DNA from: Alcaligenes sp. SORT26
GTDB lineage: Bacteria; Pseudomonadota; Gammaproteobacteria; Burkholderiales; Burkholderiaceae_B
Length of the DNA: 64,000 nucleotides
Direction: 5' to 3'
Assembly (NCBI RefSeq): GCF_017377875.1
Contig: NZ_CP070975.1
Coordinates: 2,914,001 to 2,978,000, forward strand
Shown here: positions 1 to 64,000 of the stretch, piece after piece
Layout of the letters: every line of letters starts with the position of its first letter
Numbering within the stretch: position 1 is the stretch's first letter
Made by a program: the position numbers and the translations under genes
The notes under the pieces: model-generated
The model's database searches: none
What the model was told of the DNA's origin: nothing
Seen by the model: only the letters and a program-made list of their open reading frames with translations

Positions 1-344
1 CGGTGCTGGAGTCTGAGGAGCAGGTGCGCCAGGTAGAGGTAGATATCCCGGCGATGCTGGCCAGTGATTGCGGTGGCTGTATTGTCACTGCACCTGGTTC
101 GGGACAGTTTGATATTGTCAGCCGCTTTTTTGTTCCTGAGCATGGGATTGCAGAGGATCCGGTAACCGGGTCCGCTCATTGCGCTTTGCTGCCGTACTGG
201 GCCCCTATCCTGGGCAAGAACCAGTTGCTGGCGTATCAAGCGTCGGCTCGTGGCGGTGTACTGGATTGCACTTTAAGTGGTGATCGAGTGTTCTTGAAGG
301 GCCAGGCCGTTGTGTATATGGAAGGCCATATCAATGTGGCGTAA
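1..344 (+). CDS. PhzF family isomerase/epimerase-like protein (3' end only)
   Basis: Only the C-terminal 113 or so residues are inside the window; the reading frame (first full codon at position 3) is open at the left edge. The segment GIAEDPVTGSAHCALLPYW near residue 50 of the visible part is the conserved C-terminal signature of PhzF-like proteins, which have a diaminopimelate-epimerase-like fold. Members include isomerases of phenazine and other pathways, and many have no known substrate. The product is probably a cytoplasmic enzyme with an unassigned reaction. The next gene follows after about 160 bases with no obvious terminator. Family assignment is firm; function is open. Confidence 0.85.
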   Translation, partial: VLESEEQVRQVEVDIPAMLASDCGGCIVTAPGSGQFDIVSRFFVPEHGIAEDPVTGSAHCALLPYWAPILGKNQLLAYQASARGGVLDCTLSGDRVFLKGQAVVYMEGHINVA

Positions 345-502
345 GGCACACTAAGGTGTCTTAAACAGGTGCAGCCAGGCTGTGCCTGTGTACTCAGTCC
401 CCTGCTTTACCGCCCTGCCGTTTTGGCGTCTTTGTTACACGGCATGCTGCTTATTTATTTCGACTGTTTTTTATCGCGGCTTTTTATGGTTTTTACGCGC
501 TT

Positions 503-1528
503 ATGATTCCCGTCGCCCCGTTTTCTTTGACGCTTTTATTGATAATGACGCTGGGACCACTGGCGCTGATTATCTTGCTGGTTTGGGTTGTTTTACTTTT
601 TGTGCAGCCTCAACGCCGGGCAAATTTTAAGAAAAAACCTTGGCCGCGCATCCTGTTCTTAGTTCCTGTGTTGGCTTTGGCAGGTGTCTTCAGCCTTTTT
701 CAATGGGACATGTATCAGTACGACAAAGCACAGCGGGAAGAGCTGGCCAGTCGTCAGCATGTTTTAAAAGAGCCGGGCCGTTTTGCCGGAGTCGATATGC
801 CGACGGGGACGGTGCTGGAGTTGCAGGTGTGGGGGGATCCGGACAGTGTGTCCTGGGCCCGCTTTCCTGAGCCGGTCATGGTGGGGCATGCTCCTGTATT
901 GTCTTTCGAGCGCCCCCGCCCCGATTTGCAGAACTCCAGTTGGAAATTGCATCTGGCACGTGATACGGAGCTGGAGGGCTGGCAATGCGATGGCAGCCAA
1001 GTGCTTGAAATGGAACAGGATCCTGTGACTGAAGGCGGTTTTCGTTTCGTGAGCTGCTTTTTGGCCAAAGGTAATCAGATCACCGGCTGGAGCCCCTATG
1101 CCGCGGCAGCCAATATGAGTACGGCCCCGGATTTTGTACTCGATCTGCCTGCAGGTACCTTGGTTCAGGCCAGACCCGATGGGACCTTGTATACCAATGG
1201 GGAGCGGGATCAGGACCGCTGGATGCTGCGTGTTGAGGCAGAGGGTCTACAGGTGCATGCATGGAATTTGCCCCTGGAGCGCGCATATTTCTCAGTCGAT
1301 AAAAATAAAGATCTGCTTTATCTCTTGCACGCTCAATTGGCTCGGGAAATTCAATTCGGTGGATTTACCTATCCGGCCGGTACACGGGTTTCGACACCTA
1401 ACTATCGTTTTTACCCGCAGTGGCCACTTTTATTGAAAATGGTATTGCCTGGTGGGGGCGAATCGGATCAGAACAAAGAGCAAGCCCATGACCTGCTTAG
1501 CGGCCAAATTTTGGACGGCTTTCACTAG
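503..1528 (+). CDS. Hypothetical protein with two N-terminal membrane segments
   Basis: A 341-residue protein I do not recognise. Two hydrophobic helices lie at about residues 9-33 and 49-66. A long polar region follows, rich in Trp, Pro and Asp and probably beta-structured, which would lie outside the cytoplasm if the N terminus is inside. The start at 503 has no clear ribosome binding site; an ATG at 545 would still keep most of the first helix. A pair of cysteines at about residues 169 and 185 could form a disulfide. It stands alone between the PhzF fragment and the fecR-like gene. Coding potential is good, since one long frame spans the whole segment. Confidence 0.7.
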   Translation: MIPVAPFSLTLLLIMTLGPLALIILLVWVVLLFVQPQRRANFKKKPWPRILFLVPVLALAGVFSLFQWDMYQYDKAQREELASRQHVLKEPGRFAGVDMPTGTVLELQVWGDPDSVSWARFPEPVMVGHAPVLSFERPRPDLQNSSWKLHLARDTELEGWQCDGSQVLEMEQDPVTEGGFRFVSCFLAKGNQITGWSPYAAAANMSTAPDFVLDLPAGTLVQARPDGTLYTNGERDQDRWMLRVEAEGLQVHAWNLPLERAYFSVDKNKDLLYLLHAQLAREIQFGGFTYPAGTRVSTPNYRFYPQWPLLLKMVLPGGGESDQNKEQAHDLLSGQILDGFH

Positions 1529-1700
1529 TTAACGGCCTGATTTCGGTTTTTTTTACCTGTAATCTGCATTTTTTTTGTGGTGAGTGTAATTAAATAAGGC
1601 GAATTTGTTTTGATTGGGTCAATTTGAGTTAATGTAAGCATTTGAAGCGATTGTATAAAATAAAAACGCATCGTTTTCAAAGGTAGACAGCTAGAGAGTT

Positions 1701-1775
1701 GGTGGCTACTGGTTTCGTTTCCTAAGGTTTTAGTATTGGGCGGAAGGGACAATCCGCCGTACTGAAACCACCCTA
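1701..1775 (+). promoter_or_regulatory. Structured leader upstream of the fecR-like gene
   Basis: The 281 bases between the membrane-protein gene and fecR contain no convincing ORF. Bases 1529-1690 are AT-rich. The 3' half can fold: GGCGGA at 1739-1744 pairs with TCCGCC at 1753-1758, and TGGTTTC at 1710-1716 pairs with GAAACCA at 1764-1770, enclosing the first hairpin. This could be a structured mRNA leader or protein-binding palindromes. It does not match a riboswitch class I know. Confidence 0.35.
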
Positions 1776-1809
1776 TTGCTGGCGTAACTGAACAAGGTTA
1801 GATGCCGCT

Positions 1810-2562
1810 ATGACGACATATCAAGGGGAGCTGCTGGAGCATACGCAGGCTCACGCGCAGGCCGCTTATTGGTTTACTCGCTTGAACTCCGGCGAGGCCA
1901 CTGCTGCAGAATTACGGGAATTCGAGGATTGGCGTCGTGACAATCCTGAAAATGAACGCTCGTATCGATACATTTGTTATTTTTGTGACGCCAGCCTGGA
2001 CGCCCCCGAGCATGAGATACGCCGTTTATTGGCTAACTCGGAAGAGAAAGTGGTTTTGCTCAAGCCTTATTACCGCAGTGTGCTGGCCGGTTTGTTGGTC
2101 TTGGCCTTGGCGTTTACGGTATTTTTTTCCTGGCCTGAACATGTGGTGCGAGAACAGCATGTGGTCTCTGGCGCACAAATGCTGGAGCAGCGGTTTATGG
2201 ATGGTTCTGTGGTGCAACTGGCCCCCGATTCCGCCATTGAGATCCGCGAGTACGAGGACAGGCTGAATGTGCAGCTTTTACGGGGTCAGGTGCAGCTTCT
2301 GCTTGCTGATCCGACCCAAAAGAGCGTGACGGTCTTTACCAGTTTTGCCCAGGCCCGTAGTAGTAAAGGACAGTTCACCGCCTTTCTGGACAACAACCAA
2401 ATGAAGTTTGCGGTGGATACCGGCTCGGTTGAAGTTTCCAGTGGCACCTGGTGGCGTCGACAGATTCGGGTGCTGATCCCCGGTCAGCATATTGATGTGG
2501 ATCGATGGTCTGGAATGAAACGGGTTCAGCCCGCTCCAGTATCTCCAAATGAGGCCGACTAA
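1810..2562 (+). CDS. FecR-family anti-sigma-like regulator (orphan)
   Basis: The 250-residue protein has the FecR layout. An N-terminal cytoplasmic DUF4880-type segment (about residues 14-62, with AAYWFTRLNSGEATAAELREFEDW) is followed by one membrane helix at about 92-108 and a periplasmic FecR domain (about 115-225) containing QRFMDGSVVQLAPDSAIEI. FecR proteins normally relay a TonB-receptor signal to an adjacent ECF sigma factor. Here neither a sigma factor nor a TonB receptor lies beside it: upstream is an unrelated membrane protein and downstream, convergent, is an autotransporter. Its sigma partner, if any, must be elsewhere. Family assignment is confident; the regulon is unknown. Confidence 0.85.
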   Translation: MTTYQGELLEHTQAHAQAAYWFTRLNSGEATAAELREFEDWRRDNPENERSYRYICYFCDASLDAPEHEIRRLLANSEEKVVLLKPYYRSVLAGLLVLALAFTVFFSWPEHVVREQHVVSGAQMLEQRFMDGSVVQLAPDSAIEIREYEDRLNVQLLRGQVQLLLADPTQKSVTVFTSFAQARSSKGQFTAFLDNNQMKFAVDTGSVEVSSGTWWRRQIRVLIPGQHIDVDRWSGMKRVQPAPVSPNEAD

Positions 2563-2576
2563 CAGTCGGCCTCTTA
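2551..2576. terminator. Hairpin at the 3' ends of fecR-like and autotransporter genes
   Basis: A perfect 10-bp stem, GAGGCCGACT at 2551-2560 and AGTCGGCCTC at 2564-2573, has a three-base loop that overlaps the fecR stop codon. It sits in the 27-base gap between two convergent genes. The T-rich tail is weak, so it may act as a bidirectional terminator or an mRNA-end stabiliser. Confidence 0.55.
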
Positions 2577-2589
2577 CATTTCAGGGCGT

Positions 2590-5500
2590 TCAGAACATCC
2601 AGTTCAGGAACAATTTGCCGTTTATATCGGCACGGCTATCGCCTAATAAACGGGTGCTGGCCGACAGCCCTAAACGCAGGCGCTCGGATTGCTGCAAGCT
2701 GATGCTGGTTCCCAGCGACAAAGCATGGCGATCTACCCGTGCATAACGACCATCAAAACCCACAGATTGGGCACTGGTAAAGGCCGCTTCCTGGGTTTGA
2801 TTACGGCTTAGCAAAGCCTGCTCCCAAGCTACCGACAAGGACGTTTGCAGTTGACGATCCTGGCTTAAATTCCAGTTTTGACGCAGGGCCAGACCGATAG
2901 AAGCCTGCAAGGCGTTTTGACGACTGGAGTCCAGATGCAGACGGCTGGCGGCGTCGCCACTTTCTTCCAGTCCAGGACGACGGTAATGGAGATAATCCAG
3001 AGCCAGAACCGGCCCGATGCTGCCGTTTTCACCCAGAGCCCAGTTGTAGCCTGTCTGTACCCCCAGCGAGAAGGTATGGCCTGTCCAGTCCGAGGAGGGA
3101 CGCGCCTGATAGCCCGAGAAGCTGATGTTGCGGTTCATCTTGCCCTGTTCAATACCCACACGTAGCTGAGCCAAACCGTTCCAGCCTTCCTGGCTGTAAC
3201 CACGGTAACGGGCATGAACACCCAGCCCCAAACCGGTCAGCTTGCTCTTGGCCTGGAAGGGGGCGTCTACGTTGACGCGCTGCTCGTTGGCATTGCCGTG
3301 TACGCCCAGGCTCCAGTCACTGCCCTCAGCACGGTGTTCTGCTCCCAGCATCACCCCATAGGTTTCGCTGCGGTGGTCAACATCGTTGCTGCCCAATTGC
3401 CAGTGATAGCGGCCACCATAGGTCTGGATGAAGCTCTGCCAGCCGCTTTTGTTGATACCGTCCGTCTGGCGCAGTTGTTCGGATACCAGTTGCTCACGAC
3501 GCAAGGAGGCCGCCGTTTGGGCCGCGTACGCGCCTGCGCTCAATTGATCCAGTGCCAGCCCAATATCGCTGCCATCCGCACGCGAGAAGTCCAGGGCCTG
3601 ATACACGGCTGCCAGGGACTGATTGCCCGAGGAGGCTTGTGCCAGGCTGGTCCCCACCGCAGCGGCGTTAGGCGAGGTGGCATATTGTGCATACGCGTCC
3701 TGATTACGGCTGACGGACCAGCCATTGCCCGTGCTTTGTACATTCAAGGTGGGGGATGCCAGCGTGGCACTGAGCAAAGCAAACTGCCCTTGTGTCTGGC
3801 TGGCGGTGAACACCTTGTCCTGATTTAGAGTCCAGCCGTTTTGATACCAGTCCGGCTGCAGATCTACATGCAATTCGCCATCTAGCTGAGCCAGGCCTTG
3901 CACATCAATATGATCGTTCTGGGTGGTTGAGGCCTCCACCAGAATTCGGCCGTCGGCACCTTGGACAAAGTTACCCTTGATCGTCATGTTCCCGTAGGAG
4001 TTGCCGGGGCTGAGGGTGCCGTTGTTGGTGAAGTTGTATTCAGGGTTGATGGTGAATTCGCTATTGCCGTACAGGGTGGCACCCTGATCGACGCGCAAGC
4101 CATACAGCTCATGCTGCCCATTCAACGATGTCGCGCCCCCGGCAATGACAACAGCCAGATTGTTCTGACCTTTGATATTGCCGTCATAACGCATCTGAAA
4201 ATCGGGATCAGCCGCATTGGTGGCACGACCTTTCTCATCGGCTTTTTGACCAAAGCTGATGCGGGTCAGCAGCAGCTCCTGGTCTGAGTTGCGACGGTTG
4301 TAATCGGAGGTGATATCACCCGTAATCTGCGCGCCTTGCAGAATATTGATGTTTTGCACCCAGGCATTGTCCGCGATATGGATGGCTGCTTTCTGGCCCG
4401 ACAAGGTACCGGACAGATCGTAATTGCTGATCAAGGCACCTTGCAAAATTGTCGGTACCGCTTGTAGGCGGCCATCCCTTACCACCAGCCAGGAGCCGTG
4501 ATACTCATCGTCGCTGCCCATGGCGTTCTGGCCGAAATCAAACAAGACGCCTACGCCATCCTGGCCATCTGCCCGGACCTCACCTTGCTGGACAATATTG
4601 TGATGGCGGCCATAGCTGAACTGCAGGCCACGACCATACCAGCCTTGGGCATGAATCCGAGTCGCTTCGGGAATGATGAGCGTGTTTTCGCTACCATCCA
4701 CCCGTACGCCTACCCCTCCTGGACCGGCGCTTAGCAGATCAGCGGCTTGGGTAATGATGTTGCGTTCACCATAAATGTGCAGCCCCAAGCCTTGTGTGGC
4801 CATGTTGTACTGACCAGGCAGGTAGGCTGTGCCGTCTTCATTACGCGCAAAGTAGCCATTGGTGTTGTTCAGGGTGACGTTGTCCCCATAGACCGAATAG
4901 CCAAAGAAGTTGCGGCGGTCAATGCTCAGCCCGATATCCTGCAAGGCGGCAATTTCAGCTTCCATCAGGTTCACGTAGTTGCGATAGGTCTGATGGCTCA
5001 TCAAGCTGTTGCGCAGCTCGGTGTGGCTCATGTAGTTGCGGTCCACGCCGTACTGCGGCTGGTTGTGGTCATTCAGAATGCTGACCGGGATGCCTGGCAT
5101 GGCGCCATTCAGGACTTCCTGTACGTGATCCCCGGTGAAGTAGCCATTGTCCTTGCGCAGGTCAAAAGCGGCAGGATCATACGGGTTGGTGCAGACCGAA
5201 CACAGGATTTTCTGCCCGGGGCTGGGGGCGCGTCCCTGGTCATCGCGCAAGCCCAAGGCCCAGAGGCTAAGATTGTCCAGGAAGAAGGGATCGGGTGGAT
5301 CAAAGCTGTTTTCAGGCAGGTTGTCTGTGACCGTATTGCTGATGCCCAAAGCATGGGCCAGCTCGTGGAAGATCACCGCGTTGTAATCAACCTTGCCAGT
5401 TAAGGGCAGTTGGCTGGGGTTGACGGGGGCCGTGTCCAGATCCAGCTCTCCAACACCGATAACGGCATCGGGATTATTCGGGTCACCCTGGAAGAATCCT

Positions 5501-5892
5501 TGCAAGCGTGCTTGCAAAGCCGAGATGGTGAAATTGGGGTGATCAGGGTTGCTCAGCACGGCACCATAGGCATTGGCGTTTTTGCCATTCATGGTGCCCA
5601 GGTTGATCACAGCCGGTGTGTAATCTGCTGGCAAATTAATGATTTCAGCCCAGCGCTCCAGTGCGGCACGAATTTTCAGCCGACCATTCTCGTCAATGTC
5701 CCGGGGGGAAACGCGAGGGTCAGATTGATCCGACGTATCGTAGCCCCCATCATCAGGCCCATAGATTCTCAGCTCAAAGGCTTGCTGACCTTGTTTGTTC
5801 AGAATGAATTCTGTCTCGTAGGCATGCGCGCTGCTGGCCCAGCTCAAGGCCAATAAGGTGTGACCTAGTAGTGCTTTGATTTTGAAGTCCAT
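2590..5892 (-). CDS. Autotransporter with an HExxH metalloprotease-like passenger
   Basis: About 1100 residues. With the ATG at 5892, the first 24 residues form a classical signal peptide ending AHA. A TTG at 5916 would add eight residues but has no better ribosome site. The passenger starts with a region carrying HELAHALG about 176-183 residues from this start, a zincin HExxH motif; the expected third His of HExxHxxGxxH is Asn. Asp- and Gly-rich repeats typical of a beta-helix passenger follow. The last 280 or so residues form an autotransporter barrel ending in Phe (LFLNWMF). It is probably secreted to the cell surface by type V secretion. Protease activity is inferred from the motif alone. 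Confidence 0.85.
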   Translation of the reverse strand: MDFKIKALLGHTLLALSWASSAHAYETEFILNKQGQQAFELRIYGPDDGGYDTSDQSDPRVSPRDIDENGRLKIRAALERWAEIINLPADYTPAVINLGTMNGKNANAYGAVLSNPDHPNFTISALQARLQGFFQGDPNNPDAVIGVGELDLDTAPVNPSQLPLTGKVDYNAVIFHELAHALGISNTVTDNLPENSFDPPDPFFLDNLSLWALGLRDDQGRAPSPGQKILCSVCTNPYDPAAFDLRKDNGYFTGDHVQEVLNGAMPGIPVSILNDHNQPQYGVDRNYMSHTELRNSLMSHQTYRNYVNLMEAEIAALQDIGLSIDRRNFFGYSVYGDNVTLNNTNGYFARNEDGTAYLPGQYNMATQGLGLHIYGERNIITQAADLLSAGPGGVGVRVDGSENTLIIPEATRIHAQGWYGRGLQFSYGRHHNIVQQGEVRADGQDGVGVLFDFGQNAMGSDDEYHGSWLVVRDGRLQAVPTILQGALISNYDLSGTLSGQKAAIHIADNAWVQNINILQGAQITGDITSDYNRRNSDQELLLTRISFGQKADEKGRATNAADPDFQMRYDGNIKGQNNLAVVIAGGATSLNGQHELYGLRVDQGATLYGNSEFTINPEYNFTNNGTLSPGNSYGNMTIKGNFVQGADGRILVEASTTQNDHIDVQGLAQLDGELHVDLQPDWYQNGWTLNQDKVFTASQTQGQFALLSATLASPTLNVQSTGNGWSVSRNQDAYAQYATSPNAAAVGTSLAQASSGNQSLAAVYQALDFSRADGSDIGLALDQLSAGAYAAQTAASLRREQLVSEQLRQTDGINKSGWQSFIQTYGGRYHWQLGSNDVDHRSETYGVMLGAEHRAEGSDWSLGVHGNANEQRVNVDAPFQAKSKLTGLGLGVHARYRGYSQEGWNGLAQLRVGIEQGKMNRNISFSGYQARPSSDWTGHTFSLGVQTGYNWALGENGSIGPVLALDYLHYRRPGLEESGDAASRLHLDSSRQNALQASIGLALRQNWNLSQDRQLQTSLSVAWEQALLSRNQTQEAAFTSAQSVGFDGRYARVDRHALSLGTSISLQQSERLRLGLSASTRLLGDSRADINGKLFLNWMF

Positions 5893-6093
5893 GGGATTCA
5901 GAGGATGGGAAGACAATGGTTAGGAGGCACTTTCGTATAAAAGTAAATAAAAGTGTCTTTTCTTGCTACTTATTTCTGAACAGACCCGAGCGGCTGAGTA
6001 CAAGGCGCAACATCTGATTGCGCTGACGACGGTAAAGATCTACCGGGTTTCAGCCGTAACCTCTTGTGGACGATGTGTTCAAGAGAGGAAAGT

Positions 6094-6594
6094 ATGCCGA
6101 TAGAGATCAGTGGACAGGGTTTAATACATAGACAAAATATGCCCGTGGCCGAACCGTTAAACGCGACCGCCATGACGCCCCCTGTGGTGCCGGAGCAAGA
6201 AGAAGCAGGTTCCATAGACTCCTCGGGGCGTATCAAGGTAAAGCTGTCACCCTTGGGCAAAGAGCTGTCGCTGACCAGTCAGCAAGCTCAAAAACAAGAG
6301 CGCGACAAAGATATTGATGACAGCTCCCTGCCCGATGGCATCAAGGACATCCTTAAGCGCATTCGCGACCTGAAAGAGCAAATTCAACAGAAGTTGATGG
6401 AGCTGCAGCGCATTCAAGCCAGCGATAAAGGGAGTGAAGCTGAAAAAATGCAGGAGCTGGAGCGCGTGCAAGGCGAGCTGACCAGCCTGAACGGCGCTCT
6501 GTCCAGTGCGCATGCCATGCTGAACAAGATCATGGATGACATCAAGCTCGATGGCGATTCCCGTATGGATGTCGCTGGTTTGCTGATGAAGTAA
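6094..6594 (+). CDS. Small soluble coiled-coil protein, FlxA-like
   Basis: The start at 6094 has AGAGGAA just upstream and gives 166 residues; an in-frame start at 6064 has no such site. The N-terminal half is polar and proline-rich. Residues of about 85-155 form a strong heptad coiled coil rich in Lys, Glu, Gln and Leu. There is no signal peptide or membrane helix. The coiled coil resembles the FlxA-like family of small proteins of uncertain, partly flagella-associated, role, but the match is by general character only. A terminator follows at about 6626-6688. It appears to be a single-gene transcript. Confidence 0.6.
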   Translation: MPIEISGQGLIHRQNMPVAEPLNATAMTPPVVPEQEEAGSIDSSGRIKVKLSPLGKELSLTSQQAQKQERDKDIDDSSLPDGIKDILKRIRDLKEQIQQKLMELQRIQASDKGSEAEKMQELERVQGELTSLNGALSSAHAMLNKIMDDIKLDGDSRMDVAGLLMK

Positions 6595-6625
6595 AAAGCC
6601 GTTCGACTGGCTTTGGAAGTCCTTG

Positions 6626-6688
6626 GGGCGCAGGTGGTTTGTTGGGGGCGGTTTTGCCCGTATGAACCCGTTTACTGCGCCCTTTTTT
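6626..6688 (+). terminator. Long-loop terminator after the coiled-coil gene
   Basis: GGGCGCAG at 6626-6633 pairs with CTGCGCCC at 6675-6682, followed by six T. The 41-base loop holds a smaller GC-rich hairpin. The T run on the + strand supports rho-independent termination of the upstream gene. Confidence 0.6.
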
Positions 6689-6723
6689 ACGCCTTTGATA
6701 TTCAGGCGTCGGTTGGATAGCGC

Positions 6724-7113
6724 TCAGGGTTGAGTCGCGACTGTTAAAGCCTGCGTGATTTTGTGATTGAGCTGATGCGGAGACATCAAATCCGCCGTGA
6801 CCTGCGCCTTGGTGTGAATGATGTAGGCGGTCGACGGGTTCAAATCAATGCAATACACCACCAGCGAGCCGCCCCCCAGAGGGGCTGCGCCTATATAAAC
6901 CCCTAATTGATCGTTGGCCGTTGGCTCATTGCGCTGCTGATAGCCTTCCCCAGCTGCCGTTTGCTTGACCGTATCCAGACACTGCGCCACGTTTAAACGA
7001 GAGATGGAGCGTTGCTCGGCTTCCAGCTCCAGAGGCAACAGATCCTGAGCCTGGATGGCCCAGGTGGTATGGACCAAAGCGGCCATCAAAACCCACTTGT
7101 TGAGTGTGTGCAT
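6724..7113 (-). CDS. Small secreted hypothetical protein
   Basis: The 129-residue product has a Sec signal peptide at about residues 1-22 (ending AIQA) and is predicted periplasmic. The start is supported by GGGAGGG shortly upstream. The mature part has two cysteines (in AQCLDTV and VVYCIDL) that could form a disulfide. It shows no enzyme motif I recognise. It lies alone, convergent with the coiled-coil gene and downstream of the dinD-like gene on the same strand, separated from it by about 110 bases. No function is proposed. Confidence 0.65.
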   Translation of the reverse strand: MHTLNKWVLMAALVHTTWAIQAQDLLPLELEAEQRSISRLNVAQCLDTVKQTAAGEGYQQRNEPTANDQLGVYIGAAPLGGGSLVVYCIDLNPSTAYIIHTKAQVTADLMSPHQLNHKITQALTVATQP

Positions 7114-7225
7114 GACGCCCTCCCGCAGGAGACGATGGAATAGCCAGCATAGTCCTGATCAAGGGGGGCGGGTTTTGATAGGGCTTAATTCAGGGCTAAG
7201 TTTCGGGTTTTTACTGAGGCTGACT

Positions 7226-8089
7226 TTAGTCCTCAAGCTTGTGAACTGGAAGCTTCCCAGTTTGCTTCAGCAGTTTCTTCTCTTCAGTTTTTACGCGACG
7301 TTCCAGTTTTTTAATGTCTTCTTCAGCAGGGAGCTGCTCAGGCTGGATGCCACGCTGGCCGAGCATATCGCGCACACTGCGATTGTTTTGTTCGTGTTCG
7401 CGGGTGATCAAGGTTTCGCCATGTAGCTGCTCTTGCGTGACGTTGTGGTTTGTTATCTCTGTGGCAAGATTCTTGGCAGCAATAGTTAGCGTAGGTAGAA
7501 AGTCAGCCAAAGGGCGTGTCTGGGTAATGCCGTAGCGATCCTTCATCATTTGGGTAGTGTGTCCCCCAAATAGAGCCGCATCACCCTTGGATCGGATGCG
7601 GCCAAAGCCTCTATCGTCTACGCCATGTTCATAGAGGTTTTGCGATAGTGTCCTTTCTGACTCTCGAAGACGTTCGCGCGCATCCAGGCGAGCCTGCAGA
7701 CGCATGCGGTCTTCAATCAGCTCCTGTTTGCGGGTCTGGATGGCAAAGTAGCTTTGAGCCAAGGCAATGGCTGGCTTGCGTGGGTCGCCGTTCTGGGCGA
7801 TGAGATAACAGGCATAGCGGGTGAGCATGATGTCTTCTATTGAACGATCTGCCCCGCTACCAATCTGGACCATTTTCGTGACGCCACGAAAATGGTCTCC
7901 TTCTTCGTAACCCGTTGTTTTACAAGACTCTACAGCCCGATCTATCGCCGTCTTGAAGTTCTCCCAGCGTACATAGCCCAAAGGCTCCATCAGGTCGCGA
8001 GCGAACCAGAACTCCACGCCTTCCTCAGGGATGGTGTGGCTCAAGTCATCGAATTGGCTTTTCAGTTGCTTGATGTCCTGGGTTTCCAT
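7226..8089 (-). CDS. dinD: DNA damage-inducible protein D (DinD) family
   Basis: The 287-residue protein matches the DinD family in length (E. coli DinD is about 274) and motifs. An N-terminal BRO-N/antirepressor-like region (VEFWFARDLMEPLGYVRWENF, MLTRYACYLIAQNGDPRKPAIALAQSYFA) is followed by a charged helical region and RSKGDAALFGGHTTQMMKDRYGI. E. coli DinD is LexA-controlled and inhibits RecA strand exchange late in repair. I see no CTGT-N8-ACAG LexA box upstream (8090-8190), so SOS control is not evident here. It lies just downstream of mnmE on the same strand. dinD genes are patchily distributed, so it may have been acquired. Confidence 0.88.
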   Translation of the reverse strand: METQDIKQLKSQFDDLSHTIPEEGVEFWFARDLMEPLGYVRWENFKTAIDRAVESCKTTGYEEGDHFRGVTKMVQIGSGADRSIEDIMLTRYACYLIAQNGDPRKPAIALAQSYFAIQTRKQELIEDRMRLQARLDARERLRESERTLSQNLYEHGVDDRGFGRIRSKGDAALFGGHTTQMMKDRYGITQTRPLADFLPTLTIAAKNLATEITNHNVTQEQLHGETLITREHEQNNRSVRDMLGQRGIQPEQLPAEEDIKKLERRVKTEEKKLLKQTGKLPVHKLED

Positions 8090-8190
8090 TTGGTGTCTCC
8101 GAGTTGCTAGGCACTGGTCAGGACATCCTTGGACGCCGTCTCAGGTTCTATGGCTAGTGTGATGAGACACCGATGGTGTTCAGGTCTGCA

Positions 8191-9564
8191 TCACTTCCCA
8201 ATACAAAAACTGGAGAAAATCTCCCCCAGCAAATCATCGCTGCTGAACTCGCCGGTAATCGAGCACAGATCCAGATGTGCCAGACGCAGTTCTTCGGCAA
8301 ACAGATCCAGCACTTGATCGCTGTGCGTGGCGTGTTCTGCTGCCAGGCCCAGGTGGTACTCCGCGCGCTCCAAGGCTCGCAGATGTCGTTCCCGAGCCAG
8401 CCAGGGCGATTCACTGCCGGGGTTCCAGCCTGCGATATCCAGCAAGGTGCGGCGCAGCGTGTCCAGACCGACATCCTTACGGGCAGAAATCGGCAGCACG
8501 GTGGCGCCGCTTTCCTGCGCGGGCAAAGCAGCCTGTTGTTCATCTGTCAGCAAGTCTATCTTGTTATAGACACGCAGCACGGGTACATGTGATGGCAGGC
8601 GAGTGGTAATGGCACTATCCAGCTCGTCTTGGGGGTTGCGGGCGTCCAGCAGGTGCACGATGACGTTAGCCTTGGCGATTTCGTCCCAGGTACGGGCGAT
8701 ACCAATGCGTTCTACGGTGTCTTCGGTGTCTCGTAACCCGGCTGTGTCCACGATGTGCAGCGGGATGCCGTCGATGTGGATCAGTTGCATGACGCGGTCG
8801 CGCGTCGTGCCGGCAATATCGGTCACGATGGCCACGTCTTCACCGGCCAACGCATTGAGCAGGCTGGATTTGCCCACATTGGGTTGGCCTGCCAGTACAA
8901 CGTGCAAGCCTTCGCGCAGGATTGCCCCTTGGCGCGAATGCTGCAGGATGCGTTCCAGTTCGTCTTGTATGCCTTGCAGGGTCGCAGCCGCCTGGTATTT
9001 TTCCAGGAAGTCGATTTCTTCTTCGGGAAAGTCCAGGGTGGCTTCTACCAGCATGCGCAGGTGAATGATGCGGTCGGCCAGGGCGTTGACGTTGTTGGAA
9101 AACACGCCGGACAAAGAGGCCACGGCACTGCGGGCGGCGGCCTCAGAGGAAGCGTCAATCAAGTCGGCCACAGCCTCAGCTTGAGCCAGATCCAGCCTGT
9201 CGTTCAGGAAGGCGCGCTGGGTGAATTCGCCGGGCTCGGCCAGGCGCAGGCCCTGATCGTTACCCGCTTCCAGGCAGCGATCCAGCAGGCGGCGCAGCAC
9301 AGCCGGGCCGCCGTGGCCTTGCAGTTCCAGCACGTCTTCGCCGGTATAGGAGTGCGGGCCTTTAAAGAACAGTGCGATGCCCTCGTCGATTGCCTCGCCT
9401 TGTGCATCCTTGAAGGGCAAAAAGTGTGCATGACGCGCTTGCAGCGTGCGGCCAAACAGGGTCTGGATCAGAGCATCAAGCTCCTTGCCGGACACACGGA
9501 TGACACCAATACCACCCCGGCCGGGGGCGGTGGCAATAGCCACGATAGGGGAAGAACTGGACAT
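8191..9564 (-). CDS. mnmE: tRNA modification GTPase MnmE
   Basis: Full-length 457-residue MnmE (TrmE). With MnmG it makes the cmnm5 modification of wobble uridine in certain tRNAs. The N-terminal folate-binding domain starts [20 protein letters not shown]. The inserted G domain has G1 GQPNVGKS (226-233), the TTR region DIAGTTRD, G3 DTAG (273-276) and G4 NKID. The C terminus ends with the diagnostic CIGK, whose Cys is catalytically important. In most proteobacteria mnmE directly follows yidC; here yidC ends about 31.7 kb away on the same strand, with unrelated genes between. The identification is certain. Confidence 0.98.
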
Positions 9565-9817
9565 AGGGAAGATTGATCAAAAAGGCGGAACAGAACTGTA
9601 TTGTAATGGAGCAGATGGACGGTTCGGGCTGGAAGCGCTAGCCCTTGCTGGTATCTGAAATACTGGTGTTTATGTGCCTGTGGCCCAGGTTCTTGAGGAT
9701 CGGGCATCAGGCAATCAAGCAAACTGACGTAGGGGATAACTTCAAAGGGGTGAGGGCAAAAAACTTCTGGAGGTGTCATCAAAGCTGACTGAGGTCAGCC
9801 GTCTGCGCCTCTTGAGA
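9565..9817. other. Intergenic region upstream of mnmE
   Basis: 253 bases with no credible gene. It should hold the mnmE promoter, since mnmE no longer follows yidC. A short hairpin, GCTGAC at 9784-9789 with GTCAGC at 9794-9799, could weakly terminate the XRE-cupin gene reading leftward. No direct repeats, integrase or tRNA scar marking an insertion boundary were seen. Confidence 0.4.
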
Positions 9818-10420
9818 CTAGTGATTGTTCACACAAACCACCAGAATCTCCACGCTCTCCCCGTGCTCGCACAGGTAAAGGTGGCCCAGATTGCTTTTGA
9901 AGTAAATGCTGTCACGCGACTGCAGGACATGGCGGCGGCCGTCCTGAAACTGCATGGTCAATTGCCCTTCAATTACAAAAATGAACTCTTCGCCCTCATG
10001 CTGACTGAAGTCGGTGGCATCGCGGGGTTCGCCCGCCAGGACACGACCGTGCATGGGCGTCATTTTCTTGTTGATCCATTCTGAAGCCAGCATGCCGTAT
10101 TCATAGCGGTGGGCATGGTAGGTCACGGTGCGTGAGGCCCGTCCCACCAGAATATCCATGCCGGACTCGTTCTGATCGCGTGGCGTCTTGAACAGGTCGG
10201 ACAAATCCATTTTCAAGGCTCGGCTGACGGCCAGGAATTTTTCGTAGCTCAGGCCAATCAGGCCGCGTTCGGCCTTGGACAGGGTGGACAAAGATACATT
10301 GGATAAGCGTGCCAACATCAACAGGGTTAGGCCCTGTCGTTTGCGTTCATCACGTATGCGCGCCCCCATGGCTGTTTTGCTTAATAAATTGGGGGCGGTG
10401 TTGGCTAAGTCTTTTGTCAT
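9818..10420 (-). CDS. XRE family transcriptional regulator with C-terminal cupin domain
   Basis: 200 residues: a helix-turn-helix of the XRE type at about 18-72 (IRDERKRQGLTLLMLARLSNVSLSTLSKAERG) and a cupin ligand-binding fold at about 115-195 (GEEFIFVIEGQLTMQFQDGR). Such HTH-cupin proteins usually control the adjacent amine or amino-acid catabolic operon and sense its substrate or product. It is divergent from the deacylase operon starting at 10530. The intergenic region between them has two copies of TTCTTATAA, plausible binding sites. Function as local repressor or activator is inferred from layout. Confidence 0.9.
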   Translation of the reverse strand: MTKDLANTAPNLLSKTAMGARIRDERKRQGLTLLMLARLSNVSLSTLSKAERGLIGLSYEKFLAVSRALKMDLSDLFKTPRDQNESGMDILVGRASRTVTYHAHRYEYGMLASEWINKKMTPMHGRVLAGEPRDATDFSQHEGEEFIFVIEGQLTMQFQDGRRHVLQSRDSIYFKSNLGHLYLCEHGESVEILVVCVNNH

Positions 10421-10444
10421 AACCTAAAGAAGTAATAAACCATC

Positions 10445-10479
10445 TTCTTATAAATATTATTAATTTTCTTATAAGAAAA
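10445..10479. promoter_or_regulatory. Paired operator-like boxes in the divergent promoter region
   Basis: TTCTTATAA occurs at 10445-10453 and again at 10466-10474, a 21-base offset (two helical turns). The second copy lies in the perfect 16-bp palindrome TTTTCTTATAAGAAAA at 10464-10479. The spacing and dyad symmetry suit cooperative binding by the divergently encoded XRE-cupin protein. Confidence 0.55.
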
Positions 10480-10529
10480 CTCTGTCCTATTGTATAGAAC
10501 TACACGCTTTACGCTGGGAGAAAGAAGGC

Positions 10530-11726
10530 ATGACTGCGTTGTTTGATCCTACTGCTTATCCCTCTACCTCGGTGGAATGGATACAAAAACTGATTGCTTA
10601 TGATACGACAAGCCGGGAATCTAACCTGGAACTGATTCACGACGTACAGGCCTATTTGCAGCAGCAAGGGCTTGAAACCGTGCTGACGCATGACGCCAGT
10701 GGCCGCAAGGCCAATCTGTTTGCCACGATTCCGGCAGCCGATGGCACGCGTACCGGTGGCATTGTTCTGTCTGGTCACACGGACGTGGTTCCTGTAGACG
10801 GCCAGAACTGGAGCAGTGACCCGTTCAAGGCCGAGATCCGTGACGACCGTTTGTATGGTCGCGGCACCTGCGACATGAAAGGCTTTGTGGGTGTGACGCT
10901 GCAATTGGTGCCAGAGATGCTGGCGACCAAACTGGCCAAACCTATCCACCTGGCCTACTCCTACGACGAAGAAGTCGGCTGCGTGGGTGCACCGGTCATG
11001 ATTGATGATCTGGTCCGCCGTGGCATCAAACCCGAGGGTTGTGTGGTGGGCGAACCCACCAGCATGCGCACTATCGTGGCGCATAAAGGCATTAACGCCT
11101 ATCGCTGCCGCGTACACGGTCACGCCGCGCATTCCTCGCTGACCCCCAAGGGCGTAAACGCGATCGAGCATGCGGCACGCATCATTACGGCTATTCGTGA
11201 TCTGGCCGATGACTACAAGAGCATGGGCCCTTACGACCACGATTTCGACGTGCCCTTCACCACTTTGCAGACCAGCATGATTCGTGGCGGCATCGCCTTG
11301 AATACGGTGCCTGACCTATGCGAATTCGAGTTTGAATACCGCAATCTGCCCGGCGTGGACCCCGAGCCGATCTTGCAAGAGATCCGTGAATTCATCGACC
11401 TGAAGGTTTTACCCGCCATGCGCCGCGAGCATCCAGATGCTTTGGTGGAACTGGAAAAGCTGGCCAGCGCCCCCGGCCTGAATCCTGAAGAGCAAGCCGC
11501 CATCACCAAACTGGTGCGCGAACTGACGCGGGACGACACGGTGCGTAAAGTGGCCTACGGCACAGAGGCAGGTCTGTTCCAGCAAGCCGGTATCCCTTCG
11601 ATTATTTGTGGCCCTGGCAATATCGAGCAGGCCCACCGCCCCGATGAATATGTGGAACTGGCTCAGGTGGAGCAGTGCGAGCAGTTCTTGCGCGCCCTGA
11701 TTCGCAGCCAGGCCGTGGCCTCTTAA
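10530..11726 (+). CDS. M20-family deacylase, acetylornithine deacetylase (ArgE)-like
   Basis: 398 residues, a typical length for ArgE/DapE-type metallohydrolases that cut N-acyl groups from amino acids using a dinuclear metal centre. Visible metal and catalytic residues are H83 and D85 in SGHTDVVP, D115 in RGTCDMKG, and E147/E148 in YDEEVG. The start has AAGAAGG upstream. It is the first gene of an operon with a PLP dehydratase, an ornithine cyclodeaminase-like reductase and a Bug binding protein, under an XRE-cupin regulator. A catabolic N-acyl-amino-acid hydrolase is therefore more likely than arginine biosynthesis. The substrate is unknown. Confidence 0.85.
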   Translation: MTALFDPTAYPSTSVEWIQKLIAYDTTSRESNLELIHDVQAYLQQQGLETVLTHDASGRKANLFATIPAADGTRTGGIVLSGHTDVVPVDGQNWSSDPFKAEIRDDRLYGRGTCDMKGFVGVTLQLVPEMLATKLAKPIHLAYSYDEEVGCVGAPVMIDDLVRRGIKPEGCVVGEPTSMRTIVAHKGINAYRCRVHGHAAHSSLTPKGVNAIEHAARIITAIRDLADDYKSMGPYDHDFDVPFTTLQTSMIRGGIALNTVPDLCEFEFEYRNLPGVDPEPILQEIREFIDLKVLPAMRREHPDALVELEKLASAPGLNPEEQAAITKLVRELTRDDTVRKVAYGTEAGLFQQAGIPSIICGPGNIEQAHRPDEYVELAQVEQCEQFLRALIRSQAVAS

Positions 11727-11756
11727 AAACAGACAAACAGGTTTCAACGCAAACCC

Positions 11757-12731
11757 ATGACAACAGAAAAAGTTACCCAGGAAAACGTGGTGCAGGCGCA
11801 TGAGCGTCTGCGTCCCTATGTGCGCCAGACGCCCGTGTTCGATTACCAGACCGGGCGTCTGGATAGCGCCGTCAATTTCAAGTTCGAGCATTTGCAGGCC
11901 TCGGGCACCTTCAAGGCACGCGGTGCTTTCAACAACTTGTTGAGCTTGTCTGAAGAAGCACGCCAGCAAGGGGTGACCTGCGTCTCTGCAGGCAACCATG
12001 CCGTGGCCGTAGCCTATGCCGCCCATCAAATGGGTGTGAAAGCCAAGACCGTGATGATCAAGACGGCCAGCCCGGCCCGTGTAGCCTTGTGCCGCGAGTA
12101 TGGGGCCGAGATCGTCTTTGCCGACAACGGCGAGCAGGCTTTTGAGCTGGTGCGCCAGATTGAAAAGGACGAACAGAAAACCTTCATCCATCCGTTCAGT
12201 ACCTACCCTACCGTGCTGGGAACCGCCACGCTGGGCTACGAGTGGTTGCAGCAAGCGGGCAAGCTGGATGCGGTGCTAGTGCCGATTGGGGGCGGTGGCT
12301 TGGCCGCAGGTGTCTCGGCGGCCGTCAAGTTGTGGCAGCCTGATTGCGTGGTCTATGGCATCGAGCCTGTGGGTGCAAACGTCATGGCGCTAAGCCGCCA
12401 GGCTGGCGAGCCGCAAAAAATCGGTGCCATGCAGTCCATCGCAGACAGTCTCATGGCCCCTCATACCGATGAGTTCAGCTTCCGCGTGTGTCAGGACAAT
12501 ATCGACACCCTAGTCACCGTCAACGACGACCAGATCCGCGCAGGCATGCACTTCCTGTTCAACGAATTCAAGATGGCCACTGAACCGGCTTGCGCGGTGG
12601 CGACAGCCGCCTTGATGTTCCCCTTGCGCAAACATCTGGCCGATCAACGAGTGGGTGTGCTGTTTTGCGGCTCCAACACGGATACCGACACTTTTATCCG
12701 CCATATCACCACGCCACTGGCGCAAGGCTAA
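11757..12731 (+). CDS. PLP-dependent threonine/serine dehydratase-like enzyme (EutB/BhcB type)
   Basis: 324 residues of the fold-type II PLP family. The Schiff-base lysine is K53 in GTFKARGAF, and the phosphate-binding glycine loop is GGGGLAAG at 178-185. There is no C-terminal ACT regulatory domain, so it is of the catabolic type. Family members dehydrate threonine, serine or hydroxyaspartate. A dehydratase of this type next to an ornithine cyclodeaminase homologue is seen in hydroxyectoine use (EutB/EutC) and the beta-hydroxyaspartate cycle (BhcB/BhcD). The other signature genes of those pathways are absent here, so the exact substrate is unresolved. It starts 30 bases after the deacylase. 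Confidence 0.85.
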   Translation: MTTEKVTQENVVQAHERLRPYVRQTPVFDYQTGRLDSAVNFKFEHLQASGTFKARGAFNNLLSLSEEARQQGVTCVSAGNHAVAVAYAAHQMGVKAKTVMIKTASPARVALCREYGAEIVFADNGEQAFELVRQIEKDEQKTFIHPFSTYPTVLGTATLGYEWLQQAGKLDAVLVPIGGGGLAAGVSAAVKLWQPDCVVYGIEPVGANVMALSRQAGEPQKIGAMQSIADSLMAPHTDEFSFRVCQDNIDTLVTVNDDQIRAGMHFLFNEFKMATEPACAVATAALMFPLRKHLADQRVGVLFCGSNTDTDTFIRHITTPLAQG

Positions 12732-12733
12732 TC

Positions 12734-13738
12734 ATGCAGCTAAGCGTTTATGTAGCAAAAGCCCAGGAAGTGTACGAGGGGCTGGATATGGGGGCGGCGA
12801 TTGATCTGATGCGTCAGGGTTTTATCGCCATGCAGCAAGGGCGTATTGACCAGCCCTTGCGCACGATTGTGCGTAGTAATTTGTCCAGCGGCTTTCTGGG
12901 CATGATGCCCGCCTGCATCGACATGCCCGAGATTTATCCCGAGCCTTTGTACGGCGCCAAGATGGGCACCCTGTTTCCAGACAATGTGCGCCTGGGTAAG
13001 GATCCCCATCAAGGCTGCGTGCTCTTGATGAGCGGCTTGACCGGCGAGACGCGCGCCATTCTGGACGCCAGTAGCGTGACAGCCTTGCGTACCGCAGCGG
13101 TCAGTGGCCTGGCCACTGACATGCTGGCGCGTCCGGATGCCAGCGTGCTGACCTTGTTTGGCGGCGGACATCAGGCCTTGTGGCAATTGCGTGCCGTGGC
13201 GCAAGTGCGTCGCTTGAGCAAAGTGTTTGTGATTACTCGCTCCACACAGTCGGCGCAGCATTTTATTGAGGAAGCTCAGGCGTATCTGGATTGCCCCTTG
13301 ATAGCTGGAGTCTCGGCCCAAGAAGCCGTGTCCCAGTCGGATATGGTACTGACGGCCACCAGCTCTGCCACACCTGTCTTGCAGTGCGAATGGCTGCGCC
13401 CTGGCACGCACATTACCGCCATGGGTTCCAGCACACCTGCCAGCAGCGAACTGGATGGACCCACCATGACGGCAGGCCGCTTGTTCGTGGACCGTGCGCA
13501 ATCGACTCGCAACGAGTCGGGCGAGTTCTTGAATGCGTGCAAGCAGGGTTACTTGTCGGCGGATACCGAGTTGAACGAGTTGGGTGCTGTCCTGGCGGGG
13601 CAAGCTGCAGGCCGCATCAACAACGAAGAAATCACGATTTTTAAATCCCTGGGACTGGCATTCGAGGATGTACTGACGGCGGCCGCTTTGTTAAGCCGTC
13701 ATGCCGCACAAGGGAATGGACGAGTAGTAGAACTTTAA
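12734..13738 (+). CDS. Ornithine cyclodeaminase/mu-crystallin family protein (EutC/BhcD-like)
   Basis: 334 residues from the ATG two bases after the dehydratase stop; a longer in-frame upstream extension lies inside that gene and is not used. The N-terminal segment (GLDMGAAIDLMRQGFIAM) and the NAD-binding region LTLFGGGHQALWQLRAV at about residues 140-156 are typical. Members act as cyclodeaminases or reduce imines such as iminosuccinate and pyrroline-2-carboxylate. Downstream of a dehydratase, an imine-reducing role is plausible: the dehydratase makes an enamine/imine and this enzyme reduces it. That pairing is inference. Confidence 0.85.
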   Translation: MQLSVYVAKAQEVYEGLDMGAAIDLMRQGFIAMQQGRIDQPLRTIVRSNLSSGFLGMMPACIDMPEIYPEPLYGAKMGTLFPDNVRLGKDPHQGCVLLMSGLTGETRAILDASSVTALRTAAVSGLATDMLARPDASVLTLFGGGHQALWQLRAVAQVRRLSKVFVITRSTQSAQHFIEEAQAYLDCPLIAGVSAQEAVSQSDMVLTATSSATPVLQCEWLRPGTHITAMGSSTPASSELDGPTMTAGRLFVDRAQSTRNESGEFLNACKQGYLSADTELNELGAVLAGQAAGRINNEEITIFKSLGLAFEDVLTAAALLSRHAAQGNGRVVEL

Positions 13739-13768
13739 TAGCGTCATCAAGAGGTAGGGAGACAAGTA

Positions 13769-14740
13769 ATGAAAAAGAAATGGGCGCAGGTTTTGCTGGG
13801 AACGGCGTTGGCATTGGCAACGGGCATGTCTGTCGCCAGCAAATTGCCGGACACCATACGTTTGGTTGTGGGCTATCCGGCCGGAGGAACAGCGGATGCG
13901 GTCGCGCGGGTATATGCCGAGCAATTGCGCGAAAAGCTGGGTGTGAATGTGGTAGTGGATAACCGTGCTGGTGCGGGCGGGCAGGTTGCCGCTCAAGGTT
14001 TTTTGCGCTCGCCTACCGATGGCTCGGTGCTATTGGTCGCCAATAATCACATGATGACGACCTTGCCTCTGACGGTGAAAACGGTCACCTACGATCCCAT
14101 GAAGGACTTTGCGCCGGTGGCGGTCATCGCCAAATTCGAGCATATCTTTGTAGTGGGTAAAACCACGCCTGCCAATACCTTGCAGGAGTACGTGGAACTG
14201 GTGCGCAAAGAACCGGAAAAGTACGGCCATTACGGCATTCCCGCCCCTGGTAGTGCTCCCCAGTTCATGGGCTACAGCATCGCCAAGAAGAACGATATCC
14301 AGATGTCTCCCGTGCCCTACAAAGGGGGCGCGCCCTTGATCAATGACCTGCTGGGTGACCATATTCCTGCCGGTGTGGATGCTGTGGGCATGATTACCGA
14401 ACACGTTGCTGCTGGCTCGGTTCGAGTTCTGGGGATTACGGGTGCAGAGCGTCTGCCTATCCTCAAGGATGTGCCTACCTTTGTAGAGATGGGTTACGGC
14501 GATCTGAAGGCTTCGGGCTGGATGGGGATTTTTGCCCCGCTGGGCATGGAGCCGGAGATGGTCAAACAGTTCCAGGATGCCTTCAATGAAGTGGCCAAGC
14601 TGCCACGCATTGAAAGCGCGATTGTGCCAATTGGCTTCCGGCCTGAATCGGGTAGTGCTCAGGAGTTGTCCCGTATTGTTCAGGATGACCTGGATACCTG
14701 GGGGCCCATCATCAAGGAATCGGGGTATTTGCAGCAGTAA
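13769..14740 (+). CDS. Bug/TctC family periplasmic substrate-binding protein
   Basis: 323 residues with a Sec signal peptide (about 1-24) and the Bug hallmark at the mature N terminus (IRLVVGYPAGGTADAVAR). VNVVVDNRAGAGGQVAAQ follows. These binding proteins are expanded in Bordetella and its relatives and bind carboxylates or amino acids; some work with TctAB membrane partners. No tctA or tctB lies nearby, so it must use a distant permease or act as a sensor. It is the last gene of the operon and is followed by a good terminator. Its presence suggests that the operon substrate is a small acidic or N-acylated compound. Confidence 0.92.
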   Translation: MKKKWAQVLLGTALALATGMSVASKLPDTIRLVVGYPAGGTADAVARVYAEQLREKLGVNVVVDNRAGAGGQVAAQGFLRSPTDGSVLLVANNHMMTTLPLTVKTVTYDPMKDFAPVAVIAKFEHIFVVGKTTPANTLQEYVELVRKEPEKYGHYGIPAPGSAPQFMGYSIAKKNDIQMSPVPYKGGAPLINDLLGDHIPAGVDAVGMITEHVAAGSVRVLGITGAERLPILKDVPTFVEMGYGDLKASGWMGIFAPLGMEPEMVKQFQDAFNEVAKLPRIESAIVPIGFRPESGSAQELSRIVQDDLDTWGPIIKESGYLQQ

Positions 14741-14900
14741 AACTCAGGGTGTTGATGTAGACGTCTGCTGGTGATGGGCGGTGTTCATCAAGCCCGATGC
14801 GTACTGGCTAGCGTTTCAGCTCAGTTCTTATGGAACAGGGGGAGAAATTGCTAGTAGTAGCTAACTGCGCAAAACTTGTTAGCGCAGAAAAGCTGGAATG

Positions 14901-14932
14901 CGGGCCTGATGCCAAATCAGGTCCGTTTTTTT
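14901..14932 (+). terminator. Rho-independent terminator of the deacylase operon
   Basis: The 10-bp stem CGGGCCTGAT (14901-14910) pairs with ATCAGGTCCG (14916-14925), with one G-T pair, a five-base loop and seven T. It lies about 160 bases after the Bug gene. Confidence 0.85.
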
Positions 14933-15365
14933 ATGGCGATTTCAAAAAGGGAACCGGCTCCTTCCCAGCCTGTTGGCTGTGCCTCGTGTGAGGCCAGCTT
15001 TTGGGCTGCATTTCATCATCAGAAAGTGGCTTCGTGGCCCGAAAAGGGAGCTGATTATCTATGTGCTGAAGCATCGGGTTTTCGCTTCGTAGGCAGCCTA
15101 GGAGTAGCCGAAATACCTCTGGCTCACCCCTTCAATGAGCACTTGAAAGTTGTCCCAAAGATTGGGCCTGCAAGCAGGCTTCGACTGGCCTCAATGATCT
15201 GTTGAAGCTGCTTTAAGTCCATTAAGTATCTGATAGATAACAACAAAAAACTATTTTAAGTTTGTAGGGAATTCCCTATATTTTATTTATTGGCTAGTCA
15301 GTTAATAATATTTCAAAATAGAAATAATCAATCAGTTAATTAAAAACCAAGGAAAGGAGATACAG
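14933..15365 (+). promoter_or_regulatory. Intergenic/promoter region of the ABC importer operon
   Basis: 433 bases without a gene I can support. An open frame through its left part overlaps the terminator and has no family resemblance. From about 15225 the sequence becomes strongly AT-rich, as expected for a promoter. A perfect 14-bp palindrome, TAGGGAATTCCCTA, lies at 15265-15278 and is an operator candidate. AAGGAAAGGAG just before the GTG at 15366 is the ribosome site. A small dyad, GCCTGC-AA-GCAGGC, lies at 15166-15179. Confidence 0.45.
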
Positions 15366-16496
15366 GTGCGCAAGACGATATTGACGATGGGGTTGCTCAT
15401 GACGCTTGGTGCTGTGGGGGCCGTGCAAGCGCAAACCATCAAGATTGGTGTGATTCAGCCTTTGACCGGGTCGGTGGCCTACAACGGGGAGGCCGATGTG
15501 AATGGCTCCAAGTTGGCTGTCAAAGAGCGAAATGCTCGTGGTGGGGTCCTGGGCAAACAGGTGGAACTGGCTATTGAGGATGGAGAATGCCAGCCCTCCA
15601 AAACCGTGAACGCGGCTGAAAAACTGATTCAGAAAGACAAGGTGCCGATTATTTCTGGCGCCTTTTGCAGCTCCGCCACCATAGCGGCCATGAGCGTGGC
15701 GCAAAAGTACAAAGTGCCCCTGCTCTCGGGCGTGTCGTCAAAAAGTGATTTGACCGAGCGTGGCAACGAGTGGTTCTTCCGGACTGCAGAAACCGATGGT
15801 TTGCTGGCCCATGCCTTCGCAACGATCTTGGTCGAGCAGCTCAAGCTGAAAAAGATCGCCTATATCGGGGTGAATGATGACTGGGGCCGGGGCGGCATGG
15901 AGGAGTTCTCCAGCCAGATCGAAGCCTTGGGCGGTGAAACCGTGCAAAAGCTGTATTTCGACCATGGCACCACAGACTTCTACACGCTGTTGACGCGGGT
16001 ACGGGCCGCCAAACCGGATGGTGTTTTTGTGGCAGCCGAAACTCAGGACGGCTCGATCCTTGTCAAACAGATGAAGGAAGTGGGACTGGAGAGTCTGATT
16101 TTTGGCGTGGGTAGCTGGGCGACGGCTGACTTCGTGAATCTGGCAGGCTCTGCATCAGAAGGCATTCATGCGGCGGTTCCTTACGCGCACACTTTGCAGC
16201 GTCCCGAAAATATGGAGTTCGTGCAGTCCTATCAGAAAGAGTATGGCGAGTTGCCCGGCAAGTACTCGGTAGCTGGCTATAACGCGATGAACATCATCAT
16301 GGATGCGATTGAACGCGCTGGGGAAGCTGACCCGGACAAGATCCGCCTGGCGCTGCCAGCGACGGATTACAACGGCCCCAATGGCAACTTTAAATTCAAT
16401 GAAAAACGCCAGGGCTATGGCTTTGATGCCGTGTTGGTGAAGCTTCAAGGCGGGCAGCCGGAAATTGTTGCTCAGGCAAAAGTAACGGCGGACTAA
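15366..16496 (+). CDS. ABC transporter substrate-binding protein, branched-chain amino acid (LivJ) type
   Basis: 376 residues, GTG start with a strong AAGGAG-type site. The signal peptide ends at residue 22 (AVQA). The mature start QTIKIGVIQPLTGSVAYNGE is typical of periplasmic binding proteins of the HAAT (Liv) family. It is the first gene of a complete five-gene importer (binding protein, two permeases, two ATPases) that runs straight into pyridine-ring degradation genes. The ligand is therefore more likely an aromatic or heterocyclic acid than a branched-chain amino acid; Liv-type importers for aromatic acids are well known. The ligand itself is inference. Confidence 0.93.
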   Translation: MRKTILTMGLLMTLGAVGAVQAQTIKIGVIQPLTGSVAYNGEADVNGSKLAVKERNARGGVLGKQVELAIEDGECQPSKTVNAAEKLIQKDKVPIISGAFCSSATIAAMSVAQKYKVPLLSGVSSKSDLTERGNEWFFRTAETDGLLAHAFATILVEQLKLKKIAYIGVNDDWGRGGMEEFSSQIEALGGETVQKLYFDHGTTDFYTLLTRVRAAKPDGVFVAAETQDGSILVKQMKEVGLESLIFGVGSWATADFVNLAGSASEGIHAAVPYAHTLQRPENMEFVQSYQKEYGELPGKYSVAGYNAMNIIMDAIERAGEADPDKIRLALPATDYNGPNGNFKFNEKRQGYGFDAVLVKLQGGQPEIVAQAKVTAD

Positions 16497-16540
16497 GAGC
16501 ACGGTGATCTGCGGATTTTATCGTTTGATGAGGGGGCATT

Positions 16541-17416
16541 GTGTTTGATTTATTGCTGCAGTTCATTGCCAATGGACTGGTTAACGGGACGTTCTACGCG
16601 CTATCGGCCTTGGGTCTGACCTTGATTTTTGGCCTGATGCGATTGGTGAACTTTGCCCATGGCGAGTTCTACATGATCGGCGGTTTGCTGGGCTGGCTGG
16701 TGACCCAGCAACTGGAGCTGAACTTCTTTGTGGGCTTGGCGCTGGTTGTGGTGATCGTCGCTTTGTTTGGATGGTTGCTGGATCGCTTCCTGATTGCCCG
16801 TATCCGTGACAAGGGACCGGAGCCCGGCATTTTGCTGACTATCGGTTTGTCGATTTTCCTGACGAATACTGCCTTGATGATCGTGGGCACGGCGCCTCTG
16901 AAAGTGGTCGCGCCGGTGCCCAATACGCCGATGTTTCTTGGGCCGATATTCATCACCGAGGTGCGGATTTTTGCGATCGGGATGTCTATTGCGGCCATCG
17001 TTGGTGCGCGTTTGCTGATCCAGAAAACCCGCCTGGGTAAAGCCATGCGGGCCACCTTTCAGGACTCCACGGCAGCCAGTCTGGTCGGTATCAACACCGC
17101 CACTATTTATGCCTCCACCTTCGCATTGGGTGTGGTTCTGGCGGCAACCTCGGGCATGTTGCTCAGCTCCATCTATGTCGCGCAGGCTTCGATCGGTGGC
17201 CTGATCAGTTTGAAGGCCTTTGTGGTGGTCATTCTGGGCGGGATGGGCAATTTCGGTGGTGCCATTCTGGGCGGCTTGATCCTGGGCGTGGCAGAAGCGC
17301 TTTGGGGAGGTTATGTGCAAACGGGGACAGCGGACATGGTGGGCTTTGCCCTGGTTATCTTGATTCTGTTCTTCCGCCCCTATGGTTTGTTTTCGGTTCG
17401 AGCGGAGCGCGCGTAA
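16541..17416 (+). CDS. ABC importer permease, LivH type
   Basis: 291 residues from a GTG with GAGGGGG upstream. It is a polytopic inner-membrane protein with the LivH N-terminal signature (NGLVNGTFYALSALGLTLIFGLMRLVNFAHGEFYMIGG) and the cytoplasmic loop near residue 170 that contacts the ATPases. The gene stops at 17416 and the LivM-type partner starts at the next base. It forms half of the translocation pore. The long open frame on the opposite strand here is a compositional shadow. Confidence 0.93.
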   Translation: MFDLLLQFIANGLVNGTFYALSALGLTLIFGLMRLVNFAHGEFYMIGGLLGWLVTQQLELNFFVGLALVVVIVALFGWLLDRFLIARIRDKGPEPGILLTIGLSIFLTNTALMIVGTAPLKVVAPVPNTPMFLGPIFITEVRIFAIGMSIAAIVGARLLIQKTRLGKAMRATFQDSTAASLVGINTATIYASTFALGVVLAATSGMLLSSIYVAQASIGGLISLKAFVVVILGGMGNFGGAILGGLILGVAEALWGGYVQTGTADMVGFALVILILFFRPYGLFSVRAERA

Positions 17417-18376
17417 ATGAAAATAGAACGTCACTTTATGGTGGGCTTCCTGGCCTTGTCGGCGTTGCTCGCTTGTTTCGTGCAGAACGATTATTTGCTG
17501 CACATCTTGGTACTGGTGCTGATGTATAGCGTACTGGCCAGCAGCCTGAACTTGATCATTGGTTATGTGGGGGAGTTCCCGCTGGGTCACGTGGCATTTT
17601 TTGGCCTGGGCGCGTATTCGGTCGCCATTCTGAGCTCGCCCGCAGTGGGCTGGCCCGTCACCTTGACGATTGCAGCGGCAGCCGTGATTGCGGCTGCGGC
17701 GGGTTATGTGATTGGGCGCGTGACTTTGCGTCTGAATGGCCCCTTCTTTGTCATTGTGACTTTGGCCTTTGCAGAGGTCCTGCGCCTGCTGGCCAATAAC
17801 TGGGTGGACCTGACCAATGGGCCGATGGGCATCTCGGGTGTGGCTCATCCCGCCCTGCTGGACATGTCTCCTTGGCTGGCTGGAAAGCGGGGTTTTGTGG
17901 TGATGGGCATTGTGTTGGCCGCCATCACTTTCTACATCTGCTACCGCCTGGTGCATTCCAGTGCAGGCCGTGCTGCCGTCACCTTGCGAGAGAACAACTA
18001 TGTTGCTCAATCGGTCGGTATTGATCCCTTTCGCTACTCGCAGTTTGTCTTTGTTGTGGCCGCCTTTCTGGCGGGGATTGCCGGGGCGTACTACGCCAGC
18101 TACATCAGTTTTGTAGGGCCTGAAGTCTTCGGTTTCCCGTTTACAGCGACCATGATCATCATCGTTTTGCTGGGTGGTAAAGGCACTTTGCTGGGTCCGA
18201 TTGCCGGGGCCATTGTGGTGGCCTTGCTGGAAGAGTACTTACGCGAATTCAAGGAACTGCGCCTGTCCCTGTTTGGATTGATCGTCATGGCCTCGGTGCT
18301 GTTTGCACCGGATGGAATCATGGGATTTGTGCAGCAGCGTTTTCATCATCTATTTGGGAGGACGCGTCATGCTTGA
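17417..18376 (+). CDS. ABC importer permease, LivM type
   Basis: 319 residues, very hydrophobic, with the LivM-type signature YSVLASSLNLIIGYVGEFPLGHVAFFGLGAYS near residues 35-66 and a conserved loop (LRENNYVAQSVGIDPFRYSQF) around 190-210. It pairs with the LivH-type permease. It is the third gene of the importer operon; its stop overlaps the start of the first ATPase gene by eight bases, a sign of translational coupling. Confidence 0.93.
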   Translation: MKIERHFMVGFLALSALLACFVQNDYLLHILVLVLMYSVLASSLNLIIGYVGEFPLGHVAFFGLGAYSVAILSSPAVGWPVTLTIAAAAVIAAAAGYVIGRVTLRLNGPFFVIVTLAFAEVLRLLANNWVDLTNGPMGISGVAHPALLDMSPWLAGKRGFVVMGIVLAAITFYICYRLVHSSAGRAAVTLRENNYVAQSVGIDPFRYSQFVFVVAAFLAGIAGAYYASYISFVGPEVFGFPFTATMIIIVLLGGKGTLLGPIAGAIVVALLEEYLREFKELRLSLFGLIVMASVLFAPDGIMGFVQQRFHHLFGRTRHA

Positions 18377-19127
18377 AGTAAGCGGTCTCAGCAAATCCTT
18401 TGGCGGTATTCATGCGGTCCAGGATATTGATTTCACAGTTCCTGCCGGACAAATCGTCAGCTTGATCGGGCCTAATGGCGCTGGCAAAACAACGTGCTTC
18501 AACCTTATCACCGGCTTCTATCAGCCTACTCGTGGGCGGGTGTTGTGGGATGGCAAAGAGGTTACGGCCAGCAAGCCTTATCGCATGGCACAGCAGGGCG
18601 TCATTCGTACTTTTCAAAAGACTAATGTGCTGCGGGCTTTGAGTGTTTTCGACAATCTGGTTCATGCCCATTATTTGGTCGATCGGGCACCCTTGTGGCG
18701 CACTTTCTGGCCCAGCAAGGAGCAGGCAAAAACCGAGCAGGAAATCATCGTCTCGGCCCGCCGTATTCTCGATCAGATTGGCTTGGCCAAGCGTGCTGAT
18801 GTATTGGCCAGCTCCTTGTCGTGCGGCGAGCTTCGGCTGCTGGAAGTGGGTGTCGCCCTTAGCGCCAAACCCAGATTGCTGATGCTGGATGAACCAGCGG
18901 CAGGACTCAACACCCACGAGGCAGAAGGCTTGGCCGACTTGCTCAAACAACTACCAGGGCAGTGGGTGGAGTCCATTTTGCTGGTAGAGCACAACATGGG
19001 CTTGATCATGCGTGTGTCTGACCAGATCGTCGTCATGAACTTTGGCAAAAAACTGGCGACGGGTACACCTGCGCAGATTCAGGCTAATGAACAAGTGTTG
19101 GAAGCCTATATGGGGAAAGCGGCATGA
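18369..19127 (+). CDS. ABC importer ATP-binding protein, LivG type
   Basis: 252 residues from the ATG at 18369, preceded by GGGAGG; upstream in-frame codons lie inside the permease gene. Walker A is GPNGAGKT and Walker B is LLMLDEP. The ABC signature reads SLSCGELR in place of the more common LSYGQ/LSGGQ, an unusual but functional-looking variant. The LivG C-terminal segment ending QVLEAYMG is present. It forms a heterodimer with the LivF-type ATPase, whose start overlaps its stop by four bases. Confidence 0.93.
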   Translation: MLEVSGLSKSFGGIHAVQDIDFTVPAGQIVSLIGPNGAGKTTCFNLITGFYQPTRGRVLWDGKEVTASKPYRMAQQGVIRTFQKTNVLRALSVFDNLVHAHYLVDRAPLWRTFWPSKEQAKTEQEIIVSARRILDQIGLAKRADVLASSLSCGELRLLEVGVALSAKPRLLMLDEPAAGLNTHEAEGLADLLKQLPGQWVESILLVEHNMGLIMRVSDQIVVMNFGKKLATGTPAQIQANEQVLEAYMGKAA

Positions 19128-19852
19128 GTAAACAGGACATTGAACCTTTATTGGCTTTGCAGGATGTGGTGGCGGGTTATGGCAATTTGACGGCCCTGCA
19201 TGGCGTCAGCTTGCATGTGCAGCCTGGTGAAGTCGTGGCCATTCTGGGGGCGAATGGTGCGGGGAAATCCACTACGCTGCGCGCAATCTCCGGCCTGATC
19301 CGCCCTACTTCTGGCCAGATCACCTGGAAGGGACAGGTGATCAGTGGTCGTAGCCCTGAACATATTCTGAAGCTGGGTTTGGCGCACTGCCCTGAAGAGC
19401 GGCATGTGTGGCCTGAAATGACCGTTGAGGACAACCTGGATCTGGGCGCTTATCTGATCAAGTCCAAGACTGAAGTGGAGCGGCGTAAAGGCATCGCGTT
19501 TCATCGCTTCCCGCGTCTTAAAGAGCGATACAAGCAACTGGCAGGCACGCTTAGCGGCGGTGAGCAGCAAATGCTGGCGATTGCCCGGGCATTGATGTCA
19601 GAACCGGAACTGTTGATTCTGGATGAACCCTCCTTGGGACTCAGTCCCAAGATGGCTCTGGAGGTCTTTCAAGTAGTGCGGGACATCAGTGAGCATGGAG
19701 TGTCCATTCTGGTGGTGGAACAGAACGTGCATAACGCGCTGAACGTAGCCAGTCGAGCCTATGTGCTGGAAACAGGGCGCGTTATTGCAGAGAAAGACAG
19801 CGTCAGCATGTTGAAAGATCCTGAGCTCTTGAGCGCTTACCTGGGAGGCTGA
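19124..19852 (+). CDS. ABC importer ATP-binding protein, LivF type
   Basis: 242 residues. Walker A GANGAGKS, signature LSGGEQQ and Walker B LLILDEP are all intact; the C terminus DPELLSAYLGG is typical of LivF. It overlaps the LivG-type gene by four bases and the following hydrolase gene by about one base. The importer and pyridine-degradation genes are therefore almost certainly one transcript. Confidence 0.93.
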   Translation: MSKQDIEPLLALQDVVAGYGNLTALHGVSLHVQPGEVVAILGANGAGKSTTLRAISGLIRPTSGQITWKGQVISGRSPEHILKLGLAHCPEERHVWPEMTVEDNLDLGAYLIKSKTEVERRKGIAFHRFPRLKERYKQLAGTLSGGEQQMLAIARALMSEPELLILDEPSLGLSPKMALEVFQVVRDISEHGVSILVVEQNVHNALNVASRAYVLETGRVIAEKDSVSMLKDPELLSAYLGG

Positions 19853-19854
19853 TG

Positions 19855-20688
19855 ATGAGCATGAACAAGACGGTAGAACTCCCATCGCGCCTCAGCTACG
19901 GCGCCCATGTTCACGCCAACGGCATACGGCAGCACTACTTGCGCTATGCCGGTCCCGGACCTGCCTTGGTACTGGTGCCGGGGATCACCAGCCCTGCCCC
20001 TACTTGGGGATTTGTGGCAGAGCGTCTGGCCCTGCATTTTGATGTGTATGTGCTTGATGTACGTGGTCGTGGCCTGTCCCAATCGGGCGCAGATCTGGAT
20101 TATGGCGTGAATGCGTGCGCGGATGATCTGTGCGAGTTCGTCCGGGAGCTGGCGCTTGAATCCCCCATTTATGTGGGGCACTCCATGGGGGCGCGCATTC
20201 TGTTGCGTGCCGCCAGTCGAGGGCTGACCAAGGGAGCGGCCATGGTGCTCGTGGACCCACCGGTATCCGGCCCTGGGCGACGCCCCTACCCGTCGAATAT
20301 CGCTTGGTACACCGATTCGATTGCACAAGCTCAAAAGGGCATGAACGCCGAACAGATGCGGCAGTTTTGCCCGACCTGGACTCCCGAGCAGCTTGCCTTG
20401 CGCGCCCAGTGGCTGCACACCTGCGATGTGCGTGCGGTGACGGACAGCTACGAGTGGTTCCACACCGACGATGCGTTCCCGGACTTCAGTCAGCTCAATG
20501 ACTGGAAGGTGGCCCTGATGGTGGCGGGCAAGGGGGATGTCATTCGCGATGAGGATAGTAAAGAGGCGCAGTCCTTGAAGCCCGACTTGCAGGTCTTACG
20601 TGTGCCAGGCGCTGGACACATGATTCCCTGGGATGACGAGGAAGGCTTTTATCGCGCATTGGGCACCTTTCTGGGCCTTACCTTTTAA
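19855..20688 (+). CDS. N-formylmaleamate deformylase (NicD/HpaD-like alpha/beta hydrolase)
   Basis: 277 residues. The ATG at 19855 is best spaced from GGGAGG; one at 19852 is also possible. An alpha/beta hydrolase fold is shown by the nucleophile elbow GHSMGAR (Ser about 110), the oxyanion segment VLVPGITSPA and the C-terminal catalytic His in VPGAGHMIPWDD. Next to a 2,5-dihydroxypyridine dioxygenase and a maleamate amidohydrolase, the expected reaction is hydrolysis of N-formylmaleamate to maleamate and formate. The same enzyme is called NicD in Pseudomonas nicotinate degradation and HpaD/PicE in Alcaligenes pathways. Fold is certain; the reaction is inferred from neighbours. Confidence 0.85.
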   Translation: MSMNKTVELPSRLSYGAHVHANGIRQHYLRYAGPGPALVLVPGITSPAPTWGFVAERLALHFDVYVLDVRGRGLSQSGADLDYGVNACADDLCEFVRELALESPIYVGHSMGARILLRAASRGLTKGAAMVLVDPPVSGPGRRPYPSNIAWYTDSIAQAQKGMNAEQMRQFCPTWTPEQLALRAQWLHTCDVRAVTDSYEWFHTDDAFPDFSQLNDWKVALMVAGKGDVIRDEDSKEAQSLKPDLQVLRVPGAGHMIPWDDEEGFYRALGTFLGLTF

Positions 20689-20707
20689 CAAGAAACAGGA
20701 GTGGAAG

Positions 20708-21748
20708 ATGGCTGTATCTGATCATCAAATGGTTCAGGCCTGGAACGAGGTGCTGAGTCTTTCTGGAGTGAAGGCGGGACAGATGGTCACCATTCTGACG
20801 AGCCTGAATACGCATCCCCAAACCTTGGCTACGGCCAAGCTGGCCGTGGCGGCTTTGGGCGCGACCCAGATGCAGGTGGATTTGTTGCCGGTGAATGCCG
20901 AAAAGGCCTTGAGCCGTGATCTTTTGGCTTATCTGGGTACGACTCCGCTGACGGATAACCCGGCAGCGATTGCCGCCCTTAAAGCCAGCGACTTGGTGCT
21001 GGATTTGATGACCCTGCTGTTCTCTCCTGAACAGCACGAGATTCTTAAATCCGGTACCAAAATTCTCCTGGCAGCCGAGCCGCCCGAGGTGCTGGTGCGT
21101 ATGGTGCCGTCCCTAAAGGACAAGGAGCGTGTGGAGCGTTCGGCGCAGGTGTTGCAGGGGGCTCGTGAAATGCGAGCGACATCCAAGGCTGGAACTGATC
21201 TGGTGATGCCGTTGGGTGAGTATCCGATCATGAAGGAATATGGCTTTGTGGATGAGCCTGGGCGCTGGGATCACTGGCCCAGCGGCTTCATCCTGACCTG
21301 GCCAAACGAGGGGCAGGTACAGGGTCGCATCGTGATTGATCGGGGCGACATTTTATTGCCCATGAAGTCCTATGTGGCCGACCCCATCACCATGATGGTC
21401 GAGAACGGCGTGGTGACCTCGATTGAGGGCGGGCTGGATGCCGAGCTGCTGCGTGAATATATGGCCTCGTTCAACGATCCTGAAGCCTACGCCATGTCCC
21501 ACATAGGCTGGGGTCTGCAGCCCCGTGCTCACTGGTCCACGCTGGGCCTTTACGACAAGGAGCAAACCCTGGGCATGGATGCCCGTGCCTACGCAGGCAA
21601 TTTCTTGTTCTCCTTTGGTCCCAATAATGAAGTCGGGGGCGATCGCACAACGGCTTGCCACATCGATATTCCGCTGCGTGCCTGCACCGTGACCGTCGAT
21701 GGTCGCGAGACTGTGCGGGAGGGCAAAGTGGTGGAGGCGTTGGCATGA
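20708..21748 (+). CDS. 2,5-dihydroxypyridine 5,6-dioxygenase (NicX/HpaX type)
   Basis: 346 residues from the ATG at 20708 (AGGAG upstream). The protein belongs to the aminopeptidase-like family of ring-opening dioxygenases that use mononuclear Fe(II). The residues matching the iron ligands described for Pseudomonas putida NicX are present at the same numbers: H265, H318 and D320 (in AMSHIGW and ACHIDI). It opens 2,5-dihydroxypyridine to N-formylmaleamate. The gene sits between the deformylase and amidohydrolase genes that consume its product. This is the most diagnostic gene of the cluster. Confidence 0.93.
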   Translation: MAVSDHQMVQAWNEVLSLSGVKAGQMVTILTSLNTHPQTLATAKLAVAALGATQMQVDLLPVNAEKALSRDLLAYLGTTPLTDNPAAIAALKASDLVLDLMTLLFSPEQHEILKSGTKILLAAEPPEVLVRMVPSLKDKERVERSAQVLQGAREMRATSKAGTDLVMPLGEYPIMKEYGFVDEPGRWDHWPSGFILTWPNEGQVQGRIVIDRGDILLPMKSYVADPITMMVENGVVTSIEGGLDAELLREYMASFNDPEAYAMSHIGWGLQPRAHWSTLGLYDKEQTLGMDARAYAGNFLFSFGPNNEVGGDRTTACHIDIPLRACTVTVDGRETVREGKVVEALA

Positions 21749-22362
21749 GCAGCCAGAGTGTTTACGAGCGACAGGGGTTTGGGCAAGGGCTGGAGCTTGA
21801 AGGCCATGTAGGGCTGTTAATTGTGGATTTCGTTAACGGTTTTGCAGATCCCCAGGCATTTGGTGGTGGAAATATTCTGGAAGCCATTGAGCAAACGCGC
21901 ACGGTTCTGGCGGATGCACGGGCACAGAACTGGCCGGTGGCGCACAGCCGTATCGTCTTTGCAGATGACAGTGCGGACCGCAATGTATTCGGTCTTAAAG
22001 TCCCCGGTTTGGTGCAGCTTCGAGAGCACAACCCAGCCAGTGCCATTGTCGATGCCTTGAAGCCTGCACCGGGTGAGCTGGTCGTGCGTAAAACGGTTCC
22101 GTCAGCTTTTTTTGGGACGGCTCTGGCTGCCTGGTTGGCGGAGCGGGCTGTGCAGACCTTGCTGATTGCTGGCGCAACCACCAGCGGGTGTGTCCGTGCC
22201 TCCGTTGTTGATGCCATGTCCTGCGGTTTGCGCCCTTTTGTATTGGCAGATTGCGTTGGTGATCGAGCCAAGGAGCCTCACGACGCGAGCCTGTTTGATA
22301 TTCAACAGAAGTACGGCGAGGTTCGCCCGTATGCGGACTTGCGTCCTTTGCTGTTGGTTTAG
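21745..22362 (+). CDS. Maleamate amidohydrolase (NicF/HpaF-like, isochorismatase family)
   Basis: 205 residues. The start at 21745 has GGAGG seven bases upstream and overlaps the dioxygenase stop. The isochorismatase/cysteine hydrolase triad is complete: D28 (LLIVDFVNGF), K116 (VVRKTVPSAF) and C149 (TTSGCVRAS). It would release ammonia from maleamate to give maleate, the last step encoded here. A maleate isomerase (NicE) for conversion to fumarate is not present in the window. Reaction is assigned by family and by position beside the dioxygenase. Confidence 0.9.
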   Translation: MSSQSVYERQGFGQGLELEGHVGLLIVDFVNGFADPQAFGGGNILEAIEQTRTVLADARAQNWPVAHSRIVFADDSADRNVFGLKVPGLVQLREHNPASAIVDALKPAPGELVVRKTVPSAFFGTALAAWLAERAVQTLLIAGATTSGCVRASVVDAMSCGLRPFVLADCVGDRAKEPHDASLFDIQQKYGEVRPYADLRPLLLV

Positions 22363-22455
22363 GGCTATCGGTTTTTTGGCTTATTTATTATTTATTTGTT
22401 TAATTAATTTGGGGGATTTGGGCTGCCTAAGGCCCAAACACCGAGGATGTACAGC

Positions 22456-23664
22456 ATGAAAAAAACATTGAAAGTGGGTGTGATAGGCGGTGGTATTGGT
22501 GGCGTAACCTTGGCAGCAGCCCTGGAGCAGCGCGGCATGGAAGTGCATTTGTTTGAACGAGCCGCCGCCTTTGGCGAGGTCGGTGCCGGGATCCAGATGA
22601 CTCCGAATGCCGTCAAGGTGCTCAAGGCATTAGGTGCACACGATGCGCTGGCCAAGGTCGGGTTTTTGCCGGAGGCTCTGGTGGGGCGGGATTGGTCCAG
22701 TGGAGAGGAAAGCTTCCGTATTCCTTTAAAGAGCGATTGCCCACAGTTGTATGGTGCGGAATTTTTCCACGTGCATCGCGCGGATCTGCATCATTTGCTG
22801 ACCGAGCTTCTGGACACGACGACGGTCACCTTTAATGCCCAGTGCACGGGTGTGTCGCAACAAGAAGGCAAGGCTGTGGCGCATTTTGCTGACGGCTCCA
22901 GTTTCGAGGCCGATCTGATCGTGGGTGCTGATGGCGTGCGTTCGGAAGTACGTCGCTCCATTTTCGGGGAGGAAGAGCCTAAATTCACCGGCAATATGTG
23001 CTATCGGGCAGTGGTGCCTTTTGATGAAATGCCCGATTTCGTGGCACCCGAATCCTCCTTCTGGCTGGGCCCTAAAAGTCATGTGGTGACCTACTACGTG
23101 AATGGCGGCAAGGCTGTGAATATTGTGGCGGTTAATGAAACGGCCAGTTGGGTGGAAGAGTCCTGGAATGCACGCAGTACTCAGCAGGAAATGATGCAGG
23201 ACTTCAAGGATTGGCACCCCAATATCGTCAAGCTTTTCGAGCGTGTAACGGATGTTTATCGCTGGGGGCTGTTTGATCGCGACCCTATGAGCAAATGGTC
23301 GGCAGGCCGTGTGACCTTGCTGGGTGATGCGGCACATCCGATGCTGCCCTTCCTGTCTCAGGGTGCGGCAATGGCCATCGAGGACGCCTATGTATTGGCT
23401 GTTGCGCTAGCTGCTTTGCCGGATGATCTGGATACGGCCTTGTCGCTTTACGAAGCGGAGCGTTTGCCACGTACCAGCCGGGTGCAACTGGAAGCGCGTG
23501 AGCGCGGCCGTACCTATCACTTGTCTGATAGCGAAGCCAAGGCCAAGCGTGATGCGGAATACCGTGAGCAGCAGAAGAAGAATCCGCACGCGGGCGGCAT
23601 CAAGACGGACTGGGTTTATTCATATAATGCTACTGATTTTCAGCCGAAAGCATTACAGGTTTAA
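22456..23664 (+). CDS. FAD-dependent pyridine monooxygenase (HpaM- or NicC-like)
   Basis: 402 residues from the ATG at 22456, which has GAGG nine bases upstream. It is a single-component group A flavin monooxygenase: VIGGGIGG near residues 9-16, DG motif GADGVRSEVRR around 155-165, GDAAHPM near 297. In this setting it should make 2,5-dihydroxypyridine by decarboxylative hydroxylation. Two known enzymes do this: NicC on 6-hydroxynicotinate, and HpaM on 5-hydroxypicolinate, reported from Alcaligenes faecalis. No nicotinate dehydrogenase genes (nicA, nicB) lie here, so I favour the HpaM-type substrate. A short AT-rich gap with a hairpin (22417-22438) precedes it and may hold a second promoter. 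Confidence 0.82.
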   Translation: MKKTLKVGVIGGGIGGVTLAAALEQRGMEVHLFERAAAFGEVGAGIQMTPNAVKVLKALGAHDALAKVGFLPEALVGRDWSSGEESFRIPLKSDCPQLYGAEFFHVHRADLHHLLTELLDTTTVTFNAQCTGVSQQEGKAVAHFADGSSFEADLIVGADGVRSEVRRSIFGEEEPKFTGNMCYRAVVPFDEMPDFVAPESSFWLGPKSHVVTYYVNGGKAVNIVAVNETASWVEESWNARSTQQEMMQDFKDWHPNIVKLFERVTDVYRWGLFDRDPMSKWSAGRVTLLGDAAHPMLPFLSQGAAMAIEDAYVLAVALAALPDDLDTALSLYEAERLPRTSRVQLEARERGRTYHLSDSEAKAKRDAEYREQQKKNPHAGGIKTDWVYSYNATDFQPKALQV

Positions 23665-23686
23665 CGAGTAGGCCGGGGGAAGCGTT

Positions 23687-24562
23687 TTGCTGTCGATACG
23701 TCAGTATGTTGAGAACCAGATTCACATCATTACCGGCCTGCAAGGCAGCCCGGTAGACTTTACGACGCCTGCGGGTGACCCCGGTTTGTTTGGTCCACAG
23801 TCCGCTGTGTGGGAAGTGCATGCAGATTTCACCTCCATGATGTTGGGGGGGATTTCTGCATTGTGCTTGCAGATGCTGGACCCGAAGGTATTGGCCGGGG
23901 TCTGGGATCACTCCCGCTTTCGCCAGGATATGCAGGGGCGCCTGAGCCGAACGGCACAGTTCATCTCGGCAGTCAGTTATGCAGGCACAGAGCAGGCCGA
24001 GCGTTGCATTGATCAGGTGCGGCGGGTGCACGAGCACATACATGGGCAATTGCCGGATGGCACGCCTTACGATGCTAATGATCCCGAATTGCTGCGCTGG
24101 GTACATCACACGCAGGTGTACTGTTTTCTGCAATCTCATCTGCGTTGGCGTAATGCCAAACTGGCGCCGGAGCAGCAGGATCGCTACGTCGCGCAATACT
24201 CGAAAGTGGCAGTGTTATTGGGTGCAGATGGACTGGTGATGGATGCAGAGAGCCTGAGGGCTTTGTTTGCAGAACCGAGCAAGACATTACGCGTTGATGC
24301 GCGAACCCAGGAAGTGGCTACAATTTTAATGTCTTCACATACCCTGTTTAAGGGGCCTAAGGCTTGGGTTGCCAGGGTATTTCTGTTAGCGGCGCTGGAT
24401 ATGCTGCCAGAGTGGGCTCAACGCTGTTTTGAGCATCGCCCCAGCACGGCATCCATGTGGTGGCGGCGCAAGGTGGTGAACAGCGTTGCTGGCGTCTTGC
24501 GTTGGGCCACACGTAATGGCTCTGTGCATCGGGCACGGCGTCGCGTCGCAAATCTGGCTTAG
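23687..24562 (+). CDS. Oxygenase MpaB family (DUF2236) protein
   Basis: 291 residues from a TTG with GGGGGA upstream. Recognisable DUF2236/MpaB features are FGPQSAVWEVHADFTSMMLGGISALCLQMLDP near the N terminus and DPELLRWVHHTQVYCFLQSHLRW around 125-147, whose histidines resemble the haem-associated region of MpaB relatives. Some members (latex-clearing Lcp, fungal MpaB) oxidatively cleave C=C bonds; most are uncharacterised. It is the fifth catabolic gene of the operon and has no part in the known 2,5-dihydroxypyridine route. Confidence 0.8.
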   Translation: MLSIRQYVENQIHIITGLQGSPVDFTTPAGDPGLFGPQSAVWEVHADFTSMMLGGISALCLQMLDPKVLAGVWDHSRFRQDMQGRLSRTAQFISAVSYAGTEQAERCIDQVRRVHEHIHGQLPDGTPYDANDPELLRWVHHTQVYCFLQSHLRWRNAKLAPEQQDRYVAQYSKVAVLLGADGLVMDAESLRALFAEPSKTLRVDARTQEVATILMSSHTLFKGPKAWVARVFLLAALDMLPEWAQRCFEHRPSTASMWWRRKVVNSVAGVLRWATRNGSVHRARRRVANLA

Positions 24563-24598
24563 CTTGTAGATAAGAATGAATCAAATTTTGAGGCAAAT

Positions 24599-25306
24599 AT
24601 GGGCCGTGTAACTTTGTCGTCGGATAGCTCCTGGGTCAAGCGGGATAAGCCCGGACGCCCGGAAGGGGTGGGTGACAACACGTCAGAGCGGATCTTGGAC
24701 GCCGCCGAGGAAGAGTTTTCCGAGACTGGCTATGCCGGAACCACCTTGCGCGTTATCGCTCAGAAAGCGGCGGTGACTCAAGCCCTGATCAACTACTACT
24801 TTGGTTCCAAATACGGCCTGTTTGAGGCCGTGTTCATCCGCCGAGGCAAAACCATTTCCGATGAGCGTCTGCGGCGCTTGCATGCCTTGCGCGACCAAGA
24901 TGGAAAGGTCCTGGTCGATGATGTGGTGCGTGCTTTCCTGGCACCCACCATTGCCTTGCGAGAGACGCCCGGAGGCAGGCGGTTTTTACGGTTGCAAGCA
25001 CGTTTGCACACAGAGCCAGCCGAGATTTCCTACAAGCTGCGTAACGAAGCCTATGACGGCTCAACACGTGCGTATGTACAGATTCTGGAAGAAATACTGC
25101 CAGAGCTGCAGGCTAAGGACGTGTACTGGCGTGTGGTCCTGATGATCGGGGCCTATATGTATGCCTTCTCCGATACACACCGACTGGAAGAGCTGGCGCC
25201 AGGAATTTGTGACCCCAACAATACCGACGAGATTCTTGAGCAGATCATTGCCTTTGTCTCCGCCGGTTTGTTGGCTGCGCCGGTTGTCTTGCAGGGCAAG
25301 GCTTGA
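24599..25306 (+). CDS. TetR family regulator of the pyridine-degradation operon
   Basis: 235 residues. The TetR helix-turn-helix lies at about 27-75 (ERILDAAEEEFSETGYAGTTLRVIAQKAAVTQALINYYFGSKYGLFEAVF). The C-terminal helical ligand domain has PGGRRFLRLQARLHTEP. It is encoded 36 bases after the MpaB-like gene on the same strand and probably closes the operon. The natural targets would be the promoter before the binding-protein gene, where TAGGGAATTCCCTA occurs, and perhaps the gap at 22363-22455. Pyridine-degradation clusters in Pseudomonas use MarR-type NicR, so a TetR here is a different control solution. Confidence 0.88.
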   Translation: MGRVTLSSDSSWVKRDKPGRPEGVGDNTSERILDAAEEEFSETGYAGTTLRVIAQKAAVTQALINYYFGSKYGLFEAVFIRRGKTISDERLRRLHALRDQDGKVLVDDVVRAFLAPTIALRETPGGRRFLRLQARLHTEPAEISYKLRNEAYDGSTRAYVQILEEILPELQAKDVYWRVVLMIGAYMYAFSDTHRLEELAPGICDPNNTDEILEQIIAFVSAGLLAAPVVLQGKA

Positions 25307-25435
25307 TTTAAGCAGCTGTACTTTCTCGGTGTGCGGGTCTTCAGGAACTCCATCGAGTTCTCTGCTTTGCGATGATTTTTGCCCCATTCTGCAATCAGGG
25401 TCGACGCCAGCAGTTTTTGCTGTGTGGTGCCCTGC

Positions 25436-25987
25436 TCAGCGCGCCAGCAAAGGCTGTAAAGCCTTGAAAATCTCTTGAGTCAGATCCTTGCCAGGGAACA
25501 TATTGGCGTGGACGATCAGGCCTTCCAGGCAGATGAAAACCAGCAAAGCTTGCTGGTGGGCTTGGTCACCAAAAGGCTCCTGCAAAATCGCTTCTATCAG
25601 CGCCAGGATAGCTAGCTTGTGCTCTTGTGCAATCACGCAAGGCTGAGGGTTCACCGCCCCGAATTCTTCCGATGCCTTGATGAACATGCAGCCATGAAAA
25701 TCCGGTGACTGGAACCAGTTTTGATGCCACTGGAACAGCGCCTGAATCTTGTCCTGAGAGCGTTCATGCGGCTCCAGATACTGGAGTAAATCTTCCATGA
25801 AGTTCCGATGTCGCAGGTGCAAGGTTTCCTTGATCAGGCCATCTTTGGTGCCAAATTGCTTGTAAACCGTCATGCGGGCTACATCGGACTCGGAGATGAT
25901 GCGCTCAATCCCGACATTGCCGTAGCCATACTGGCTGAAAAGGCGCAACGCCGTTTCCAAAATCGTATCGCGTTTGGTGTTTTTCAT
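25436..25987 (-). CDS. TetR/AcrR family transcriptional regulator
   Basis: 183 residues. The HTH is at about 5-52 (RDTILETALRLFSQYGYGNVGIERIISESDVARMTVYKQFGTKDGLIKETL). The C-terminal effector domain is short. It is divergent from an HPP-family membrane protein gene, and an 18-bp perfect palindrome between them is a likely binding site for this protein. Its inducer is unknown. It is convergent with the preceding TetR gene, with about 130 bases between them and no clear terminator. Confidence 0.9.
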   Translation of the reverse strand: MKNTKRDTILETALRLFSQYGYGNVGIERIISESDVARMTVYKQFGTKDGLIKETLHLRHRNFMEDLLQYLEPHERSQDKIQALFQWHQNWFQSPDFHGCMFIKASEEFGAVNPQPCVIAQEHKLAILALIEAILQEPFGDQAHQQALLVFICLEGLIVHANMFPGKDLTQEIFKALQPLLAR

Positions 25988-26062
25988 CGTTTTTGACTCA
26001 ACAGTTTGACCCTGGGAAAGTTTGACAGCGTCAGGCAGAGTAATTATTGTACACGCCAGTAG

Positions 26063-26080
26063 ATAGACCGATCGGTCTAT
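26063..26080. promoter_or_regulatory. TetR-type operator
   Basis: The perfect 18-bp palindrome ATAGACCGATCGGTCTAT lies between the divergent TetR gene (start 25987) and the HPP gene (start 26100). Its core resembles operators of the TetR/AcrR family. Position 20 bases before the HPP start suggests direct repression of that gene. Confidence 0.75.
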
Positions 26081-26099
26081 TTTGTTTTTGGAGCCCAGG

Positions 26100-26612
26100 A
26101 TGCGCTTTATTTTTTCTCGAATTCAAGGGGGCGGTGTACTGCCGCCACGGCCGCAAAGCAGGCAGGTTTTGCTCAGTTTTCTGGGGGGAACTATAGGCAT
26201 CATGGTGATTGCCTATTTAACGCAGCAGTTTGGCTTGCCCTTGATGATGGCACCCTTCGGAGCGACATGTGCCTTGTTGTTCGCCGCAGCGGATTCGCCC
26301 TTGGCGCAGCCACGCAGCGTGATCGGCGGGCATTTTATTGCCAGTCTGGTGGGAGTAGTGATTGCGAAATATGTAGGTGCAGGGCCCTTGGAAATGGGCC
26401 TGGCGGTGGGCTTGGCCATCGCCTTGATGCACGCCAGTCGTACTTTGCATGCGCCTGCCGGAGCGGATCCTTTGGTGATCCTGCTGGCAGGCGAGGCTTC
26501 CTGGTCTTACTTGTTTGTACCCTCTTTGCTGGGCTCTATTGTGCTGGTGGTGATCGCTCTGGTGATCAACAACTTGGGGCATAAGCAAGCCTGGCCCAAG
26601 TACTGGTACTAA
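26100..26612 (+). CDS. HPP family membrane protein
   Basis: 170 residues from the ATG at 26100 with GGAG upstream. Four hydrophobic helices and the conserved PFGATCALLFAAADSPLAQPRSVIGGH segment near residues 52-78 identify the HPP family of integral membrane proteins; ASRTLHAPAGADPL follows. Some HPP proteins in plants and cyanobacteria take part in nitrite transport; bacterial ones are mostly uncharacterised. It is controlled, by layout, by the divergent TetR regulator. Confidence 0.88.
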   Translation: MRFIFSRIQGGGVLPPRPQSRQVLLSFLGGTIGIMVIAYLTQQFGLPLMMAPFGATCALLFAAADSPLAQPRSVIGGHFIASLVGVVIAKYVGAGPLEMGLAVGLAIALMHASRTLHAPAGADPLVILLAGEASWSYLFVPSLLGSIVLVVIALVINNLGHKQAWPKYWY

Positions 26613-26733
26613 GGGAACTGTTTCGTGAAGGCGATGACGGGTTTTGAGGCTGGTAGGGATGTTCTCATCGGGAAGCTGCCTGTTTGATGTCGGCTACGGT
26701 GCATATAGGCATTGGCCGTCAAACCCGTCGATC

Positions 26734-27123
26734 TTATTTAACCGGCGTACACAACTCCACCACAACACGCTCTGGCGTCTGCACATAAGACACCACCTGC
26801 CCCCAAGGCTTATCCTGCGGCGGCGCCAGTTCTGTACCCCCTTCTGCCAGCGCTTTGGCATGAGCTGCAGGCACATCATCGCAGACCAGGGCAACTTCGA
26901 TACCCAGCGGCACTTCTGACGCGTGCGGTGACAAATGACCTTTTGGGTAATTCATGTAGGCCAGCATTTCCGCTGCAAAGGCCAAGGTGGTTTGGCCGGT
27001 TTCCAGTTCGCCATACAGCCCGGTTTCATGCAGCATTTTGGTGGACAAACCAAAAGCGCGGTTGAAGTAGTCCAGTGCCTGGCTGACATCGGGAACGTAG
27101 ATAATCGTGTAGCCAAATTTCAT
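26734..27123 (-). CDS. VOC (glyoxalase/bleomycin-resistance fold) protein
   Basis: 129 residues from the ATG at 27123; a TTG further upstream would add an unlikely tail. The vicinal-oxygen-chelate fold is shown by KFGYTIIYVPDVSQALDYFNRAFGL at the N terminus and GGTELAPPQDKPWGQVVSYVQTPERVVVELCTPV at the C terminus. Possible metal ligands include a Glu in the last strand. Function is unassigned; such small single-domain proteins include lactoylglutathione lyases and isomerases. It follows the catalase gene on the same strand but a terminator separates them. Confidence 0.88.
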   Translation of the reverse strand: MKFGYTIIYVPDVSQALDYFNRAFGLSTKMLHETGLYGELETGQTTLAFAAEMLAYMNYPKGHLSPHASEVPLGIEVALVCDDVPAAHAKALAEGGTELAPPQDKPWGQVVSYVQTPERVVVELCTPVK

Positions 27124-27157
27124 AGTGGGGCTCGGTAGGAAAACGCAGGGCCAGTGC

Positions 27158-27200
27158 AAAAAAAATCGGCTCCCCGATTGTAGATGGGGAGCCGATTCTT
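27158..27200 (-). terminator. Catalase terminator
   Basis: The 12-bp stem AATCGGCTCCCC (27164-27175) pairs with GGGGAGCCGATT (27186-27197), flanked on the left by a run of A that becomes U in the leftward transcript. It lies 30 bases past the catalase stop codon. Confidence 0.85.
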
Positions 27201-27227
27201 TGATGGCTTAAACAGCCCGGTCAGGGT

Positions 27228-28670
27228 TTAAAGCTGACCGCGTTTTGTCAGTTCTGCTTTCACACCGGCACCGTAAGCAGGGTCGGCTTTCGTGAAGTGG
27301 CCCAATTGACGTTCGATGGTTTCCTTGGGAACACCGGCCATGGCGTCGGCAATATTGCTGAACAGACGCTGTTTTTCCTCATCGTTGAACAGGCGGAACA
27401 GATTGCCGGGTTGCGAGTAGTAATCATCGTCCACGCGGTGATCCCAGTGATCCGCAGGCTGGCCGTCCAGCGCCAGAGGTGGTTCGCTGCGGGGTGCCTG
27501 TTGCCATTCACCCTGGCTGTTTGGCTCGTAGTTCAGCGTGCCGCCGTTATTGTCGCCAGTACGCATGGCGCCATCGCGGTGGTAGCTGTGGAACGGGCAA
27601 CGCGGTGCGTTTACCGGCAGCAGGCCGTGGTTCACGCCCAGACGGTAGCGCTGGGTGTCGCCGTAGGAAAAGATACGGCCTTGCAGCATGCGGTCGGGCG
27701 AGTGGCCAATACCGGGCACCAGGTTGGCAGGCGTAAAGGCGGCTTGCTCCACTTGGGCGAAGTAGTTGGTGGGGTTCTCGTTCAGTTCCAGCATGCCCAC
27801 GTCGATCAGTGGGAAATCGCCATGTGGCCAGACCTTGGTCACATCAAAGGGGTTGATGTGGTAGGTGCGAGCCTGCTCTTCGGTCATGATCTGAATGCGC
27901 AGCGCCCAGCGTGGGAAGTTGCCCTTTTCAATGTTCTCGTACAGATCGCGCTGCGAGCTCTCGCGGTCTTGTCCGACGACTTTGGCGGCTTCTTCGTTGG
28001 TGTAGTTGGCAATGCCTTGCTGGGATTTGAAGTGGAACTTCACCCAGTGACGCTGGCCCTTGTCGTTGATCAGGCTGTAGGTGTGCGAACCAAAGCCGTG
28101 TTGCTGACGCAGGTTACAGGGCAAACCGCGGTCGCTCATCAGGATGGTGACCTGGTGCAGGGATTCGGGCGACAGAGACCAGAAATCCCAGGCGGCGCTC
28201 ATGTTGCGCAGGTGGCTGCGAGGGTCGCGTTTCTGTGTGTGGATGAAGTCGGGGAACTTCAGTGGATCCCGTATAAAGAAGACAGGAGTGTTATTGCCCA
28301 CGAGGTCCCAGTTTCCGTCTTCTGTATAGAATTTGAGGGCAAATCCTCGAACGTCGCGTTCTGCATCGGCGGCTCCTGCTTCACCAGCTACGGTGGAAAA
28401 ACGTAAGAAAACGGGGGTTTTGCTGCCTGGCTTGAAGACCTTGGCCATGCTGTACTGGCTGATGTCGTGCGTCACGGTAAAGGTACCGAAAGCGCCCGAG
28501 CCCTTGGCGTGCACGACGCGCTCCGGGATACGTTCACGGTCAAAGTGAGCCAGCTTCTCCAGTAACCAATAATCCTGCATCAGGACGGGACCACGAGGTC
28601 CGGCTGTCATGGAGTTCTGATTCTCCTCAACAGGGCGGCCGGCGGCGGTCGTCAGGGTTTTGTTGCTCAT
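27228..28670 (-). CDS. katA: Monofunctional haem catalase, small-subunit type
   Basis: 480 residues, the size of clade 3 catalases. It disproportionates hydrogen peroxide in the cytoplasm. The catalytic His is H54 in [14 protein letters not shown], the distal Asn is in [19 protein letters not shown], and the proximal haem-ligand Tyr is in [14 protein letters not shown]. There is no signal peptide. The gene stands alone between its own terminator and the two-component genes. An ATAG-N7-CTAT element upstream (28785-28799) faintly resembles half of an OxyR site. Confidence 0.96.
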
Positions 28671-29069
28671 TGTGATTCTCCGTTGAAGCTGACCCGAACC
28701 GAGGGGGGCGGGTCGTTTTAAGAAGTTAGGATCAGTCTACTTGCCTTGGTCGAAATAGTTAAATCAAATGATTTTAGTGAATGAATAGCTTTTTACTATT
28801 GATGGGGCATTCCTCCTGATCATAGCGGTAAGTAGAAACGCTGCGGATGAAAATTCTGCGATCGGGCCGCAGAAAAAAGTTAATAAATGTTTTTAAATAC
28901 GGGCCTTTAGCGCTGTTGGACAGAGTATTTCGGGCAGGTGTATCATCCACCCAGCCGTCTGCGGCGTACTGCGGTGTACTAAATGGGCTGTGTTGGGATC
29001 GGCCTTTTCACGCACCTTTTGCCCCTGTTCCGGGGCACCGCCTAGCAGGGATTAGGACACAGAGACTTT
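28671..29069. promoter_or_regulatory. Divergent promoter region of catalase and two-component genes
   Basis: 399 bases without a credible gene. It must carry promoters for katA (leftward) and the response regulator (rightward). ATAG at 28785-28788 and CTAT at 28796-28799 have the seven-base spacing of an OxyR half-element, but the second half expected downstream does not match, so OxyR control is only a weak possibility. Confidence 0.35.
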
Positions 29070-29840
29070 ATGAGTTTGCCCCCCAAAGCCAGTGGCCATT
29101 CTTTTGGCGACTCCCCCTTACACGCAGCTTCCACACGCGATAACACCCTGCAAAAACTGGTGCTGGTGGTTGAAGATGAACCCGATATTGCCAGCGTGCT
29201 GGATGCTTATTTGCGCCGCGATGGCTTGCGTACCGCCATTGCGGGTGACGGGTTTCAGGCTCTGCAATTGTTTCGGGATCTGCGCCCGGATATGGTCCTG
29301 CTGGATATTCATTTGCCCGGTGTGGATGGGCTGGACGTACTGCGCGCTATTCGTAATGCCGGTCAAACCCCAGTCATTTTGGTGACGGCTCTGGCGGACG
29401 ATGTGGACAAGCTTCTGGGCCTGCGTCTGGGGGCGGATGATTACGTCATCAAACCCTTTAACCCAGCAGAAGTGGTGGCCCGCGTCCGCGCCGTGCTGCG
29501 TCGCACAGGGGCTGTTGCGCCCAGCACCCGGATTCGTGTTGGCAGTCTGGAAATTGATGAGCAGGACCATGTGGCCCTGGTGCATGTGGAGGGCGACCGT
29601 GTCGTGCCTTTGCCGCTGACGGTAACGGAATTCCGCTTGCTGGCTTGCCTGGCCGCCCAACCACGCCGCTGCTTTTCCCGTAATTATCTGATTGAACAAT
29701 GCCTGCCCGAGAGCAATGCCATGGAGCGCGTCATTGACTCCCACATCTCCAAACTGAGACGCAAATTGCAGGTTGTGGGCCAGGGTGAACTGGTTGAGGC
29801 GGTACGTGGAGTGGGCTATCGCTTATGGCGCGAGTACTAG
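29070..29840 (+). CDS. OmpR-family response regulator (BaeR-like)
   Basis: 256 residues. The receiver domain (about 28-142) has acidic residues EDE at 35-37, the phosphoacceptor D79 in VLLDIHLPG and a conserved Lys in DDYVIKPF. A winged-helix OmpR/PhoB DNA-binding domain follows (about 155-253). About 25 extra residues precede the receiver. It overlaps the histidine kinase gene by 16 bases. BaeR, which controls efflux pumps, is the closest familiar type, and an exporter operon follows the kinase, so export control is a reasonable inference. Confidence 0.93.
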   Translation: MSLPPKASGHSFGDSPLHAASTRDNTLQKLVLVVEDEPDIASVLDAYLRRDGLRTAIAGDGFQALQLFRDLRPDMVLLDIHLPGVDGLDVLRAIRNAGQTPVILVTALADDVDKLLGLRLGADDYVIKPFNPAEVVARVRAVLRRTGAVAPSTRIRVGSLEIDEQDHVALVHVEGDRVVPLPLTVTEFRLLACLAAQPRRCFSRNYLIEQCLPESNAMERVIDSHISKLRRKLQVVGQGELVEAVRGVGYRLWREY

Positions 29841-30985
29841 ACCGAATTTGGGTGCGTTTTGGCCTGGCAGTCGCCATTGCCATTGTCGTGACCCTGGCTG
29901 TGCTGGCCATCACCCAACTGCTTTTCTGGCGGTATGAGGAAGACCGCTTTTACCGCTCTCTGCCTACGGATATCCGCCTGGAGTACGACCAGCTTGTGGT
30001 GCAGGGTTTGGAAGAAGGCCCGCGCGCCATGCAGATTTATGGCGAGTACTGGCAGGGAGACCCGTGGACCCGCGAATACCTGACGCTGCTCTTTACCTTG
30101 TTGGTGGGCCTGCCCTTTGGTTTGGGGTCGGGATTCTGGGTATCGCGCCGGGTGATGCAGCCCTTGGAGTCCATGGCAGAAGCGGCCAACCGGGTGGCGG
30201 TAGGTGACTTTACTGTGCGTGCGCATGAAGGTCAGGCTCGCGGTGAAATGGCCGAAATGGTGCGCGACTTCAATCACATGATTGATTCGCTGGAGGCCTT
30301 GGACCGCGAACGACGCATGACGGTAGCCTCCTTGTCGCATGAGCTGCGCACTCCCCTGGCCGTGTTAAGCGCCCGTCTGCATGCGATTGTGGACGGCGTT
30401 ATTCCCAGCAGCGATCAGGAGATGCACGGTTTGTTGCAGCAGTCTTTGCACCTGGGCCGTCTGGTCAGTGACCTGCATACGATTTCGCTGGCATCTGCCG
30501 GGCGCTTGTCCCTGTATTGCGAGCAGTTGGATCTGGTGCCCTTGGTAGCCGAAGAGCTGGCTCGTTTCGATGCCCGTCTGGAAGAAAAAGGCTTCGAGCT
30601 GGAGGCCGATTTACCTGATGGACCTGCTTGCGTGCTGGTGGACCCGGATCGCCTGCGGCAGATTATTGGCAATTTGCTGGAAAACTGCCTGCGTTACGCA
30701 GCGCAAGGGCGTTGGGTAGGTATCTCGCTGGAAATCAGCGAGGGGCATGCCACTCTGGCTATTAGCGATGCAGGCCCGGGCTTGCCTGAATCCATGCGTG
30801 ACCGCCCTTTCGAGCGCTTTGCGCAGGAACCCGGCACCAAGCGCCATGCCTCGGGTTTGGGGCTGTCGATAGTGCAGGCACTGGTTGAACAGCAAGGTGG
30901 CAGTGTCCTTGTAGGCACCTCTACCCGAGGCGGTGCCAGCGTTCAAATGCGCTTTCCGCTGGTCAATCGCAACGCGACGAACTAA
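29825..30985 (+). CDS. Sensor histidine kinase (BaeS-like)
   Basis: 386 residues with two membrane helices (about 12-34 and 86-106) around a short periplasmic loop of about 50 residues. A HAMP segment (107-160) follows, then HisKA with phospho-His H172 in SHELRTPL, and an HATPase domain with N box NLLENCLRYA, GPGLPE and GLGLSIV. The sensor loop is small, so stimuli may be membrane-derived. It is the partner of the overlapping response-regulator gene. The exporter operon begins about 90 bases later with no terminator seen between. Confidence 0.93.
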   Translation: MARVLDRIWVRFGLAVAIAIVVTLAVLAITQLLFWRYEEDRFYRSLPTDIRLEYDQLVVQGLEEGPRAMQIYGEYWQGDPWTREYLTLLFTLLVGLPFGLGSGFWVSRRVMQPLESMAEAANRVAVGDFTVRAHEGQARGEMAEMVRDFNHMIDSLEALDRERRMTVASLSHELRTPLAVLSARLHAIVDGVIPSSDQEMHGLLQQSLHLGRLVSDLHTISLASAGRLSLYCEQLDLVPLVAEELARFDARLEEKGFELEADLPDGPACVLVDPDRLRQIIGNLLENCLRYAAQGRWVGISLEISEGHATLAISDAGPGLPESMRDRPFERFAQEPGTKRHASGLGLSIVQALVEQQGGSVLVGTSTRGGASVQMRFPLVNRNATN

Positions 30986-31075
30986 GCCGCTTCTTCATCT
31001 CCATCATTCCTCCATCATTTATGCACGGCTACGCAATGTGGCCCGTGCATGCTGTAGCCATCTCTTATTTCGTGC

Positions 31076-32467
31076 TTGGGAGTGGCTACTCTGTTGTCCA
31101 TTCTTCGTCTTGTTTCGGCGCTATTGTGTGCCGCCTTACTGTCGGCTTGCTTCGCGCCGCTTGTCCCTGAACTGCCGCGTACCAGCGAGATGGAGTGGGA
31201 TAGCCAGATTGCCAATAAAGGGCCGGTGGTCGAGCTGCGTGCCTGGTGGCATGTGCTGGGCGACCCTCAGCTCGATGCCCTGGTGCAGGAAGCCTTGGCC
31301 CAAAATCTGGATTTGGCTCAAATGGTCAGCCGCGTCCAGGGTGAGCGCCAGATTACCGAACGCTGGAGCAGCAAGTTTCTGCCCGCCCTGAATGCCGATG
31401 CCCATCCTGTGCAGGACGTATCGGCGCAGGATGCGTATTTTCATGCCAGCCTGGATATGGTGTGGGAGCTGGGCTTGTTCGGTGCCATGGAAAATGCCCG
31501 GCTGAAAGCCATGGCGGATTTGGGCTATGCCCAGGCTGATCTGCAAAGCATGCGTGTGGCGGTGGTGGCTGCCGTCGTACGCAACTATATGGATTTGGCC
31601 CAGGCTCGCCGCCAACAGGCTTTGCTGGAAGAAACAACCAGGCTGGATGAGCAGGCCTTGTCCTTGGCGCAAGTGCGTTTGCAGACACATTTGGGATCTT
31701 ACGAGGCGGTAGAGCAAGCCCAACTGATCCGGACTCAGACCCAAGACCAGTACTTGAACATGCAAGAGCGTGCGGATCGGGCTGCCCGTGCCTTGGCTCT
31801 GCTGCTGGGACGCTCTCAACCCGATTTCTTGTGGGGCATGAGTGCCCAGGCGCGTTTGCCGCAAACCTTTACCTTGAGCCAAGTACCCGCTGATCTGGTG
31901 CGTATACGCCCGGATATCAGCATGGCGCAGGCGGAAGTGCTGCAGGCTGCTGCGCAGGTAGGGGTAGCGCGTTCGGCCTTGTATCCACGCCTGCGTTTGG
32001 GTGGCTCCATCCTGTATTCCTACAACATCACCCAAAACATGCGTACCAGCACGGACTCGGTGCCCTCGATTGGCCCCATGCTGGATATTCCGCTGTGGGA
32101 TTGGGGCGCCCGCCGTGCCCGTGTGCGGGCCAGTGAACGGGAGCTGGATGCGGCCTTGCTGGGTTATCGCAAAGCGGTGGTGACTGCGGTGTCGGAAGTG
32201 GAGCAATCCTTGGCGGCGCTGGTGAATCAGCAAAGTCGTATTCAGGCCCTGCAACAGGCCAATGGAGTTCTGGAACAGAGCCAGACACGTCAAAAAACCT
32301 TGCTGGGTTTGGGCCTGTCCAGCGAGGCGGATTTATTGCAGGCACGCCGTGCCCGTTTGAAGGCGCAGGCTGACCTGGAACTGGCGCAAGACAGCCGTGT
32401 GTTGGCCTTTGTGGCTTTGTACAAAGCACTGGGCGGTGCGCCTTTGCCTGACGAGCAAGAACCATGA
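31076..32467 (+). CDS. TolC-like outer-membrane efflux lipoprotein
   Basis: About 463 residues. The start is uncertain: TTG at 31076 or 31094, or GTG at 31082, all in frame; GGGAG at 31078-31082 best suits the TTG at 31094. A lipoprotein signal with lipobox LLSAC follows. The two repeats of the outer-membrane efflux (OEP) family are present, with long helical segments and AQAEVLQAAAQVGVARSALYPRLRLGG near the second repeat. It forms the outer-membrane duct of the tripartite pump encoded by the next three genes; its stop overlaps the permease start. Confidence 0.88.
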   Translation: MGVATLLSILRLVSALLCAALLSACFAPLVPELPRTSEMEWDSQIANKGPVVELRAWWHVLGDPQLDALVQEALAQNLDLAQMVSRVQGERQITERWSSKFLPALNADAHPVQDVSAQDAYFHASLDMVWELGLFGAMENARLKAMADLGYAQADLQSMRVAVVAAVVRNYMDLAQARRQQALLEETTRLDEQALSLAQVRLQTHLGSYEAVEQAQLIRTQTQDQYLNMQERADRAARALALLLGRSQPDFLWGMSAQARLPQTFTLSQVPADLVRIRPDISMAQAEVLQAAAQVGVARSALYPRLRLGGSILYSYNITQNMRTSTDSVPSIGPMLDIPLWDWGARRARVRASERELDAALLGYRKAVVTAVSEVEQSLAALVNQQSRIQALQQANGVLEQSQTRQKTLLGLGLSSEADLLQARRARLKAQADLELAQDSRVLAFVALYKALGGAPLPDEQEP

Positions 32468-33597
32468 TTGCACTGGCACGTAAAACGCTGATTTATGAAT
32501 GGCGGCGCTTTGTTCCCGTCGTATTGGCCGTGGGGTTTTCCGGGCTGATGCTGGTCGCCCAGGCCGCCTTGGTGTTGGGGATTTTTGGGACGGCGGCCAT
32601 CTACGTCAAAGCCTCTTCAGCGGATTTGTGGGTGGGCTATCCAGGCACGCAAAGCGTGAATTTCGGGCAGTCCATTGATCCCGATGTGGCGATGCGCTTG
32701 CTGATGGACCCGGCTGTGGTCGAGGTCGAACCTTATGAATGGGTGGATGGTGATTGGCGTGCCCAGGCCAGTGATAGCGGCAGTGTCTCGGTGTACTTGT
32801 CCGGCGTGTCGGTCAGCGAGGGGGCCATGATGTTTGACCAGTTGCTGAGTCCAGCCATGCGTGCCCGTTTGCGTGAGCCGGGTGCGGTCATTGTGGACGA
32901 GGCCGATCTGCAAACCCTGGGTTTGAATCGTGATGTCAGCCGCGCCTGGATCAATGGCAAGCCGGTTCGTGTCGTTGGTTTGCTGCGTGGTTTGCGGGGG
33001 CTGGGAGGGGTGAATGTACTGGCCTCTGTGGATACGGCTCGAGAGGTCAAGGGTGACTCCGAGCTGCGTGGTAGCACGTATTACGTCGCTCACACCCGCA
33101 TCGCCCCCGAGCTGGTGAAGGCTCGCCTGAACGATGGCACCACTGCCTTTGGCCCTTATGAAGTCTGGACGGCCGATCAGTTTGCCTCGCGCTCACAACG
33201 CTACTGGTTGCTGGATACCGGCGCAGGGATGGCCGTGTTGTTCATGGCCTTGATTGTGTGCCTGGTCGGTGCCGTGATTACCAATCAGTCCTTTGCCGCG
33301 GTGGTGGGCGGTTCGGCGCGGGAGTACGCCACCTTGAATGCCTTGGGAGCCAGTCGTGCCGCCCTGGCCCGAGTGGTAATCGAGCAGTCTTGCATGGTGG
33401 GTGGAATGGGCATGGTGCTGGCCGCGGTGATCAGTTCCGCGCTATTGGCTCTGGCGGCTTTCTATCACGTCCCGGTGGCCATGACGCCGCTGGTGGCTTT
33501 GGCCTGCGCGGTGCTGGTGGGCCTGATGTCTCTGCTCTCCAGTGTGATGGCGGTACGCGCTTTATGGCGCACCGATCCGTCCCTGCTCTTGCGTTGA
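32464..33597 (+). CDS. ABC exporter permease, FtsX/MacB (DevC-like) type
   Basis: 377 residues: one N-terminal membrane helix (about 17-44), a periplasmic domain of some 200 residues, and three C-terminal helices (about 257-280, 300-330, 340-365). This is the four-helix FtsX-domain layout of MacB and DevC permeases, without a fused ATPase. Such type VII ABC systems move substrates from the periplasm or outer leaflet through TolC. DevC, of similar length, works in cyanobacterial glycolipid export. Its ATPase partner is the next gene. Confidence 0.88.
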   Translation: MIALARKTLIYEWRRFVPVVLAVGFSGLMLVAQAALVLGIFGTAAIYVKASSADLWVGYPGTQSVNFGQSIDPDVAMRLLMDPAVVEVEPYEWVDGDWRAQASDSGSVSVYLSGVSVSEGAMMFDQLLSPAMRARLREPGAVIVDEADLQTLGLNRDVSRAWINGKPVRVVGLLRGLRGLGGVNVLASVDTAREVKGDSELRGSTYYVAHTRIAPELVKARLNDGTTAFGPYEVWTADQFASRSQRYWLLDTGAGMAVLFMALIVCLVGAVITNQSFAAVVGGSAREYATLNALGASRAALARVVIEQSCMVGGMGMVLAAVISSALLALAAFYHVPVAMTPLVALACAVLVGLMSLLSSVMAVRALWRTDPSLLLR

Positions 33598-33612
33598 TTC
33601 AGGAGAAAAGTC

Positions 33613-34341
33613 ATGAGTGTGTCCTTAGCTTCGGCAAGACAACCCAGCCTGAATGCCGTTGCTTTAGGCAAATCCTTTTTGACCGGCGTGGTGCAGTTGC
33701 GTGTGCTTAATCGCCTGTCTTTGGCGGTGCATGCGGGTGAGCTGACCTTGGTGTCCGGCCCGTCTGGCTGTGGCAAAAGCACCCTGCTGGCCTTGTTGTC
33801 GGGGTTGCAGCAGCCCGATGAAGGCCAGGCTTTTGCCTTGGGCCAGAACCTGGCTGAAATGAGCCGTAGCGAGCGTGACGAGTTCCGTTTGCAGCACACC
33901 GGTTTCGTCTTTCAGGGCTTTAACTTGTTCCCTGCCTTGACGGCACAGGAGCAGGTTCAACTGCCTTTGGGTTATCTGGGCATGAACGCCCGTACCAGCG
34001 CAGAACTGGCGCATCAGGCCTTGGAAGAGGTGGGTTTGCTGCACCGTGCTCATATGCGGCCCGCACAGTTGTCAGGCGGAGAAAAGCAGCGAGTGGCGAT
34101 TGCCCGTGCCATCGCCAAAGCGCCGCAGTTGTTGTTTGCCGATGAGCCCACCAGCGCTCTGGATGCTGAAAACGGCCAGCGTGTCGTGGATATTTTGCAT
34201 CGCTTCGCACGGAAAAACCGCGCCACGGTGCTGTGTGTCAGCCATGACCCGCGTGTGGTTCGCCATGCGGACCGGGTGGTGGGCATGGAAGATGGAGCTA
34301 TCCGCAGTGATCGGCGTAGCCCGGAAAATAGACAGGAGTGA
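33613..34341 (+). CDS. ABC exporter ATP-binding protein (MacB/LolD/DevA-like)
   Basis: 242 residues. Walker A GPSGCGKS, signature LSGGEKQRVAIARAI, Walker B LLFADEPTSALD and switch His (VSHDPRVVRHADR) are intact. This sequence class energises FtsX-type permeases. It lies between the permease and membrane-fusion genes in one operon; AGGAG precedes its start. Confidence 0.93.
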   Translation: MSVSLASARQPSLNAVALGKSFLTGVVQLRVLNRLSLAVHAGELTLVSGPSGCGKSTLLALLSGLQQPDEGQAFALGQNLAEMSRSERDEFRLQHTGFVFQGFNLFPALTAQEQVQLPLGYLGMNARTSAELAHQALEEVGLLHRAHMRPAQLSGGEKQRVAIARAIAKAPQLLFADEPTSALDAENGQRVVDILHRFARKNRATVLCVSHDPRVVRHADRVVGMEDGAIRSDRRSPENRQE

Positions 34342-34345
34342 AACG

Positions 34346-35251
34346 ATGATGAATGCGTCACCAGGACGCTGGAGCTGGGCCATGATAGCTGCCGTTGTGC
34401 TGTTGGCCGCCTGCTCCAAACGCCCCCCGGAGCCGCCTGTGCAACAGGCCTCGGGCCTGCGTGATATTGCAGTCGCACGCGGCAAGGTCGAGGTGGAGGG
34501 TGGCTTGCTGAAACTTGCCATGCCAGTAGCCGGGGTGGTGTCCGAACAGTCCGTGCGCGAGGGCGATACGGTGCAAGTCGGTCAACCCTTGTTTGGTCTG
34601 CGTAATGGAGTGGAGTTGGCCCAGGCAGAGACCGCCCAGGCTCGTCTGGCGGTGGCACAGGCACGTTTGCGTGCCGCCCAGGCCGCTTTGCCTGCCGTGC
34701 AGCAAGCGGCGCAGCGTTATGCCACAGCAGCGCGGGCTGGTGCGGCCCAGCCCCAGCAGGCAGATGACGCCCAGCAACGCTTGCGGCAGGCCCGTACCGA
34801 AGTCGAGATTGCCCAAGCAGACCTTGAGCTTGCTCGCGCCCAGGGCAAGCAACAAAAAGCCCAATTGGCGCAGTTTGCGCTAACCGCGCCTGAGGCCGGT
34901 GAAATCGTCAGCTTAAGCGCTCGTCCGGGCAGTTTTGTGCAGGCGGGCGAGGCGATGGCAACACTTTTACCCGCCCGTCCGCTGCAATTACGGGTCGAGC
35001 TCAATGCTGCCTATGTGGAGAAGGTCAAAGTGGGGATGAAAGCCCGCGTGGTTTTTGATACCGAAGGCAGTGGCCAAGCCACCACCTTGCCCTCTGCCCA
35101 TGTATTGCATATCAGCCCGGTTTACGGCGAAGGCCGTTTGCAAGATGACTCCCAACGCGGCCCGGTGCGCGTGGTGGAGTGCGTCTTGGCCTTTGATGAG
35201 CCTGCCCAGGCTCGGGTAGGACAAAACGTCAGGGTGATTTTTCATGAATGA
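34346..35251 (+). CDS. HlyD/MacA-type membrane-fusion lipoprotein
   Basis: 301 residues from the ATG at 34346 (AGGAG seven bases upstream; upstream in-frame codons lie inside the ATPase gene). The N terminus is a lipoprotein signal with lipobox LLAAC (Cys about 23). A biotinyl-lipoyl half-motif, a long alanine- and glutamine-rich coiled hairpin (about 95-170) and a beta-barrel region with SARPGSFVQAGEAMATLLP follow. It should link the inner-membrane ABC complex with the TolC-like protein. Its stop overlaps the next start by eight bases. Confidence 0.9.
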   Translation: MMNASPGRWSWAMIAAVVLLAACSKRPPEPPVQQASGLRDIAVARGKVEVEGGLLKLAMPVAGVVSEQSVREGDTVQVGQPLFGLRNGVELAQAETAQARLAVAQARLRAAQAALPAVQQAAQRYATAARAGAAQPQQADDAQQRLRQARTEVEIAQADLELARAQGKQQKAQLAQFALTAPEAGEIVSLSARPGSFVQAGEAMATLLPARPLQLRVELNAAYVEKVKVGMKARVVFDTEGSGQATTLPSAHVLHISPVYGEGRLQDDSQRGPVRVVECVLAFDEPAQARVGQNVRVIFHE

Positions 35252-35951
35252 AACGCTTATGAACTACAAACCGGCTGTGCAGGCGGGGCAGTGGCGGATT
35301 CAGTGTGACTTCGATGGCACGATCAGCCTGCAGGACGTGGCCGATACTTTGTTGACCCGGCATGGCATGCCCGGATGGCAGGAATTGGAAGAGGCCTGGG
35401 AGCGTGGCGAGATTGGTTCACACGATTGCATGTGTGGTCAGGTGGCTTTGCTGGATATGAGCGTGGCCCAACTGCATGACTGTCTGGATGAGGTCGGGAT
35501 CGATCCTTTTTTTGCACAGTTTGTGGCTGTGACCAAACGCCTGGGCGTGCCTTTGCAAATTGTCAGTGATGGCCTGGATTACGCCATTCATTACCTGCTG
35601 GGCCGTGAAGGCCTGCGTGGCTTGCCGGTGCTGGCAAATTGCCTGGAAGTGCAGGGACCACGTCGCTGGCGTCTGGATACGCCGTGGCATCGTTTGGACT
35701 GTGCCAGTGCCAACTGCAAGTGTGGTCACCTGTCCCAGGCACACGCCCAGACGCAGCGCGTGCTTTATATAGGCGATGGCAGTTCGGACTTTTGTGTGGC
35801 GGGCAAAGCCGATTTTGTACTGGCAAAAGGTCGCTTGCGGGACTACTGCCAGGAACAAGGCATTGCCCACGCCGCCTTTGAGGATTTCAGCCAGGCGATC
35901 GCCCTGCTACCTAGTTTGCTGCACATGCCGGACTTAAGGTCAGTGGTATGA
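35244..35951 (+). CDS. MtnX-like HAD-IB phosphatase
   Basis: 235 residues of the HAD superfamily. Motif I is CDFDGT (nucleophile D22, acid D24), motif II VSDG and motif III GDGSSD near residue 175. A Cys cluster (CASANCKCG) is unusual. The nearest named relative is MtnX, which dephosphorylates a methionine-salvage intermediate, but no other methionine-salvage gene is near. Translational coupling to the exporter and to the next hydrolase suggests it dephosphorylates a compound made or exported by this operon. The substrate is unknown. Confidence 0.85.
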   Translation: MNETLMNYKPAVQAGQWRIQCDFDGTISLQDVADTLLTRHGMPGWQELEEAWERGEIGSHDCMCGQVALLDMSVAQLHDCLDEVGIDPFFAQFVAVTKRLGVPLQIVSDGLDYAIHYLLGREGLRGLPVLANCLEVQGPRRWRLDTPWHRLDCASANCKCGHLSQAHAQTQRVLYIGDGSSDFCVAGKADFVLAKGRLRDYCQEQGIAHAAFEDFSQAIALLPSLLHMPDLRSVV

Positions 35952-36874
35952 GTGACGCCGCTTTACACACCTCTTTCTTCAGCTTGCCGGACTTGGCCGA
36001 GCATGGCTTGACGACGCAGCCGGAGGAGTTGCTATCACACGAATATTTGCTGCATGGCCACGGTGCTCACGCCCGTACCGGGGTGCTCCTGATTCATGGT
36101 TTGACGGGTACACCCAATGAAATGCGTGTGCTGGCCCGAGGGCTGAGTCGCCAGGGATTTACGGTCTATGCCGTGCAACTGGCAGGGCATTGCGGGGCGA
36201 TGGATCAGCTAGTGGCGACCCGCTGGCAGAGTTGGCTGGGCAGTGTCTGCCGTGGGGCGGATATGTTGGCGCGTTATGTCGATCGGGTAGTGGTGGGTGG
36301 CTTATCCATGGGGGCGGTCCTGGCCTTGGGGCTGGCGCAATTACGCCCCGAGCAGATTGCTGGAGTGGTGGCCTTGTCTCCCACCTTCCGTTACGACGGC
36401 TGGAGCATGCCCGCCTACACCAAGCTGTCCTTCATCCTGCCTGTGCTGCGTGCTTTGGGCATTGGCCGACGTAGTGTGTTCATGGAGCAGCCGCCTTACG
36501 GCATCAAGGATGAAGCCCTTAGGGCGCGTATTGTCAGCCAGATGAATAGTGGTGATAGCGCAGCGGCGGGCTTGCCCGGTAACCCCTGGTGGGCGGTGAT
36601 CGAGATGCAGGCGTTGTCCGCACGGGTGCGCAAGAATCTGGACAAGGTACGTGCGCCCTGCCTGGTCATGCATGCCCAGCACGATGATATTGCCGCTGTG
36701 GGAAATGCCTATGAAATCGTCCATGGCGTGCGCCATGCGCCGGTGGACTTGTGCCTGCTGCAAGACAGCTATCACATGATCACGATAGACCGCGAACGCA
36801 GGCAGGTCATTGCGCGTGTTGTGGATTTTGTGACGGCAATTGATGTTGCTGGGCGTGGGGCTGTCGTCTCATGA
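35948..36874 (+). CDS. Alpha/beta hydrolase (carboxylesterase/lysophospholipase-like)
   Basis: 308 residues. Oxyanion segment LLIHGLTGTPNEM, nucleophile elbow GGLSMGAVLALG, acid loop VMHAQHDDIAA and catalytic His in DSYHMITIDRER are all present, as in Est30-type carboxylesterases and monoacylglycerol lipases. No signal peptide is seen, so it is cytoplasmic. It overlaps both neighbours by four bases. An acyl-ester substrate is likely. In this operon it could trim or transfer the acyl group of an exported lipid-like product, which is inference. Confidence 0.85.
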   Translation: MSDAALHTSFFSLPDLAEHGLTTQPEELLSHEYLLHGHGAHARTGVLLIHGLTGTPNEMRVLARGLSRQGFTVYAVQLAGHCGAMDQLVATRWQSWLGSVCRGADMLARYVDRVVVGGLSMGAVLALGLAQLRPEQIAGVVALSPTFRYDGWSMPAYTKLSFILPVLRALGIGRRSVFMEQPPYGIKDEALRARIVSQMNSGDSAAAGLPGNPWWAVIEMQALSARVRKNLDKVRAPCLVMHAQHDDIAAVGNAYEIVHGVRHAPVDLCLLQDSYHMITIDRERRQVIARVVDFVTAIDVAGRGAVVS

Positions 36875-37230
36875 GCCCGTTGGTGATTGCTTTGTGGATC
36901 TGCAATGTGCTGGTCGATAGCGGTGGGCAACTTGCCTTCAAAGCCGCCGCCGCAGATCCGGGAGACAGGCAAGGGCTGGATCGTTGGCAGCGCATGTTCA
37001 GCCGACCCTGGTTATGGGTGGGGATCGCCTGCTACATCGTCGAGTTTGTGGTGTGGCTGGCCTTCTTGTCCCTGGTGCCCTTGTCCGATGGCGTTCTGAT
37101 GGGCTCCATCAGCATTGTGATTGTGATGCTGTTTGGCCGAATCCTGTTTGGAGAAAGTCTGACGCCTTTGCGGGTACTGGGGATTTTGCTGGTCTCGGTG
37201 GGGGTCGGTATTGTGGGTTTGAAAGGCTAG
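36871..37230 (+). CDS. SMR/EamA-type small membrane protein, subunit 1
   Basis: 119 residues with four membrane helices and the small-multidrug-resistance/EamA layout (SPLVIALWICNVLVDSGGQLAFKAAA, then GILLVSVGVGIVGLKG at the end). Two adjacent genes of this type imply a heterodimer like EmrE-family pairs or ArnE/ArnF, which flip an undecaprenyl-linked aminosugar. Its start overlaps the esterase stop. The substrate is unknown. Confidence 0.82.
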   Translation: MSPLVIALWICNVLVDSGGQLAFKAAAADPGDRQGLDRWQRMFSRPWLWVGIACYIVEFVVWLAFLSLVPLSDGVLMGSISIVIVMLFGRILFGESLTPLRVLGILLVSVGVGIVGLKG

Positions 37231-37239
37231 GAGGCCCGT

Positions 37240-37632
37240 ATGCGGCGTTTTTATATCATCGGCTTTCTGGTCCTGCTGGCTTTTGACACTCTGGCGCAGA
37301 TCAGTTTCAAGCTGGCCGGAGAGCATGCCCTGCCCTTGCAGGCCTCATGGGAATGGCTGGGGCGTGTCTTTAGCCAGCCCTGGATTTATGGGGCTTTCAT
37401 TGGCTATATAGGTACGTTTTTCTGCTGGCTGTCCTTGCTTAAAAAAGCACCGATAGGCCCGGCGTTTGCTGCTTCACATCTGGAGATTGTGGCGGTGCTG
37501 GCGGTGTCCGCATTCTTGTTCAATGAGCAAGTGGGCTGGCCGCAGATTTTAGGAACCGTATTTATCTTGAGCGGGATTGTGTGTCTGGCATTGAGCGAGT
37601 CCAGGCAGGCACAGCAGCACGAGGCGGCTTAA
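37240..37632 (+). CDS. SMR/EamA-type small membrane protein, subunit 2
   Basis: 130 residues, four helices, with the family segment LAQISFKLAGEHA near the N terminus and a conserved Glu/Pro-rich third helix (PIGPAFAASHLEIVAVLAVSAFLF). It starts nine bases after the first SMR gene, so the pair probably forms a heteromer. It is the last gene of the rightward operon; a hairpin follows at 37648-37684. Confidence 0.82.
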   Translation: MRRFYIIGFLVLLAFDTLAQISFKLAGEHALPLQASWEWLGRVFSQPWIYGAFIGYIGTFFCWLSLLKKAPIGPAFAASHLEIVAVLAVSAFLFNEQVGWPQILGTVFILSGIVCLALSESRQAQQHEAA

Positions 37633-37647
37633 AGCATTTCGGATAGA

Positions 37648-37684
37648 AAACCGCCCTGCTTCGTCGGAGCGTATCGGGCGGTTT
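37648..37684. terminator. Hairpin between convergent operons
   Basis: AAACCGCCC at 37648-37656 pairs with GGGCGGTTT at 37676-37684. A and T flanks on both sides make it a candidate bidirectional terminator for the exporter operon and the opposite arginase-like operon. Confidence 0.65.
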
Positions 37685-37714
37685 GTGGGGCCTTGGAGTG
37701 GTGTTGGATGGGCT

Positions 37715-38617
37715 TTAGCGTAGCTCGTGCAGCCAGCGGTTCAGTTGCAGATTGAACTGATGCTGACGAGCCTGCCATTGCGTTAAATCGGCTTGCTCGC
37801 CTGCGGTGTTCTGGCCATCTGCTGAACTTAACCAGCGCTTCCAGGCACTGCGGTACTGCCAGGTCGAAACGTCGCCAGTCACATCACTCCCAAGAATGCG
37901 TCCGCGCACCGCTTTAAGCAGACTGCGCAGATGTGGCTCCTGCATGTTCCCCTGATCCCAATTGGTGCGCAGGACTTCGGGGGCGAATACATCTTTATCA
38001 ATACTCAGATATACCGGCCGTGGCGAGTGAGCCAGATGCTCGCTGGCCGCCAGCGTGAGTGTGTCCAGATCCGGGAAGCGACGAAAGCAGGAAGCCAGAC
38101 CCAGGCGGCTGGCCCACTTCACATTCACCCCACTGCTCCAGTACGTTACCTTGCGGGCATAGAGTGCGCCCAGGTGATGCTCCCACACATGGCCAAAGCC
38201 GATATCCCCGGAGGTAATCCCGATGACATGCACCTGCGCTACCTGGGGCAGCTTGGCTACTTCATGCACCCAGGAGCCGCAATGGATACCCCAGGGAAAG
38301 CGCATATTGTCGGGGTGGTTATCCAGCACGACCACATCAACACGTTGTTCTTGCTTGCTCAGGCAGCGCAGAATCAGCGGCCAGCTCAAGTGATGAAAAT
38401 CCCCGCTGCCTATAAAGACAGGCCCATGTGCCCAAGGCTCGGGCATGGCTGGTGTTAGCTGGGCCATGCCCTCAAAAAGCGTCTGCCGCCTGCACCCAAA
38501 GCGCAGCGCCTCGCGCCAATCTTTGTTGAGCGCGAGGCGGATTTCACCGGGCAAGGGGCCAACCGAGCTGTCCGTGTCCAGTACGACCGGGGGCCGGATC
38601 AGGTCTGTTTCAACCAT
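37715..38617 (-). CDS. Arginase/ureohydrolase-fold protein
   Basis: 300 residues. The arginase metal motifs can be traced: SGDFHHL (D73, H75) in place of GGDHS, DNHPD (D99, H101, D103) matching DxHxD, and SIDKD (D207, D209) matching SxDxD. The first motif is altered but keeps Asp and His, so a dinuclear metal site is plausible. Members hydrolyse arginine, agmatine, guanidino acids or formimino compounds. It is the last gene of an aminotransferase / GNAT / arginase operon, whose genes overlap one another. The substrate is unknown. Confidence 0.8.
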   Translation of the reverse strand: MVETDLIRPPVVLDTDSSVGPLPGEIRLALNKDWREALRFGCRRQTLFEGMAQLTPAMPEPWAHGPVFIGSGDFHHLSWPLILRCLSKQEQRVDVVVLDNHPDNMRFPWGIHCGSWVHEVAKLPQVAQVHVIGITSGDIGFGHVWEHHLGALYARKVTYWSSGVNVKWASRLGLASCFRRFPDLDTLTLAASEHLAHSPRPVYLSIDKDVFAPEVLRTNWDQGNMQEPHLRSLLKAVRGRILGSDVTGDVSTWQYRSAWKRWLSSADGQNTAGEQADLTQWQARQHQFNLQLNRWLHELR

Positions 38618-39660
38618 GATTTATCCATTTCAAAATGCCCCAGGAAGCGGCGGGCCACGGCACGCAACAAGGGGTTGCGCACATAGATCAGATGCCGCGT
38701 GGGGGTAAAGTCAGCGCCCAGCAGCGCTTTTACGGTGGGGTCCGTCCAGCCTGCGATGTAGTAGCTCAGACCCTGTGCCAAGGCGTATTCCAGATTCACC
38801 ATCCAACTGACGAAATACAGACTGAGCTCCCGTGAATCCGGGTAGGACAGACCAATGTATTTGTCGACCAGGCGGCCTTCATGTTCAAAGCACAGGTTCC
38901 AGCCGATCAGTTCCTTGGAGTCGGCGCGGTAGTACTCGAATATCAAGCCAGGCGAAGACTCATCACGCAGGACGGAGGCCAGGAAATCCCGGCTTAGCAG
39001 ATCAAAGTGAATCTCGCTTTGTGCATACACGCTGCGATACAGCGCGTAGTACTGATCCACCTTGGCCTCACTGGCAAAGGCCTTCCCGGTTTTGACTTGG
39101 CTAATGCTTAACTGATCGCGCTTGCGCAATTTGCGAGTCAGGTAACGACGCGCATCTTTGGGCAGGCGGGACAGGTAGGTTTCGGTATCAGGGAAATCAA
39201 TTGGCACGTAGGCCAGCGCCTGACCTTGCAGCGGAATAAACCCTTGTTCCACGCAGGCGCTGACCAGTGCATTGGTCTGGGCATTGGCGTGTGCACTTAA
39301 TAAGGGGGAATCCTCTGGCAAGTCCTTGATGATGGTCAGTGCATAGCGCCGACCCAGCTTTGTGCGCACAGTCCTGGCCAAGCCCTGCACATCCGGTTCG
39401 GAGGGAAGCCAGGCGTATTCGCTGACGGTGGTGCCCACAAAAGCGGTACGTACCGTCAGGAAACGCTGCCACCACGACTGCCCCGGCAGGCGGCGCAGTC
39501 GTTCCTTAAGCTCGTCATCGGCCGTGGTTAGCAGATCGAACGGTGCCTGGAAGGCGGGCATGGGCAGATCGTCCAATGCCGCAAACCCCTGTGGGGGATG
39601 CGACAGGAAACGCTGCACCAGTCCCGCTGGTTCCAGTGCATTCAACAAGCGTGTTTTCAT
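38599..39660 (-). CDS. GNAT/FemAB-like acyltransferase
   Basis: 353 residues. The C-terminal half (about 150-345) resembles the FemAB/BioF2-like GNAT fold: SRLPKDARRYLTRKLRKRDQL, then ELIGWNLCFEHEGRLVDKYIGLSYPDSRELSLYFVSWMVNLEYALAQGLSYYIAGWTDPTVKALLGADFTPTRHLIYVRN. The N-terminal third is not recognised. The family moves acyl or aminoacyl groups to amines and includes lipid- and peptidoglycan-modifying enzymes. It overlaps the arginase-like gene by 19 bases and the aminotransferase gene by four. Acyl donor and acceptor cannot be read from sequence. Confidence 0.72.
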   Translation of the reverse strand: MKTRLLNALEPAGLVQRFLSHPPQGFAALDDLPMPAFQAPFDLLTTADDELKERLRRLPGQSWWQRFLTVRTAFVGTTVSEYAWLPSEPDVQGLARTVRTKLGRRYALTIIKDLPEDSPLLSAHANAQTNALVSACVEQGFIPLQGQALAYVPIDFPDTETYLSRLPKDARRYLTRKLRKRDQLSISQVKTGKAFASEAKVDQYYALYRSVYAQSEIHFDLLSRDFLASVLRDESSPGLIFEYYRADSKELIGWNLCFEHEGRLVDKYIGLSYPDSRELSLYFVSWMVNLEYALAQGLSYYIAGWTDPTVKALLGADFTPTRHLIYVRNPLLRAVARRFLGHFEMDKSWLKQT

Positions 39661-41036
39661 TGAGACTGCTTGGCGCGGTTAAGCAATTGTTCAAGCAGAA
39701 CCATGGCTTCGTCGATCTCGCTGCGCGTGATGTTCAGCGATGGGGCGAAGGTGATCACGTTCTTGTAGTAACCGCCCACGTCCAGCACCAGGCCACGCTT
39801 CTCGCCCTGATAATCCAGATCGCCTGCCAGACCAATATCCACCATTCGATCCAGTAATGCCTTGTTGGGTGTAAAGCCATCCGTCGTGCAGATTTCAGCG
39901 CGCAGGGCCAGACCCAGGCCGTCTACATCACCAATTTCGGGGTGACGTTTTTGCAGGTCGCGCAGGCCGTCCAGGAAATAGGCGCCGGACTCACGGACCT
40001 GACGACCAAAATCTACTTCGTGTGTCATCTTCATTACTTCCAGACCAACGGCCGTACCCAGCGGGTTGGAGGCAAAGGTGGAGTGCGTCGAGCCGGGCGG
40101 GAACACGGTGGGGTTGATCAGTTCGTCGCGGGCCCAGATGCCGGACAGTGGGTTCAGGCCGTTAGTCAGCGCTTTGCCAAAGACCAGGACGTCGGGCGTG
40201 ATGCCAAAGTTTTCAATCGACCACAGCTTGCCGGTACGCCAGAAACCCATCTGGATTTCATCGACCACCATCAGGATGCCGTGCTGGTCCAGAACCTGTT
40301 TCAGACCTTTGAAGAAATTGGCCGGGGGGACCACGTAACCGCCTGTGCCCTGAATGGGTTCCACGTAAAACGCGGCGTATTCGCACTGGTTGGTTTTAGG
40401 ATCCCAGATGGCGTGGTATTCGTTCTCGAACTTGCGGGCAAAGTCGCGCACGATGGAGTCTGCATACTCTTCCGAGGTCATGCCCTTGGGGCGGCGGAAA
40501 GGGTATGGGAACGGAATGAATTGGGCACGATCACCAAAGTGGCCGTAACGGCGACGGTAACGGTAGCTGGAGGTAATGCCCGAAGCGCCCAGGGTACGAC
40601 CGTGGTAACCGCCTTCAAAGGCGAACATCAGGCTTTTGCCCTGGGAGGCATTACGCACCAGTTTCAGCGAGTCTTCCACGGCTTGGGCTCCGCCCACGTT
40701 GAAGTGCACACGGCCAGCCTGGCCCCATTTCTGCTCGGCGTCCTGGGCAATAAAGCGGGCCAGCTCGATCTTGGTGGGGTGCAGGTATTGGCTGGCAACT
40801 TGCGGCAAGGTGTTCAGTTGGTGGCGCAAGGCATCGTCCAGACGCTGGTTGCGGTAGCCAAAGTTCACGGCCGAATACCACATCTGCAAGTCCAGATAGG
40901 ATTTGCCGTCATCGTCAAACAGGTAGCTGCCTTCGCAACCCGTAAAGATTTTGGGTGGGTCTACGTAGTGAACGGTGTCGCCAAATGAGCAGTAACGGGC
41001 TTCGTCGGCCAGCAGGTTTTTGATGTCGAGGGACAT
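39657..41036 (-). CDS. Class III PLP-dependent aminotransferase
   Basis: 459 residues, full length. PLP ligands are D259/E260 in VVDEIQMGF and the Schiff-base lysine K288 in VFGKALTNGLNP; GGAQAVEDSLKLVRNAS is the phosphate-loop region. Class III enzymes transfer omega-amino groups (ornithine, GABA, diaminobutyrate and similar). It is the first gene of the leftward operon, with AGGAG before the start, and overlaps the GNAT gene by four bases. It would supply an amine or amino acid to the following enzymes. Confidence 0.9.
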   Translation of the reverse strand: MSLDIKNLLADEARYCSFGDTVHYVDPPKIFTGCEGSYLFDDDGKSYLDLQMWYSAVNFGYRNQRLDDALRHQLNTLPQVASQYLHPTKIELARFIAQDAEQKWGQAGRVHFNVGGAQAVEDSLKLVRNASQGKSLMFAFEGGYHGRTLGASGITSSYRYRRRYGHFGDRAQFIPFPYPFRRPKGMTSEEYADSIVRDFARKFENEYHAIWDPKTNQCEYAAFYVEPIQGTGGYVVPPANFFKGLKQVLDQHGILMVVDEIQMGFWRTGKLWSIENFGITPDVLVFGKALTNGLNPLSGIWARDELINPTVFPPGSTHSTFASNPLGTAVGLEVMKMTHEVDFGRQVRESGAYFLDGLRDLQKRHPEIGDVDGLGLALRAEICTTDGFTPNKALLDRMVDIGLAGDLDYQGEKRGLVLDVGGYYKNVITFAPSLNITRSEIDEAMVLLEQLLNRAKQSQ

Positions 41037-41203
41037 TGAGAGAGTGCTCCTGAAAAGAGTGCCACCTCAATGTACGAAGGCAAGTTGGACTGACCGTTGA
41101 TGGATGATGGACGTAGTGTGGAGACGGACAAAGAAAGTGGATTTTTCTCTGTGCGTGGGCGCTGCGTTTATTAGCTGTGCCGCGTATGCTGGGGTAACAG
41201 GCA

Positions 41204-41236
41204 TAAAAAAACCCCGCTAAACGTAGCGGGGTTTTT
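41204..41236. terminator. yidC terminator
   Basis: ACCCCGCT (41211-41218) pairs with AGCGGGGT (41225-41232) around a six-base loop, with A and T runs on both sides. It lies about 15 bases past the yidC stop and would end the rpmH-rnpA-yidD-yidC transcript before the former site of mnmE. Confidence 0.88.
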
Positions 41237-41250
41237 CGTGTCAGAGCGAA

Positions 41251-42918
41251 TTAGCTGTTGGCTGCTTTCGCGCTGTTCTTTTCGATCTGCACCATGATGT
41301 AGCGCTGCTGGGCAATGGACAGGATGTTGTTCACGCACCAGTACAGAACCAGACCGGCGGGGAAGAAGAACATCATGCCACCAAAGACCAGAGGCATCAG
41401 CATCATGACCTTGGCTTGCATTGGATCAGGTGGCGTTGGGTTCAGCTTGATCTGCAGGAACATGGTACCCATCATGATGGCGGGCAGAATCATCCATGGG
41501 TCGCGTGCGGCCAAGTCGTGAATCCACAGAATCCAGGGCGCACCGCGCATCTCGACGCTGCCCAGCAGCACCCAGTACAGCGCAATGAACACAGGAATCT
41601 GAACCAGCATGGGCAAACAACCACCCAGCGGGTTGATCTTCTCGGTGCGGTACATCTCCATCATGGCGGCGTTCAGCTTGGCCTTGTCGTCACCGAACTT
41701 CTCGCGCAGGGCTTGCATGCGTGGCGCAAATTGCTTCATCTTGGCCATGGAGCGGTAGCTGGCAGCCGACAGCGGGAAGAACACCAGCTTGATCAGCACG
41801 GTCAGGGCCACAATGGACCAACCCCAGTTACCCAGCAGGGAATGCAGCCAGGTCAGCAGCTTGAACAGTGGCTTGGAGATGATGGTCAACCAGCCGTAGT
41901 CCACAACCAGATCCAGGCCGGTAGCCAGTTGCGACATGGCTTTCTGGTCTTGCGGGCCTACCCACAGGGAGGCGTCCACAGCCTTGTTCTGGCCAGCGGC
42001 GATCGAACCGACCGATTCCAGCGTGCGCACGGCGTACAGATTGTTGCCCAACTTCAGGATTTCGTTGGTGCGTTGCAGCTCCTGGGCAGGAACCCAGGCG
42101 GTTGCAAAGTAGTGCTGCACCATGCCGATCCAGCCGTTATCCACATTGCGGGCGTAGGTGGCCTTGTTCTTGTCGATGTCCGAGAAGGTGATCTTCTGGA
42201 ACTTGTCGCCACTGGAATAGACCACAGGACCGGTAAAGGTGCTGTACAGACGCGAGGAATCAGCAGGGTTGTTGCCGTCACGGGTCAGTTGCAGATACAG
42301 GCGGGGATCGATAGTTGCGCCGGTATTGTTCTGGATGTCGTGACGAACCTGGATGTCGTAGCGGCCTTTGTGCAGCGTGTAGGTCTTGGTGACTTTCACG
42401 TCGTCCGAGGTGGCTTCAAACACCACGTCCAGCGTATCGCCCGTCATGGCGCGCTGGCTCGATACCAGGGCAAACGGGGTCAGGTGGTTGGGCAGGTTCT
42501 GGCCAGCGGCACCCACAATACCGGACTGAGCCAGGTAGGTAGAGGCAGGCGAGTTGTCCAGCAGCACCATCGGTTGTTCCGGATTTTCGGGCGAACCGTA
42601 CTTCAACAGCTCGGACTTGATCAGTTGGGCACCCTCGGTGCTGAAGCTGAGCTTGTAGACGTCTGTTGTAATGTCGATGGTTTGCGCTGTGGCAGACACC
42701 GCGCTGTTGCTCGAAGGCAAGGCAGCAGACGCAGTTGGCTCTTGAGCAGCGGGAACACCACCATTTGCGGCAGGTTCGTCGGAGGCTGCTGGAGCTTGCG
42801 TGGTGGCTGGGGTGGAAGCGAACAGCGATGGCTTGCCGTTATATTCCTGCCAGTTGTTCCACAGCAGCAGCAGTGCAAAGGAGAAGATCATCCATAGGAT
42901 GGTGCGTCGGATATCCAT
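41251..42918 (-). CDS. yidC: Membrane protein insertase YidC
   Basis: 555 residues, the proteobacterial long form. An N-terminal helix (about 5-22) is followed by a large periplasmic domain (about 50-340) and the conserved Oxa1/Alb3 insertase core (about 360-545), including GWSIVALTVLIKLVFFPLSAASYRSMAKMKQFAPRMQALREKF and GCLPMLVQIPVFIALYWVLL. It inserts inner-membrane proteins, alone or with Sec. It is the last gene of the rpmH-rnpA-yidD-yidC series; a terminator follows in place of mnmE. Long frames on the opposite strand are shadows. Confidence 0.98.
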   Translation of the reverse strand: MDIRRTILWMIFSFALLLLWNNWQEYNGKPSLFASTPATTQAPAASDEPAANGGVPAAQEPTASAALPSSNSAVSATAQTIDITTDVYKLSFSTEGAQLIKSELLKYGSPENPEQPMVLLDNSPASTYLAQSGIVGAAGQNLPNHLTPFALVSSQRAMTGDTLDVVFEATSDDVKVTKTYTLHKGRYDIQVRHDIQNNTGATIDPRLYLQLTRDGNNPADSSRLYSTFTGPVVYSSGDKFQKITFSDIDKNKATYARNVDNGWIGMVQHYFATAWVPAQELQRTNEILKLGNNLYAVRTLESVGSIAAGQNKAVDASLWVGPQDQKAMSQLATGLDLVVDYGWLTIISKPLFKLLTWLHSLLGNWGWSIVALTVLIKLVFFPLSAASYRSMAKMKQFAPRMQALREKFGDDKAKLNAAMMEMYRTEKINPLGGCLPMLVQIPVFIALYWVLLGSVEMRGAPWILWIHDLAARDPWMILPAIMMGTMFLQIKLNPTPPDPMQAKVMMLMPLVFGGMMFFFPAGLVLYWCVNNILSIAQQRYIMVQIEKNSAKAANS

Positions 42919-43025
42919 AGCGCCTGTATCACATTTATAAAGCTGAGCAAAAGCTTAGCAGTTTAACGTAGCTGGTCAGCAAACAGGGGGTTGCCTTGAA
43001 AAACAAGGCGCAGACCAGGACGGTT

Positions 43026-43268
43026 TTAGAAAGTGTTGCGGTCTTCGGGCGTGCGAGCGGGCACAGGATCATGCCCCCCCTTGCACCAGGGATTGCAGCG
43101 GCAGATGCGTACACCACCCAGCCATAGCCCTTTGAGCGGGCCATGAATATCAATGGCCTGCAAGGCATAGTTGGAACAACTGGGGGTAAAGCGACAGTTT
43201 CTACCGATCCAGGGACTCAGAAAAAACTGGTAAAAGCGGATCGGTGCCGAAGCCAGTTTGCGCATCAT
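43026..43268 (-). CDS. yidD: Membrane protein insertion efficiency factor YidD
   Basis: 80 residues, the usual YidD length. The signature RFYQFFLSPWIGRNCRFTPSCSNYALQAI with clustered Cys is intact, followed by GVRICRCNPWCKGGHDPVP. It is a small amphipathic protein that aids YidC-dependent insertion. The start (43268 or the adjacent ATG at 43265) overlaps the rnpA stop, indicating translational coupling. Confidence 0.96.
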   Translation of the reverse strand: MMRKLASAPIRFYQFFLSPWIGRNCRFTPSCSNYALQAIDIHGPLKGLWLGGVRICRCNPWCKGGHDPVPARTPEDRNTF

Positions 43269-43630
43269 GGCCGTACCTTGGAGAACAAGGTTTCGGCCTC
43301 GGTGCGAACCAGTTGCTTTAAGGCGGTCAGCGACACCAGGGGTACTTTGCTGTGCAGCCTAAAGACATAGGCAGCATTGGGCAAGCCTTCGCGTTTGTGG
43401 CGGAAGGTTTCGCGCAAAATACGTTTGATGGTGTTGCGGGTGACGGCGCGGTTGGCAAAGCGCTTGGGGACGATCAGTCCCAAACGGGCGCCTTCGGTCT
43501 GTTGCGGGTCCTCGCCTCGGGAACGAGTGACCACGAACAAAGCCCCGCGACCTACGCGTTGTCCTTTTAATGACTGCGCGTATTCGGTGGGGCTATGTAA
43601 GCGAGCCGTAGCTGGAAAGGAGGCACGCAT
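43265..43630 (-). CDS. rnpA: Ribonuclease P protein component
   Basis: 121 residues from the ATG at 43630, the start matching related Alcaligenaceae proteins (MRASFPATARLHSPTEY); in-frame codons up to 43672 would give a 14-residue extension. The RNase P protein signature NRAVTRNTIKRILRETFR is present at about 70-90. It assists the RNA subunit in 5' tRNA maturation. It lies 67 bases after rpmH and overlaps yidD. Confidence 0.95.
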   Translation of the reverse strand: MRASFPATARLHSPTEYAQSLKGQRVGRGALFVVTRSRGEDPQQTEGARLGLIVPKRFANRAVTRNTIKRILRETFRHKREGLPNAAYVFRLHSKVPLVSLTALKQLVRTEAETLFSKVRP

Positions 43631-43697
43631 GATGCGTAACGTGGGAATCGGGCTTTGGACTGGATCCATCACCCTAGGCCACGCATCCCGACATGGC

Positions 43698-43832
43698 TTA
43701 TACAGCCAGACGTTTGCGACCTTTGGCGCGACGTGCGTTCAAAACAGCGCGGCCACCGCGAGTTTTCATGCGAACGCGAAAACCGTGGGTGCGCTTGCGA
43801 CGGGTAACGGAGGGTTGGTAGGTGCGTTTCAT
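43698..43832 (-). CDS. rpmH: Ribosomal protein bL34
   Basis: 44 residues, [18 protein letters not shown] at the start and a very basic tail, the invariant L34 sequence. The longer open frame extending to 43910 is an upstream artefact. It is the first gene of the rpmH-rnpA-yidD-yidC operon, divergent from dnaA. Confidence 0.98.
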
Positions 43833-44000
43833 GGTGTATCCAAAAAAATGAGCCGCCAGAAATCGCAGAAAAGCTCCACCCCGACAGCGCAAAGGCTTGG
43901 GATCTGGCAACAGAAAATCGTGTTAAGCCCGTCATTTCAGCAAATTCTTTCTGTTGTGTCAATTATTTAGCCCGATATTGCGCAACTAAATTTGTTAGCC

Positions 44001-44009
44001 TGTGGATAA
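44001..44009 (-). promoter_or_regulatory. DnaA box in the rpmH-dnaA intergenic region
   Basis: TGTGGATAA, the exact complement of TTATCCACA, lies 48 bases before dnaA. It is the only perfect DnaA box seen in the 224-base rpmH-dnaA gap, so it more likely autoregulates dnaA than forms a full oriC. A second perfect box (45499-45507) lies inside dnaN. Confidence 0.7.
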
Positions 44010-44056
44010 CTTGGCACAGCTCAGGGTAGAATCGAGGTTTACAGAAGTGATGACCG

Positions 44057-45454
44057 ATGAATGAATTCTGGCAGTCCTGCGTTCAGAAATTGGAGCAGGA
44101 GCTTCCCCCCCAACAAATAAGTGCGTGGATACGTCCACTGGTTCCCCTGGACTTCGATAGCGAAGCCGGGGTGTTGCGCGTTTCTGCTCCTAATCGTTTC
44201 AAACTGGATTGGGTCCGCAAGAATTTCGCCACTCGTATCGAGGAACTGGCTTCGGATTTCTACGAATGTCCCGTCACGGTTCAGTTCGAGCTGCCTTCGG
44301 CCAGCGCGGCGCCTCGTCGCGCCCTGGCCGATCGTGCGGCTCCGGCGCCTGCAGGTAGCCCGGCCGGTGAAAACCTGGCCCCGCCTGCCTCCAGCCCGGC
44401 GGCAAGCGCCGTCGTGGATGCGGTGCAGGATCGCTCTCGCCTGAATGCTGAACTGACCTTCGATAATTTCGTAACGGGTAAAGCCAACCAACTGGCACGT
44501 GCAGCGGCCTTGCAGGTGGCTGAAAACCCCGGTGTCTCCTATAACCCACTCTTTCTGTATGGCGGTGTGGGTTTGGGCAAGACCCACCTGATTCACGCGA
44601 TTGGCAATGCGCTGGTCGCTAATGGCAATGGTGTGCGGGTTCGCTACGTCCATGCCGACCAGTACGTGTCGGACGTGGTCAAGGCTTACCAGCGCAAGGC
44701 GTTTGACGAGTTCAAGCGCTACTACCATTCGCTGGACTTGCTGCTGATTGACGATATTCAGTTTTTCGCTGGCAAGAACCGTACGCAGGAAGAGTTTTTC
44801 TACGCCTTTGAAGCGATGGTGGCCCAGCGCAAGCAGATCATCATCACCTCGGATACCTATCCTAAAGAGCTGGCTAATATTGATAGCCGACTGATCTCGC
44901 GCTTTGACTCCGGCCTGACCGTGGCGATTGAACCGCCCGAGCTGGAAATGCGTGTGGCGATCTTGTTGCGTAAAGCCCAGGCCGAAGGCATTGCGATGCC
45001 TGAAGAAGTGGCCTTCTTTATTGCCAAGCATTTGCGCAGCAACGTGCGCGAGCTGGAAGGGGCACTGCGCAAGGTTTCGGCCTACGCGCGTTTCCATGGC
45101 CGCGACGTTCTGACGGTGGAAGTGTGCAAGGATGCACTGAAGGATTTGCTGTCGGTCTCCAATGGGCAGATCACAGTGGAAAATATTCAGAAAACCGTGG
45201 CCGATTTTTATAAAATCAAGGTCGCGGATATGTACTCCAAGCGCCGCCCCGCCAATATTGCCATGCCGCGCCAGGTGGCTATGTATCTGGCCAAGGAACT
45301 GACCCAAAAGAGTTTGCCGGAAATTGGCGATCTTTTCGGTGGCAGGGACCACACTACGGTGCTGCACGCGGTGCGCAAAATCTCGGATGCACGCACCAAG
45401 CAAGCCGAACTGAATCACGCATTACACGTACTGGAACAAACTCTCAAAGGATGA
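44057..45454 (+). CDS. dnaA: Chromosomal replication initiator DnaA
   Basis: 465 residues. Domain I is at about 1-85; a proline- and alanine-rich linker (about 85-130) is domain II. The AAA+ domain has Walker A GGVGLGKT (about 169-176) and Walker B LLIDDIQF. Domain IV carries the DnaA-box-binding signature [15 protein letters not shown] near the C terminus. It opens oriC and regulates its own gene. dnaN follows two bases after the stop. Confidence 0.99.
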
Positions 45455-45456
45455 CC

Positions 45457-46566
45457 ATGCAACTCGTTCAAGCGACCCGCGACGCATTGCTAAAGCCCTT
45501 ATCCACAGTAGTTGGCATTGTGGAGCGCCGCCATACTTTGCCGATTCTGGCCAACATCCTGCTGCGTAAAAACGGCTCTGATGTCTCTTTCCTGGCAACC
45601 GACCTGGAAGTGCAGATCACCACCAACGCCGATTTTGGCGTCAGTGACGATAATGCGGCCACGACAGTCGCGGCCCGCAAGCTGCTCGACATTCTGAAAG
45701 CCCTGCCTGACTTTGGCGATGTGCGTCTGGGTCTGGACAGCGGCAAGCTGACGATTCAGTCCGGCAAGAGCCGTTTTCAGTTGCAGACTCTGGAAGCCGC
45801 TGACTTCCCCGTGCTGAACATGCCCGAACAGTGGGACGTGTCCTTGAGCCTGCCTCAGCGCACTCTCAAGCACCTGTTCAACACGGTGCACTTTGCCATG
45901 GCCCAGCAAGACATTCGCTACTACCTGAACGGTATGTTGCTGGTGTTTGAGCCCGGCCTGGTACGTACGGTTACCACCGACGGTCACCGCCTGGCGCATA
46001 ATGCCACCGCGATTGAAGGTGTGCAGGAACGTCACGACATCATCGTGCCCCGCAAGACCGTGCTGGAAATGCAGCGCCTGCTGGGTGATACCGACGATCT
46101 GGTCAATATTGATGTGTCCAGCCGTCAAATCCGTTTCCGCTTTGGCGATGTGGAGCTGGTCTCCAAACTGGTGGAAGGCAAGTTCCCGGACTTTGCCCGT
46201 GTGATTCCTTCCAACTACACGCGCCACTTTGATGTCAGCCGCGAAGTGCTGCAAGGCAGCTTGCAACGTGCTGCCATTCTGACCACCGACAAACTGCGTG
46301 GCGTGCGACTGCAACTGTCGCAAAACCAGCTCAAGATTTCAGCCTCCAATGCGGAGCAGGAAGAAGCCGTTGAAGAGCTGGATATTGATTATGAACACGA
46401 AAGTCTGGACGTTGGTTTTAACGTCAGCTACTTGCTGGATGTGTTGGCCAGTATCAAGGACGAAACCGTCCGCTGGTCTGTGCAGCCCGACGCCAACGCC
46501 TCTGTGTTGATGACGCTGCCCGAGCAAGAAGAGTTCAAGTACGTGGTCATGCCGATGCGCATTTAA
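45457..46566 (+). CDS. dnaN: DNA polymerase III beta sliding clamp
   Basis: 369 residues from the ATG at 45457, preceded by AAAGGA at good spacing; an ATG at 45451 is less likely. It has the three clamp domains, beginning MQLVQATRDALLKPLSTVVGIVERRHTLPILANIL and ending YVVMPMRI. As a dimer it tethers replicases to DNA. It sits between dnaA and gyrB, the common arrangement. Confidence 0.99.
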   Translation: MQLVQATRDALLKPLSTVVGIVERRHTLPILANILLRKNGSDVSFLATDLEVQITTNADFGVSDDNAATTVAARKLLDILKALPDFGDVRLGLDSGKLTIQSGKSRFQLQTLEAADFPVLNMPEQWDVSLSLPQRTLKHLFNTVHFAMAQQDIRYYLNGMLLVFEPGLVRTVTTDGHRLAHNATAIEGVQERHDIIVPRKTVLEMQRLLGDTDDLVNIDVSSRQIRFRFGDVELVSKLVEGKFPDFARVIPSNYTRHFDVSREVLQGSLQRAAILTTDKLRGVRLQLSQNQLKISASNAEQEEAVEELDIDYEHESLDVGFNVSYLLDVLASIKDETVRWSVQPDANASVLMTLPEQEEFKYVVMPMRI

Positions 46567-46612
46567 TGCGGCATGTTCGACAGGTATGGCCCGCCGGGCC
46601 ATGCCCGCTTGA

Positions 46613-49096
<2,484 letters not shown>

Positions 49097-49112
49097 GGCT
49101 GGCGGTGCTCAT

Positions 49113-49158
49113 AATTCCTGAAAGCTGTTCGGCTTGATGAAAACCGATTTCAGGAATT
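49113..49158. repeat. Inverted repeat after gyrB
   Basis: A perfect 11-bp inverted repeat, AATTCCTGAAA (49113-49123) and TTTCAGGAATT (49148-49158), encloses 24 bases that can form a further small stem (TCGG with CCGA). It has no T tail and lies between the gyrB stop and the terminator, so it may be an mRNA-end structure or a protein site. Confidence 0.5.
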
Positions 49159-49192
49159 CGTGAAAAACCCTGCAGTGATGCGGATGAATAAA

Positions 49193-49228
49193 ATGGGCTC
49201 CGGCGTTCCTGCTGGGGCTCATTTTTTT
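49193..49228 (+). terminator. gyrB terminator
   Basis: ATGGGCTCC (49193-49201) pairs with GGGGCTCAT (49214-49222) with two G-T pairs and a 12-base loop, followed by a run of seven T. It closes the dnaA-dnaN-gyrB series. Confidence 0.7.
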
Positions 49229-49341
49229 GGTGATGACTGATGAGCCTTGAGGCCAGAGGATCAGGCGTCGGCCTTGCAAGGCCCCTTGATCGCTCGTAAA
49301 GACGCTGTCAATTATTCAATAACTCTTTGTTTGGAAATGAA

Positions 49342-50043
49342 ATGCGACTGGACAAGTTTCTTGGTGAGAGTACGGATCTGAGTCGCTCAGACGCACGTAA
49401 AGTCCTTAAAAGTGGGGAAATCACGGTTAACGGCGAGGTGGTGACCAAGGGCACCCACGTTATACAAGAGGGCGACGTAGTGCTCTGGGACGACGAGCCG
49501 CTTGCCCTGATTGGTCTGCGTTACATCATGCTCAATAAGCCCGCTGGTTACGAGTGCAGCCTTAAAAATAGCGCTTACCCGTCCGTGATGATGCTGATTG
49601 ATGTGGACAAGCGTGAGCGTTTGCACACCGTTGGTCGATTGGATGTGGATACCACCGGCCTGATTTTGATTACGGATGACGGCCAGTGGACGCATCGTAT
49701 TATCTCGCCCCGCCATCAGTGCGATAAGGTCTACGTGGCTACCTTGGCAGAGCCTTTGCCTGACAATGCAGAAGAACTGTTCAAGGCCGGTATCTTGTTG
49801 AATGGCGAGGACAAGCCGACGCTGCCAGCCGTGCTGGAACGCATTGATGAACGCACCGCAAGGCTGACCATTCAGGAAGGGAAATACCATCAGGTGAAGC
49901 GTATGTTTGCTTCTTTGGGGAACTTGGTTCAGACCCTGCATCGGGAGCGCATTGGCTCTCTGTCTTTGGACGCAAGTCTGGAGCCAGGAGAGTCGCGTTA
50001 TTTGACCCCTGCCGAGGTGCAGCAGTTTGTCGAAGAAGGTTAA
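49342..50043 (+). CDS. rsuA: 16S rRNA pseudouridine synthase, RsuA family
   Basis: 233 residues from the ATG at 49342; a TTG five codons upstream is less likely. An N-terminal S4 RNA-binding domain (about 1-50) is followed by the catalytic domain with GRLDVDTTGLILITDDG (catalytic D101) and YHQVKRMFASLGNLV. It makes a pseudouridine in small-subunit rRNA, U516 in E. coli. It is a single gene between the gyrB terminator and its own bidirectional terminator. The RluE/RluF types are the main alternative but RsuA fits best. Confidence 0.88.
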   Translation: MRLDKFLGESTDLSRSDARKVLKSGEITVNGEVVTKGTHVIQEGDVVLWDDEPLALIGLRYIMLNKPAGYECSLKNSAYPSVMMLIDVDKRERLHTVGRLDVDTTGLILITDDGQWTHRIISPRHQCDKVYVATLAEPLPDNAEELFKAGILLNGEDKPTLPAVLERIDERTARLTIQEGKYHQVKRMFASLGNLVQTLHRERIGSLSLDASLEPGESRYLTPAEVQQFVEEG

Positions 50044-50137
50044 ACCGTTTACCTGGCCTTGGATTCTTGCTGTGGCAAGCTAAAGGCGCATCAAACCCAG
50101 GGCTTGGGTGTCCGAGTTCTGGGGGACATCCAGTCAT

Positions 50138-50178
50138 AAAAAAAGCGCTCAAACATATCTTGTTTGAGCGCTTTTTTA
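50138..50178. terminator. Bidirectional terminator between rsuA and a GNAT gene
   Basis: AGCGCTCAAACA (50144-50155) pairs perfectly with TGTTTGAGCGCT (50161-50172), with a five-base loop and long A and T runs on the two sides. It serves both convergent genes. Confidence 0.92.
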
Positions 50179-50198
50179 TATCAGAGTCAGGCCACGCC

Positions 50199-50666
50199 TT
50201 ATTTAAGCGCCTTGCGCATGATGCTGGTGTTGTGTTGATAGCCTAGCTGCTCATACAGAGCGATAGGGCCCAGATTATTGCTCAAGACCCCTAGCTCGAT
50301 ATAGTCCAACCCTCGCACTTGCGCCCACTCCTGGGCGGCCTGCATAAGCAGCTTGCCCATCCCCATTCCCCGCGCAGCCTCCGTCACGACAAGATCAATC
50401 ACGTAAGCAAAGTCATGTGGTGCGATGCAGTTGTACGGCGGGGTTTTCTGCTGCTGAACAATGATAAAACCCAGTACTTGATTATCCTTCTCGGCCACAA
50501 ACAAGACTGCCTGATCCGATTCAATCATGGATTTGATAAAGCTCTCGTCCTGCCGTGCTTGCAGGTAGTAGTGCGGCTGCAAATGATGCATATGGGCGAA
50601 TAGCTCGGCGTACATATCTCCAATTGTGCCAATGTCAGCAAGTTGGGCGGGACGTATGGTGGGCAT
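50199..50666 (-). CDS. GNAT family N-acetyltransferase
   Basis: 155 residues, a single GNAT domain. The acetyl-CoA pyrophosphate loop is in VVTEAARGMGMGKLLMQAA (about 93-111), followed by the C-terminal VLSNNLGPIALYEQLGYQ typical of the family. The substrate is not predictable; small GNATs of this type acetylate amino acids, polyamines, antibiotics or proteins. Alone on its strand, it is convergent with rsuA and divergent from the TRAP operon. Confidence 0.88.
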   Translation of the reverse strand: MPTIRPAQLADIGTIGDMYAELFAHMHHLQPHYYLQARQDESFIKSMIESDQAVLFVAEKDNQVLGFIIVQQQKTPPYNCIAPHDFAYVIDLVVTEAARGMGMGKLLMQAAQEWAQVRGLDYIELGVLSNNLGPIALYEQLGYQHNTSIMRKALK

Positions 50667-51133
50667 GGTTCGGGCTCTTGGTAAGTAATAAAAACAGAAG
50701 CGTCTTGATGGTAGGCCGGGCAGGGAGAGGTAGCAAATCTTCTGTGCAAAATACCCCTTTCAGGACAATGGGTAATTCCGTTCTATGCCAGTCCAACGCC
50801 CTTCCCAGGTCCCCTCCTCTGTGCACCTATTCCCCCTGAAAACTGCTTTTGTACATTTACCTCTATTTTTGTAAAGTATTTGTGCACGTAGTTTACGACC
50901 GTCCTTATCCTGCAAGCTTCCCTGTCATCACTCCATGTGATGTCGTCAAACCCTTGTGTTTTCTAGTGTTAAATGGATATTTAGTGGAAAACCCCAAGCT
51001 AAATTTTTTCAAAAAACTAGAGGTTTAAAGTAATATCACACTGTTTTTGAGCAAATTTTGTGTACATTTAATGCACGAAGTTTACACGGAGCACTTGAAT
51101 TTACATGCAGTGCCTATAGAGGGGAGGAGTTTG
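50667..51133 (+). promoter_or_regulatory. TRAP operon promoter region with operator-like repeats
   Basis: 467 bases without a credible gene. A 26-base imperfect dyad at 50871-50896 starts GTAAAGTATTTGTGCAC and ends in TAGTTTAC. A related element at 51060-51087 shares TGCACGAAGTTTAC with TGCACGTAGTTTAC of the first, only one base different. A further TGTGCAC lies at 50820-50826. GTAAAGT-N2-TTGTGCAC recurs at 59411-59427 before the XRE-cupin gene. These look like binding sites of one regulator. GGGGAGGAG precedes the first TRAP gene. Confidence 0.55.
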
Positions 51134-51616
51134 ATGCAGACCCGTTTCTTGCGTCATGTTTGCAGTTTTATGTTCGGGCTGGCCGCACTGGCCATCCTGG
51201 CGCTGATGATGGTGGCTTTTGCCGACGTCATGATGCGCAGCTTTGTTCGACCATTGTCTGGCGCATTTGAATTAACCGAGGTGCTGGTCGGGGTCATGGT
51301 CTTTGCCGCCCTGCCCTTTGTCACCTTGAGCGGCAAGCACGTCAAGGTGTCCTTGTTGCGTTCTTTGGTGGGGCAAAAGCCACTGGTGCAAGGCTTGTTG
51401 CGCTGGTGTAGCCGCGTGGCGACAGGTGTGTTGATGGCCTTTCTGGCGTACCACCTGTGGGCTCTGGGTGTTCAGTTTGCGCAGACCAATTCCCGCGCTG
51501 TATTTGCAGATCTGCCATTGGCGCCGTTTGCGTACTTTGCGGCGGTGATGTGCGCCTTATCCACGCTGGCCGCACTGTTCAGTGCAGACGGTGACGAGCT
51601 CGCTGAGGAAAAATAA
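51134..51616 (+). CDS. TRAP transporter small permease (DctQ type)
   Basis: 160 residues from the ATG at 51134, which has GGGGAGGAG upstream; the frame is open further left without a site. It has four membrane helices and the DctQ-type segment MMVAFADVMMRSFVRPLSGAFELTEVLVGVMVF. With the large permease it forms the membrane part of a sodium-driven solute importer. The large-permease gene starts at its last base. Confidence 0.92.
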   Translation: MQTRFLRHVCSFMFGLAALAILALMMVAFADVMMRSFVRPLSGAFELTEVLVGVMVFAALPFVTLSGKHVKVSLLRSLVGQKPLVQGLLRWCSRVATGVLMAFLAYHLWALGVQFAQTNSRAVFADLPLAPFAYFAAVMCALSTLAALFSADGDELAEEK

Positions 51617-52905
51617 TGACTGTCGTTGTCACTGGCATGATCATCCTGATCGTGCTCATGGTCCTGGAAGTACCCATCGCGGTGGCGATGGCTTTGGTAG
51701 GTATTGGCGGCTTTGCCTATGTGGTCGATTGGGGCCCGGCAGCCTATATGGCAGCGGAAACTTCGTATCGCCTGGTTCATAACTACAACCTGTCTGTTAT
51801 CCCCTTGTTCATTCTGATGGGCAATCTGGTGACGCGGGCGGATGTCTCTAAAGATCTGTTTGATCTGGCCTATCGCTTTGTGGGCCATCGTCGCGGTGGT
51901 CTGGCGATTGCAACGGTGCTGTCGGGCGGGATGTTCTCGGCCGTGTGTGGTTCCAGTTTCGCCACAACGGCGACGATGGCCCGGGTCGCTTACCCCTCCA
52001 TGAAGCGTTACGGCTACGCCGATTCGCTGGCGGGTGGTGCGATTGCCTCGGCAGGGACCTTGGGCGCCATGATTCCGCCCAGCGTGCCCTTGATTGTCTA
52101 TGGTGTGCTGACCAGCAATGACATCGGCAAGCTGTTTATCGCCGCGGTGTTGCCCGGTATTTTGGGCATGGTGCTGTACATAGGCGCGGTCATGGTGGCC
52201 ACTCGCATGACACCCGGTCTGGCCGGTGCGGGCGAGCGCAGCTCCTGGATGGAACGACTCCGTGGCCTGAAGAGTGTCGGCTCGGTCTTGCTGCTGTTTC
52301 TGCTGGTAATTGGCGGGATTTACGGCAACTTGTTCACGCCTACCGAAGCGGCCGGTATCGGTGCAGTGGGTGCCCTGCTCATCATGATCTGGCGTCGCAA
52401 GTTCTCCTGGCAGAGCTTGATGGCTGCCTTGCGTGAAACCGCCATGACCAGTGCCGCCATCTTCGTGATTATGGTGGGCGCACAAATCTTCACCACCTTT
52501 GTGAACGTGGCTGGTTTTACCGCCCTGTTGTCTGATGCGGTGCAGCAATGGGACTTGCCGGGTTGGGGCATTTTGCTGGGCATCGTGGTGCTGTATCTGG
52601 TCTTGGGTTGCATGCTGGAAGGCATGTCCATGCTCCTGCTGACTCTGCCCATTGTTTACCCGTTGATTATCAACCTGGGCCTGGACCCGATCTGGTTCGG
52701 CATTCTGGTGGTGACCCTGATCGAAGTGGGCCTGATTACACCGCCCTTGGGGATGAACGTGTTTGTGCTCAATTCCGTGGTGCCATCCATGTCGCTCAGC
52801 ACGATTTACCGGGGCGTTATCTATTTTGTATTGGCTGATCTGCTGCGCCTGGCGCTCCTGATTGGCATACCTGGCATTGCTTTGTTTCTGCCCTCATTGA
52901 TGTAA
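51616..52905 (+). CDS. TRAP transporter large permease (DctM type)
   Basis: 429 residues, about 12 hydrophobic helices, with DctM signatures NLSVIPLFILMGNLVTRADVSKDLFDLAYRFVGHRRGGLAIATVLSGGMFSAVCGSS and AGTLGAMIPPSVPLIVYGVL, and GLITPPLGMNVFVLNSV near the end. It forms the transport channel and the sodium coupling site. It overlaps the DctQ-type gene by one base and is followed 40 bases later by the binding-protein gene. Confidence 0.95.
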   Translation: MTVVVTGMIILIVLMVLEVPIAVAMALVGIGGFAYVVDWGPAAYMAAETSYRLVHNYNLSVIPLFILMGNLVTRADVSKDLFDLAYRFVGHRRGGLAIATVLSGGMFSAVCGSSFATTATMARVAYPSMKRYGYADSLAGGAIASAGTLGAMIPPSVPLIVYGVLTSNDIGKLFIAAVLPGILGMVLYIGAVMVATRMTPGLAGAGERSSWMERLRGLKSVGSVLLLFLLVIGGIYGNLFTPTEAAGIGAVGALLIMIWRRKFSWQSLMAALRETAMTSAAIFVIMVGAQIFTTFVNVAGFTALLSDAVQQWDLPGWGILLGIVVLYLVLGCMLEGMSMLLLTLPIVYPLIINLGLDPIWFGILVVTLIEVGLITPPLGMNVFVLNSVVPSMSLSTIYRGVIYFVLADLLRLALLIGIPGIALFLPSLM

Positions 52906-52945
52906 GCCATTTTTTATTGAATCTGATTTTCTCGAAGGAATATGC

Positions 52946-53980
52946 ATGATTAAGCAAGTTAGCAAATGGGTGGGGGTAGCTGCAGTCGCCCTGGCAGCCA
53001 GCACCAGCGTACAGGCACAGAACATTACGCTGCGTTTTTCCAACTGGTTGCCTCCTACCCACCCTATGGTTACCGAGATGCTCAACCCTTGGGCCAAGGA
53101 TGTGGAGAAGGCAACAGAAGGCCGAGTGAAAATTCAGGTGTTGCCGCCCTTGGGCACCCCTGCCTCGCACTACGATCTGGTACGTAATGGTGTGGCGGAC
53201 ATGACGATTGGCGTGCACTCCTACACACCCGAGCGCTTCAAGCTGACGGAAATGGTGGAACTGCCCATGACTGCCGAGAACGCTCAGGTGAATTCGCTGG
53301 CGTACTGGCGCACGTACCAGAAGTACTTCATGGGCAAGAACGAGCACGCAGGCACCAAGCTTCTGGGCGCGTGGGTGCCCGGTTCGTATCAGTTGTGGAC
53401 GGCCGCCAAGGTAGACAGTCTGGACAAGCTGGACGGCACCAAGATCCGTATTCCCGGTGTGCTGGTGGAACGTATTGCCAAGCTGCTGGGGCTGGTGTCG
53501 ATCTCTTCGACCCTGACCGAAGCCTACGACCAGATCTCGCGCGGCATTATTGATGGCATGTTCCAGAACTACACCACGGTCATCGACTTCAATTTGTCCC
53601 GCTTCATGCCGAATCTGTTCCTCTTGCCCGGTGGTTTCTCGGCCTCCAGCCAATTCATGGTGGTGAACGAGCGTAGCTGGCAGCGTATCAGCGAGGCTGA
53701 CCGTGCCGCGATTGATGCCTTGTCGGGCGAAGCGATGGTCAAGCGTTTTTCCGGCATCTGGCAAAAGAACAATGTGGCTGCGTTTGATCGCCTGACTGCC
53801 GAGGGCATTAAAGTCCATCGCATTGAAGGCGAACAGTTGGAAGCCATGAAGACCAAGCTGGCGGTGATTGAGCAGCAATGGTTAAGCGAAGCCAAGGGTG
53901 TCGAGGCCCAGGAAGCGCTGAATTTCTACCGCGCCGAGCTGGATCGCGTGGCGGCTGAGCTGGGTGTTTCCAAGGACTAA
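52946..53980 (+). CDS. TRAP transporter substrate-binding protein (DctP type)
   Basis: 344 residues with a signal peptide ending at residue 24 (SVQA). The DctP family is shown by ITLRFSNWLPPTHPMVTEMLNPWAKDVEKATEGRVKIQVLPP and by the conserved Arg in KIRIPG, which binds the substrate carboxylate. The ligand is therefore probably a carboxylate. It is the last transporter gene and is followed by a hydrolase gene. Confidence 0.95.
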   Translation: MIKQVSKWVGVAAVALAASTSVQAQNITLRFSNWLPPTHPMVTEMLNPWAKDVEKATEGRVKIQVLPPLGTPASHYDLVRNGVADMTIGVHSYTPERFKLTEMVELPMTAENAQVNSLAYWRTYQKYFMGKNEHAGTKLLGAWVPGSYQLWTAAKVDSLDKLDGTKIRIPGVLVERIAKLLGLVSISSTLTEAYDQISRGIIDGMFQNYTTVIDFNLSRFMPNLFLLPGGFSASSQFMVVNERSWQRISEADRAAIDALSGEAMVKRFSGIWQKNNVAAFDRLTAEGIKVHRIEGEQLEAMKTKLAVIEQQWLSEAKGVEAQEALNFYRAELDRVAAELGVSKD

Positions 53981-53987
53981 GCCCCTC

Positions 53988-54818
53988 ATGTCACAGCATC
54001 TGGAAAGTGAATACAACGCCAGTTGGCATGTGCCCGACCATAAGGAGATTGTTGCCTCGTGGTCGGGGCTGGCCGAGCAGTTTCGGGCCGGTTCGTGCCA
54101 TGAAGCCAATCAGCCCTATGGCCCGGAAACGCGCAATGTCATGGACATTCACTTTCCGGCTGTGGAGCGCCCGGATGCGGCGGTGCTGATGTTCATTCAC
54201 GGCGGTTACTGGCAGTCCATGGATCAGCGTCGTTTCAGCCATCTGGCACAAGGCAGTGTGGATAACGGTCTGATTACGGTGTTGCCAACGTATACCCTGT
54301 GCCCACAGGCCAGTGTGGCGCAGATTATTGACGAGCTGCGCATGGCTTGCGCGGTGATCTGGCGAAGGTTCCAGCGACCTATTGTGGTGGCTGGGCATTC
54401 AGCCGGGGGCCACCTGGCTGCGTGTTTGCTGGCAACAGATTGGCCTGCTTTTGCCCCTGATTTGCCCCACGATATATTGCGTGCAGGTCTGGGCTTGTCG
54501 GGGCTCTACGATCTGGAGCCGCTGACACATATCGGTATCAATGATGCCTTGCAGTTGAATGCCGAAACCGCACGTGCTTGCAGCCCCTTGTTCTGGCCCG
54601 CGCCCATTGCTGGGCAGTCTTTTGAGGCTTGGGTGGGTGGGGATGAAACGTCGGAGTTTCATCGTCAAAGTCAGGAGCTGGCCCAGTCCTGGTCTGGCCA
54701 GGGTTTGGAGGTGGTTTACCGGGCCTTGCCGGGGACCAATCATTACAACGTGATCGCGGCTTTGGCCGATAAGGAGTCTGTCGTGTCAGAGCGTTTGCTA
54801 GCACTGGCGACAAACTGA
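53988..54818 (+). CDS. Alpha/beta hydrolase, kynurenine formamidase-like
   Basis: 276 residues from the ATG at 53988, seven bases after the binding-protein stop. The oxyanion motif HGGYW (71-75) and nucleophile elbow GHSAGGH (Ser138), with a C-terminal His in GTNHYNVI, are those of the arylformamidase/esterase group. No other tryptophan catabolic gene is present, so kynurenine formamidase activity is not assumed. Position in the TRAP operon suggests it hydrolyses the imported compound. A strong terminator follows. Confidence 0.85.
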   Translation: MSQHLESEYNASWHVPDHKEIVASWSGLAEQFRAGSCHEANQPYGPETRNVMDIHFPAVERPDAAVLMFIHGGYWQSMDQRRFSHLAQGSVDNGLITVLPTYTLCPQASVAQIIDELRMACAVIWRRFQRPIVVAGHSAGGHLAACLLATDWPAFAPDLPHDILRAGLGLSGLYDLEPLTHIGINDALQLNAETARACSPLFWPAPIAGQSFEAWVGGDETSEFHRQSQELAQSWSGQGLEVVYRALPGTNHYNVIAALADKESVVSERLLALATN

Positions 54819-54853
54819 GTTATCTCTGTCTTTGAGTAGACAAACCACTTTTT

Positions 54854-54877
54854 CCGGGCCTTTGGCCCGGTTTTTTT
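54854..54877 (+). terminator. TRAP operon terminator
   Basis: CCGGGCC (54854-54860) and GGCCCGG (54864-54870) form a perfect stem with a TTT loop, followed by seven T, about 35 bases past the hydrolase stop. Confidence 0.95.
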
Positions 54878-54989
54878 GTGCTCGCTTGATTCCCTTTAAC
54901 TTTGTTCATTGTTAAGTATTCGTCTTTAAACGAAAATGAAAGAGCAAGACCGTAGCAGGTTGTATTTGACTGGCAAGAGAGAAAAGATC

Positions 54990-55280
54990 ATGAAAAGCAG
55001 ATCACATGATGAGGCGATGGCCGAGTTGTATCGCGGTGATCCGGCCTTGGCATTAGAGACCATTAATCAGATTCTGGAGGACGGGGATCAAGCGGAGCTG
55101 CTGATCGTACTACGCCAATTAGCACAGGCTTTTGGCGGGGTGCAGGCGGTTGCCGAGCAGGCGCAGTTAAATCCGACGCAGCTCTACAGGACGCTATCTC
55201 CCAAGGGGAATCCGGCGTTGAGCAGTTTGACGGCCATTTTGAAGGCAATGGGTCTGCGTCTGGCGGTACAGCCTTTGTAG
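54990..55280 (+). CDS. Putative addiction-module antidote protein (orphan, HigA-like)
   Basis: 96 residues from the ATG at 54990; an in-frame start at 54936 adds 18 residues without benefit. The protein resembles the small XRE-type antitoxins that partner RelE/HigB-like toxins: ALETINQILEDGDQAELLIVLRQLAQAFGGVQAVAEQAQLNPTQLYRTLSPKGNPALSSLTAILKAMGLRLAVQP, with an HTH at about 50-85. The toxin gene normally directly precedes it; only about 170 non-coding bases separate it from the TRAP hydrolase, so no toxin is encoded beside it. Confidence 0.8.
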   Translation: MKSRSHDEAMAELYRGDPALALETINQILEDGDQAELLIVLRQLAQAFGGVQAVAEQAQLNPTQLYRTLSPKGNPALSSLTAILKAMGLRLAVQPL

Positions 55281-55347
55281 TCATCCAGATGACCGTGGTT
55301 TAGCATGGCACTTCTAGCCTACGGGCTTACTTTATTTGAACGCATCC

Positions 55348-55803
55348 ATGACTGAAAATACCCCCGATACATGCCCTGTTTACAAGGCAGCCTGTCATTG
55401 TGGAACCGTGCGTTTTACGGTAAAGCTGACTGATGGCCTGCGTTCGGCGCGCCGTTGCAATTGCTCGTATTGCCGTATGCGTGGCGCTGTGGCGGTCTCG
55501 GCTGATCTGGCTGATATTCAGGTTGAGCATGGCCAGGATGCGTTGGCGCTTTATCAATTCAACACCGGGCAGGCCAAGCATTATTTCTGTTCGCGCTGCG
55601 GTATCTACACTTTCCATCAACGTCGCTCCAAGCCGGAGCAGTATGGCGTGAATGTGGCCTGCATTGAGGGCATGAGCCCCTTCGACTTCGCGGAGGTGCC
55701 GGTTAATGAAGGTGGCAGTCATCCCAAGGATCGTCCCGGTGGTGCCAGCCTGATCGCCGGTTGGTTGCGTTATCAGGCCAATCCTGAGATGCAGGACGAC
55801 TGA
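55348..55803 (+). CDS. GFA family (Cys-rich, zinc-binding) protein
   Basis: 151 residues from the ATG at 55348. The zinc cysteines of the glutathione-dependent formaldehyde-activating (GFA/DUF636) family are present: ACHCGTVRF, CNCSYCRMRG and YFCSRCGIYTFHQ. The family binds zinc and is named for a formaldehyde-activating relative; most members have no proven substrate. It appears to be a single gene. Its stop is close to the convergent porin terminator. Confidence 0.9.
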   Translation: MTENTPDTCPVYKAACHCGTVRFTVKLTDGLRSARRCNCSYCRMRGAVAVSADLADIQVEHGQDALALYQFNTGQAKHYFCSRCGIYTFHQRRSKPEQYGVNVACIEGMSPFDFAEVPVNEGGSHPKDRPGGASLIAGWLRYQANPEMQDD

Positions 55804-55835
55804 TCGTTCTTGTGTCCCCGTGTGGATGCCACCCG

Positions 55836-55872
55836 TAAAAAAACGCCCCTTACGACAAGTGTAGAGGGGCGT
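55836..55872 (-). terminator. Porin terminator
   Basis: ACGCCCCT (55843-55850) pairs with AGGGGCGT (55865-55872) around a 14-base loop. The run of A on the left gives a U tract in the leftward transcript. It lies about 110 bases past the porin stop. Confidence 0.72.
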
Positions 55873-55928
55873 ATAAAAAGAGATAACGCGGAACAGAATC
55901 GCGCATCTACGGAAAAACAATGCAGGCT

Positions 55929-55949
55929 GTCACGGGGATTCCCCGTGAC
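55929..55949. repeat. GC-rich dyad downstream of the porin gene
   Basis: GTCACGGGG (55929-55937) and CCCCGTGAC (55941-55949) form a perfect nine-bp inverted repeat with a three-base spacer. It lies between the porin stop and its terminator and may stabilise the mRNA 3' end. Confidence 0.5.
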
Positions 55950-55982
55950 TTCAAGCGACGCCCCCGCAGGGGCAGACTTTGC

Positions 55983-57167
55983 TTAGAACTTGTGGTTAAA
56001 GGCTACGTACAACTGTGTGGCGCGCGCGTCTGGCAGGAAGGTCAGGTTCTGTGCATAACCGCCGTACACGTACACCATGGTGCGCTTGGACAGGTCGTAT
56101 TGATAACCCACCGAGTACACGTGCTGACGCTTGGTTTGCGCATTGGGACCGGTAATGCTTTCGGGCAGGGAGCGTGGATCAGCCATGTTCCAGCCCAGCG
56201 AGAAGCGGCCTCCGGCCAATGGGGTGGTTACCCCAAAGGAGTAGGAGTTGATGCGCAGACCCGGTACGGCGGCAAAGGACGGCAGTGGGTTGGTGACGTT
56301 GCTCAGGCCAAAGACCTGGGTGGCAAACAGACCATCACGAGTCTGACCGATACCGGCAAACACTTTGACGACTTCAAAGTCATAGCTGGCGGCACCCGCC
56401 CAGGCGCTGACGCGAGTGGAGTCGGCGGCAGGACGTGCACCGCTGGCAGACTGCTTGCTGATGTGCAATTGGTCGTAAACCAGGGCTGCACTCAAGGGGC
56501 CGTTGTTGTAGCGCAAGCCCGTGGTGACGGCGCGGATATTGCTGTCCTTGGTGTTGGTGCCGTCAGGGCGTTCGCTATCCCACTGCTGTTTGCCGTTGAT
56601 ATTGAAGGAATAGCCAATACCAAACTGGAAACCGTTCAGTGTGGGGGACTGGTACTGGATCTGGTTGTCGTAGCGCACTGTGTTGGCCACGCTAAAGGTC
56701 GAACCAAAGCCTACAATCCCGCCGCCGCCGCCCAAGGGGTGCGCCATGCTGAAGTATTCGGTAGGCATATTGTTCTTCAGACCGAAGTCGATCTGGCCCC
56801 AATCATCGCCTGCCAAGCCCAGTGTGGCCTGACGTCCAAACAGACGGCCGCCTTGAATGGATTGACCAGTGGGTACGTCAAAGCCACTTTCCAGCACAAA
56901 CTTGGCATGCAGGCCGTTGCCCAGATCTTCGGAGCCACGGATACCCCAGCGGCTACCAAAGTGCACACCGCTATTGGGTCCCAGACGCGAGGTCTTGAAC
57001 TCGGTGGCATCGGTTCGGTCACGGCTGTAGCTGCTATTGCCTTTGTTCATGTCGTAGCCAACGCCGGTGTCCAGAATCCCGTACAGGGTGACGGATGCGT
57101 GGGCGGCCGAGCTGGCCATCAGCAAAAACAGGGCCGTGCTGACAGCGGTTTTATTTCTTGTTTTCAA
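55983..57167 (-). CDS. Outer-membrane porin, Bordetella/Comamonas (gram-negative porin) type
   Basis: 394 residues from the TTG at 57167, with AGGAG eight bases upstream. From this start the signal peptide runs to about residue 23 (SAAHA), followed by the porin hallmark SVTLYGILDTGVGY. The frame is open further upstream but that part lacks signal-peptide character. It is a 16-strand trimeric porin ending in Phe (YVAFNHKF). The C-terminal Phe, GLRYNNGPLSAALVYDQLH and the general layout fit betaproteobacterial porins. It is transcribed leftward, upstream of and on the same strand as nothing else; it may serve the adjacent catabolic locus. Confidence 0.93.
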   Translation of the reverse strand: MKTRNKTAVSTALFLLMASSAAHASVTLYGILDTGVGYDMNKGNSSYSRDRTDATEFKTSRLGPNSGVHFGSRWGIRGSEDLGNGLHAKFVLESGFDVPTGQSIQGGRLFGRQATLGLAGDDWGQIDFGLKNNMPTEYFSMAHPLGGGGGIVGFGSTFSVANTVRYDNQIQYQSPTLNGFQFGIGYSFNINGKQQWDSERPDGTNTKDSNIRAVTTGLRYNNGPLSAALVYDQLHISKQSASGARPAADSTRVSAWAGAASYDFEVVKVFAGIGQTRDGLFATQVFGLSNVTNPLPSFAAVPGLRINSYSFGVTTPLAGGRFSLGWNMADPRSLPESITGPNAQTKRQHVYSVGYQYDLSKRTMVYVYGGYAQNLTFLPDARATQLYVAFNHKF

Positions 57168-57336
57168 TTCCTCTTCTCCTTCGTGGTAGATAAAAAAAGC
57201 GTGCAGCAATCCCCCTACCGCCGGTGATGCAGTAAGAAACGGGCGCAACAAAGCAGGCAGGGCGATAAAGCCTGCGTGGTGTGTGCCAGCGAAGGGGGTA
57301 AGGGGGCGAGTGCCAGGGGCACCCGCAATAGGGGTC

Positions 57337-58260
57337 TTAGATCAGTTCAAGATCGACCAGGGTTTGGCGTATCAGTTCTATCTCGCTGTCCTCGACCTCC
57401 AGAATGGGGCGGCGTACGTAGGGCTGCACGGGTACGCCGCGCATCTTGAATGCAACTTTCAGCACCGAGGGTGAAGAGCCGTAGCGGCCGATCAGCTCGG
57501 GGGTGTACCAACGCTGCAAAATTTGTATGTCTTTCTGGCCGCAGGCGCGGGCAGCGTCTATATCGCCGCGCCAGATGTGGTTGTAGAAGTCCGGCTGATA
57601 GCGGCCCAGCACGCCACCGGCACCAATCGTGCCGTCGCCATCCACACTTTGCAGCAGGGACAGGCCGTGCTCATCCATACGGAAGCCGTACACACGTACT
57701 TTGTCTTTCAGGCGGAACAGTGTCTTGATGAACTGTTCAATGCTTGGGCTGGATTGCTTGATGCCGACGACACCATCGATATCCGTCAACTGTTCCAGCA
57801 AATCTACAGACAGGTCGATCCCGGTCCCGGCAGGCCAGTTGTAAATGACGATAGGCAGGGTGATTTCTTTGGCGATCTGCTGGTAAAAGGCCAGAATTTC
57901 CTTGTCGTTGGGGCGTACATACGGGGGCGGTGCAATCACGACCCCTTCATAACCCAGTGCCTGGGCCTGCTGAGCAAGGGCGACAACTTCAGCGGGCGTG
58001 TAGCCGGTACAACCTGCCAACAACGGTAGCTTGCCGCGCATGGCATCGGCACTGGCGCGGAACAGGTCGACCCGCTCCTGGTTGGACAGGCTGGTCCATT
58101 CGCTAGTGGTGCCGCCTACAAACAAACCGTGCATGCCCTCGGCATGTAGCCATTCCAGCATGCTGTGCAATGCCGGTACATCCAACTGTCGTGCTTGATC
58201 AAAAGGAGTGATGGTGGTCGGGATATAGCCCTTCCAGTTCACCCTGTGTTTCTTACTCAT
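57337..58260 (-). CDS. Dihydrodipicolinate synthase (DapA/NAL) family lyase or deaminase
   Basis: 307 residues from the ATG at 58260; a GTG nine bases upstream is possible. A TIM-barrel class I aldolase-like enzyme: Schiff-base lysine K168 in GVVGIKQSS and tyrosine Y140 in VIYNWPAG. The phosphate-like loop reads GGTTSEW in place of GTTGE, as in catabolic members. Relatives include keto-acid aldolases and the pyrroline-4-hydroxy-2-carboxylate deaminase of hydroxyproline degradation. A nearby HcnABC-type amino-acid oxidase makes a deaminase role attractive, but the hydroxyproline epimerase is missing. It lies 39 bases after the VOC-RidA gene on the same strand. Confidence 0.85.
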   Translation of the reverse strand: MSKKHRVNWKGYIPTTITPFDQARQLDVPALHSMLEWLHAEGMHGLFVGGTTSEWTSLSNQERVDLFRASADAMRGKLPLLAGCTGYTPAEVVALAQQAQALGYEGVVIAPPPYVRPNDKEILAFYQQIAKEITLPIVIYNWPAGTGIDLSVDLLEQLTDIDGVVGIKQSSPSIEQFIKTLFRLKDKVRVYGFRMDEHGLSLLQSVDGDGTIGAGGVLGRYQPDFYNHIWRGDIDAARACGQKDIQILQRWYTPELIGRYGSSPSVLKVAFKMRGVPVQPYVRRPILEVEDSEIELIRQTLVDLELI

Positions 58261-58299
58261 GTGTGTCACTTGTATGGATTAAAGAAAGGGGGCTGTGGT

Positions 58300-59214
58300 T
58301 CAAGGCAGACGCGCTGTGGCTTCGATCTCGACCAGCATGTCTGGCAAGGCCAGATTGGCGACCCCCAGCAAGGTGTTGGCAGCCGGTTCGGCGCCTTCAT
58401 AGAACTCGTTGATCAGTGCGCAGATCGGACCCAATTCTTCAGGCGTGTGGCCGACCAGATAGGTGCGCAAACGCACGACATCGCGTGGGCTGGCACCGGC
58501 CTCTTTCAGAACGGTTTTCAGGTTCTGCAAAGCCTGACGGGTTTGTGCGATGCGATCGCCTGCGCCCACTAACTGCCCTTCACCATTCCAGGCGACTTGC
58601 CCGGCCAGATGCACGGTGTGGCTGTTGTCCTGCACGACAGCGTGCGAGAAGCCAAAGTTGGTGCTGTTGTAGAGCGACGCCGGATTTACGCATTCACGGC
58701 CCTGGGGGGCGTTCAAGGCTTGGCTGCGTTGAACCAGCTCGAAAATATTGCCCCAGGGGTCAGTGAAGTACTGGAATTGGGCGCCAGCGGTCGGGCCGGA
58801 ATCAAAAGCGATACGGTCCAATACTGTGCAGCCATGCTGTTCAAGCTGTGCAACAGCCTGATCCAGATCGGCCACCAGGAAACCCAGGTGGTGTGCACCC
58901 ACATGGTTGGATTTCAAGGCGCGTTGGGTGTCGCTGGCAGGCTGGTCGTAGGCAAACAGTTCAATGTGAAAGCCGTTGGGCAGCACCATGAAGGCCAGTT
59001 CCAGCTTGGCATCAGGCACATCCAGGTGCGCATGGGTCCAGTCTTTGCCTTGGGCGGAGCGGGGCAGATCCGCGCTATTGATAGGCCCTAGACGGTAGAG
59101 CTGGCGCGCTCCGAACAGGCGCTCATAAAAGGCGATGGCGGCATCCAGGTCCGGTACTGTCCAGGCGGCGTGATCAATTTGTTCAATAGCCAATGGCAAA
59201 ACAGGCGATGTCAT
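58300..59214 (-). CDS. VOC-RidA fusion protein
   Basis: 304 residues from the ATG at 59214 (CGGAG upstream). The N-terminal half (about 8-150) is a VOC/glyoxalase domain: IEQIDHAAWTVPDLDAAIAFYERLFGA, then HHLGFLVADLDQAVAQL and DPWGNIFELVQRS with the metal Glu. The C-terminal half (about 165-304) is a RidA/YjgF domain: HTVHLAGQVAWNGEG, VVRLRTYLVGHTPE with the conserved Arg, and ALPDMLVEIEATARL. RidA proteins hydrolyse reactive enamines and imines. A fusion of the two is unusual. It is divergent from the XRE-cupin/oxidase operon and co-directional with the lyase gene. Confidence 0.88.
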   Translation of the reverse strand: MTSPVLPLAIEQIDHAAWTVPDLDAAIAFYERLFGARQLYRLGPINSADLPRSAQGKDWTHAHLDVPDAKLELAFMVLPNGFHIELFAYDQPASDTQRALKSNHVGAHHLGFLVADLDQAVAQLEQHGCTVLDRIAFDSGPTAGAQFQYFTDPWGNIFELVQRSQALNAPQGRECVNPASLYNSTNFGFSHAVVQDNSHTVHLAGQVAWNGEGQLVGAGDRIAQTRQALQNLKTVLKEAGASPRDVVRLRTYLVGHTPEELGPICALINEFYEGAEPAANTLLGVANLALPDMLVEIEATARLP

Positions 59215-59574
59215 GGAGTCTCCGTTTATGCCCTTGCAGGGGCTGTATACAAGATTGTGCAATAATACTGCACATAATTTACGGATCAATAATACTTTAG
59301 GCCTGTAGTTTTTTGTTGAAAAACCAGACTACGTATTTTCCCTAGGTAAATTATTGTTTATAAACAATAGCTTGTGATTTGTATTTACGGAGTGGATATC
59401 GATGCGGCGTGTAAAGTGCTTGTGCACACGTGTAAAGTCTGGAAAAATTCAGCACTGAAACTGCACGGTTTGTGCAGTTTCAGAACATGCATTTGCACAC
59501 CATTAGGCTGCCTCTCTTACCCTATAATTCGTGAAGTTCGGCTACACATAACTACACGAACATAGGACTTCAGA
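59215..59574. promoter_or_regulatory. Divergent control region with multiple TGTGCA-type elements
   Basis: 360 bases with no credible gene. Elements seen: a direct repeat of CGTGTAAAGT at 59408-59417 and 59429-59438, 21 bases apart, around a TGTGCACA centre; a perfect inverted repeat TGAAACTGCAC (59456-59466) and GTGCAGTTTCA (59472-59482); a TTGTGCA/TGCACATAA dyad near 59255-59278; and TATAAT at 59523-59528, a -10 candidate for the XRE gene. The first element shares GTAAAGT-N2-TTGTGCAC with the TRAP promoter region at 50871. It must drive genes in both directions. Confidence 0.6.
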
Positions 59575-60111
59575 ATGATAGGCAAACGACTTCATGAGCT
59601 GCGCGTAGCTAAGGGCCTGTCCCTGCGTGAATTGGGGCAAATGGTCAAGCTCTCGCCCACGCTGCTCAGCCAGGTAGAACGCGGTGTCACCACACCCAGT
59701 TTGACGACCCTGCGCAAGCTCAGCGGGATCTTTGGGGAATCCATGTCTTCCTTGTTCATGGACTCCAGCAAAGGTCCCTCTGTGTGGATCAGCCGCCCGG
59801 GCGAGCGCATGTTGTTGCGCGGCCCACGTGGCGGTGTCGTCTATGAGAGGCTGACGCGTGGCAATGGCGAGATGGAAGTGTTCCGGGCTGTTTACGAAGT
59901 GGGTCAACAGTCCATGGACGATATGTCGCACCCGTCCCTGGAGAGCGTGTACGTAGTCCGGGGTGTCATTACTGCAGAGATTGATAAGGTAAGTTTTGAC
60001 GTCAAAGCTGGCGAAAACATCAGCTTTGATGCACGCCAAAGCCACCGTTACCTGAACCGGGGGACGGAGGAGGCTGAAATCATCATGTCGATTACCCCGC
60101 CTGTCCCCTAA
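59575..60111 (+). CDS. XRE family regulator with C-terminal cupin domain
   Basis: 178 residues. The HTH is at about 3-58 (LHELRVAKGLSLRELGQMVKLSPTLLSQVERGVTTPSLTTLRKLSGIFG) and the cupin at about 105-175 (SLESVYVVRGVITAEIDKVSFDVKAGENISFDARQSHRYLN). AGGA precedes the start. It is the first gene of the oxidase operon and is the obvious reader of the surrounding TGTGCA-type elements, which also occur before the TRAP operon. Similar proteins sense amino acids or amines. Confidence 0.92.
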   Translation: MIGKRLHELRVAKGLSLRELGQMVKLSPTLLSQVERGVTTPSLTTLRKLSGIFGESMSSLFMDSSKGPSVWISRPGERMLLRGPRGGVVYERLTRGNGEMEVFRAVYEVGQQSMDDMSHPSLESVYVVRGVITAEIDKVSFDVKAGENISFDARQSHRYLNRGTEEAEIIMSITPPVP

Positions 60112-60154
60112 ATTGTCTTGATCCGGGGTGAAGGGTGTACCGCATTCCTACACT

Positions 60155-61384
60155 ATGAGCCCCAACCCAGATCCTCTTCTTCCCCCTTTCGCTTGCCCCT
60201 CTGGCACCCTGCCCGCCCGGACCGATGTCCTGATTGTTGGCGGTGGGCTGCTGGGCTGTGCCGCCGCGTATTACTTGAGCCTGGCGGGCGTGTCCGTCAC
60301 CCTGGTCGAACAAGGCGAGTTAAGCCTGCAAGCCTCCAGCCAGAACGCGGGCAGCCTGCATTTCCAGATGGAATACCGCATGATCGAGGCGGGACTGGAA
60401 GCCAGCACACGTGCCTTGCAAGCCATGCCCTTGCATGTGGATGCCATTGCCCGCTGGCGCGCTCTGGAAGATCAACTGGGAATGTCGGTAGGGGTACGCC
60501 AGAAAGGCGGCTTCATGCTGGCGGAAACGGCACAGCAAGCCCAGGTTCTGGAACAGAAAAGCCGCCTGGAGAATCAGGCTGGCCTGACGGTCGAGCTACT
60601 GGACCGCTCCGCCTTGCAAGCGAAAGCGCCCTATTTGTCAGATTCCGTATTGATGGCGGCATTTTGTGCTGATGAAGGTAAGGCCGACCCGCGTCGCGCC
60701 AGCCTGGCCTTGGCTGCTGCCGCCCGTGCGCGGGGTGCCCGCATTGTCAGTCAATGCCCCGTGGTGGATTTGAAGCGTGTGGGCTCGGACTGGCAGGCGG
60801 AGGTCGCAGGTGGTGCTCAATGTCGTAGCGCACAAGTGCTGATTGCTGCTGGTGTCTGGTCTGGACGCATCGCCCAAATGACAGGTGCACAACTGCCTGT
60901 CAGCCCTATTGCCTTGACCATGACCGCCACGGCGCGCACAGCGCCCTTCATGGACTATCTGTTCCAGCATGTCGGTCGGCGGCTGTCCTTGAAACAAACG
61001 GCTGAAGGGACGGTCTTGATTGGTGGCGGCTGGCCCTCGAAATTGCATCATCACAAGGGCATTGCGGATCTGGAACGCAAGCCCAGCATCTGCCTGGAAT
61101 CACTTCAGCGCAGCGTCCAAACCGCTTATAGCGTGGTGCCCAAACTGGCTACCCTTCCCGTGCTGCGCACCTGGACGGGGGTGACGGCCCTGGTTGCGGA
61201 CCAATTGCCTTTGCTGGGCCAGGTGCCGCATCGGCCCGGCTTGTTCATTGCCACTGGCGGCGCCGCTTTTACCTTGGGTTTGACCTACGCCCATCTGTTG
61301 GTGGCCCAGATGCTGGGCCAAGCGACCAGCCTGGATATTTCGGCTTACGACCCTGACCGTTTTAGGAGTTTGACCTTTGCCTGA
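60155..61384 (+). CDS. FAD-dependent oxidoreductase, HcnC/DadA-like subunit
   Basis: 409 residues from the ATG at 60155; a GTG at 60128 would add nine residues. The FAD site is VLIVGGGLLGCAAAYYLSLAG (GGGLLG at 29-34). The DAO fold is supported by ASSQNAGSLHFQ and the C-terminal LPVLRTWTGVTALVADQLPLLGQVP...TGGAAFTLG. It is the catalytic beta subunit of a three-part amino-acid/imino-acid or opine oxidase like HcnABC and the D-hydroxyproline dehydrogenases. The next two genes encode the ferredoxin-like and NAD/FAD subunits, overlapping in turn. Confidence 0.88.
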   Translation: MSPNPDPLLPPFACPSGTLPARTDVLIVGGGLLGCAAAYYLSLAGVSVTLVEQGELSLQASSQNAGSLHFQMEYRMIEAGLEASTRALQAMPLHVDAIARWRALEDQLGMSVGVRQKGGFMLAETAQQAQVLEQKSRLENQAGLTVELLDRSALQAKAPYLSDSVLMAAFCADEGKADPRRASLALAAAARARGARIVSQCPVVDLKRVGSDWQAEVAGGAQCRSAQVLIAAGVWSGRIAQMTGAQLPVSPIALTMTATARTAPFMDYLFQHVGRRLSLKQTAEGTVLIGGGWPSKLHHHKGIADLERKPSICLESLQRSVQTAYSVVPKLATLPVLRTWTGVTALVADQLPLLGQVPHRPGLFIATGGAAFTLGLTYAHLLVAQMLGQATSLDISAYDPDRFRSLTFA

Positions 61385-61667
61385 TGCACAACGCTTGCTG
61401 CAAAAACGGCAGCGCTTCGAGCCTGCTGTGGTGATTATCAATGGTCAGGAGACCCCCTGCTATGCGGGTGAAACCGTGGCGACCGTCTTGCTGGCGGCCG
61501 GGGTGGGCGCCTTTCGTCGCACCGCCGGTGGCGCACCGCGCCGCCCGGTCTGCAATATGGGTGTGTGCTTTGACTGCATTGTGACGATTGATGGCATGCA
61601 GGGATTGCGTAGCTGCATGACGACGGTGCGTAGTGGCATGCAGATCGAGGTGGCTGACCATGTCTGA
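61377..61667 (+). CDS. (2Fe-2S) ferredoxin-like subunit, HcnA type
   Basis: 96 residues from a TTG with AGGAG upstream, overlapping the FAD subunit gene by eight bases. The 2Fe-2S ligands are C59, C64, C67 and C80 (VCNMGVCFDC then SC). It carries electrons between the two flavin subunits of the oxidase. Such small subunits occur in HcnABC, opine oxidases and hydroxyproline dehydrogenases. The next gene overlaps it by eight bases. Confidence 0.9.
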   Translation: MPDAQRLLQKRQRFEPAVVIINGQETPCYAGETVATVLLAAGVGAFRRTAGGAPRRPVCNMGVCFDCIVTIDGMQGLRSCMTTVRSGMQIEVADHV

Positions 61668-63093
61668 TGTTCTGGATTTGCTGATTGTCGGGGCAGGCCC
61701 GGCCGGATTGTCGGCGGCCCGTATCGCCAGTGAGCAGGGCTTGACCGTGGCCGTGGTGGACGAGCAGCCCCGTTTTGGCGGACAGGTGTTCCGGCAGGCT
61801 CCCGAGGAGTTTGCGGCAGCGGACCCGGATTCCATGCACACCTATCCCTTCTCGCAGGGGCTGTTTCAGTGGGCGCGTCGCACTAGCGCCGTGCAGTGGC
61901 ACTTCAGCACCCTGGTCTGGGGGATTTTTGACGATACGCAGGACGAGCACCAGCGTCAGGTTGGGATAGCCGGTCCGAATGGTGCCAGCTTGTTGAAGGC
62001 TCGCCGGGTCCTGATTGCGGCAGGCGCCTATGATTTACCCGTGGCCTTTCCGGGCTGGACCTTGCCGGGCGTGCTGAGCGCCGGTGGGGTGCAAACCATG
62101 ATCAAGAGCCAAAGCCTGATGCCGGGCCAGCGTTTCCTGCTGGTGGGCGGCCATCCCTTGCTGCTTTTGGTCGCTGAATTATTGCTTGATGCGGGTGCAC
62201 AGATTGCTGAAGTGGCCATCGCCCGCAGCTTGCCCTCCATGAAGGAAATGCTGCGGGCAACCCAGGCATTGCCAGGGCAATCCAGGCTTGTTAAACAACT
62301 GCTCGCCATTTTGCTGAAACTGCGCCGTCACGGTGTGCCTTTGCGCTTTGGGGCAGGCCTTGAGTGCGTGCACGGCGAGGAGTCCGTGCAGGCAGCAACC
62401 TTGTGCAAGCTGGATCAGAACTGGAAGGCCATTCCCGAGACGCAACGGCGTGTGGAAGTGGATACGGTGGTGGTGGGGTATGGCTTGCTGGCCAGCACCG
62501 AGCTGGCGCGTCAGGCAGGCTGTGCCGTGCAGTGGGACAGCGCCGCCGGGGGCTGGTTGGTCAAGCACGATGACAGACTGCACAGTTCTCAGCCCGGTGT
62601 GATGGTGGCTGGGGAGCAGACCGGGATTGCGGGCGCATTCAATGCCCATCTACAAGGCGAGCTGGCCGCTTGGCAGTGCGTGCTGGAGCTGACTGAACAG
62701 GCTTGTGAACCTATCGAGCAAACCCTGTCGGGTTTGATGGCACGTTTGAAGCGCAACCGCCGGTTTACGGATACGGTCATCGCGCTGTCTGCTCCCAAGC
62801 TGGACGCGCTGGCCCAACGCATTACGCCGGAGACGGTGGTGTGTCGCTGCGAAGAAGTGACGGCTCAGGAAGTGAACCAGTTTCTGGATGCGCATCCTTA
62901 CGTGACGGATATCAACAGCATCAAACTGGCGTGCCGTACAGGCATGGGAATGTGCCAGGGACGCTATTGTCAGCACACGGTGGCGCAAATGCTGGCTAGC
63001 CGCTTGGGCTGTGGGGTGGATCAGGTGGGTATTTATAAAGCCCAGGCACCGGTCAAGCCTGTGCCGGTGATTGCCTTGGCGAATATGGAGTGA
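61660..63093 (+). CDS. NAD/FAD oxidoreductase subunit with C-terminal 2Fe-2S domain, HcnB/opine oxidase type
   Basis: 477 residues from the ATG at 61660. The N-terminal dinucleotide site is LLIVGAGPAGLSAARIA, and a second GG motif lies in RFLLVGGHPLLLLVAELLL. The C-terminal domain has CRCEEV and CRTGMGMCQGRYC, the four-cysteine iron-sulfur pattern of BFD-like domains. It is the alpha subunit of the three-part oxidase. Cyanide synthesis from glycine (hcnABC) is one member activity but is not assumed. A terminator follows. Confidence 0.9.
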   Translation: MSDVLDLLIVGAGPAGLSAARIASEQGLTVAVVDEQPRFGGQVFRQAPEEFAAADPDSMHTYPFSQGLFQWARRTSAVQWHFSTLVWGIFDDTQDEHQRQVGIAGPNGASLLKARRVLIAAGAYDLPVAFPGWTLPGVLSAGGVQTMIKSQSLMPGQRFLLVGGHPLLLLVAELLLDAGAQIAEVAIARSLPSMKEMLRATQALPGQSRLVKQLLAILLKLRRHGVPLRFGAGLECVHGEESVQAATLCKLDQNWKAIPETQRRVEVDTVVVGYGLLASTELARQAGCAVQWDSAAGGWLVKHDDRLHSSQPGVMVAGEQTGIAGAFNAHLQGELAAWQCVLELTEQACEPIEQTLSGLMARLKRNRRFTDTVIALSAPKLDALAQRITPETVVCRCEEVTAQEVNQFLDAHPYVTDINSIKLACRTGMGMCQGRYCQHTVAQMLASRLGCGVDQVGIYKAQAPVKPVPVIALANME

Positions 63094-63139
63094 AACCGTC
63101 GCTTGAGGGGGTATAGATTAGCTGCAAAGCTTGCACTAG

Positions 63140-63172
63140 CTAAAACGCCCCTTGTGAGGGGCGTTTTATTTC
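63140..63172. terminator. Bidirectional terminator between oxidase operon and GntR gene
   Basis: AAAACGCCCCT (63142-63152) pairs perfectly with AGGGGCGTTTT (63157-63167), a four-base loop, with T-rich and A-rich flanks. It serves the oxidase operon and the convergent regulator gene. Confidence 0.88.
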
Positions 63173-63188
63173 TGTTTTTTGATTGGCT

Positions 63189-63863
63189 CTATAAGGGCTG
63201 TTCCAGGATCTCCTGCAATCGGCTTAGCAATTTGTCGCTGGCATTGTTCATGTGCCGCTCACATATGGCAACGGCCCCGGCTTGGTCACCAGAGGCAATG
63301 GCGGCGGCCAGTTCTTCATGCTCGTCCCAGATGGACATGCGCTGTTCGGCCGATTGCAATACTGCGCCCATCACGCGTCGCAGGTGAACCCAGTGTACCT
63401 GGGCGCTTTCGGCAATCATGGGATTGCCGGATGCTTCATAGATGGCTTTGTGAAAAGCTTCATCAGCCTCGATCATGGCGCGGACATCGTGTCCACGCGC
63501 CACTTTTCTACCCATTCGGATCAGATCCGGGTCCAGCGTGGCGCTTTGCTGGGCAGCCAACTTGGTCGCCAGGGCTTCCAGTGCACCGCGTACTTGGTAC
63601 AGATGGCCGATGTGTTCCAGATCCAAGGGGGCTACCATGACGCCCCGCCCTTCAGCGTCTTGTAATAGACCGTCTTTCTTCAATAACTGAATGGCCTGTA
63701 GCACGGGTGAGCGTGACACCTTGAGTTGTTCCGCGATGTCTTCTTGAGTAATCCGTGAACCGGGGGCCAGGGAACCGTCGCTGATGGCATCGAGCAGGAT
63801 GCGGTAGACCTCGTCCACATAATGGGGACGGGCCTGCAACTTACCGGAAAGCTTGGCATGCAT
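63189..63863 (-). CDS. GntR family regulator, FCD (FadR) subfamily
   Basis: 224 residues. The winged HTH is at about 14-80 (VYRILLDAISDGSLAPGSRITQEDIAEQLKVSRSPVLQAIQLLKKDGLL). The FCD ligand domain (about 90-215) has metal-type His/Asp residues (DLEHIGHLYQVRGALEALATKLA, EADEAFHKAIYEASGNPMIAE). FCD regulators sense acids. It is convergent with the oxidase operon and may regulate it, or the partial gene upstream on its strand. Confidence 0.92.
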   Translation of the reverse strand: MHAKLSGKLQARPHYVDEVYRILLDAISDGSLAPGSRITQEDIAEQLKVSRSPVLQAIQLLKKDGLLQDAEGRGVMVAPLDLEHIGHLYQVRGALEALATKLAAQQSATLDPDLIRMGRKVARGHDVRAMIEADEAFHKAIYEASGNPMIAESAQVHWVHLRRVMGAVLQSAEQRMSIWDEHEELAAAIASGDQAGAVAICERHMNNASDKLLSRLQEILEQPL

Positions 63864-63931
63864 GAGGGCTGGAACTCCGATACAAACTAAAAACAGGTTG
63901 GGGCCGCGGCATCGCCGCGGCGATGTTCACA

Positions 63932-64000
63932 TTACGGGCTGGATCGCATGGTTTGCAGTAAAGCGGCCATAGGGTCCTGGTCCGACGTTGCTTGTGTTTC
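63932..64000 (-). CDS. 3' end of an unidentified leftward gene
   Basis: A frame open at the right edge of the window ends at TAA (63932-63934 on this strand). The visible tail of 22 residues (ending MAALLQTMRSSP) has coding character but is too short to identify. It lies 68 bases upstream of the GntR gene and shares its direction. A GC-rich hairpin (GCCGCGGC copies at about 63903-63920) lies between. Confidence 0.35.
   Translation of the reverse strand, partial: ETQATSDQDPMAALLQTMRSSP

Follow-up and report, generated by a model that had tools for sequence, protein, structure and literature searches.

In the parts of the published accounts drawn on here, the XRE-cupin regulators of Pseudomonas aeruginosa are repressors that bind beside their own genes and have mostly one or two targets (PMC7901475), and DbuR is an XRE-cupin repressor of an operon for a D-amino acid oxidase, a Rid protein and a transporter (PMC12724383). 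Heteromeric flavin dehydrogenases are marked by GxGxxG motifs, by Cys-X4-Cys-X2-Cys-X11-12-Cys in the gamma subunit, by Arg-X-Trp in beta and by Cys-X-Cys-X15-20-Cys-X4-Cys in alpha (PMC4575208). Imine-hydrolysing Rid proteins (RidA and Rid1-3) depend on a conserved arginine, Arg105 of TdcF, and the role of the arginine-less Rid proteins is termed unknown (PMC4433059). The locus considered here lies in the window, i.e. the whole stretch of 64,000 nucleotides that was analysed, in which a TRAP importer operon and an oxidase locus probably constitute one regulon under an XRE-cupin repressor (Table 1). Both groups of genes carry the same rare switch sequence and are therefore probably turned on together.

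In this regulon, the XRE-cupin protein would bind dyad operators both in the intergenic region next to its gene and in the TRAP promoter 8 kb off. Three transcription units would be repressed in this way: its own gene with the beta-gamma-alpha flavin dehydrogenase; the genes for VOC-Rid, the DHDPS-family protein and the porin, which diverge from it; and the import operon of dctQMP and the hydrolase. The substrate or its product, on the cupin domain, would lead to release of the operators, upon which uptake, hydrolysis and oxidation of a single carboxylate, similar to an amino or imino acid, would start together. What the sequence itself shows is that the two loci share sites, that these are unique in the genome and conserved along with the locus, and that the enzymes recur as a cluster; from this we infer the XRE-cupin protein as binder, repression, the operon boundaries, the inducer, the substrate and the order of reactions. 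The original prediction of a single regulon stands in so far as the TRAP operon is linked to the oxidase locus by a shared operator-like element found nowhere else in the genome, with the XRE-cupin gene adjacent, and the enzymes cluster elsewhere too; its imine-hydrolase role and its second site fare worse. Annotations that are generic by themselves (TRAP, oxidoreductase, DapA-like, VOC, Rid) may in this way become one testable unit of regulator, operator sites and enzyme core.

Table 1. Features of the two gene groups and their operator-like sites (positions in the window)
Feature	Position	Strand	Basis and remarks
Operator-like site A1	50869..50896	+	TTGTAAAGTATTTGTGCACGTAGTTTAC; holds copy 1; upstream of TRAP operon; exact in 4 other locus-bearing genomes
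Operator-like site A2	51058..51085	+	TTGTGTACATTTAATGCACGAAGTTTAC; ends 48 bp before dctQ start codon
TRAP small permease DctQ	51134..51616	+	PF04290
TRAP large permease DctM	51616..52905	+	TIGR00786 and PF06808, above cut-off
TRAP solute-binding protein DctP	52946..53980	+	PF03480; closest solved relative 4p56 (phmmer 4.7e-59)
Alpha/beta hydrolase	53988..54818	+	PF07859, PF20434; kin to 2pbl and kynurenine formamidase 4e11; last gene of TRAP operon
Terminator-like hairpin	54854..54877	+	CCGGGCC-TTT-GGCCCGG and T run, by direct reading; 3' of TRAP-hydrolase operon
Outer-membrane porin	55983..57167	-	PF13609, 170.5 bits; downstream of DHDPS gene, same strand; start codon approximate
DHDPS/NAL-family lyase or deaminase	57337..58260	-	PF00701, 171.5 bits
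VOC-Rid fusion	58300..59214	-	PF00903 and PF01042
Operator-like site B1	59255..59282	+	TTGTGCAATAATACTGCACATAATTTAC; 40 bp upstream of VOC-Rid start codon
Site B2	59409..59436	+	Surrounds copy 2 (59411-59427); 19-bp dyad TGTAAA-N7-TGCACA in the window's genome
Site B3	59455..59483	+	Palindrome CTGAAACTGCAC-GGTTT-GTGCAGTTTCAG; between B2 and XRE-cupin gene
XRE-cupin regulator, presumed repressor	59575..60111	+	PF01381 (residues 6-58) and PF07883 (residues 105-171), both above cut-off
Dehydrogenase beta subunit (FAD, DAO fold; HcnC/OdhB-like)	60155..61384	+	PF01266
Dehydrogenase gamma subunit, [2Fe-2S] protein (HcnA/OdhC-like)	61377..61667	+	PF13510; TTG start
Dehydrogenase alpha subunit (HcnB/OdhA-like)	61660..63093	+	Pyr_redox_2 (PF07992), BFD-like [2Fe-2S] (PF04324), SO_alpha_A3
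GntR gene	63189-63863		PF00392 and FCD; adjoins another catabolic cluster

The TRAP importer has DctP, DctQ and DctM, the gene beside the second motif copy encodes both an HTH_3 and a cupin domain, and the genes of the three-part HcnABC-type oxidase lie in tandem and overlap, each with the domains listed. By eye, the dehydrogenase has the expected GGGLLG and GAGPAG (GxGxxG), CNMGVCFDC-X12-C in gamma and RTW in beta; in alpha, CRC and CQGRYC are there at a spacing wider than Cys-X-Cys-X15-20-Cys-X4-Cys. YNWP and GIKQ of the DHDPS protein align with YNMP and GFKD of 4xky, so that the Tyr and Lys that we take to act in the DHDPS/NAL active site are kept. The XRE-cupin regulator is 99.4 % identical in four other Alcaligenes loci, all of which also have porin orthologues, and a search at E 1e-35 found it in one of 399 genomes of the order, namely the window's own. 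Its identification as PuuR was rejected (NCBIfam model at 56.9 bits against a cut-off of 211), and PADLOC gave HTH-type matches only for this protein.

The chemistry first proposed, imine hydrolysis by a VOC-RidA protein, is made doubtful by the Rid domain, which is without the arginine needed for that reaction: in the alignment, PAANTLLG stands against PARSCVEV of YabJ, and PAxN(T/S) is also found at the arginine position in four relatives aligned and in 5v4f_A. The VOC part shows, by eye, a His/Glu/His/Glu set, presumably metal ligands. A scan of genome contigs with VOC-Rid gave eight loci, of which the two close ones are both from Alcaligenes. As the domain has a pathway context here, the locus offers a way into the Rid proteins that lack the catalytic arginine.

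That context recurs well beyond Alcaligenes. A DHDPS gene and a three-subunit flavin dehydrogenase occur together also in Novosphingobium, Bradyrhizobium and Embleya, joined by VOC and Rid in Novosphingobium and by a related XRE-cupin gene in Embleya, and DHDPS relatives of 36-56 % identity adjoin dehydrogenase genes in 10 plasmid records. Among the XRE-cupin matches in 41 plasmid records, the best two (40 %) are both from Embleya and lie beside the same DHDPS-dehydrogenase cluster; GTTCAAnCACAnTGAAC is, by eye, common to these two loci upstream of the XRE gene. Since the cluster is found again in further genera and even a second phylum, the DHDPS protein goes with the three-subunit flavoenzyme, in several cases along with VOC and Rid, and the recurring enzymes probably form one pathway. 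The DHDPS link is not unique to this cluster, since related dehydrogenases of Variovorax, Rhizobium, Roseicitreum and Paracoccus also have a DHDPS gene (29-35 % identity to the window's) at most 6 kb away; the neighbourhoods inspected were 15 (H1, H5-H10, H12-H14 and H16-H20) among the best 20 of 40 records. A beta-subunit search of 398 genomes of the phylum at E 1e-75 matched only G909 besides the window's own genome, and in a tree of 22 beta subunits the clade of the window's sequence with Bradyrhizobium and Embleya is weakly supported (92/88, 80/71), its split from the Agrobacterium rows being unsupported. We tentatively consider it possible that the DHDPS protein, three-subunit dehydrogenase, VOC and arginine-less Rid make up an undescribed catabolic pathway found across Pseudomonadota and Actinomycetota, that Rid and VOC (fused in Alcaligenes) carry out chemistry other than imine hydrolysis, and that the Alcaligenes XRE-cupin repressor took over the TRAP importer via operator copies in its promoter. 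Among the titles and abstract openings of the literature matches listed, no description of this gene cluster was seen.

An aromatic or tryptophan-derived amino acid might be what is oxidized. The best solved match of DctP, 4p56, is presumably a mandelate-binding protein; the hydrolase matches kynurenine formamidase; and a Rid relative in G082 (59 %), which adjoins genes for tryptophan dioxygenase, a PF04199 cyclase and kynureninase, sits in a kynurenine gene cluster. A PF04199 cyclase and TPP/POR-type oxidoreductase genes are likewise found near the Novosphingobium cluster L136. Every one of these points is by association, however, and the closest Rid relative found (65 %) belongs to the G909 cluster, not to a kynurenine cluster. 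The neighbours also vary between lineages, with a family 5 SBP and an amidohydrolase in Embleya L133 and a DUF885 protein and an amidohydrolase in G909. On the whole, an aromatic substrate appears rather unlikely.

The proposed link between the TRAP operon and the oxidase locus began with a 17-bp motif, GTAAAGT-N2-TTGTGCAC, reported at 50871-50887 and 59411-59427, and both copies are indeed exact on the + strand. A genome-wide scan (G000, 4,083,727 bp) found these two and no others, against none for the reversed-pattern control, and no match with exactly one mismatch, which makes the motif anything but frequent; across 200 genomes of the family there are nine exact matches in five Alcaligenes genomes (2, 2, 2, 2 and 1), all in the same two promoters when these are aligned. 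The recurrence of TGTGCA/TTTAC-type elements in both regions likewise stands: in the 827 bp of the two intergenic regions, TGCAC/GTGCA words number 13 (each GTGCAC being scored twice) where the rate of the window predicts 2.5, and TTTAC/GTAAA words 10 against 1.3. As a shared site, the second copy does not hold up well, being the least conserved one. The left half of its motif, and of the B2 dyad, is missing in one of four relatives (G007, which reads GCATGAGGTGCTTGTGCGCAC), and 252 of 333 equal-length windows of its intergenic region are equally or more invariant.

Judged from the sequence, a 28-bp element, TTGTR-N6-WW-N-TGCAC-N4-TTTAC, is the better-supported shared element. It has exactly three matches in the genome (50869, 51058 and 59255), whose exactness holds by construction because the consensus derives from these sites, and near-matches begin at two mismatches (none at one, seven at two). 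In the four further Alcaligenes genomes that have the locus, all 12 sites are exact; the five of the genus that lack it contain no exact match, nor does the control give one in any of the ten. A pattern of the 20 positions common to both TRAP sites, which is built from these alone and is not circular for the third, has its top match in the XRE region at 59255 (17/20), and no other place in the 64 kb scores above 14. The 19-bp dyad TGTRNA-N7-TGCACR is exact at four places in the 64 kb, all within the two intergenic regions; B1, which holds the dyad at 59256-59274, has a near-palindromic core, TGTGCAATAATACTGCACA. Sigma-70 scans gave no match in the TRAP region and two in the XRE region (against 1.1 per shuffle), and B1 overlaps a weak minus-strand sigma-70-like match.

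The palindrome in the own-gene intergenic region that characterizes the XRE-cupin group is present, as B3 and as the B1 dyad, but these two have their half-sites oppositely oriented, and therefore two different proteins may bind them. TRAP operons are often under GntR control, and the 28-bp element could be bound by the GntR protein or by an unlinked factor, with the XRE-cupin protein binding B3 only. The 12-bp arms of B3, longer than those of B1, are fully complementary, and 28 of its 29 columns are invariant; data on the dbu system also point to a second regulator beside DbuR (PMC12724383, in the part drawn on here). Against this, none of the three exact genome copies adjoins the GntR gene, which sits by another catabolic cluster, and B3 and B1 have TGCAC/GTGCA in common, so that a binder other than the XRE-cupin protein is unlikely.

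A former duplication of the promoter, of which remnants persist, or base composition could account for the shared sites with no common binder, as the loci are neighbours, the genomes close relatives and the consensus partly post hoc. Looser matches stand at or near control level: in the genome, five against five for the motif with up to two mismatches and 40 against 30 for the 28-bp element with up to three; in the family scan, 37 against about 36 once single mismatches count, and therefore exact matches alone are informative there. In the window alone, the four motif matches with up to three mismatches are not significant because 8 of 100 shuffles equal them. Yet the exact matches are unique in 4.08 Mb, the 17/20 score is equalled by 2 of 4000 shuffles, and A1 is invariant at 27 of 28 columns (matched by 27 of 440 windows) in a region 62 % invariant overall, A2 showing the same figures. 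At B1, conservation is weak evidence because the five genomes are closely related and the XRE region is 83 % invariant as a whole (92 of 333 windows being as conserved). Chance or neutral inheritance is on balance quite improbable, and common control by the XRE-cupin repressor is the preferred reading.

Orthologues of VOC-Rid (94-98 %), DctP (97-98 %) and the beta subunit (90-93 %) occur in the same five of ten genus genomes, the window's included, and G007 keeps both loci although the genes between them differ. The TRAP and XRE loci are adjacent, and their joint inheritance without co-regulation is possible. In the Embleya, Novosphingobium, Bradyrhizobium and G909 loci (L132-L139), neither operator pattern scanned has an exact match, four isolated 7-mer matches being all that was seen; 30 of 150 loci scanned match a pattern, all of them Alcaligenes copies of these two regions. 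A LysR gene adjoins the cluster in L134, L136 and L139 (Novosphingobium/G909), where an XRE match is absent.

A three-subunit dehydrogenase with a DHDPS-family protein is the hydroxyproline (hyp/lhp) arrangement, of which, to our knowledge, neither VOC-Rid nor the alpha/beta hydrolase is a part, and the DHDPS protein is only 28 % identical over 164 aa to its counterpart in what we take to be the S. meliloti hydroxyproline cluster. A hydroxyproline pathway, with D-hydroxyproline dehydrogenase (a relative of these three-subunit enzymes; PMC4575208, in the part drawn on here) and a DHDPS-like deaminase, is thus very improbable, the genome having no PF05544 (proline-racemase/hydroxyproline-epimerase) above cut-off (a single match reaches 24.5 of the 27 bits required) and the DHDPS protein being distant. 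The OdhBCA opine dehydrogenase and D-hydroxyproline dehydrogenase share with the window's enzyme, in that same account, the beta-gamma-alpha order, overlapping genes, DAO-fold beta and [2Fe-2S] gamma subunits (PMC4575208); the DHDPS, VOC and Rid genes are extra here. Opine catabolism finds no support, since the beta subunits nearest to the window's in the two Agrobacterium plasmid loci used for comparison are distant (32-34 % identical); no gene resembling an opine synthase was noticed in the locus. The dbu operon of Pseudomonas putida likewise has an XRE-cupin gene at its side and a palindromic operator, and encodes a Rid protein along with a flavin amino acid oxidase and a transporter, but its oxidase is encoded by one gene and its ABC transporter lies inside the same operon (PMC12724383). 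Its Rid is of the Rid2 subfamily, with the catalytic arginine kept (PMC4433059), whereas the window's Rid lacks it; the part of the dbu account drawn on presents an operon of three genes, none of them for DHDPS, VOC or porin, and describes no distant TRAP operon (PMC12724383). Like the local XRE-cupin repressors of P. aeruginosa, as far as the part of that account drawn on here goes, the presumed repressor has few targets adjacent to its own gene, palindromic motifs (in P. aeruginosa, where determined) and metabolic genes under it; unlike them, it presumably also acts at a distance of 8 kb, on an import operon that has its own pair of sites (PMC7901475). The locus would thus represent a local regulon of the kind known in Pseudomonas, in which the new part is the extension to the importer, and it suggests that a local XRE-cupin regulator can reach a separate import operon.

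In an alignment of the intergenic regions from the window's genome and four others with both loci, the pattern TTGTR-N6-WW-N-TGCAC-N4-TTTAC is common to two sites in front of the TRAP importer operon and one beside the XRE-cupin gene (A1, A2 and B1 in the table). Judged by sequence, this 28-bp element is a better definition of what the regions share than the motif of the original prediction, GTAAAGT-N2-TTGTGCAC. A whole-genome scan with the element gives three exact matches; no place differs from it at a single position, seven differ at two, and the total at up to three differences is 40, vs 30 for the control. In the other four Alcaligenes genomes with the locus, all 12 sites are exact, and the five genus genomes lacking the locus have no exact match; elsewhere, four single-mismatch matches occur, one apiece in the genus genomes G001, G004, G005 and G006, and the control is found in none of the 10 genus genomes. 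Because the consensus was drawn from all three sites, the third was tested separately. With the 20 positions common to the two TRAP sites as query, the best match in the XRE region is 59255 (17/20), a score reached by 2 of 4000 dinucleotide shuffles, and no other place in the 64 kb exceeds 14. The 19-bp core dyad, TGTRNA-N7-TGCACR, is exact at four places in the window, all within the two intergenic regions, and has 11 window matches with one mismatch vs 5.6 expected; TGCAC and TTTAC words are enriched approximately 5-fold and 7-fold, respectively, in these regions.

Features discussed, in window coordinates, with conservation of candidate sites in the five-genome alignment
Feature	Position	Strand	Placement or content	Invariant columns	Windows equally good
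Element A1	50869-50896		upstream of dctQ	27/28	27/440
Motif copy 1	50871-50887		TRAP promoter		
Element A2	51058-51085		upstream of dctQ	27/28	27/440
TRAP operon	51134-54818	+	import operon		
Antidote-like gene	54987-55280		between the two loci		
DHDPS-family gene	57337-58260	-			
VOC-Rid gene	58300-59214	-	Rid domain at 58300-58704		
Element B1	59255-59282		40 bp upstream of VOC-Rid gene	27/28	92/333
Site B2	59409-59436		XRE region	22/28	252/333
Motif copy 2	59411-59427		before XRE-cupin gene		
Palindrome B3	59455-59483		XRE region	28/29	
XRE-cupin gene	59575-60111	+			
GntR gene	63189-63863				

The original motif itself fared well as an exact pair. Both copies are where they had been placed, and they are the only exact matches in the 4,083,727-bp genome (none for the reversed-pattern control), so that the pair is real and not a common motif, the latter having been named with the prediction as a finding against it. 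There is no match with exactly one mismatch, and with up to two there are five, vs five in the control. Across 200 family genomes, the nine exact matches all lie within five Alcaligenes genomes, and the family total including single-mismatch matches (37 vs approximately 36 for the control, tallied from the table) is not above control. Copy 2, however, is the least conserved piece, its left half being absent in G007, one of the locus-bearing genomes. Invariant columns make up 62 % of the TRAP intergenic region and 83 % of the XRE intergenic region, and B1 therefore gains little from conservation; that of B2 is ordinary or worse. The palindrome B3 reads CTGAAACTGCAC-GGTTT-GTGCAGTTTCAG.

The import operon consists of dctQ, dctM, dctP and an alpha/beta hydrolase gene, and a terminator-like hairpin, recognised by eye, lies behind it. 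On the plus strand of the second locus, the XRE-cupin gene precedes genes for beta (DAO), gamma ([2Fe-2S]) and alpha (FAD/BFD-like) subunits, with the VOC-Rid, DHDPS-family and porin genes running in the opposite direction. The genus genomes with a VOC-Rid orthologue (94-98 %) are the same five of 10, the window's among them, that have orthologues of DctP (97-98 %) and of the beta subunit (90-93 %). Where the other locus-bearing genomes have antidote and GFA genes between the two loci, G007 (L080:7206-10632) encodes a TctC-type binding protein, an AMP-binding enzyme and a LuxR-type regulator; despite these differing genes, the loci are kept together. The antidote-like protein scores 46.7 bits against TIGR02684, below the cut-off of 53.7, and no adjoining partner toxin gene was recognised in the ORF list.

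Beyond the genus, a search of plasmid records with the DHDPS protein (E 1e-30) gave relatives in 14 records, the best 10 of which (four Novosphingobium, four Bradyrhizobium, two Embleya) all have a beta-subunit relative adjoining the DHDPS gene. In each of the seven loci of this type that were read (L132, L133, L134, L136, L137, L138 and L139), the genes for DHDPS and for the beta, gamma and alpha subunits are consecutive. In four loci of Novosphingobium or genome G909, unfused VOC and Rid genes follow or adjoin the cluster; in Bradyrhizobium, a VOC gene (46 % identity) lies approximately 11 kb away; and both Embleya loci have, upstream of the DHDPS gene, an XRE-cupin gene (40 % identity), this pair being the best of the 41 plasmid records that matched the XRE-cupin protein. 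Given this recurrence, the enzymes, and less strongly the regulator, make up a unit shared by two phyla. More distant dehydrogenase relatives likewise have DHDPS genes nearby, of 29-35 % identity, and the DHDPS-dehydrogenase pairing as such is thus older and wider. Among the matches listed from the open-licence PubMed Central literature, no description of the cluster was found.

The chemistry originally proposed, oxidation to an imine that is then hydrolysed, is partly contradicted. At the position of the RidA catalytic arginine, alignments show PAxN(T/S) in the Rid domain, in the four relatives compared and in 5v4f_A, and Rid4-Rid7, which are without that arginine, appear not to hydrolyse imines, according to PMC4433059; the imine-hydrolase step is weakened accordingly. 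The nearest solved relative of this VOC-fused domain is 5v4f (E 6e-49). Hydroxyproline is disfavoured as substrate. The TRAP-operon hydrolase matches the kynurenine-formamidase type, and in genome G082, a Rid relative (59 %) adjoins tryptophan dioxygenase, PF04199 cyclase and kynureninase genes (L084), both hinting weakly at an aromatic amino-acid-like carboxylate. DctP matches 4p56, which we take to be a mandelate-binding protein. Near the cluster in Novosphingobium humi (L136) are genes for a PF04199 cyclase, TPP/POR-type oxidoreductase subunits, a GH3 glycosidase and, by reading, a TonB-receptor-like protein, hinting at a plant-derived substrate, perhaps aromatic or glycosylated.

The analysis thus confirms and sharpens the sequence observation, and that one regulon joins the TRAP operon and the oxidase locus, as predicted, is likely. 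The XRE-cupin protein would be the binder of the shared element. The closest alternative source is the GntR gene, which, however, adjoins another catabolic cluster and, in the whole-genome scan, has no exact copy of the 28-bp element beside it. That second cluster (L003:932-10955, genome 2977932-2987955) extends beyond the window end and encodes TRAP-type permeases and a solute-binding protein (by reading), a Rieske-domain oxygenase, a ferredoxin reductase-like protein, LysR, a class II aldolase family protein, GntR and a ketol-acid reductoisomerase-like protein above its NCBIfam cut-off; an ilvC-like gene is odd within such a catabolic cluster. Both patterns lack an exact match in the module loci read from beyond Alcaligenes, and L134, L136 and L139 (Novosphingobium or G909) have a LysR gene in place of the XRE-cupin regulator; regulation, unlike the enzymes, is therefore lineage-specific. 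The Embleya loci L133 and L138 share a palindrome, GTTCAAnCACAnTGAAC, approximately 70 bp upstream of the XRE-cupin gene (by eye), a candidate operator of this distant homologue.

The XRE-cupin regulators of P. aeruginosa described in PMC7901475 are repressors that act locally: their sites adjoin the genes that encode them, most have one or two targets, and the motifs that have been determined are palindromic. DbuR represses an operon of a D-amino acid oxidase, a Rid2 protein and a transporter (PMC12724383). Local repression of this kind is the simplest reading here, with the TRAP-hydrolase operon as a putative further target. The overlapping beta-gamma-alpha order is also that of the opine dehydrogenase genes (PMC4575208). 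A local XRE-cupin regulon of the known kind would thus be linked, in this region, with a TRAP importer and an enzyme cluster.
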